From contig CAISVF010000001.1 of the NCBI GenBank assembly GCA_903888765.1, positions 1-32,659 of the forward strand: 32,659 nucleotides of DNA, written 5' to 3'. The stretch comes from an uncultured Verrucomicrobia subdivision 3 bacterium (GTDB taxonomy: Bacteria > Verrucomicrobiota > Verrucomicrobiia > Limisphaerales > UBA11358). Every line of letters starts with the position of its first letter. Position 1 is the first letter of the stretch. Positions 1 through 32,659 of this stretch are shown here, piece after piece. A model generated the notes under the pieces. The model was not told the origin of the DNA and ran no database searches. It saw nothing but the letters and a program-made list of their open reading frames with translations. Position numbers and translations under genes: made by a program.

Positions 1-1
1 C

Positions 2-199
2 TTGCTGCTGGTGGAAAAAGGCCTGGCCCTCCACGCCGGTCTGGATCGCGAGCCCACCGATGGCTACAAACTGGCCGCCGACTGGACACAGAACTTTGAC
101 TCCCGTCACGGCAACGGTCTAAACGGCCCCAGCCGGGGCAAGCTAGAAGAGCTCATGCGGTTCATGTTCGCCGTGGAAGCGCTGGAGGACGAGCGATGA
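2..199 (+). CDS. C-terminal end of an unrecognised protein (5' end outside window)
   Basis: The reading frame is open from the left window edge to a TGA at 197-199, so about 65 C-terminal residues of a longer protein are visible. I do not recognise the family. The segment is polar, contains DSRHGNGLNGPSRG, and ends in an acidic helix-like stretch (LEELMRFMFAVEALEDER). No signal peptide, membrane segment or catalytic motif can be judged from this fragment. It lies 96 bp upstream of the next gene, in the same direction, at the head of a compact cluster that includes a PIN nuclease and a truncated HsdR. It may therefore be part of a type I restriction or other defence operon, but that is inference from position only. 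Confidence 0.5.
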   Translation: MLLVEKGLALHAGLDREPTDGYKLAADWTQNFDSRHGNGLNGPSRGKLEELMRFMFAVEALEDER

Positions 200-295
200 A
201 AAATTGTTTACTGCCGCTGATGGAACTGGTTTAGTCATTTCACAATCCGCTTGAAGATAGGTTCCGCAAAGCGGATATTCCCGTTGCAGAAAACT

Positions 296-1078
296 ATGGC
301 AAACAAACTGACAGCGCTGGATTTCTTCCTCGCGGATGAGGTTGGCGGTCGGCCCCTGACCCTGGAAACGGTGGACTTGCCGACCCTGCGCGCTTTTTTG
401 GGAGAGGTTGAAATACTCATCAAAGGGGATGTGCCTGATGCCAATCTCGCCGATTCGCAAGTTCGCATCGAAAGCAGTTCGGTCAAAATTGTAGTCCTCG
501 TGGACAGTCTGCTGGCGGCCGATGTGCGTGAAGATTTAGCCCGGCTGGTGCAGACCGGAGATCTGGATGCCATACAACCCAAACGCGCCGAGATATTGGA
601 ACGTTGGCAGCAGCGGACTCGTCGTTCTCCCCACCGGATTTATTCCGTGGCGACGGCGGGATTGACTCACTCCCTGCGCATATCCAACACCACCCGGTTT
701 CAACATGGCAGCGAAAAAGGCTGGGTCAGCGTGGAAAAACATCTGGCGGGCAAGGTGGTTGATCTCGGCGGCAAACAGGATCCCAATGTTCACCTCGTGC
801 TGGCGGAGAGCGGGAAGAGCGTTAAAGTCAGTGCCACGGAGCAGCAGTTGGCAGCGGAAAAAGGCAACCAACTTTATAAGCTGGTAACACTCCATGTTTC
901 CGGCGAGCAGCATTTGCAAACCAAGGAACTGCGCAATTTGCAGTTGATCCAATTCATCCCGCTGACCACCGAAGTGGATGAACAGGCGCTGGCTTCCCTT
1001 TGGGCAAAAGGCCGCACGGCTTGGAAAGATGTAACCTCCGCAGCCGGTTGGGTGGAGTCATTAAGGGGAAACCGGTGA
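296..1078 (+). CDS. Conserved-looking hypothetical protein, partner of PIN nuclease
   Basis: This encodes 260 residues from the ATG at 296 (MANKLTALDF). An in-frame ATG at 251 adds 15 residues unlike a normal N-terminus, so I prefer 296; neither start has a clear Shine-Dalgarno. I do not recognise the family. The protein is soluble, without signal peptide or membrane helix. Residues 1-90 look like an alpha/beta domain with a strand-rich stretch (VRIESSSVKIVVLVDSLL). The middle (about 90-125) is basic, with ERWQQRTRRSPHR. The remainder is beta-rich. Its stop lies 4 bp before the ATG of a PIN-domain nuclease, which is followed 3 bp later by an hsdR remnant. The spacing suggests one transcript and perhaps a functional pair, for example an antitoxin or specificity partner. 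That role is inferred from context only. Confidence 0.75.
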   Translation: MANKLTALDFFLADEVGGRPLTLETVDLPTLRAFLGEVEILIKGDVPDANLADSQVRIESSSVKIVVLVDSLLAADVREDLARLVQTGDLDAIQPKRAEILERWQQRTRRSPHRIYSVATAGLTHSLRISNTTRFQHGSEKGWVSVEKHLAGKVVDLGGKQDPNVHLVLAESGKSVKVSATEQQLAAEKGNQLYKLVTLHVSGEQHLQTKELRNLQLIQFIPLTTEVDEQALASLWAKGRTAWKDVTSAAGWVESLRGNR

Positions 1079-1082
1079 TGCC

Positions 1083-1589
1083 ATGATTCAAGTCTCGCTC
1101 GACACCAGTTTTTTGATTTCGTTTGCTGACCCGGATCGGTCCAACCACGCGGTCGCAGTGGAATACTTCCGGCATTGTCTCGCGCAGCATATTCCGATGT
1201 GGCTTTCGGTGGTGGCGGCTGGTGAATTCGAGGTGGGCGAACCGGTGAGTGATTTACCCCTGCAAAGTTTTCGCATTCAGCCCTACAATCTGCCCCACGC
1301 CATTCGTGCAGCCGCCCTCGTCCGTGCCTTGCGTGATCAGCCGACGGGCACTTCAGAAGATCGCCGTCCGATCATCATCAATGATTTGAAAATTCTCGCG
1401 CAAGCTGAAGAGGATCAAATTCCAGTGATTCTGACGGAAGACGTGAATACCCTATCCCGTTTTGCCGCCCGCTTGCGTCAGCACGGTGATTTCTCGGTTC
1501 GTGTCCTCCTGCTGTCGGAAGGCTTTACGCCCGGACGGTTGGTGACGCCTGACCAAGGCGAACTCCAGTTGCCACCTTCAACCCCGTAG
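1083..1589 (+). CDS. PIN-domain ribonuclease-like protein
   Basis: A 168-residue protein with the layout of a PIN nuclease. An Asp early in strand 1 (SLDTSFLISF, D7), a central acidic residue in AAGEFEVG, an Asp in IIINDLKILAQA and a C-terminal acidic pair in ILTEDVNTLSRFA together fit the acidic metal-binding cluster. PIN proteins are Mg-dependent ribonucleases and are often toxins of VapBC-type pairs. Here the partner would be the 260-residue protein just upstream (4-bp gap); it does not resemble the small AbrB/RHH antitoxins usual for VapC, so classical VapBC is doubtful. The length slightly exceeds a typical VapC (about 130-140) because of a C-terminal extension. Three bp downstream begins the hsdR remnant, so it may be an accessory gene of a restriction locus. 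The domain call is firm; the biological role is not. Confidence 0.82.
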   Translation: MIQVSLDTSFLISFADPDRSNHAVAVEYFRHCLAQHIPMWLSVVAAGEFEVGEPVSDLPLQSFRIQPYNLPHAIRAAALVRALRDQPTGTSEDRRPIIINDLKILAQAEEDQIPVILTEDVNTLSRFAARLRQHGDFSVRVLLLSEGFTPGRLVTPDQGELQLPPSTP

Positions 1590-1592
1590 GCC

Positions 1593-1844
1593 ATGTCAAA
1601 CTTCGCCTTCCTCCGTTCTGAGTGGCCGGATGTTTGCGAAGCCGCCACCAAAGCCGAGTCGCTGGCGCATTCCGATCCCCGCTCCGCCTGCTTCTGTGCG
1701 CGGCGCGCGCTCGAATTGGCGGTGCGCTGGCTCTACAAAAACGATTCCGCCCTCAAGCTGCCTTATCAGGAAAACCTGAGTGCATTGATTCACGCGCCGA
1801 CGTTTCGAAACGCACTCGCTCCGAGGTTGTGCCAGGGCGCTTAG
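1593..1844 (+). pseudogene. Truncated N-terminus of type I restriction endonuclease HsdR (DUF4145-like region)
   Basis: The 83 codons read like the start of HsdR proteins that begin with a DUF4145-like module: MSNFAFLRSEWP, a charged helix, SACFCARRALELAVRWLYK, LKLPYQENLSALIHAPTF. In intact proteins this module is followed by the nuclease and SF2 helicase domains, for roughly 1000 residues in all. Here the resemblance stops near residue 76 and a TAG follows at 1842. No helicase motif is seen in any frame of the next 1.8 kb. The ATG is only 3 bp after the PIN gene stop, so the original operon junction appears intact and the loss looks like a deletion inside the gene. A functional short protein is possible but less likely. 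Restriction activity cannot come from this gene. Confidence 0.72.
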
Positions 1845-2116
1845 CCATCTGCCAGAACCTCCGTGCGCGCCGTCTTCGTTTGCCTTTGCCAGCCATTGGC
1901 AGGCTCCAGCTCCATAGCCGGTATTTTGTGTTGTGTGTTGTTTTGTGAATTTGCACCTTCTGCGCGAATGCCAGTGTGCCTTGCACTTGCAACCAATCCC
2001 GACGCTCCGCACATTTCGTTTGGCACCACGAACGCGCCAGCGTCTTGGAGCAGTGCGGCGGCCCTCCACCGCTTTTTCCGCACACACGGCAACTCGTTAC
2101 CCTTCTTCTTGGAGAG

Positions 2117-2299
2117 AAGAATTTCATAATCCGCCGCCGCCGGCCCGTGGCGTCCGGTTAATTGCTCGACGGTCAGATATTACCGGTAGCGCGGGCTGGC
2201 CGGGTCATAAAGATCGTGGAGCAGATTCGTCAGCCCCGCCTTATCGCTCAACGTCAGCCCGGTGGCCGGCTGCAAAGCCGCTGTTTGCAAATTCTCCAT
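2117..2299 (-). pseudogene. Remnant of a sedolisin (S53) pro-kumamolisin activation domain
   Basis: Read on the minus strand from an ATG at 2299, the translation contains GLTNLLHDLYDPASPRYR, then a TAA stop (2182-2180), then YLTVEQLTGRHGPAAADYE in the same frame. Prodomains of S53 serine-carboxyl peptidases typically carry a similar run (a leucine-rich helix, a D-P-x-S-P-x-Y-x-x-Y-L-T core, E-Q-F-x-x-x-F-G-P and a D-Y/D-I). The stop sits exactly where a Gln or His is expected between R and Y, consistent with a CAA to TAA change. No peptidase core with its Ser-Glu-Asp residues is seen nearby, so only a piece of the prodomain remains. The match is to a short but distinctive motif, judged by eye. 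Confidence 0.5.
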
Positions 2300-2621
2300 C
2301 GCAAACGCTCCGGATACCGGATGCGCTGCGCCTTGGGCTGTTCGCTGGTTTTGAGGCAGATTTGCTGGCCTGTGCTTTTATTTTTCAGATAAAAGACGCT
2401 CCAGGGACGCCAGATCAGACCGGATACCTGTTTCACTTCTATGCTCTAAATCGCCTCAAAAAACTTTGGCGGACTGGACGGCTTTGTGTTAATTTGGGAT
2501 GTCATAATTTGAGCCTGAATCGGTCGGCCAAGCGCGCCTTCGGAATCAGTTCAAACTCGTTCTTTGACAACATGAAACGACCTCGTGGTGGTTCTGGGCA
2601 GCCAAAAACCGCAAATTTTTA

Positions 2622-2666
2622 TTTCCGGTCATCTTTGGTCACGTTTGGTCATCTCTGGTCATCTCC
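2622..2666. repeat. Short tandem array of 10-bp units ending in GGTC
   Basis: Four consecutive decamers end in GGTC at 2630, 2640, 2650 and 2660, with a consensus close to ATCTTTGGTC, and a partial fifth follows. The period equals about one helical turn, so all copies face the same side of the DNA. No spacer or leader structure is present, so this is not a CRISPR array. Function is unknown; protein binding or simple slippage expansion are both possible. Confidence 0.7.
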
Positions 2667-2731
2667 AACCGGCCAAGTCTGGGGGCAACGGCGGTAGATA
2701 GTTTGGTTTTGTCGTTCTGTTGACCGGTAGC

Positions 2732-2748
2732 GGCAGTTTATGACTGCC
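2732..2748. repeat. Small perfect hairpin (GGCAGT / ACTGCC)
   Basis: GGCAGT at 2732-2737 pairs with ACTGCC at 2743-2748 across a 5-base loop, preceded by CGGTAGC. GC-rich hairpins of this kind occur as dispersed palindromic units in bacterial genomes; whether this one is dispersed cannot be seen from one copy. No T-tract follows on either strand, so it is not a terminator. Confidence 0.45.
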
Positions 2749-2930
2749 AAGGCGGAATACCATTAAAAGTATAAAATCACCTTTGCGCACAAAAAAATCA
2801 CGCGAAAAAACCCGCCATTTGTCAGGAAATGAATACCTTTTAAAGCGTATTGACGTAGTTCCTCGGCTCTCCAGCCAGGCAAGGCTGAGATAATCGGTAC
2901 GCGGTAAAAGGTCGGGGTAGCAAAGTTTTG

Positions 2931-2964
2931 CGGTAGCGGTAAAAATCGGTAAAAATCGGTAAAC
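2931..2964. repeat. Second 10-bp phased repeat tract (AAAAATCGGT)
   Basis: CGGTAGCGGT is followed by two identical copies of AAAAATCGGT (2941-2950 and 2951-2960) and a partial third (AAAC). The GGT ends fall at 10-bp intervals, as in the tract at 2622-2666 but with a different unit. The A-tracts, in phase with the helix, would be expected to give intrinsic curvature. Confidence 0.65.
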
Positions 2965-3024
2965 TTTTGGCAAAAAAACCACCCTTTTATGAGTAGTCTA
3001 TGCCAGTTGGGGAAATCTGCAAAA

Positions 3025-3056
3025 CTTTACCACCTGTAAAAACGAAAGTGGTAAAG
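3025..3056. repeat. Perfect 9-bp inverted repeat CTTTACCAC / GTGGTAAAG
   Basis: CTTTACCAC (3025-3033) and GTGGTAAAG (3048-3056) are exact reverse complements separated by 14 bases. The centre-to-centre distance of 23 bp (about two helical turns) would also fit a dimeric repressor site. No gene starts within 600 bp, so a regulatory role has no obvious target. Confidence 0.5.
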
Positions 3057-3444
3057 AAATGGGAAAGTTTTTGCGTGGCATGGGACCCTGTGACGGCAAT
3101 GTAGGTTTGCTGACAGAGAACGGCATAAAAAAGTGGCTGTGGCTGCACCCACGAAAAATGACGCGCCCAAGCCGGCCATTTACGAACCTGTTAACCATCT
3201 GTTAATAAATGTAATTTTGTCTGGTCCGCTCCGCAGGGCTAAAACAGCGTGAGCGCCAACCGAACAAGATGAGTAAATTTTTTAAATTTGCCTGGTAAGG
3301 AGGGATAATTTTTTGAGTGTTATCCTCTATTAACGGTGCGCAATGACGGCTTGGGAAAATTAGATTGCTTTGTGAAACAAGTGTTTAACGATACCTATTA
3401 ATAAGTAATGTTTATTCACATAAACTCCTCAATGAAATTTGAAA

Positions 3445-3567
3445 AACCACGGATGGACAACGTTGGACACGGATGAAAATGGGTTTCAGGTCGTTCACCA
3501 TTGGGTGAAGCGGAGTAAATCTTCTAACGCCTTTATTATCCGTGACAATCCGTGCGCATCCGTGGTT
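3445..3567. repeat. 123-bp inverted repeat with CCACGGATG / CATCCGTGG ends
   Basis: AACCACGGATG at 3445-3455 is matched by CATCCGTGGTT at 3557-3567. Inside each arm a second ACGGAT-type word recurs (TTGGACACGGATG on the left; ATCCGTGACAATCCGTGCG on the right), so the arms pair imperfectly over roughly 35 bp around a centre of about 55 bp. Words of the form CCACGGATGxACACGGATG are, to my knowledge, common intergenic repeats in Verrucomicrobia and related phyla. The element ends about 135 bp from the 3' end of the EamA gene. Confidence 0.7.
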
Positions 3568-3702
3568 GCACAGCGGTTTCTAAGATTAAAGCGGTTCGGT
3601 TGATTTTGGACCGCCCATGCTGGTGTTGGTTGCTTGCCTGAACTGTTGCAAAGCCTGTGCCTGAAAACGAGTTGTTTGCTCCAGCTTTTTTCATTTTATC
3701 CG

Positions 3703-4140
3703 CTATCGCCTCACTGCCAGGACCAGCACACCGGCCGCAACCATCGCAATCCCCAGCCATTCGCGCAGCGAGGGCCGTTCACCCAAAAAGGCAAAGGCAA
3801 ACAGGGCGACCATCACCAGGCTGAGCTTATCCACCGGCGCAACTTTGGATGCCTCCCCCATTTGCAAAGCCCGGAAGTAGCAAATCCAGGAAGCTCCGGT
3901 CGCCACCGCGGACAGGGTAAGAAACAACCATGTTTTGGCCGGGAGATTAAGGGGGTTGGACCATTTGCCCGTGCAACTGACAAACCCGGATAATAGGACG
4001 ATGATGATAGCGGTCCGAATCAGGGTGGCGAGGTCGGAGTCCACGCCCTTTATGCCCACTTTCGCAAAAATGGCGGTGAGCGCGGCGCAGATGGCCGAGA
4101 GTAGTGCCCAATAAAACCAGGGAGTTGCCGGGGTGTTCAT
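3703..4140 (-). CDS. Half-size EamA/DMT-family transporter
   Basis: A 145-residue, very hydrophobic protein with about five predicted membrane helices. They fall near residues 9-28, 38-56, 68-90, 103-120 and 125-142. Sequence marks of the drug/metabolite transporter superfamily are the small-residue helix ending SWICYFRALQMGEAS and the final helix after FLGERPSLREWLGIAMVAAG. Usual EamA proteins have ten helices from two repeated units (about 290 residues). This one has a single unit, like small EamA proteins that are thought to work as dimers, so it need not be a fragment. It starts at the ATG at 4138-4140 with no clear Shine-Dalgarno. It stands alone: the neighbours are a repeat region downstream and a divergent pseudopilin gene. 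The substrate cannot be inferred. Confidence 0.83.
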   Translation of the reverse strand: MNTPATPWFYWALLSAICAALTAIFAKVGIKGVDSDLATLIRTAIIIVLLSGFVSCTGKWSNPLNLPAKTWLFLTLSAVATGASWICYFRALQMGEASKVAPVDKLSLVMVALFAFAFLGERPSLREWLGIAMVAAGVLVLAVRR

Positions 4141-4298
4141 GCGGTAGATGTCTTTGCTTGGAATACGCCACGCGGCGTGGGTATGTCAAGGGTGGCTGCG
4201 GATCGAAAACTTTTTGAACCTGGGTTGACTTTTCCATGGGTGTCATTTTCAGATAGTCTCTAACCATATCATTCTGCGATGCGTCTGTTCACCCGCCC

Positions 4299-5003
4299 AT
4301 GAAACGCGCCTTCACCTTGATTGAACTTTTGGTGGTCATCGCCATCATCGCGATTCTAGCGGCACTGCTGCTGCCGGCTTTGGCGGCGGCCAAAGCCAAG
4401 GCGTGGCGGGCGGTGGATTTAAACAATCTCAAACAACAGGGCCTGGCGCTGAATCTGGTGGTCGGGGACAATGAAGATCGCATGCCTTGGCCCAACTGGG
4501 CTTCGGGTGAACAGGATACGCATCAGCAAGGCTGGCTCTACGCCTTGGATCCCAACGCCAGCGGCCCGGATCAGTTCAAAGTGCAAACCGGTTCCTTCTG
4601 GCCGGTGCTCAAGGCGCAAAAATTATTTTTTTGTCCCGGCGATAATACCAACAGTCCCTTGTTCCAGATGCGCGGGCAGCAGATTTCCAGCTACGTGATG
4701 AATGGCGCGGCGTGTGGCTATGGACGCGGCTTGTATCCGGCGTTGAAGCTGGGGCAATTGCCTTCCTCCGGTGTGGCTTTTTGGGAATGTGCCAATAACA
4801 ATGCGGATGAGAACCAGACTCTGTTCAATGATGGATCCAGCAGCCCGGATGAAAACACGAGCGCGCGGCATGGCAGCGTGGCCATTTTTGCCGCCTTTGA
4901 CGGATCGGCCAGATTGATGAAATTGAACGATTGGGCAGTGAAGGCGGATTCCAGCGCGGCCAATGAACTCTGGTGTTATCCGAATGATCCGAGTGGTCGC
5001 TAG
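4299..5003 (+). CDS. Type II secretion-like pseudopilin (prepilin N-terminal domain, H-x9-DG)
   Basis: A 234-residue protein opening with a class III prepilin signal. A short basic leader (MKRA) is followed by [16 protein letters not shown], with the conserved Glu at +5 after the cleavage point, and a long hydrophobic helix to about residue 30. Prepilin peptidase should cut before the Phe and methylate it. The rest is a globular head typical of the large verrucomicrobial and planctomycete pseudopilin families. It contains [11 protein letters not shown] and, near the C-terminus, [12 protein letters not shown], which fits the H-x9-DG motif. No secretion or pilus machinery is nearby, so it is an orphan filament subunit, as is common in these phyla. 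The start is the ATG at 4299; the bases before it (CACCCGCCC) give no Shine-Dalgarno. Its TAG stop is the first triplet of the palindromic element that follows. Confidence 0.9.
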
Positions 5004-5181
5004 AGCATCGACAGAAAAGAGGTAGCGATGGGCAGCGAGAATTTTTGGTTTTTGGCGAGGCTTTAGCGAAGGCGCAGGTTTGAAAACCCTGTAATTGAGC
5101 TAATACAAAGCCAAAAACTAAAAAGACCGTTGTTTCTTGGAACCAAAGGCGCATCGCTATTTATTTGATGGAAATGCTCTA
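5001..5181. repeat. 181-bp imperfect palindrome (nested inverted repeats)
   Basis: The two ends are inverted copies. TAGAGCAT (5001-5008) matches ATGCTCTA (5174-5181), TAGCGATG (5023-5030) matches CATCGCTA (5152-5159), and the 15-mer at 5042-5056 (TTTTTGGTTTTTGGC) matches 5110-5124 with one difference. Even the centre is symmetric: CTTTAGC against GCTAAT, and CAGGTTT against AAACCCTG. The whole stretch can fold into one long hairpin with internal loops. It begins on the pseudopilin stop codon and ends 137 bp before cvfB. It could be a MITE-like element, a dispersed palindromic repeat, or a structured 3' UTR. No coding frame in it is convincing. The remaining bases to 5318 show nothing recognisable. 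Confidence 0.8.
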
Positions 5182-5318
5182 ATGCTCCGAAAATTTTCCG
5201 GCCGGGGGTGGCTGCCTAAAAAACGAACTTGGGATGGGACAATGAGTTGGTTTTGTTCCGCGTGTTTTCTACCGTTTTTCCTCCCGCTGGCGGGATAACG
5301 GGCTTACGCTGTGTCGGC

Positions 5319-6185
5319 ATGGCTATCATCGGCAAACGCAATTCGCTCGCCATCGTGCGCGCCTCTCAGCCTGGTCTCTATCTGGACGGAGGAGAACTCG
5401 GCGAAATTCTTTTGCCCGGCTGCTATATTCCGGCGGACCTCGCTCCGAAGCAAAAGATGGATGTCTTTGTTTACCGCGATTCTGAGGATCGTCTGGTCGC
5501 CACCACCGAAAAGCCTCACGCCATGGTGGGCGAGTTCGGCTATATGAAAGTGATCAGCCTGCATCCAACGGCCGGGGCTTTTTTGGATTGGGGGCTATCG
5601 AAGGATTTGTTGGTTCCCTATCGCGAGCAGGAAATTCCCTTGCGCGTAGGCGACTGGGCAGTGGTGTATGTTGCGCTCGATGCCCAGACGAACCGCATTC
5701 TAGCCAGCACGCGCCTCAACCGTCATCTCAACCGCGAAACCCCGGCTTACCGCGACGGTCAGCCGGTGAGTTTGATGGTGGTTGCCAAAACGACGCTCGG
5801 CTATAACGCCATTGTGGATAACGCGCATCTCGGGCTGCTCTACAAAAGCCAGCTCGCCGCGGCGCTGAAAATCGGGCAGAAGCTGAAGGGCTTCATTCGC
5901 ACGGTCCGCCCGAACGGAAAGATTGACTTGAGCCTGGATGCGACCGGATACAAGCGGGTTGCCCCGCTGACGCAATTGATTGTTGCCGCGCTGCAGATGA
6001 GCGGCGGCAAGCTGGCTTTCGACGACGACAGCTCGCCGGTGGCGATCCGGCAGAATTTCGGCGTGAGTAAAAAAGCCTTCAAGCAGGCGCTGGGAAAACT
6101 TTACAAAACGCGGCGCATCGCCTTTACCAAACCGGGAATTGAACTGCTGGATAATTCCGTCTGGACACCGGGAGTCAAACCATGA
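5319..6185 (+). CDS. cvfB: S1-domain RNA-binding protein, CvfB family
   Basis: A 288-residue protein from the ATG at 5319 (MAIIGKRNSLAIVR). The frame opens upstream at 5229, but those 30 residues are not typical of the family. The layout matches CvfB/YitL. OB-fold S1-like segments lie at about 1-60, 65-135 (VISLHPTAGAFLDWGLSKD, a characteristic line) and 140-205 (AIVDNAHLGLLYKSQL), followed by a C-terminal winged helix with FGVSKKAFKQALGKLYK. CvfB proteins bind RNA and influence virulence or translation in Firmicutes; the exact target here is unknown. The stop overlaps the start of rnr by 4 bp (ATGA), so the two are translationally coupled. This pairs an RNA-binding factor with a processive exoribonuclease. 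The codon before the start offers no Shine-Dalgarno. Confidence 0.82.
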   Translation: MAIIGKRNSLAIVRASQPGLYLDGGELGEILLPGCYIPADLAPKQKMDVFVYRDSEDRLVATTEKPHAMVGEFGYMKVISLHPTAGAFLDWGLSKDLLVPYREQEIPLRVGDWAVVYVALDAQTNRILASTRLNRHLNRETPAYRDGQPVSLMVVAKTTLGYNAIVDNAHLGLLYKSQLAAALKIGQKLKGFIRTVRPNGKIDLSLDATGYKRVAPLTQLIVAALQMSGGKLAFDDDSSPVAIRQNFGVSKKAFKQALGKLYKTRRIAFTKPGIELLDNSVWTPGVKP

Positions 6186-8422
6186 AAGACCAAATCATTA
6201 GCCTGTTGGCGCACCGGGATTATGTCCCGGCGAACGTGCCGGAGTTGCTGCAACTGCTGCAGCTGGCCCCCAACCGGCAACAGGAGTTGCAGGTGGTCTT
6301 GAAAAAGCTCGAACATGCGGGCACCGTCGCTCGCATCAAAGGCAACCGATATGTTTCACCGCGTGAGGCGGATTTGATTCCGGGCCGGATACGCATGAAT
6401 CGTTCCGGCCGTGGCTTTTTACAGCCGGATGATCCGGCGCTGAAAGAAATCGCCATTGCCGAAAGCGCCACGGGTACGGCGTTGCATGAGGATCGTGTGT
6501 TGGTGCGGCGCGAGGTGCGCCGGAAAAATTTCCGCACCGGGGACCAGGAGAACGGCACGGTGGTGCGGATTCTGGAACGCCGCCGCACCCAGATCGTCGG
6601 CACACTGCAGAAGAGCAAACAATTTCTCTATGTCATTCCCGACGACCCGCGCATTCCGCACGATGTTTATGTGACACCACCGCGCGATGTGGGCCGGCCC
6701 GCGCGGGTGGGGGACAAGGTGGTGGTCGAACTCCGCGAATGGGAATCCCGCCATAGCAATCCCGAAGGTGAAATTGTGGAAGTCCTCGGCGCTCCGGATG
6801 CGGAGGGCGTGGATATGCTTTCCGTGCTGCGGCAATATGATCTGCCCCTGCATTTTCCCCGGGCCGTGCTGGCCGAGGCGCATGCCATCGGTGCAGTGGT
6901 GGCTGAAAAAGACCTGGCCGGACGGCTTGATTGTCGCGCGCACAATGTGGTCACCATTGATCCCGATGATGCGAAAGATTTCGACGATGCCATTTGTTTG
7001 CAGCGCGTCTCGCCCGAGCAATGGCGTCTATGGGTGCACATTGCCGACGTGTCGCATTACGTTCAGCCGGGCTCAGCGCTCGACGCGGAGGCGCAGAAAC
7101 GCGGCAATTCCACCTATCTGGTGGACCGTGTCATACCGATGTTGCCGGAGGCGCTGAGCAACGAACTCTGCTCGCTCAAGCCCGACGTGGACCGTCTGAC
7201 CAGATGCGTGGAATTTCTCATCGCGCAGGATGGCCGCGTGCTCCACACAAAATTTCACAGCGCCGTCATTCATTCGCAACGGCGCTTTACCTACGCGCAG
7301 GTGCTGGCGGTTTTGCAGGGGGGGGCGGCATCCGATCCCATCGGGCAGATGCTGCAGCAGGCACATGCGCTGGCGCAAAAGATCCGTCGCCTGCGCTTCA
7401 AGGCCGGCTCGCTGGACCTCGACTTTCCCGAAACCAAAATCCGGCTGGACGATCAGGGGAAAGTTTTGCGCATTGAGAAAAATGAGAACGATGTGTCGCA
7501 TCAGTTGATCGAGGAATGCATGCTGCTCGCCAATGAAGCCGTGGCGGCGCGTCTGATGAGCCTGCGCACGCCTGCAATCTACCGGGTTCACGAGGAGCCG
7601 GATGCGCGGCGGTTGCAGGAATATCGGCAGGAAGTGCTGGCCCACCATGTTCCCTGCGGCAATTTGAGCCAGCCGGCGGAGGTGCAAAAGCTGTTGCACA
7701 AACTCGGCGGTTTGCCCATCGGTTCCGCGCTGAAGATTGGTTTTCTGAAATCGCTCATGCGGGCCTGTTACTCGGTGGAGCCGCTGGGACATTATGGTCT
7801 GGCCAAGAAAAAATACACCCACTTTACCTCGCCCATCCGGCGCTACGCCGATCTCGTGGTGCACCGCGCGCTTTTTGCTCCCGGCTCCGCTCAAAAGGAT
7901 TCCCTCAAGGAAATTGCCGAGCACATTTCGGTGACCGAGCGCAATTCCGCCGATGCCGAACGGGACAGCAAGGATGTGAAGTTATATGCCTTTTTGCGGG
8001 GGCAGCTGGCCTCCGGTACGCCGCAGAAATATCCGGCGCTGGTGACCGATGTGCGAAACTTTGGTTTCTTTGTGGATGTTCCCGGCCTGGCGATGAGCGG
8101 TTTGGTGCCGCTATCCAAGATTGAGGATGATTTTTACGTTTTTGATGAAGCCCGACGCAATCTCGTGGGCCGCCGCACCCGGCGCATCATCAAGCTGGGC
8201 GATCAAATCACGGTGCAGGTGGCGAAGGTGGACGCCTTTAAAAAGCAGGTGGACTTTTGTCTCGCCGGGGAGCCGCGTGCATTGCCCCCGTCGCGACCAA
8301 ACGGCGCCGGAAAAAAAGGAAAAAACAAATTCCCCGACGCTCCCGCCGCACGGCGGCCTAAATCATTTTCCACACCGTCCCGTTTCCATCGTTCTCCTCA
8401 GGGAACCAAACCGACCCGGTAA
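6182..8422 (+). CDS. rnr: Ribonuclease R (RNB family 3'-5' exoribonuclease)
   Basis: A 746-residue RNase R, close to the family's usual 700-800. In order it has an N-terminal helix-turn-helix region (about 1-60, ending [14 protein letters not shown]) and cold-shock/OB segments (about 65-235, with [13 protein letters not shown]). The RNB catalytic domain (about 250-570) carries [12 protein letters not shown], where D260, D266, D268 and D269 are the metal-binding aspartates, and [16 protein letters not shown] near 547-562. The S1 domain lies at about 614-700 ([15 protein letters not shown]), before a basic tail rich in K, R, P and G. The enzyme degrades structured RNA processively in the cytoplasm. 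GGGAG lies 7 bases before the ATG, one of the few clear Shine-Dalgarno sequences in the window. The start overlaps the cvfB stop. Its last 25 bp overlap the 3' end of the convergent giant gene. Confidence 0.96.
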
Positions 8423-11400
8423 AAGCCCTGATTATTGGTCAGCGGATGGGAAACTGTAAACGGTGAGGCGGCTAATGAACTGATGTCGGTCAGGACCTGC
8501 CAGCCACCGATGGCGGCGGCTGAATCAGGTGCGAATTCAACCCGATAATGCAAGCCGGTTGTGCCGGAGAACAGGAAGTTGAAATTACCGCTGCTGGCAG
8601 TTGGATTCGGCAGGATGAATGGTCGTGCCAGGTTTACGGAAAGAAAGTTTGCCGAGACGGAGAGATCATTGGTTACGTTGGCATCGGTTCTTGGATTCGC
8701 CAGTCCCCCATCATTCCAGCCTCCAAAGTAAAAGCCGCTATTCGGCACCGCCGTCACTGCGGTTCCGCTGGCCCCGAAATTCACCGTCTGTGGAGTTGTT
8801 CCGGTTATGGTGCCATTGGTATTCGCACGGTAGGTCAGGGTATAGGTATTCAGGGCAAAATTGGCGGTTACGGTCAGGCTGTTGGTAACGGCGTTGTCCG
8901 TTCTCGGGTTGGCTGCCGAGCCGTCCGACCAGCCGGTGAAATGGTAGCCGGCATCCGGCACGGCGCTGATGGCAGCGCCGTTTGCCCCATAGTTTACGGT
9001 CTGGGCCGCATTGCCGCTGATGCTGCCATGGGGGGCCGCCGCATAGGTCAGGAGGTACGTGTTCCAAGCCACGGCGAGGATTCCGTTGGTGGCCAGGGTG
9101 TTGGTTTTCCACCCCAAGCCGGTTGCGAGCGGAGGCAGGCTGAGGTTCGCAAAGGTTCCGACATAAGCCGTCGCATTAAACAGTTTCCAGCTGTCGCCAG
9201 CGGTCAACGCGTTGGTCCCGATATTCGTCACGGTCAGGCTGCCGCCCTCGGTTAAAGTCGTGGCGATGCTGGCCACATCATTCGTCAGCACGCCCCCATT
9301 CTTACTGATTTCCATCACGGTATTGCCCGATAAAGAGAGCAGGCCACTGAAAGTTATGGTGCCAAGGCCAAAGTTGCCGGGGGCAAAAGTGCCACCGCTC
9401 TGGATGGTGGTTGGGCCTTTGACATTGCCGGTTCCTCCCAACGTGCCGCCGGCGGAGATCGTTACGGTGCAGCCCGCCGCCAGTGACCCGTTTACGAGCA
9501 AAGTGCCCGCCGTCACCGTCATGGGCTTGGCAAAAGTATTGGCACCGGAAAGACGCAGGGTGCCGGACCCGGATTTGTAAAATACGGCGCTGGTGGCATC
9601 GCCGCTGGGAGAGGTGCGCACGACGGAGGAAATATCGAGATCAATTCCCGAGGGCGTGGTGCCGGCTGCAATGGTGAAGGTGGTGCTGCCTTGGCGCAGG
9701 GGCGAGAGCGCCACGCCGCTGATCGTCGCTGTGTTGGTTGCGGCCAATGCGTTCAAGGCGGAGCCACCGCCAAAAAAATCCAGGTTGCCGCTAGCATTGC
9801 CGGTTATGGCTCCACCGGTCAGGTTGATCGTCGCGCTGCCCAGGGTTTCATTGGCTGTGGTGTTGATATTGAGGGTGCCTCCGGGGAGATTAATCGTGGT
9901 CAGCGCTGAGGCACCCCCGCTGTAGCCCACGGCATCGCCGATGCTTAATTGCAGCGTGCCGCCGGAGTTGACGGTTGCGGTGCCGCGAATGGTGCCGCTA
10001 CCGCCGCCCCCGCCGGTGAGGTTCAGGGTGCCGGCATTAATCGTTGTGCCGCCAGTGTAGGTCTGCTGTACGGAAAGTGCCGAGTTTCCGGTTCCACTTT
10101 TAATCAGGCCTCCCGGGCCGGAAACGACGCCGGAAAGAAGGTTGCTGCCGGCGCCATCCAGGGTGAGATTAAACCCGCCATTGGTTACCGTCCCGCTGAC
10201 GCTAAGGGTTCCGTTGCTGCACATAAAGGATTGCGGTGCGGCCATGGCTGTGGCGATTGCCCAGGTGTTGTTGCCCGCCTGATTTAGCAATCCCCACAGC
10301 AGGGACAAGGAATTCCCGGCTAGCGCAAACCCGCCGTTGCTGAAGATGACTTGTCCGGCGCTGGTCAGCAAATTATTGGTGTTGCTGGGGCGGACGGCCC
10401 CTTGAAAGGTCAGGGACTGTCCATTCACCGGCAGCGTTCCATTCCAATTTGCTTGAGTATTCCAGTTGCCGTTTGTCCCGCCGCCGTTCCACGAGCTCAT
10501 GCCGTTCGTGGTAAGCACAAGCGTGCCATTGACGGAAAGATTACTGGTGTTCCATATAAGTCCCGGTGGCAAGGTGGGTAAATTGATGATGCTGCTGAAA
10601 CTTCCCGCATACGCCGGGGCGGTGAACAGGGTGAAGGTGTCGCCTGCCGTCAGAATATTGGTGCTGATATTGGTCAGGATCAGCGTGCCGGCAAAGGTGA
10701 GCGGGTTGCCGGTCACCACCAGCCCACTGCTGCCGGGAGTGCCGCCTTTGTTCAATGCCATTTGCAGGGTTCCTCCCAGGGTGGCGTTGGTTGCGGTTAG
10801 AGTGTTGGCCCCGCTAAAACTGAACATACTGCCGGCGGCCGCGTTGAGCGAGGCAACCGTCTGGTTGAAGCCATTCACAATCAGGGTGGCTCCGGTGGAA
10901 ATGCTGATGGCGGCATTGGCTCCGATGCAATTGAGCGCTCCGCAAGTGATGCTGCCGGCTTGAAGGTTCAGCGCAGTGTTGGCGCTGGTTGCCGTCCCCT
11001 TTAATACCAGCGAGCCGCCTCCGCGCTTATAAAAGCCCAGGCTGCCGACATTCAATGGTCCGTTGAGGGTGAGATCGCCGGTGCTGGTGTTGGTTCCGGC
11101 ATCAATCTGCATCGACATGCCATAGCCGGAGCTGATCATTTGGATGTTCTGATCCAGGATGGAGCCGGAAGCGGCGGCGGTGCACCAGAGTCCGTTTCCG
11201 TTAATGTCGAATATGCCGATATTGGCATAGCCGGAACCGTATTGGCGCACGGTTGTCGGGGCGGCCAGCAGCACGATCTGGCCGCTGGAGTTATAATTTT
11301 TTCCACCCAGCAGATAAAAGCCCGTGGTGGCGGCAGTGCCGTTCCCATTGATGGAGAGACCGGTGCTGGCATAGCCGCCGCCGGTGCTATACCCGATTTT

Positions 11401-14400
11401 CAGCGTTGCCCCCTGTGCTACGGTGTAGGGCGTATCGCCGGACTTGCTCTGCACCTCCAGCGTGCCGGCACTGACGGTGGTCGCCCCGGTGAAGGTGCCG
11501 GCGCTGCTTAGCGTCAGGTAGCCGGGGGCGGTTTTGGTAAATCCCTGGGTTCCAGCCACCACGGCGGTGATGATGTTGGTCCCGCTTTTGACGGCAACAT
11601 TGGGTGTCCCGCTGCTGGTGGCGAGGGTGAGCGGCCCGCCGGAACCCGTGCTGATCGTCCAGCCATGCTTGACGGACGGATTTAAATCGTCAAAAATCAG
11701 TGAGCCCGCTGTCCGGGCGCCATCAAGTGTCACGGTCCGGTTCGCAGCCAGGTTCAAGGTGCTGAAATCTGCGGCGGCATCGGTCCCGCCTGCAATGAGT
11801 CCGCCGTACCAGTTGGAGCCGCCCGCCCAGGAGCCGCCCAGTGCATTGGTCCAGACGCCTGAGCCGGCTGGCGCGGAGATGACCAAGGTCGCCGGGGCGC
11901 TGGTAACGCTGCCCACGATCACCGTATAGAGTCCGGCATCCGTACTGGCTGCGCTCGCAATCGCATAGTTGCTGTTGGTGGCGTTGGCGATATTGGTCCC
12001 GTTTAACTGCCATTGATAGCTGGTTGGTACCGGGCCGATCACCGAGGCGTTGAAACTGGCCGCCAGTCCGCCGATGACGGCATTGGTCAGCGGATTGATG
12101 TTCACACTGGTCGGGCCCACGACTCCCGTTCCGGTCAGGCTGAAACTATCAAAGCTGGCCAGATGAATATTGGGATTCATGGACTGGATCGCATGGGTGA
12201 AAACGCCCGCGTAAATCGTGCTGCCAAAGCTGGCAAGATTCGTGGAATTGGCGACATTCCAATTCACCCCATCCATAGAGACGGAACTGGTAAACTGGTT
12301 GCCCACCCGCTGTAATTTGTACCAGCGGTTGCCGCCGCCGAGATTGCTGGACCAGCGGTTCGCATCGCCATTGCCGTTGCGCATAGTGTCGTCCTCAAAG
12401 TACGTTCCGCCCCCCACCGAGCTGAAAAGGGCCACAAAACGGGTTCCGCTGCCGTCGCCTAGCGGCTGCCCCATGGTCGTATTGGTGGTGCCACGCAAGA
12501 TAATCCCTGCCCGCCAGCCGGAATCGGGGCTGACCCCGTCTGGTCCGGCACCGCTGGCGGTAATGCTGGCCAGGCGGCCGATCAACGTGCAGTCCCCCGT
12601 CACGGCGCGGCTCATGAGATTCATCCCGTCCCCGACCAGAGTGTAGGTGTTTCCTTGGATGCTGCCGCCCGAGGGATAATTATGCATTTCCAGCGGGGAC
12701 CAGTACCAGGCCCCAAATGCCGGATTGGTAGTGACCAGATTGACTGGCGCGGAATCGATTGTGTTCGTGGTATTATAGACGAGTCGGGCCCTTACCTGAT
12801 TGCTGGGGGCGGTCCAGATCATTGAATTGAGCACAAAGGGTGCGCTGGTATCCTGCCCTAGATAATAATCCACGCCCCGGCTGGGCCGCGTGTAGTATGA
12901 ATAGTAGTCAGTCAGATAAAACCGGACGCTGTTGATGGTGGCTCCATTGGCGGAGACGGTAGCATTCAAGTTGGGATTAGAGTTGGCCAGCACGGCGTTG
13001 TTGGTCGGAGCCGTCAGGGTGATGGTTGGCTCATTGAGCGAGGGCAAGCGCGAAAATGCCGAGGCGGGCACATCCGTTTTTGCGATGCCGGGGCCTTCAT
13101 AAGCCAGGCCCAGGCCATCGGTGTAAGCCGTGGTATTCACCGGATTGGCTGCCCCTTTAAAGAACTGCAGGTTAAAAGTGTGCGATCCCGCCGCCAGCGC
13201 CAGGCCGCCGCTCAAAAACTGGGAGGAATCATGCAGGCCATCGAAATTAATCACGGTGGTGCCGTCAATGATCAGCTGGCTGCCATCGCCGGAGTGCAGC
13301 GTGAAGGCGTATAAGCCGTCAATCGGAACCGTGAGGTAGCCGGTGTAATTGAATCCGTAATTGACACGCTGCCGCCTTGGCGTGGTATCCGGAAAACCCA
13401 CCGCCCCTTGAAAGACGGGTGTCAGCAGGCTGAAGTTGGGCAAGGCGGTCCAGTTCCCGGAACTGGACTCGTAGTATTGGTAGGTCAGACCGCCCACCGT
13501 CCCGGGCACCGTGACCGCCGGCAGCGGCACCGCCGAGCCCGGAGTAATGAGCACGGGAGCATTGGTGTTATAAAAAATATCCGAAATGGTCAGGCGGACG
13601 TACGGCGTCATGCCCCCGGCTACGCTCAGCAGTTTTTGCCGCGCTTCCGGATCGCTGTCATAGAAGGATGCCCATGGGGACCCGGTGTACGCTGCATTGG
13701 TGAAGACTTCAATGCGGTAGCCGAGTTGCGGCGAACTGGCGGACGGGATCTGCCATTGCACGAGCAATTGGGTGCTGACGACGCTGGCCGTGGCGTTGCT
13801 AACGAGAATCGGGTCAAATGTGGGCTGGGCAGGTTGGCCGCTTACAACCAGGGTCGTTGGAACATTGTACAAATTGGTATAGCCCGGGCCACAATCGGAC
13901 TCGGTTGCAGTATTGGTGTTGATCAGATAGACATACCCACGCGAAGTGTATTGAATCTGGTTGGCCATTTGCCAGGCCCCGCTCTTGTGGTAATAGCCGT
14001 TGGCATGGTTGACTTGATAATTGCCAGTGTATCCGGCAAAATTTTCCTGCCATCCGCTCATGCCGTTTACGCCGGTCACTGCGAACGGATAGAGAAACGT
14101 GCCCAGATGATACCAGTTGCCACTCACCGGTTCTTTCATCCACATGCCTTGGTATCCCAAATGCGCTGTTCCGTCGGCCGGGAGCCAGTACCGCACCGCA
14201 AAACGGCTCCAGAGGTTGGTTGTAAACTGCGGCCAATACCCCTTGATCGCGCAACTGCTGCCTTCGCCGATTTGGGCATAGCCTACCATGTTGGTCCCGG
14301 CAAAGGTTGGAATTTGTTGGGAATAGGGGGCATAGCCGCCGCTTGCGGGCCAGCAGACATATTGCACAAGGGTGCCCGGGTTCTGGTGGGTCATGCCGCC

Positions 14401-14625
14401 GTAGAAATAGCCCGACCCGCTATCTGAACTGCTGACATATTCTTCATGAATGGCGTCATAAATCCCCGGCGGCACATTCGGGGAACGATAATCCTGAAGG
14501 ATGCAGTCCGAGCCGCTGGCCACGTTGAAATAATGATATTGCGCCTGGCTGATAGAGGTCGTGAAGGCGGCAGCGGTCAGGAGGCAGTTAAGGGAAAGCC
14601 GCTTCCGGCGTGGTGGGGTGTTCAT
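8398..14625 (-). CDS. Giant secreted mosaic protein: DUF3472-like, PA14, Ig-like, autotransporter repeats, InlB repeats
   Basis: A 2075-residue protein with a signal peptide (basic MNTPPRRKR, hydrophobic core, SQA cleavage near residue 28). Visible domains in order are as follows. A DUF3472-like region (about 35-260) contains [10 protein letters not shown] and [20 protein letters not shown]14 carbohydrate-binding-type domain (about 375-525) contains [18 protein letters not shown] Big-type segment (about 530-630) precedes a laminin-G/DUF1349-like beta sandwich (about 637-830) and an Ig-like domain (about 842-915, [10 protein letters not shown]). About 930 residues of beta-helical autotransporter-associated repeats follow ([13 protein letters not shown] and similar). 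Two InlB-type repeats (about 1853-1998) both contain a GW-DG core. A C-terminal module ends in FYRVGLVP. No membrane beta-barrel and no PEP-CTERM tail are present. It probably binds or processes polysaccharide outside the cell. The start lacks a Shine-Dalgarno. The gene is alone on its strand. Confidence 0.9.
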
Positions 14626-14857
14626 GTAGAATATTTATTTATCTGCCAGATGAATGCGGTTTAGTTTATGCTCTATAGCATGGTTTTGTGGAGGCGAATT
14701 TACTTCAAATTCAACCGCCCTGCGATACCACGTTTGGGGGAGATTCTGATGCCAAGGTCCGCCGGGTGGCGAGGCGGTTGACTGGTTGATATCGGTTTCA
14801 CGACTTGAAAAAAACTTTTCGACGGGATTCAGCAGGTTTTTGACTGGGGCACGCCAC

Positions 14858-14886
14858 TTGACCCAAGAGCCGTGTAGGCGTATTAT
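14858..14886 (+). promoter_or_regulatory. Sigma70-like promoter for the exosortase operon
   Basis: TTGACC (14858-14863) and TATTAT (14881-14886) are separated by exactly 17 bp, each differing from the sigma70 consensus at one position. Transcription would start near 14893, only about 8 bases before the ATG at 14901, giving an almost leaderless mRNA. The rest of the 275-bp gap to the divergent giant gene shows a small palindrome (ATGCTCTATAGCAT, 14668-14681) and nothing else recognisable. Confidence 0.6.
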
Positions 14887-14900
14887 TTTGTCAGATACTC

Positions 14901-16598
14901 ATGATTAAGAATACACCCCGCTGCCCTATTCCGACAGATGCGATCGGTAACGGGCAGTTGCCGGGTGGTTCGCTTGTGGACTCGGTTTCAACTGGCTCAA
15001 AATCAACTTCCCCTTCCGGGCCAGTTCGCTTAAGCAGACTCAATCTGGCTTTGTTTGCCTTTGGTTTTGCGCCTTTGTTGATAGCCTTTTTTGGCAATCT
15101 TTGGGATCGTCCGTATTACCAGTTTTTTCCGACCGCCCTTGCCGGCGCGGGCTTGCTCATTTATCAACGGATTCAGGAAGTGTCTGGGCGTCAGTCCAGT
15201 GGCCGGATCGCATGGAGCGTTGTATTTCTTGGCGGATCCTTTTTCGTTCTCTCGGTCGCCACGCTGCTATGGTCTCCCTGGCTGGCCAGCCTGGCCGCCC
15301 TGCTGTTGATGGTGGGGCTTGCGTGGTGGATGGGAGGGTGGGAGTGGTTGCGGGCGGTGTTGCCAGGGGTGGTGATCATGTTAACCATCATTCCACCCCC
15401 TTTGGGGCAGGATACGCAATTAATGCTGTACCTGCGGGAATTGGCGGTGCGCTGGAGCAGTCATTTGTTGGATACTTTAAAAGTAGTCCATTTTTTAAGA
15501 GGAAATGTCATTGAACTCCCGCAAACCCAGTTGCTGGTGGAAGAGGCTTGCAGCGGGATCAACTCGGTACTATTCACCATTTCAGCCTGTTTGATCTACC
15601 TTTTTTGGCGCCGCCGATCCTGGTGGCGCATGATGGTTTGCCTGCCTGGCGTAGTCGCTGGCGTTCTGCTGGGAAATGTAATTCGTATCACGCTGGGAGG
15701 CTGGCTCGCCTATCACCAGATCATTAACATCCTTTCTGGTTGGCGGCATGAATTGACGGGATTGGTGCTGGTGGGTGCTTACCTGGCCCTTATTCCCAGC
15801 CTGGACGAATGCCTCGAGTTTCTTGCCCAGCCGCTCAGGAATAAACATGCCCAGCCGATGTCGTCGCCTCCACCGGCTTTCAAACCGCTCGGTCAGGAGT
15901 TGGGGGCGCGAAAGAACTCAGTTTCGGGGTTGCTGGTCGGGGGAGCGTTTGCCTTGCTGGGGCTGGCTGGGCTGGGAATGGGCCTGGTCCAGCATTTTGG
16001 ATCCAAAGTTCCCTGGCGCATGGCGTCCCCTTCGGCCTTGCGAGCCGGGGCAATTTTTACCATGCCTCCCGAGATTGGCCTTTGGAAACGCGTGGAGGCA
16101 GCCACGCCCGGGCAACAGGTTGAAACCTTGGGAATCTATTCAAAAATATGGCAATACGAGCAAAACGGCTGGGTGGCCCAAGTGGCATTGGATTACCCGT
16201 TTCACGGATATCACGACGTCACCCTTTGTTATCACAATCATGGCTGGCAGGTATCCCATCAGGAGCGCCTGTCTGGAGATGGAACCAACAGCAGTCCACC
16301 GCTGATGGCTGTGGAAATGACCAAGGAACCGGTCAGTCAGGCACTGCTTTGGTTTAGTACGGTGGATGAGCAAGGGCATTGGTTGGAACAATCCGCCGTG
16401 AAGTTTAATCTTTTAAAATCCGGCCGGTTGCCCGGCACTTTTGACGGAAACAATATCACCAGTTACCGTGTGCAGGTATTGGTCACAGCCTATGGTCCGG
16501 TGCCAGCGGCTGAACGTGAGCCGGCGAGGCAGCTATTTGAAGCTGCTCGCCGCATTTTGGTGGAGCAATTGCTCAAGCAACTAGCCCCCCAGCCATGA
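14901..16598 (+). CDS. Exosortase with fused C-terminal EpsI-like domain
   Basis: A 565-residue membrane protein. The N-terminal half (about 45-315) has roughly eight membrane helices and the exosortase catalytic set: C217 in VEEACSGINS, R262 in GNVIRI and H283 in GWRHE. This transpeptidase-like family cuts PEP-CTERM proteins in the inner membrane during export. After a further helix near 345-365 comes a soluble, probably periplasmic domain (about 370-565) containing YHNHGWQVSHQE and a C-terminal helix. It resembles the EpsI-type domain fused to several exosortases, possibly the XrtU type, but the subtype is not certain. The hydrophilic first 45 residues are unusual, and a GTG at codon 26 is an alternative start. 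It overlaps the TPR gene by 4 bp and faces a PEP-CTERM gene, its likely substrate. Confidence 0.93.
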   Translation: MIKNTPRCPIPTDAIGNGQLPGGSLVDSVSTGSKSTSPSGPVRLSRLNLALFAFGFAPLLIAFFGNLWDRPYYQFFPTALAGAGLLIYQRIQEVSGRQSSGRIAWSVVFLGGSFFVLSVATLLWSPWLASLAALLLMVGLAWWMGGWEWLRAVLPGVVIMLTIIPPPLGQDTQLMLYLRELAVRWSSHLLDTLKVVHFLRGNVIELPQTQLLVEEACSGINSVLFTISACLIYLFWRRRSWWRMMVCLPGVVAGVLLGNVIRITLGGWLAYHQIINILSGWRHELTGLVLVGAYLALIPSLDECLEFLAQPLRNKHAQPMSSPPPAFKPLGQELGARKNSVSGLLVGGAFALLGLAGLGMGLVQHFGSKVPWRMASPSALRAGAIFTMPPEIGLWKRVEAATPGQQVETLGIYSKIWQYEQNGWVAQVALDYPFHGYHDVTLCYHNHGWQVSHQERLSGDGTNSSPPLMAVEMTKEPVSQALLWFSTVDEQGHWLEQSAVKFNLLKSGRLPGTFDGNNITSYRVQVLVTAYGPVPAAEREPARQLFEAARRILVEQLLKQLAPQP

Positions 16599-18049
16599 GT
16601 TTACCACATCATCTCCGGCGTTGGTTTGGCAGTCGTGCTTACGGGCGGATTGGCTGGTGCCTCCCGGCAGCGCTGTTGGGGGCGGCTTGGCTGGCCTTTG
16701 GCTTGGCTCAGTTCGTCACGAAATCAAACGTGGTCCATCAGTACTACTCTCGCACGGCAGCGCGTGCGCTGGCGGTTCGGGATTATAAGACTGCGCATGT
16801 CGCCTACCAGCGGCTGTTGCTTTCCTGGCAGGAAGATCTGCTGCAAAATCAATATTATCTGGCCCTGTCCCTATTTGGATTGGGACGGGAACCAGAAGGA
16901 GCCGCGCTGCTGAACCTGGCGGCACCCGTTGAAAAGGCGGGCTACGCGCCAGCTCACCTGTTTGTGGCCCGCTATTTGTTGTCCCAGACCAATCTGACGC
17001 TGGCAGGTATAAAGCAGGCGGAGGTGCACTTGAACCATGTTTTGGAACGGGAACCCGTTTCCCTTGATGCTCATGAAATGCTCGGGCGATTGTATTTTCA
17101 GGTAGGCAAGGATGATTTGGCCAGCAAGCATTTGCTCTCGGTGGTGGCTGCCCGGCCAGCCAGCGCCTTGCCGCTAGCCATGCTGGCCAAGCGGGCAGGG
17201 AATGAAAAGGAAATCTGGCACTGGACCGAAGTGGCGGCAGCTTACTACCGTGACCGGGTGGAGAAGGCTCCCAAAGATAACCCTGAGGATCGCCTGGCTT
17301 GGGCGCAGACACTGGCTTTGCAGGCGAATTATGAAAAAGCGATTCAAGTTTTGGATTTCGGAGAGGATGTGTCGGGGTCCAAAGTGTATGCCTTTGCCTT
17401 TGCCGAGGTCTATGGTTACTGGGCCGCTCAGGTGGCCCGGGATGCACCGGCAAATCTGGCCACCCGGCTTAAGTGGATTCAAAAGGGTTTGACTTACAGG
17501 CCCCAGGACATTCGTTTGCTGGATCTGCTGCTGAATTTAAGCCAGTTGGAAGGGTTGGAAGCCAAAATGGTCGAGCCGCCGTCCGATCAGGGAGACGCAT
17601 TGGCCATGTTTCATCTATTGATGGGAACCTCAGCCGCCCAGCATGGCGATCCGGCTGGTGCTTACCGACATTTTGCCTTGGTGAATGGCTTGGATTCCAA
17701 GCTCTTGGGCGTGCCTAACAACATGGCGCTCTTGCTGGCCCTCACCAAACATCCGGATTTGTCCAGGGCTCTGGCTATCACCCTGGCTTTGATAGAAACC
17801 TCCCCCAGCCAGCCGGATTTTCACAACACCCGCGGCCAGATACTAGTAAAACTCGGAAAGTGGGAGGAAGCCGTTAAAGATCTGGAGTTCGCCTTGCCAT
17901 CCGTCTTGGACAAGTCTGCAACCCAATCCTCTCTGGCCGAAGCTTATCGGAAATTGGGTAATACCCAGTTGGCGGAACGTTACGAACGGCTTAACCAGCA
18001 ATCGAATACCCCCGCTTTGGGCATAGGTGACGGAAGCATTACTCCATGA
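16595..18049 (+). CDS. Membrane-anchored TPR protein of the exosortase operon
   Basis: A 484-residue protein with a short cytoplasmic N-terminus (MSLPHHLRRWFGSRAYGR), one membrane helix (about 20-41) and then an alpha-helical region with TPR-like units. Examples are ALAVRDYKTAHVAYQRLL, DAHEMLGRLYFQVGKDDLA, GQILVKLGKWEEAVKDLE and SLAEAYRKLGNTQLAERY. The TPR array should face the periplasm and act as a protein-binding scaffold. The ATG overlaps the exosortase TGA (ATGA), so both are made from one message. TPR proteins often accompany exosortases (PrsT-like in other systems), but direct homology to PrsT is not evident here. It may hold the PEP-CTERM substrate or the exosortase complex; this is inferred from context. 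The gene ends 77 bp before the terminator of the opposing gene. Confidence 0.85.
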   Translation: MSLPHHLRRWFGSRAYGRIGWCLPAALLGAAWLAFGLAQFVTKSNVVHQYYSRTAARALAVRDYKTAHVAYQRLLLSWQEDLLQNQYYLALSLFGLGREPEGAALLNLAAPVEKAGYAPAHLFVARYLLSQTNLTLAGIKQAEVHLNHVLEREPVSLDAHEMLGRLYFQVGKDDLASKHLLSVVAARPASALPLAMLAKRAGNEKEIWHWTEVAAAYYRDRVEKAPKDNPEDRLAWAQTLALQANYEKAIQVLDFGEDVSGSKVYAFAFAEVYGYWAAQVARDAPANLATRLKWIQKGLTYRPQDIRLLDLLLNLSQLEGLEAKMVEPPSDQGDALAMFHLLMGTSAAQHGDPAGAYRHFALVNGLDSKLLGVPNNMALLLALTKHPDLSRALAITLALIETSPSQPDFHNTRGQILVKLGKWEEAVKDLEFALPSVLDKSATQSSLAEAYRKLGNTQLAERYERLNQQSNTPALGIGDGSITP

Positions 18050-18120
18050 CTACCAGCCCCCCCGCTGGTCGGCTCGAAAATTTAATTCATCCCGTACCAG
18101 GCAGCTTTTGCGCAGGGTAT

Positions 18121-18151
18121 AAAAAAACCGCCACGGCTACTCGTGGCGGTT
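18121..18151 (-). terminator. Intrinsic terminator of the PEP-CTERM gene
   Basis: A perfect 10-bp stem, AACCGCCACG (18126-18135) with CGTGGCGGTT (18142-18151), encloses a 6-base loop. On the minus strand it is followed at once by a run of seven T (complement of 18121-18127). It lies 19 bp after the stop of the minus-strand PEP-CTERM gene. On the plus strand no T-run follows, so it should act mainly in one direction. Confidence 0.88.
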
Positions 18152-18170
18152 GAAGTACGAGTTCAGCAGG

Positions 18171-19106
18171 TTATTTCCGGCGGCGGATCATCATAAACCC
18201 GCCGACACCGGCAGAGGTCAGAATGGAGATAATCAAAGAGGACGGTTCCGGCACCGCCTCAACCTCGGATAATGCAATCAGCCCGGTTCCGCCAGCTCCG
18301 GCAAAAGCGGTCCCGGTGTCAATATTGGGAAAATCTCCAAGAACCGGAATATGGTAGGTCACTTTAAGATAATTGCCGGCCGCAAGGTATCCGCCAGCGG
18401 CAATGGCTACGGTCGAAACGTCAAGCGAGTCATAAGAGGCGCTGGTGCCGGCAACGGGGGGAGTCACTGTTCCATTTCCCCAAGGATCAACTATGCCAAT
18501 CGTTCCTGATCCATCGGTCAGATCGATGCTCTGCAGGGAAACAAAATGACCACCCGCTTGCGGTGACCACGGTTGGTTGGCAGTGATGGTATTGCCTGCC
18601 GACTGCCAGAAAATACCCAGTTGCACGCCGTCGTGCGCATTCAATACATCTGCCAAACTTTGAGCAGAAGGTTTCCAGGTCTGCCAAGTGCTCACGCCCG
18701 GAGCCGGGTTTCCCAGTGGTCCGGCTGTGGTGAGATAGGTTTGCAGGCCAGATAACGCGTTGGCCGGTTGGGTGGCTGCAACCGGATCCGTCGCCATAAA
18801 GCTCTGCAAATGATTTACTGCGCCGTAATTATTGGGATCAAAAGCAAACGGACTTGGATTGCCCAGACTTAATTGATAAGCATTCAGATAGGACAATCCG
18901 TTAGCCACCGAAGTGGGTACGCAGGAATTGTTTTTGAGTGCCTGAGAACCATTTACGCTTGCATTTCCCTGCCCCAGCAGTTGAGTGACAATGCTATAAT
19001 CTTCCGATGCAGTCTGGGCGTATAGGTTGCTGAGGTTGCAACTTAGCAGGCCCGCTGCCAGCGGAATGAACAAACGACTAACTTTGAATAGTTTCTGTGT
19101 TTTCAT
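18171..19106 (-). CDS. PEP-CTERM protein with C39/papain-like cysteine peptidase features
   Basis: A 311-residue exported protein with a signal peptide (MKTQKLFKVSR, then a hydrophobic core to about residue 30, YAQ cleavage). The C-terminal sorting signal is complete: V-PEP-S at 285-289, a hydrophobic helix and the basic end MMIRRRK. Between them lies an arrangement typical of C39/papain-like peptidases: C62 in NNSCVPTSVANGL at the start of a helix, H187 in GGHFVSLQ and D207 in IGIVDPWG. The residues are in the right order and spacing for a Cys-His-Asp triad, so it may be an active or ancestral thiol peptidase anchored at the cell surface. It has its own promoter and terminator. It faces the exosortase-TPR operon and is the only PEP-CTERM protein in the window, so it is the likely dedicated substrate. 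Activity is inferred. Confidence 0.92.
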   Translation of the reverse strand: MKTQKLFKVSRLFIPLAAGLLSCNLSNLYAQTASEDYSIVTQLLGQGNASVNGSQALKNNSCVPTSVANGLSYLNAYQLSLGNPSPFAFDPNNYGAVNHLQSFMATDPVAATQPANALSGLQTYLTTAGPLGNPAPGVSTWQTWKPSAQSLADVLNAHDGVQLGIFWQSAGNTITANQPWSPQAGGHFVSLQSIDLTDGSGTIGIVDPWGNGTVTPPVAGTSASYDSLDVSTVAIAAGGYLAAGNYLKVTYHIPVLGDFPNIDTGTAFAGAGGTGLIALSEVEAVPEPSSLIISILTSAGVGGFMMIRRRK

Positions 19107-19152
19107 TTTTTGCTATGTGTTTTATTGCTGTTTCTAAGGGGATTACGAGAAC

Positions 19153-19181
19153 ATTTTAAGTTAAGCACAAACGCTTGTCAA
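19153..19181 (-). promoter_or_regulatory. Sigma70-like promoter of the PEP-CTERM gene
   Basis: On the minus strand TTGACA (19181-19176, perfect consensus) and TAAAAT (19158-19153, five of six) are separated by 17 bp. Transcription should begin near 19146, giving a leader of about 40 bases that is A-rich (AGCAAAAA just before the ATG) and has no Shine-Dalgarno. The flanks are AT-rich, which favours promoter function. Confidence 0.75.
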
Positions 19182-19522
19182 AATAATTGTAGATAATTAT
19201 TGATTTTTGTGGCTGAGCGTCCGGGGGTTTACAGCCTCTGCCATTGCCTCAGAAATAGTGAAAACACTCTAACAAATTAGTTATATCCCATATAAAGTTA
19301 TTTTTAATACTTTGTTGCGAAAGTTGGGAATGCTGCCCTAATTGGATTGCCAGATTGGAGGCTGGTTGAATGCAAGCTGAGGTCTGCAAGGAATTATGGA
19401 AGTTCCTCCAGCACGGCCAAACTACGATCGGTTAAGGGTTTTGGATGTGGCCTGACGCGAGTAACCCCGTTCAGGGGCCATTCATAATACCACACCTTTT
19501 GGGCGTGGATCTTTATTTGACG

Positions 19523-19644
19523 GAAGCTGATTTTAGGCACCAAAATAAAGAACCAATCAATGGCTTAACGTGCCAGACACTTACGTTTGATCGCCACTCG
19601 TTAGCCATCATTGAACGGAACTTTTCTTGCCTAAAATCAGCTTC
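19523..19644. repeat. 122-bp palindromic element with perfect 17-bp ends
   Basis: GAAGCTGATTTTAGGCA at 19523-19539 and its exact reverse complement at 19628-19644 enclose 88 bp. Inside, ATGGCTTAACG pairs with CGTTAGCCAT except for one bulged T, so the element forms a two-tier hairpin. It has no coding frame of its own. Size and symmetry fit a MITE-like element or a structured RNA. Its sequence differs from the palindrome at 5001-5181. Confidence 0.75.
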
Positions 19645-19784
19645 AGCATTTCCTATAAAATAACTGACGTCCCGCTGGTTACGTTTCATCCAGCCAGCGG
19701 TGCAGATCACCAAAAAGGCACACAGATTCATCAACACAAAATGGCAACCTCAACTCCGATTCGCCAGCCATCGTTGCCACCATT

Positions 19785-20411
19785 TCATTTGCCAAGGAAC
19801 TTCATAATGGCCTGGCTGCGCGAGTGGACGTGCAATTTTTCATACACCTTTTGCACATGAACCCTAACGGTGTTGATGCTGATATGGAGTTGGTCGGCAA
19901 TTTCCTTGTAAAGAAACCCCTTCGCCAGTAGCGACAGGATTTCCTGTTCGCGTTTGGTAAGCGCCTCGGTTTCAGAAAGGGGTTTTTTAATCTCCTGAAA
20001 ATGGCCCACTATTTTCCGGGCAATGCGCATGGACAGAGGCGAACCTCCAGTGCGAGCCTGCACCACCGCATTGATCAATTCAGCCGGAGGCATATTTTTA
20101 AGCAGGTATCCGGTAGCGCCTGCGCGCAAGGATTCAAATATCAAATCACTCTCTTCGTAGGTCGTCAGCATCAACACGTCGATCTGCGGTAATTTCTCCT
20201 TCAATTTGGCTACGCACTCAATGCCGCTCATGCCCGGCAAACGAATATCCATGAGCACCACATCCGGCGGGTCCCGGGGAATTTCGGCCAGGGCTGTTTC
20301 GCCATTAGGATAACCGTGCAGGCAATGCAATTCCGGCGCGCTCTGGAGCACTTTCAGCAGGTTCACGCGGGTGCCTGCGTGGTCTTCGACAATGGATACT
20401 TTGATGCGCAT
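19785..20411 (-). CDS. LuxR/NarL-family response regulator
   Basis: A 208-residue two-component regulator. The receiver domain (1-120) has the acidic pair in SIVEDH (E9, D10), the phosphorylation site D55 in VVLMDIRLPG, the switch Thr in LMLTTYEE and K105 in GYLLKNMPP. A LuxR-type helix-turn-helix follows (about 145-205, LTKREQEILSLLAKG and ISINTVRVHVQKVYEKL). It should bind DNA when phosphorylated by the kinase encoded just upstream (73-bp gap, same strand). The frame stays open upstream as far as 20681, but that part overlaps the kinase gene. The receiver begins exactly at MRIKVSIVED, so I start it at the ATG at 20411, which has no Shine-Dalgarno. The target genes are not apparent; the divergent SDR gene is one candidate. 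Confidence 0.93.
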   Translation of the reverse strand: MRIKVSIVEDHAGTRVNLLKVLQSAPELHCLHGYPNGETALAEIPRDPPDVVLMDIRLPGMSGIECVAKLKEKLPQIDVLMLTTYEESDLIFESLRAGATGYLLKNMPPAELINAVVQARTGGSPLSMRIARKIVGHFQEIKKPLSETEALTKREQEILSLLAKGFLYKEIADQLHISINTVRVHVQKVYEKLHVHSRSQAIMKFLGK

Positions 20412-20484
20412 CAATGAACTTTTTAACCCGTGATCGGGCTCTTCAGCGTGGACGGAAATTGCGGGAATGCAAGGTTTGATTGGC

Positions 20485-23463
20485 TCATTTTGGAAAGGGA
20501 ATTTCCACGCGCACGGAGGTGCCGGAACCCAAACGACTGACGATATCCGCCTGCCCACCCAGCGCTTTAGCCCGCTGCCGCATGTTTCGCAGGCCATCGT
20601 CAACGGCATTTTCCGGGGCAGGCACAAATCCGCGACCATCATCTTCGATCCGCCAATACATCCCGGCATCACCCACTTCAAAATTAATTTTCACCCGAGT
20701 GGCGTGCGCATGCTTCACCACATTGTGCAGGGCCTCCTTGACGATCAGGAAGACAGCGTGGCGCACATCCCCGGAAACCTCCCGGTTCACTGGCGTATCC
20801 GGAAAATCCAACCGGCATTGCAGCCCGGCGGAATTGGCAAAGTCGCGTGCATATTGACCGGTGTAGTCCAGCAGGTCGTGGAGCGTGTCATTCCGCGGAT
20901 TGACCGCCCAGACGATTTCATCCAGCGACTTTACGCCGATCTGCGCGACCCGGCTGATCTGGCCGAGATAATCGCGAGCCCGGTCCGGCTCCGCAATCGC
21001 ATTTCGGGATAATTCCCCCAGCAGCGAAATCTGCGTAAACCGCGCGCCGAGTTCGTCGTGCATATCCTGCGCAATGCGGGTGCGCTCCTGCTGCAGCGCA
21101 GCCTCCTGCTCTACTCGCCGCATAATCTGCCGGACGCGCCGCAGGGAAAAATGGCGGACCACCGCTGCCACCAAAGTCAGAAGAAGCAGAGCGATCAGAA
21201 ACTTAAACAGCCAGTGCTGCCAGAAAAAGGGAGACACACTGAAAGAAATGGAAGCGCCACGCTCATTCCACACGCCATAATTGTTACAGGCGGTGACTTG
21301 AAAGGTATAATCGCCCGGAGGCAGGCGCGAAAAGATCGCGGTACGGACGCGCTCCACCTCGCTCCAGTCATCGGTCCAACCCGCCAGCCGGTAACGAAAA
21401 CGCACCTGTTCCGGCGCAATGAAACTCGGCGCGGTAAAAGTGATTTCAATTTTCCGGTGAGTGGGCAAGAGCGTTGCAGTCTCCTTTACCGCAAGGTCAA
21501 TTTTATTCCCGTCGACAGAAAAATTCTGAATCAGCACGGTCGGCGGCACGCCGTTGGCACGGACATGGTCGGGATGGACCAGAACAATTCCCGAGTGGGT
21601 GGGCAAGAGGATTTCCCCGTTTTTGGTACGCAAAGCCCCGGGCCAGTAGCCATAGTAAGACTGCAAACTGGGCAACCCGGCGTCACGTCCATAAAAAATA
21701 CTTTGAATGCGATTCATCCGGCCATCTGCCACGGAATTTAACTGGGCCAGACTGGCATAAAAGATTCCCCGGTCCGAAGCAAACCACATGCGCCCCGCAG
21801 CATCGGGCACCAGGGCGCAGATATTTTCGTCGAACAACCCTTGTTCATGGCCGATGTGGGCAATTTTACCGTCCCGCAAACGGCAAACGCCATTCACCGC
21901 GTAGCCGATCCACAGACTCCCATCGGCTGATGCGCTCAAGCAGCGAATGGGGTAAGCCGGATCCACTGCCGGCAAAGGAACCTCCAGAAGCTGATTCCCA
22001 GCCACGCAGAACAAACGACCGTCCAAGGTTCCCAGCCAGATTTTGCCGGCAGCGTCTTCAGCCATGGCTCTTACCGCGCGGCTGCCCGCAGGTTGTTTGA
22101 AGGTCTGGAAACGCCCGGCATGCCATCGTTGCACCGCATGTTCCGTCTCCAGTCCGATCCACAAATCATCCCTACTATCCACCAGCAACGAGCGAATCGT
22201 CATGCCCTCCAAACCATCCTGCAGCCCAAGCCGGGAAAATTTCCCCTGCTTCCAGCAGTATAACCCCCGCTGAAAGGTCCCAAACCACATCACTCCCTGC
22301 CGATCGCAAGCCACACAATGCGCGATGCCGCCCGGCCAATTATCAATCTTCTCTCCGCTGGCCCAATCCTCGCCGGGCAACCTGGTAACCGCTCCGTCCT
22401 GGGTGACCACCCACAAGTTACCTGTGAGATCCTCGGCCATGGAGCGCACGGTTTCAAAAGGCAACCCTTCGTCACGCCCGTGCAATTCAACCACCTTCGG
22501 CTGCAATCGGTTCAAACCACCGCCATCGGTGCCCACCCAGAGGCTGCCTTCGCGATCCCGGACAATGGTGCGGATTTTATTCTGCGAGGTTTCCACCTTG
22601 TAAAGATTGGCATGGTCAAAGTGAAACAAACCGTCCGAAGCCGTGCCAATCCACAGGCGCCCATTGAACTCCTCAAACAGAACGGAAGGACGCATCCGGT
22701 TGGCATCGCCACTCAAACTGGCCACCGCCACGGGCGCTTCATTTGAGCCCATCCGTAGCAACTGTGAAGAGGTGCAAAACCACAGACCACCATTGCGCGA
22801 GCCGAGAATCTGCGGGTTGCGTTCACTGACGGTACCGGCTTTTACAAAATTACGACCATTCCAATAACCAAACTGCAAACCCTTCGCAAACCACAGCATG
22901 CCGCGCACATCCAGAGTAAGTGAAGCAATGCCATCGGCATTCAAACCATCAGTGGCAGTAAGGCGCCGGACCTGGTTATCCGGGGTGATGCAAAACACGG
23001 ATCCGTCGGCATAAGTGATCCAGACCGCATGGTCAGGGGTTTCCAGCAACTGCAGTGCCAGCGCGTCCGGCAAGCCGTTCGTAGCAGTGAACAGGGCGGT
23101 TTGACCATGACCAAAGCGCACCACCATGCCACCATTTTCGGCCAGCCAGAAATTCTCTTCATGGTCGCACAACATCACCCGGATGATCGGGCGTGAACGA
23201 CCAACAGGAATGGGCACCACCTCAAACTGCGCACCATCAAAGCGAGCCAGGCCGGACTGTGTAGCCAACCACAAATAACCATCATGCGTTTGGGCAATAC
23301 CGGTAACATTGGCCGCCGGCAATCCGTCATCGACTTGCCAAACGCGGCTGGACCAGCCAGCACCCGGCTCACCCGCCAAGGCACCAGAAAGCCAGCAGCA
23401 AACCAGCAAAACCCATGGCAGGGCCGAATTCAAGCGACAGGTAATCAGCGCAGACATGAGCAA
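20485..23463 (-). CDS. Beta-propeller sensor histidine kinase (HisKA_3 type)
   Basis: A 992-residue sensor kinase with a signal peptide (to about residue 30) and a periplasmic region of about 650 residues. That region is built of two-component-propeller repeats (units such as GLPAANVTGIAQTHDGYLWL and DREGSLWVGTDGGGL) that should form two seven-bladed propellers. A Y_Y_Y domain (about 660-735, RFRYRLAGWTDDW and LPPGDYTFQV), one membrane helix (about 740-760) and a HisKA_3 domain with the phospho-accepting His in RIAQDMHDELGARF (residue 802) follow. An ATPase domain (HNVVKHAHATR, EDDGRGFVP) completes it. The protein senses an external ligand, in related systems often a polysaccharide product, and signals to the regulator downstream. 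GGGGGAG lies 6 bases before the TTG at 23463, so I keep this TTG start; an ATG two codons later is the alternative. Confidence 0.94.
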   Translation of the reverse strand: MLMSALITCRLNSALPWVLLVCCWLSGALAGEPGAGWSSRVWQVDDGLPAANVTGIAQTHDGYLWLATQSGLARFDGAQFEVVPIPVGRSRPIIRVMLCDHEENFWLAENGGMVVRFGHGQTALFTATNGLPDALALQLLETPDHAVWITYADGSVFCITPDNQVRRLTATDGLNADGIASLTLDVRGMLWFAKGLQFGYWNGRNFVKAGTVSERNPQILGSRNGGLWFCTSSQLLRMGSNEAPVAVASLSGDANRMRPSVLFEEFNGRLWIGTASDGLFHFDHANLYKVETSQNKIRTIVRDREGSLWVGTDGGGLNRLQPKVVELHGRDEGLPFETVRSMAEDLTGNLWVVTQDGAVTRLPGEDWASGEKIDNWPGGIAHCVACDRQGVMWFGTFQRGLYCWKQGKFSRLGLQDGLEGMTIRSLLVDSRDDLWIGLETEHAVQRWHAGRFQTFKQPAGSRAVRAMAEDAAGKIWLGTLDGRLFCVAGNQLLEVPLPAVDPAYPIRCLSASADGSLWIGYAVNGVCRLRDGKIAHIGHEQGLFDENICALVPDAAGRMWFASDRGIFYASLAQLNSVADGRMNRIQSIFYGRDAGLPSLQSYYGYWPGALRTKNGEILLPTHSGIVLVHPDHVRANGVPPTVLIQNFSVDGNKIDLAVKETATLLPTHRKIEITFTAPSFIAPEQVRFRYRLAGWTDDWSEVERVRTAIFSRLPPGDYTFQVTACNNYGVWNERGASISFSVSPFFWQHWLFKFLIALLLLTLVAAVVRHFSLRRVRQIMRRVEQEAALQQERTRIAQDMHDELGARFTQISLLGELSRNAIAEPDRARDYLGQISRVAQIGVKSLDEIVWAVNPRNDTLHDLLDYTGQYARDFANSAGLQCRLDFPDTPVNREVSGDVRHAVFLIVKEALHNVVKHAHATRVKINFEVGDAGMYWRIEDDGRGFVPAPENAVDDGLRNMRQRAKALGGQADIVSRLGSGTSVRVEIPFPK

Positions 23464-23579
23464 ATTCTACTCCCCCACATTCCACATGCCAGCTTGAACC
23501 TATGCCCAAAGGGAAAATGCGAGATTGTCAGCAGCGCCTATTTCGCCTTAACTTCGCGCAGTCACACAGCGCAACAAAC

Positions 23580-24407
23580 ATGAATTCACAACTAGACGGC
23601 AAGGTGGTGCTTATTACCGGCGCGTCCGGTGGCATCGGGGCAGCCATCGCAAAAGCGTTTGCAGCCGAAGGGGCGCAACTGGTTCTGCACGCCAACCAAA
23701 ATGCTGATAGCGCACGGAAACTAGCCCGCGAACTGCCAAACGCCCCTTCCCTGGTTCTCCAGGCCAACCTTACCCGAGAGCGCGCCGTCAAGGAGCTTTT
23801 TGCTGCTGCCAAAAAAAGATTCGGCCAGGTTGATGTACTGGTGGCCAACGCCGGTGCCTGGGAGACGCGCGATGTGCCACTGCACGAAATGACGCTCAAA
23901 CAATGGGACGCCACCCTAGCCTGCGTGCTAACCTCGGCATTTCTCTGCCTGCGCGAGTTCATGCGCCTGGTTGCCAGCCAAAAACGCGGCTGCGCTGTGC
24001 TGGTATCCTCCACCGCAGGAGTTTTCGGGGAAGCGGGCCATGGAGATTACGCTGCCGCCAAATCCGCACTGGCCTACGGCCTGTTGAGAACTGCCAAAAA
24101 CGAACTAGCCCGCATCGCACCGCATACCGCCGACTATTGCGGGGGACGCATCAACACCATTTGTCCCGGCTGGACCCTGGTGCCACGCACCGCCCCCAAA
24201 TTACGCGATACCAAAGTGGTTCGCAAAGTCACCGGGACGATGGCGCTGCCGCAAATTGGACGTCCCGAAGATATGGCCAACGCCACAGTTTTCCTCGCCT
24301 CGGACAGACTGGCGCGCCACATCACCGGCCAGACGCTCGTCGTCGCCGGCGGGATGGAAGGCCGCGTGCTCTGGCAACCAGATGAAATCGATCCGGCTCT
24401 GGTTTAG
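23580..24407 (+). CDS. SDR-family oxidoreductase (FabG-like)
   Basis: A 275-residue classical short-chain dehydrogenase/reductase. It has the dinucleotide-binding TGASGGIG (residues 13-20), NAGAW (about 90-94) and the catalytic S144, Y157 and K161 (VSSTAGVFG and GDYAAAKSAL, with the usual 13- and 4-residue spacing). The closing segment, ASDRLARHITGQTLVVAGGM, is typical of FabG-like enzymes. It should reduce or oxidise a carbonyl or alcohol with NAD(P). The substrate is unknown; pteridine reductase or 3-oxoacyl-ACP reductase are both compatible. The start is the ATG at 23580, because the 26 upstream in-frame residues lack family character. A weak promoter (TTGTCA 23525-23530, 17 bp, TTAACT) precedes it. 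It is divergent from the kinase gene and convergent with the dehydrogenase gene; the 163-bp gap to the latter shows no clear terminator. Confidence 0.92.
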   Translation: MNSQLDGKVVLITGASGGIGAAIAKAFAAEGAQLVLHANQNADSARKLARELPNAPSLVLQANLTRERAVKELFAAAKKRFGQVDVLVANAGAWETRDVPLHEMTLKQWDATLACVLTSAFLCLREFMRLVASQKRGCAVLVSSTAGVFGEAGHGDYAAAKSALAYGLLRTAKNELARIAPHTADYCGGRINTICPGWTLVPRTAPKLRDTKVVRKVTGTMALPQIGRPEDMANATVFLASDRLARHITGQTLVVAGGMEGRVLWQPDEIDPALV

Positions 24408-24570
24408 GATCCGGTAAGAAATTTTGATAGCAACCCGACTGGATTGTTGAACGGCTGATGGCTTTGCTTGCCCGTCACCAAACCGTTGGCTGCGCTCCCT
24501 GCCCGAACCTGGCCAGCCACCAGAATCCCCACCTCAGCGGACTACCTGAATTATTAATCCTTCAGGAGCG

Positions 24571-25827
24571 TCAGGGGAAGAGACCGCGAATGGCTTTCGC
24601 CTCGCGCACGCGTTGAATGCCAACACACAAAGCCGCTGTGCGCATGGATATTTTCTCGGCACGGGCGTTTTGCCATACCCGGTCATAGGCCTGGTCCAGA
24701 ATCTGGAACAATTTTTGCATCACCTCGGCCTCACTCCAGAAAAAACTCTGCAAATCCTGCACCCACTCAAAATACGAAACCACGACCCCGCCAGCATTGC
24801 AAAGGATATCCGGCAGAATAAAAACATCATCGCGCTGCGCCAGAATCAAATCCGCAGCCGGGGTTGTCGGCCCATTCGCGCCCTCAGCCAAAATACGGCA
24901 ACGGATTTCACCCGCGTTCTTTTCGGTAATCTGGCGCTCGAGCGCCGCTGGCAGCAGGACATCACAGGGGAGCAGCAGCAAATCCTCATTGGACACAGTA
25001 TCGCCGCCACTAAAACCACAGATCGTGCGCGTTTCCGCGAGATGCCGCGCGAGTTGTTCCAAATCAAGGCCTCGCAGATTCACCACCCCGCCGGACATAT
25101 CGCTGACAGCGATTATCCGGGCGCCAAAGCCAGCCAGCGTTTGCGCGGCAATGGCCCCCACGTTCCCATAACCTTGAACGGCCACGGTGGCATTATGCAG
25201 ATTCAAGCCAATCGTCTCAGCCGCACGCTGAACGAGATGGGCAACGCCACGTCCGGTAGCTTCACGCCGGCCCAGGGAACCTCCCAGGGCGATGGGCTTG
25301 CCGGTCACAATGCTCGGCACAGAGTAGCCCATATGCATCGAATAGGAATCCATGATCCAAGCCATTACCTGCTCATTAGTGCCCATATCCGGTGCCATGA
25401 TATCCACTTGAGGCCCAATGAAAGGGATCATCTCCTGGGTAAACCGCCTCGTGAGCCGCTCCACTTCGCGCAGGGGCATGTGGTGTGGATCGCAGGCAAT
25501 CCCACCTTTTGCGCCACCGTAAGGCAGTCCAGCCAGCGCGCACTTCCAACTCATCCACATCGCCAGCGCGGCGACTTCGCCCATGGTCACGTCAGGATGA
25601 AAGCGCAAGCCGCCCTTGGAGGGACCAAGCGTGAGATGGTGCTGCACCCGGTAGCCGCTATATACTCGCGTGGAGCCATCCTCGCAGTTGATGGGCAAGG
25701 AAACCGCCATGGCGCGCTTGGGATATTTCAAGCGCGGACGTTCAAACTCGGGTATTTCCAGATGGTCCGCCACGAAGTCAAATTGCTGGCACGCCATGTG
25801 AAACGTCGGATGGTTATATATTTCCAT
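24571..25827 (-). CDS. Glutamate/amino-acid dehydrogenase (Glu/Leu/Phe/Val family)
   Basis: A 418-residue hexameric-type dehydrogenase. The catalytic lysines have the family spacing: K71 (SKGGLRFHP), K95 (MSWKCALAG) and K107 (YGGAKGGI). The catalytic Asp region is MAPDMGTNEQVMAW, the Rossmann motif is VQGYGNVG, and the closing ILCNAGGVVVSYFEWVQ is typical of glutamate dehydrogenases. The reaction is oxidative deamination of glutamate to 2-oxoglutarate and ammonia, or the reverse. Glutamate is the most likely substrate, though leucine/valine enzymes share the fold. The start is the ATG at 25827 (MEIYNHPTFHMAC); an extended frame to 25863 has no family support. It lies 8 bp after the threonine synthase remnant and in line with ggt and the symporter gene, so the block may be one transcript. 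Confidence 0.92.
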   Translation of the reverse strand: MEIYNHPTFHMACQQFDFVADHLEIPEFERPRLKYPKRAMAVSLPINCEDGSTRVYSGYRVQHHLTLGPSKGGLRFHPDVTMGEVAALAMWMSWKCALAGLPYGGAKGGIACDPHHMPLREVERLTRRFTQEMIPFIGPQVDIMAPDMGTNEQVMAWIMDSYSMHMGYSVPSIVTGKPIALGGSLGRREATGRGVAHLVQRAAETIGLNLHNATVAVQGYGNVGAIAAQTLAGFGARIIAVSDMSGGVVNLRGLDLEQLARHLAETRTICGFSGGDTVSNEDLLLLPCDVLLPAALERQITEKNAGEIRCRILAEGANGPTTPAADLILAQRDDVFILPDILCNAGGVVVSYFEWVQDLQSFFWSEAEVMQKLFQILDQAYDRVWQNARAEKISMRTAALCVGIQRVREAKAIRGLFP

Positions 25828-25835
25828 AACAATAT

Positions 25836-26206
25836 TTATCGGGCAGATGAAATGGTTTCCCAATCCACAGGACGGCCAAGGTCGAGCAAGGGAATTTCCT
25901 CATGAACGGCCTCGGGATATTTCTGCGCCGCGCCTGAATTAAAAAGGACAAAGCGCTCATCTGGCAGGATTTCGCTGCGGGCGAGGAGCATTTCCAAAGT
26001 TTCCAGACACACCGCAGTCTCGTGACAGATTGCAAGGCTTTCCAGTGAAATTGATCGTTTCATTCAAGGCGCTACTACTTTTTGAGGCTCTGCCAGTCTT
26101 GGAGAACGCAGCGCGGACGCAGGCAATTCTCATACAATCCCTGAATCTGACCGGCATCGTACCGCACTGCATAGCAGCCACATTCCAGATTGGTGCCGAA
26201 GCTTAT
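25836..26206 (-). pseudogene. thrC: Threonine synthase remnant: N- and C-terminal ends with core deleted
   Basis: On the minus strand, 26206 to about 26085 reads (frame beginning at ATA, where an ATG may have been) NLECGCYAVRYDAGQIQGL, ENCLRP, then DWQSLKK and a TAG. This resembles the N-terminal zinc-ribbon of threonine synthases (L-E-C-x-x-C-G-x-x-Y-D-A-G, C-x-x-C-G-R-P-L), with several of the Cys and Gly lost. In another frame, from 26063 to 25836, SLAICHETAVCLETLEMLL and RFVLFNSGAAQKYPEAV match the C-terminal end of the same enzyme. The central 300 or so residues, including the PLP-lysine, are absent. A large in-frame deletion, a start-codon change and stops make it non-functional. It fills the space between ggt and the dehydrogenase exactly, 9 and 8 bp from each. 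The family call rests on short motifs judged by eye. Confidence 0.62.
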
Positions 26207-26215
26207 TTAAAGCTC

Positions 26216-27892
26216 TCACCATCCGCCCGCAGAACCACCCGCACGAGGGTCGGCTGCCCCGGTAAAGCTTTTGCCATCCGGACTCCGAGCCACGATTTGG
26301 GAAACAGCCACTGCAGGCAGTTCCTCCAGTTTATGCCCCCGATCTATCAGCGCCTGCTTTAAGGTCGCCGACAGTTTCTTTTCTACATACAGTGTATCGG
26401 GTGCCCACTGCTGATGAATACGAACCGCACCAACCGCCTGCGAGGGGCTCAATCCCAGATCCAGCATGCCGACCAATTCCTGCAAAACAGCGCTAATAAT
26501 TTTTGGTCCGCCGGCCGCCCCCAAGGAAATAATGGGCTGGCCATTCCGGAAAACCAGCGTCGGGCTCATGCTGGATAGAGGGCGTTTGCCGGGCGCGACG
26601 GAGTTGGCTTCCGCCCCGATGAGTCCAAAGTGATTTGGCACTCCGGCCTGAATGGAAAAATCATCCATCTGGTTATTCATAGTCACGCCAGTGCCAGGAA
26701 TTACGACTTTGGATCCAAAACTGGTGTTAATCGTCGCCGTGCAGGCAACCCAGTTGCCTTGGTCATCGGCCACCGAAAAATGGGTGGTGTGCTTCTTGAA
26801 CAAATCTGTCTGCCAATCAGGCGGCAAGCCATGCGAGGCGACCGGCGTTGCATGCGCGGGATGGATTTGTTTCGCCAAATCCGCCGCGTAAGCTTTTGAA
26901 ATCAATCCGCGCGGCACCTTGACAAAATCCGGGTCACCCAACCAATAAGCACGATCGGCGAAGGCGAGTTTCATCGCCTCGGCAAGCACATTCATCCGCG
27001 TGGCCTCATCGAGGTTTTTCAGGTCGAAATGTTCCAGGATATTCAACATCTCCAGAACGTGAACCCCGCCCGAACTGGGGGGCGGAAAAGAGACAACTTC
27101 ACACCCGCGATATAGCGTGGCAATCGGCTGACGCAATTCGATGTGATATTGCGCAAAATCATTCGAGGTCAAGATGCCGCCATGGTTTTTCATCCAAGCG
27201 TCCAGCGCCGCAGCGAAAGGGCCCCGATAAAACCAATCCGCGCCTCGTTCGGCAATGGCGCGATAGGTCCCGGCCAGATCGGGCTGCGCCAGATTTTCCC
27301 CCGCTGCGACCGGTCTGCCATCGTGGAAAAAAACTGCAGTAGAAGACGGAAATTTGCGCAAATCCTCAGCCACCGAAAACAGCAGTTTGGCGTAGTTGGC
27401 GGGCACAGGAAAACCTTTCTCCGCCAGATCTGCGGCCGGCAGCAACAAATCGCGCAGCTTTTTTTTGCCATAGTGTTTCACGGCAAAATCAAAGGCCGCG
27501 ATTTCGCCCGGAACGCCACTGGCGAGGGGGCCGGTCTGGCTCAATTGCGTGTCGCCTTTGCCTTCCCGGATAAACATATCGCGAGTCGCGGCCGCAGGCG
27601 CCATTTCCCGGCCATCAATGCACATGTTGGCACCATTCGCCAGGTGGATGAGCAGGAAACAACCGCCGCCAATGCCGGAATTATGGGTATCCACCACCCC
27701 AAGGGTGAGCCCCACAGCAACCGCAGCGTCAATGGCATTACCGCCGGATTTCAGCACAGCCACCCCTGCCTGCGTTGCCAGTGGGTTTACGGAGGCAACC
27801 ATGCCATGAGTCGGTTCTCCAGCCAAAGTGTTCAGAGTCGCCACCCGGAAAGCAGCAGCAAACAACAGAAAGCAAAGGGAATACAATTTCAT
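26216..27892 (-). CDS. ggt: Gamma-glutamyltranspeptidase (glutathione hydrolase)
   Basis: A 558-residue precursor with a signal peptide (MKLYSLCFLLFAAAFRVATL, to about residue 25), so it acts in the periplasm or outside. The family signatures are complete: GMVASVNPLATQAGVAVL, GGNAIDAAVA, NSGIGGGCFLL, the autoprocessing/nucleophile Thr at T369 in KKHTTHFSVADDQGN, and PLSSMSP in the small subunit with GAAGGPKI after it. Self-cleavage before T369 should give large and small subunits. It releases glutamate from glutathione and other gamma-glutamyl compounds. The gene begins 12 bp after the stop of the dicarboxylate/glutamate symporter gene. The two are almost certainly one operon in which ggt makes glutamate outside and the symporter brings it in. 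The C-terminus ends in a Gly/Ala-rich tail. Confidence 0.95.
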   Translation of the reverse strand: MKLYSLCFLLFAAAFRVATLNTLAGEPTHGMVASVNPLATQAGVAVLKSGGNAIDAAVAVGLTLGVVDTHNSGIGGGCFLLIHLANGANMCIDGREMAPAAATRDMFIREGKGDTQLSQTGPLASGVPGEIAAFDFAVKHYGKKKLRDLLLPAADLAEKGFPVPANYAKLLFSVAEDLRKFPSSTAVFFHDGRPVAAGENLAQPDLAGTYRAIAERGADWFYRGPFAAALDAWMKNHGGILTSNDFAQYHIELRQPIATLYRGCEVVSFPPPSSGGVHVLEMLNILEHFDLKNLDEATRMNVLAEAMKLAFADRAYWLGDPDFVKVPRGLISKAYAADLAKQIHPAHATPVASHGLPPDWQTDLFKKHTTHFSVADDQGNWVACTATINTSFGSKVVIPGTGVTMNNQMDDFSIQAGVPNHFGLIGAEANSVAPGKRPLSSMSPTLVFRNGQPIISLGAAGGPKIISAVLQELVGMLDLGLSPSQAVGAVRIHQQWAPDTLYVEKKLSATLKQALIDRGHKLEELPAVAVSQIVARSPDGKSFTGAADPRAGGSAGGW

Positions 27893-27904
27893 AAGCGGAA
27901 AATC

Positions 27905-29167
27905 TCAAGAGCGATGGCTGACAACCGGCATATCGGCATTGCCTGAGGGGATGCCCTCAAGATTCAGTTCACCTTCCCAGCGCGCCATGGCGGCCGAGGC
28001 CAGACAATTGCCAATGAGATTGACGGTGGTTCGCGCCATGTCCATCAGCGTATCCACACCCAAAATCAACGCCACGCCTTCCAGCGGCAGACCAAAAGTC
28101 ACCAACGTACCGGACAAGATCACCAGGGTTGCGCGCGGAACTGCCGCCACCCCTTTGCTGGTTAGCATCAATGTCAGCATCATCACCAATTGCTGACTGA
28201 TGGTCATGTGAACACCCGCCGCTTGCGCAACGTAAACCGAAGCCACTGCGAGATAAAGCGTGCTGCCGTCCAGATTGAAGGAATAGCCGGCGGGCAAGAC
28301 AAAGGAAACAATGCGCTTGGGCACCCCGAATTTCATCATGTTTTCCAACGCTAGAGGCAAGGCCGCAGCCGAGGAGGTGGTGGAAAAGGCAATCAACGCG
28401 GGATCTTTGACATGGCTAAAAAAACGGCGGATGGGAATACGGGCAAGTAAAGCCACCGGTAACAAAACACCCACGACAAACAAAACCAGAGCGCCATAAA
28501 GGACCAGCACCAGTTTGCCCAAATTCAGCAAAACCGCGATTCCCGAATGACCAACCGTAACAGCCATCGCAGCCCCCACCCCAAAGGGCGCGAGGCTCAT
28601 TACAATGTGGGTAAATTTAAACATGACTTCCGAAACACCCTCGAAAAAGCTCAGCATGGTTTCCTTGGGGCGACCGGATACCTGCATCAAAGCAACTGCA
28701 AAGAGCATGGCAAAGACGACAACCTGCAACACGTCGTTCGTAGCGGCGCTGTCGAAAAAACTGGTGGGAAAGATATGTTCCAAAATGTCCTTGCCCTTGG
28801 GCGCGACGGCAACGGCCACGCCATCAGGCTTGGCGGACGGGAGGGATACTCCCAAGCCGGGTTGAAAAACATTGACCATGATCAACCCCACAAACAAGGC
28901 AAGAGTCGTGACCACTTCAAAGTAGAGAATGGATTTAAGCGCCAGCCGTCCGACTGATTTCAAATCATCACCATGGGCGGCAATGCCGATTACCAGGGTG
29001 CTGAACAGCAAGGGGACAATGATACACTTGATCAACCGCAGGAAAATATTGGAAACGACCTGTAACGACTGGGATGCCTCCGGAAAAAACCAACCGATCA
29101 AGACGCCCGCGAAGATCGAAATCATGATCCAGCGCGTGAGCGAAATGCGTTTCAAAGCAGCAAACAT
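27905..29167 (-). CDS. Dicarboxylate/amino acid:cation symporter (DAACS, GltP/DctA-like)
   Basis: A 420-residue inner-membrane transporter of the glutamate/aspartate/C4-dicarboxylate family. Conserved lines are LIKCIIVPLLFSTLVIGIA, the serine-rich hairpin AFSTTSSAAALPLALE, SFNLDGSTLYLAVASVYVAQ (family NMDGT site) and the substrate-binding helix DTLMDMARTTVNLIGN. It has eight membrane helices and two re-entrant loops in the usual order. It couples uptake to Na+ or H+; glutamate is the likely cargo given ggt 12 bp downstream, but succinate or aspartate are possible. The start is the ATG at 29167; an upstream GTG at 29218 would add 17 residues without family similarity. There is no Shine-Dalgarno. 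Confidence 0.94.
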   Translation of the reverse strand: MFAALKRISLTRWIMISIFAGVLIGWFFPEASQSLQVVSNIFLRLIKCIIVPLLFSTLVIGIAAHGDDLKSVGRLALKSILYFEVVTTLALFVGLIMVNVFQPGLGVSLPSAKPDGVAVAVAPKGKDILEHIFPTSFFDSAATNDVLQVVVFAMLFAVALMQVSGRPKETMLSFFEGVSEVMFKFTHIVMSLAPFGVGAAMAVTVGHSGIAVLLNLGKLVLVLYGALVLFVVGVLLPVALLARIPIRRFFSHVKDPALIAFSTTSSAAALPLALENMMKFGVPKRIVSFVLPAGYSFNLDGSTLYLAVASVYVAQAAGVHMTISQQLVMMLTLMLTSKGVAAVPRATLVILSGTLVTFGLPLEGVALILGVDTLMDMARTTVNLIGNCLASAAMARWEGELNLEGIPSGNADMPVVSHRS

Positions 29168-29470
29168 ATTAAGAATAATTATTGGACAGGTTTCGGGCCG
29201 GATTAAACCACGAGGCACCGGGGCCCGGCACCACAGAACGGCCTAAGAGCTAACAGGCGCACGGGCGCTTGAACATAATGATTTTGTGCTATGGCCCTAC
29301 ACCGAAGGAAAATGTAAAACCAAGCAAAATGAGCCAGATGGCGGGATGGGTTATTGGATCCATCCAAGCCGCAGCGAGCCAATGGCGACGGTTCCCGCCC
29401 CGCAGACAGCCGGAGAAATTCACCTCGGGAAAAGCCACCCATTTTACCAACCACCAGTCACTCAATGTCT
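29168..29470. other. 303-bp intergenic region, no gene
   Basis: The gap between the symporter start and the end of the next minus-strand gene contains only overlapping short frames. A 6-bp palindrome (TTGGAT-CC-ATCCAA, 29354-29367) is visible, but no T-run or convincing promoter hexamers. The symporter promoter should be here but I cannot place it. Confidence 0.5.
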
Positions 29471-31672
29471 TCAGGGAATAACTACGCGATAAAACCGCTG
29501 GCGCAGGGAGCCAGAATGATCAATTAACGAGACGTTGGTCCCCGTTGCCTTAACATTCCCTAATATCTGCCAATTATCCCCGGCCAGATTGGTTGAAAAC
29601 AGCAATTGATAATTAACCCCGGCAAGAGAGTCCCAAGAAATTACAACATCACTGGTGCCCGCGCCGGGCAGACTTGGCGAAACCGTCGGGCCCGGAGTGG
29701 GCAAATAATTTAAGAGCACATTGCCTTGATAATCCACCGTGCTGACAAATTTTCCAGCTGGGAAAGTGTCATTAGCCAGAGCTTTGAATCCAACCATGCC
29801 AGAATTAATTGTGGAAGCCGCCATTGAAATGACTTTCCAGGTATGGGGCACCCGCCAAAATGCATTCGTCGTTGCGGGCGCTGAGGCAAGATTGGTGAAA
29901 TTGATCACCAATATGGCATTCGTTGATAAAGTCAAATTACCACCAGATAAAACAACCTGATTATAATTCGACCCTGGTGAATCTGTGCTGTTCGCAGCCA
30001 GTGACCAAAAGTAACTGCCAGCATTCATAAAAGTCAAACCGTTCGTTATGGTAAGCATCCCCATGGGATTACCAGGCGCAATGCCGCCGGCAATAAAGAC
30101 CGGCCCGCTTACCGTGCCGGCCCCCCCCAGCAAAGCCCCGGCATTCACCCACAGTGCACCCGCCCCATTTGCGGAACCGGAGGCATTATTTGCCAGCAGC
30201 AGCCCGGCCATATTGGTCGTGGTTCCGGAATAGGTGCTGGGGCCATTCAAAAACAGCGAGCCACCACCCGATTTAAACAAACCGCCGGAACCACTGATGA
30301 CGCTATTCACATAAAAACTGGCGGAAGCATTTAATTTAAGATCGAAACCTGAATTGATGAGATTCCCAAACAGGCTAAGGGGGCTGGAGGCGGCAGAAAA
30401 CGTCTGCGATGCCAACAACGTAAGGGAATTGCTAACGATCTGAGGAAAGGAGGAAAAGTTAGTAATCCCGGCCACCAAACTGATGCCATTGCCGAAATTG
30501 GTGTAACTACCACCCGCATTTGCCGCAAACTGCATGGTATAAATCCTGCCACTGCCGATGGTAAGCGCAGCAAGATTATTATTTACTGAACCGCCGCTAC
30601 CACCAAACAAAATATAGTTTCCGGCCACCGGAAGAATGCCATTAGCCCAATTGGTTGCCGTGGCACATTTGCCAGATCCGCCCGCCCAAACACAAGGCGC
30701 CGCGAGGCGCAGATCCAAACCATAGTAATTAGTAAAAAAATAATCCAGCGCCTGCGCCACCGCCAAGGCGTAAGCATTACGATTGGCCGAGGTGTCCCGC
30801 ACACCGGTATAGTTAGCCTCAATTTGCAAGCCATCCACCGGGCCGGCACTGCCATGCGACGAATGCACATCCGTGTTATATCCGCCATCAAAATAAGCAT
30901 TCCCGGCACCGGGATCGGGCATGTCCGGCCCAGGAACCGAAGGATATCCACGCGCTACCATGAGAGCCCCAAAACTATTGCTGCCACGCAAAATTTGCGA
31001 AAATGGGAGATTGAATTTTCCGGCAACCAAAGCACCCAGCGACCGGATACTGCTCTGAATGCGATAGCTGCTCTGATTTAAGGTGACATCAGAATAGCTC
31101 AGCTGCGTGGCCGATAAAAGATAGCCCAATTCCAAGCGCTGAATCGTGTGCCCCTGTCCATGCTGGTCAATATATAATCCAATCCCGCTGCGCGCCACTG
31201 CGGCATTGCTGCTGATATTAATGAAATTCTGGAATTCGTTCCAAGCCTGGGTTGCGTAAGAATTGGCATTGTACACCCCTTGCGCCAAACTCCGGTTGCA
31301 ATCAATTTTGGAGCGCTTCAACTGACAAATAATCACGTGCGGACAATGTCCGTAATAAGAGGAAAAAACAGTTTGCAAAGCAAGTGCCGTCTCAGCGGTG
31401 TTGGAATCCGTCACGGTGGTAAAATTCGGGTCAGAACCGTCATCCAGACGATCAGGAATTTCCGATGGGGTCAACGCTCCACCATGGGGCGCAGAAAAAA
31501 TTACGGGCAAATCACCCGAAATATATTCAATATAATTGCTCCGCCCGAAATACGCCTGCCCCGGCTGGTAGGTTTGGGCTTGAGCCAAAGATAACAGGAA
31601 GAGGGTAGAAAAAAATGCCGCCAGCAGCCTGATCGGCAGCCGGCGGCAAAGGTAAACAATGGATATTCCCAC
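29471..31672 (-). CDS. Secreted N-formylglutamate-amidohydrolase-like protein with autotransporter repeats
   Basis: A 733-residue exported protein (signal peptide to about residue 32, AQA cleavage). Residues 45-320 resemble N-formylglutamate amidohydrolase-type zinc hydrolases. They show FSAPHGG (H63), KRSKIDCNR (119-127), IDQHGQGH (H171, H175) and LQIEANYTGVR (E285), the pattern of metal and substrate ligands in that fold. Residues 325-650 are beta-helical autotransporter-associated repeats (GTTTNMAGLLLANNASG and TVSGPVFIAGGIAPGN). The end is the RFYRVVIP module. The FGase-like domain is normally cytoplasmic, so a secreted fusion is unusual; the true substrate may be another N-acyl amino acid or peptide. 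The start is a GTG at 31672, as no ATG is available before the signal peptide. It begins 9 bp after the stop of the upstream surface-protein gene, so the two are probably co-transcribed. Confidence 0.85.
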   Translation of the reverse strand: MGISIVYLCRRLPIRLLAAFFSTLFLLSLAQAQTYQPGQAYFGRSNYIEYISGDLPVIFSAPHGGALTPSEIPDRLDDGSDPNFTTVTDSNTAETALALQTVFSSYYGHCPHVIICQLKRSKIDCNRSLAQGVYNANSYATQAWNEFQNFINISSNAAVARSGIGLYIDQHGQGHTIQRLELGYLLSATQLSYSDVTLNQSSYRIQSSIRSLGALVAGKFNLPFSQILRGSNSFGALMVARGYPSVPGPDMPDPGAGNAYFDGGYNTDVHSSHGSAGPVDGLQIEANYTGVRDTSANRNAYALAVAQALDYFFTNYYGLDLRLAAPCVWAGGSGKCATATNWANGILPVAGNYILFGGSGGSVNNNLAALTIGSGRIYTMQFAANAGGSYTNFGNGISLVAGITNFSSFPQIVSNSLTLLASQTFSAASSPLSLFGNLINSGFDLKLNASASFYVNSVISGSGGLFKSGGGSLFLNGPSTYSGTTTNMAGLLLANNASGSANGAGALWVNAGALLGGAGTVSGPVFIAGGIAPGNPMGMLTITNGLTFMNAGSYFWSLAANSTDSPGSNYNQVVLSGGNLTLSTNAILVINFTNLASAPATTNAFWRVPHTWKVISMAASTINSGMVGFKALANDTFPAGKFVSTVDYQGNVLLNYLPTPGPTVSPSLPGAGTSDVVISWDSLAGVNYQLLFSTNLAGDNWQILGNVKATGTNVSLIDHSGSLRQRFYRVVIP

Positions 31673-31681
31673 GCTATTTCA

Positions 31682-32659
31682 TCAGGGCGAGGTCACCCGA
31701 TAAAACCGAAGACTATGCGCACCCGTGGTATCCGTCAAAGAAGTATTGGTGCCGGTTCCCGTGGTAGAACCAAAAGTGATCCAAGCAGACTGGGTGAGGT
31801 TTGTTTTATACTGCAGCGTATAAGATATGCCATTGAGCGAGGTCCACGACACCGTGGCATTGCCAACTCCCGCATTGGCTATGCGCGGGCTGAGGATTGG
31901 CCGGGGACTGTTTCCACCGGATGGCAAAGCAAGTACGCCACTGGTTATAGCCACATTGGTACCAGACACGGTGTAACCAGACACCTCGCTGCCCGCCAGG
32001 ATGGCAACCGGAATCGGTGGAAAATAGGGTCCGCTGGTGGTCCGGCCAAAAATATAATACGTTGGTGAGGCAGAGGGTGTTACATTAATGGAATAGTAGC
32101 TATTACCGGTGCCATTATTAAGGGGTTGTTCGGACATAGCGCCCACCAAAGTCCAATTAGTAATGGCCGTTGCGCCATTGGCGGAAGACCACGCGTACAA
32201 AGTTTGCGCCGCCGAATTGGTCAGAATCATATTTTCACCGCTGAAAAAGCCCGCACCCGCATCATAGGCGGCAAACAAGGCTGGGCCATTCGTTATGGTT
32301 TCCGACAAAGTAGCCGGCGTCAGCAATCCGCTGGAACCGGTAATCGTCGGGGTCCCGGCAAGACTGTCTCGATAGTAAAAGGCCGTCGAACTTGTGCCGG
32401 CTGCAATGGTCACGCTATTGATTACCGTTGAGCCGGTAGCGCCCGAAAGGAAGATTCCGCCGCCGGAAGTAGAGCTTAAGTTCACCACCGTATCGGAGGT
32501 GGCGTTAAACAAACTATTGCTCTGCAACAAAGTGACTGTTACCAAGGTCGAATTCTGCCCCACCTGACCGATCTGGGTGGGGGAAGCGAACGACAGTTTG
32601 GTGGCTCCCAGCGAACCGCCGGTGATTGATGGGGTAACAGTGGCCCAATTGGTGTCTGC
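31682..32659 (-). CDS. C-terminal part of a large surface protein (5' end outside window)
   Basis: The frame is open from the right window edge to the TGA at 31682, giving 325 codons of a longer protein; the GTG at 32563 is internal, not a start. Residues just inside the edge (LGATKLSFASPTQIGQ) begin a repeat seen in large bacterial surface proteins: a T-V-N-L-S-S-T-S-G-G core, then SVTIAAGTSSTAFYYRD and AGTPTITGSSG. A middle part (YAWSSANGATAITNWTL) and a Pro-rich stretch follow. The end is a fibronectin-like module with SYTLQYKTNLTQSAW and the terminal RFYRVTSP. It is secreted, probably adhesive or structural. No enzyme motif is visible in this part. It lies directly upstream of the FGase-like gene, 9 bp apart. 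Confidence 0.85.
   Translation of the reverse strand, partial: ADTNWATVTPSITGGSLGATKLSFASPTQIGQVGQNSTLVTVTLLQSNSLFNATSDTVVNLSSTSGGGIFLSGATGSTVINSVTIAAGTSSTAFYYRDSLAGTPTITGSSGLLTPATLSETITNGPALFAAYDAGAGFFSGENMILTNSAAQTLYAWSSANGATAITNWTLVGAMSEQPLNNGTGNSYYSINVTPSASPTYYIFGRTTSGPYFPPIPVAILAGSEVSGYTVSGTNVAITSGVLALPSGGNSPRPILSPRIANAGVGNATVSWTSLNGISYTLQYKTNLTQSAWITFGSTTGTGTNTSLTDTTGAHSLRFYRVTSP

Follow-up and report, generated by a model that had tools for sequence, protein, structure and literature searches.

An XrtU exosortase with its TPR partner beside a gene for a papain-like PEP-CTERM protein in a verrucomicrobial contig

We examined a 32,659-nucleotide stretch of DNA (the window) from an uncultured Verrucomicrobia subdivision 3 bacterium, in which an exosortase gene and an overlapping TPR gene converge with a gene for a PEP-CTERM protein. 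We favor the interpretation, with a probability of about three in four, that the locus is an ordinary XrtU-TPR operon lying side by side with a member of a papain-like PEP-CTERM family, and thus that it consists of two modules. An earlier note, made from the letters of the sequence, had suggested that the three genes could form a single sorting or processing unit; every sequence feature that it listed for them was confirmed. The features of the locus are as follows.

14901 to 16598, plus strand: XrtU exosortase of 565 amino acids, based on matches to NF033780 and PF09721 and on its catalytic residues
16595 to 18049, plus strand: TPR protein of 484 amino acids, based on Pfam TPR matches, linkage to XrtU and hydrophobicity
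18126 to 18151, minus strand: terminator-like hairpin plus T run, lying downstream of the papain-like gene
18171 to 19106, minus strand: secreted papain-like (C39_2-like) PEP-CTERM protein of 311 amino acids, based on TIGR02595, alignment, model and fold matches
19153 to 19181, minus strand: promoter-like TTGACA-17-TAAAAT, based on a consensus match only

The exosortase contains C217 within EEACSGI, R262 within NVIRIT and H283 within GWRHE, and these three residues are conserved in its XrtU relatives except for those of loci L133 and L135. The EpsH core matches PF09721 with 134.4 bits. The fused C-terminal domain (residues 393–559), which like the three residues had been pointed out before, matches NF033780 with 126.8 bits (cut-off 40) and is thus the domain by which an already catalogued class, exosortase U, is defined. 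The exosortase of the window accordingly belongs to XrtU, a known type with a usual partner gene. EpsH proteins that carry a fused EpsI region at their C-terminus have long been known (PMC1569441). Profile searches with NCBIfam and Pfam reported no EpsI match for the window exosortase, and our literature search found no paper on XrtU.

The usual partner is the TPR protein, whose reading frame overlaps that of xrtU by the 4 bp originally noted. The protein has a single strong hydrophobic stretch at its N-terminus, and an N-terminal stretch was also found in the relatives examined. PrsT (TIGR02917) is its best NCBIfam match, but at 51.1 bits against a cut-off of 312.2 an identification as PrsT was rejected. 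To the window locus we compared other XrtU loci, giving 25 in all, of which 22 were evaluable and three stop at contig edges. A TPR gene was found directly after XrtU or within approximately 250 bp of it in 20 of the 25, and with one locus counted in which the two share a single frame, XrtU-TPR is a conserved pair in 21 of the 22 evaluable loci. In that locus (L136:1-2040), the XrtU C-terminal region and the TPR protein occupy one open frame, which reflects either fused genes or a fault in the assembly. Locus L135 had no TPR match, and its XrtU catalytic residues did not align. The window itself is ordinary; it is this comparison that shows XrtU to travel nearly always with a TPR protein. Conserved linkage thus holds for the first two of the three genes; the papain-like gene adjoins XrtU in no other genome found, and lies outside the conserved pair, so that the self-contained three-gene unit of the earlier note is not borne out.

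A PEP-CTERM gene adjoins the XrtU-TPR pair in 11 of the 25 loci (the window and ten others), and the identity of this neighbor varies between loci, with the papain-like protein occurring in the window only. Polysaccharide-export and chain-length genes lie near XrtU in L059, L065 and L067; in L069, the nearby genes include those for a glycosyltransferase and an MBOAT acyltransferase. A Pfam scan of window proteins encoded beyond the first 4.3 kb revealed no polysaccharide genes, in agreement with the initial description, and given the genes near XrtU in relatives this absence does not define the system. On the other side of the exosortase gene, and divergent from it, the window encodes a secreted-looking protein of 2075 amino acids (8398–14625) with PA14, DUF3472, passenger-associated repeats and InlB B-repeats. 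With respect to regulatory signals, the terminator proposed for the PEP-CTERM gene was found as a hairpin of 10 pairs followed by a T run (18151–18126). The proposed strong promoter is present as a match to 11 of 12 consensus positions (19181–19153), but because the region holds four promoter-like sites compared to a mean of 3.6 in shuffled sequences, which is no enrichment, it can be taken as a consensus match only and the word strong was dropped.

The protein encoded at 18171–19106 has a signal peptide, seen by inspection, and ends in the tail VPEPSSLIISILTSAGVGGFMMIRRRK, which matches the PEP-CTERM model TIGR02595 with 19.3 bits (cut-off 16); the corresponding Pfam family PF07589 scores 15.6 bits on the same protein, below its cut-off of 20.7. 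Pfam C39_2 (PF13529) matches at 15.9–16.7 bits, under the gathering cut-off of 24, NCBIfam has no family for the papain-like domain, and sequence searches of the PDB gave no matches. A literature search found no paper on PEP-CTERM cysteine proteases. We aligned the mature domain in 20 sequences, with identity down to approximately 19%. Q46, C62, P64 and H187 are invariant in this alignment, and the position of D207 is occupied by Asp in 17 sequences and by Asn in three. As read from the alignment, an invariant Gln, Cys and His with Asp or Asn as the third residue is the pattern of papain-type enzymes. Q46 and C62 are separated by 16 residues; the corresponding Gln-Cys spacing in papain is 6, shorter than in the window protein.

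An AlphaFold2 model of the mature domain, based on the 20-sequence alignment, had a pLDDT of 72.3 and a pTM of 0.79. The best Foldseek matches to this model were staphopain, plant papain-type enzymes and cathepsins, with E-values from 1.2e-5, and VIA on the papain-fold matches gave Z-scores of 12–13.8 and an rmsd of 3.5–4 over the whole mature domain, at an identity of 8–15% to the papain-fold structures. A structure predicted from six full-length homologues was discarded, having a pLDDT of 44.7 and meaningless fold matches. The model supports, with fair confidence, a papain fold for the mature domain. C62 is predicted to open a long helix, H187 to open a strand, and D207 to lie just past the next strand; as far as the secondary structure of the model and the fold matches tell, the three residues do not appear to lie far apart. 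The Cys-His-Asp layout had been called C39- or papain-like, and of this description the predicted papain fold and the presence of the three residues are supported; the C39_2 score being under its cut-off, C39 in particular is not singled out.

The sub-threshold C39_2 match could also be read as the mark of a catalytically dead protein, one that keeps the papain fold for a binding or structural role in the matrix, and among the fold matches is 2b1m, a papain fold lacking the catalytic cysteine. We consider this unlikely, as Q46, C62, P64 and H187 are retained without exception, with Asp or Asn at position 207, in sequences that have diverged to approximately 19% identity, and as the model predicts these residues at papain-like places relative to the helix and strands. 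These data suggest that the papain-like protein is probably an active peptidase.

Close homologues of the protein share 31–55% identity with it by BLAST; within the genus, five further genomes contain them, and one more was found in another family of the same order. A profile search of the class with the mature domain added approximately 20 more; an order-wide search with a full-length profile (A1) gave, at E-values of 1e-5 to 1e-3, mostly matches to the C-terminus only, and these were left out of the homologue count. Most of the class-wide homologues have PEP-CTERM tails, a few are tail-less, and some lie inside longer putative surface proteins (L233, L236, L240, L244 and L245). Inspection by eye revealed no conserved neighbor of the papain-like gene in the loci of other species, save for the near-identical G034 and G037. 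In one homologue (L138:456-1628, the same gene being found in L076), a VPDSG-CTERM tag with a PF18205 match over cut-off replaces PEP-CTERM. VPDSG-CTERM is the signal named for XrtC (NCBIfam TIGR04151), an exosortase other than XrtU, and to judge from its tag the papain-like domain of this homologue has changed sorting class. The best reading of these proteins is that they constitute an uncatalogued verrucomicrobial family. With no NCBIfam model and scores below the C39_2 cut-off, its members are probably annotated merely as PEP-CTERM proteins.

Whether the papain-like protein is tied to XrtU was examined in 320 genomes of the order, among which are incomplete metagenome-assembled genomes, so that some absences may be false. 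The papain-like protein was present in seven genomes, XrtU in 18, and both in two, compared to an expected 0.39 (P = 0.053); within the genus, the P-value was 0.20. Co-occurrence was not significant in either case and was dropped as support for a pairing. The five homologue-bearing genomes without XrtU have other exosortases, and together with the VPDSG-tagged homologue they indicate that the papain-like family is not tied to XrtU. The proposal that the papain-like protein is the dedicated substrate of its neighbor is thus not supported, as the gene adjoins XrtU in no other genome found and homologues occur in genomes where no XrtU was found. Four exosortases are encoded in the genome of the window, along with 26 PEP-CTERM proteins that score above the cut-off. 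The earlier note had named many other PEP-CTERM genes served by this exosortase as a point against its proposal, and this point applies in part: 25 others exist, but they may be handled by the three remaining exosortases. In L073 (G000:C147:1-10646) of the same genome, at least seven PEP-CTERM proteins that resemble one another are encoded in tandem.

The tails themselves also bear on the pairing. In relatives, the PEP-CTERM proteins that adjoin XrtU have spacers of 21–24 residues between PEP and the first basic pair, and in most of these tails the second position after PEP is Gln (PEPxQ). Both characters are shared by tails next to XrtU in L059, L062, L065–L069, L128 and L133, and are also found in unlinked tails of XrtU genomes (G060:C366, G060:C72, G012:C101 and G012:C14). 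PEPxQ with a spacer of 21–24 residues is thus a candidate sorting signal for XrtU. A profile of XrtU-neighbor tails, built from eight tails, a small sample drawn partly from the genomes then searched, gave matches at E < 1e-5 solely in XrtU genomes. Four of these matches are unlinked proteins outside the building set, which suggests that XrtU serves several unlinked clients.

The tail of the window's papain-like protein has a spacer of 22 residues, the longest among the 26 in its genome, 24 of which have spacers of 17–20, and in length it agrees with the tails of XrtU neighbors. It lacks the Gln of PEPxQ and is unmatched by the XrtU-neighbor profile at E = 0.1. The closest tail belongs to the homologue in G012, and a sister of the window's XrtU is encoded in that genome as well; no other protein of the window's genome has a closely similar tail. 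On the basis of its tail, the papain-like protein may be an XrtU client. The long spacer, the G012 tail and the lack of a similar tail elsewhere in the genome, along with the adjacency of the genes, are what can be said for a self-contained unit of XrtU, TPR protein and dedicated papain-like substrate. We regard such a unit as quite improbable, given that linkage is seen nowhere else, that the homologues of five genomes do without XrtU, that co-occurrence falls short of significance, that XrtU neighbors in relatives are other proteins, and that the XrtU-neighbor profile passes over the window tail. Nevertheless, the spacer and the G012 tail leave room, against the two-module interpretation, for a real pairing within the XrtU clade of the window.

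To our knowledge there is no settled rule for which exosortase handles which tail in genomes that have several exosortases and dozens of PEP-CTERM proteins. The long, often PEPxQ tails of XrtU neighbors provide a testable specificity rule. A broader and rather doubtful extension is that XrtU enzymes read a distinct long tail, with 21–24 residues before the basic cluster and usually PEPxQ, that the XrtU clade of the window has shifted to PEPSS...AGxGGF on a surface papain-like protein, and that tail class, not gene order, would pair exosortases with clients in multi-exosortase genomes.

According to the two-module interpretation, XrtU would cleave the tails of PEP-CTERM proteins at the inner membrane and pass several unlinked clients on to the surface or exterior of the cell; the TPR protein would be its membrane scaffold. 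The papain-like protein would be secreted and would probably act as a peptidase, either on the surface of the cell or within the matrix, having been sorted by an exosortase that is possibly, but not necessarily, the adjacent XrtU.

The locus resembles the XrtU and PEP-CTERM/EpsH system (NF033780; PMC1569441) in the Cys, Arg and His of the EpsH core, the XrtU C-terminal domain, the PEP-CTERM proteins of the genome and the TPR partner. It differs from the XrtU loci L059, L065, L067 and L069 in that these have polysaccharide genes nearby. The TPR protein is similar to PrsT, the TPR protein of the XrtA/PEP-CTERM system, in being tied to an exosortase system, but is a different, shorter protein that is linked to XrtU. 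To C39_2 (PF13529), the papain-like protein has a weak sequence match only, below the gathering score. With the papain-type cysteine peptidases staphopain, papain and the cathepsins it shares the predicted fold and the Gln, Cys and His with Asp or Asn, and it differs from them in its C-terminal PEP-CTERM tail.
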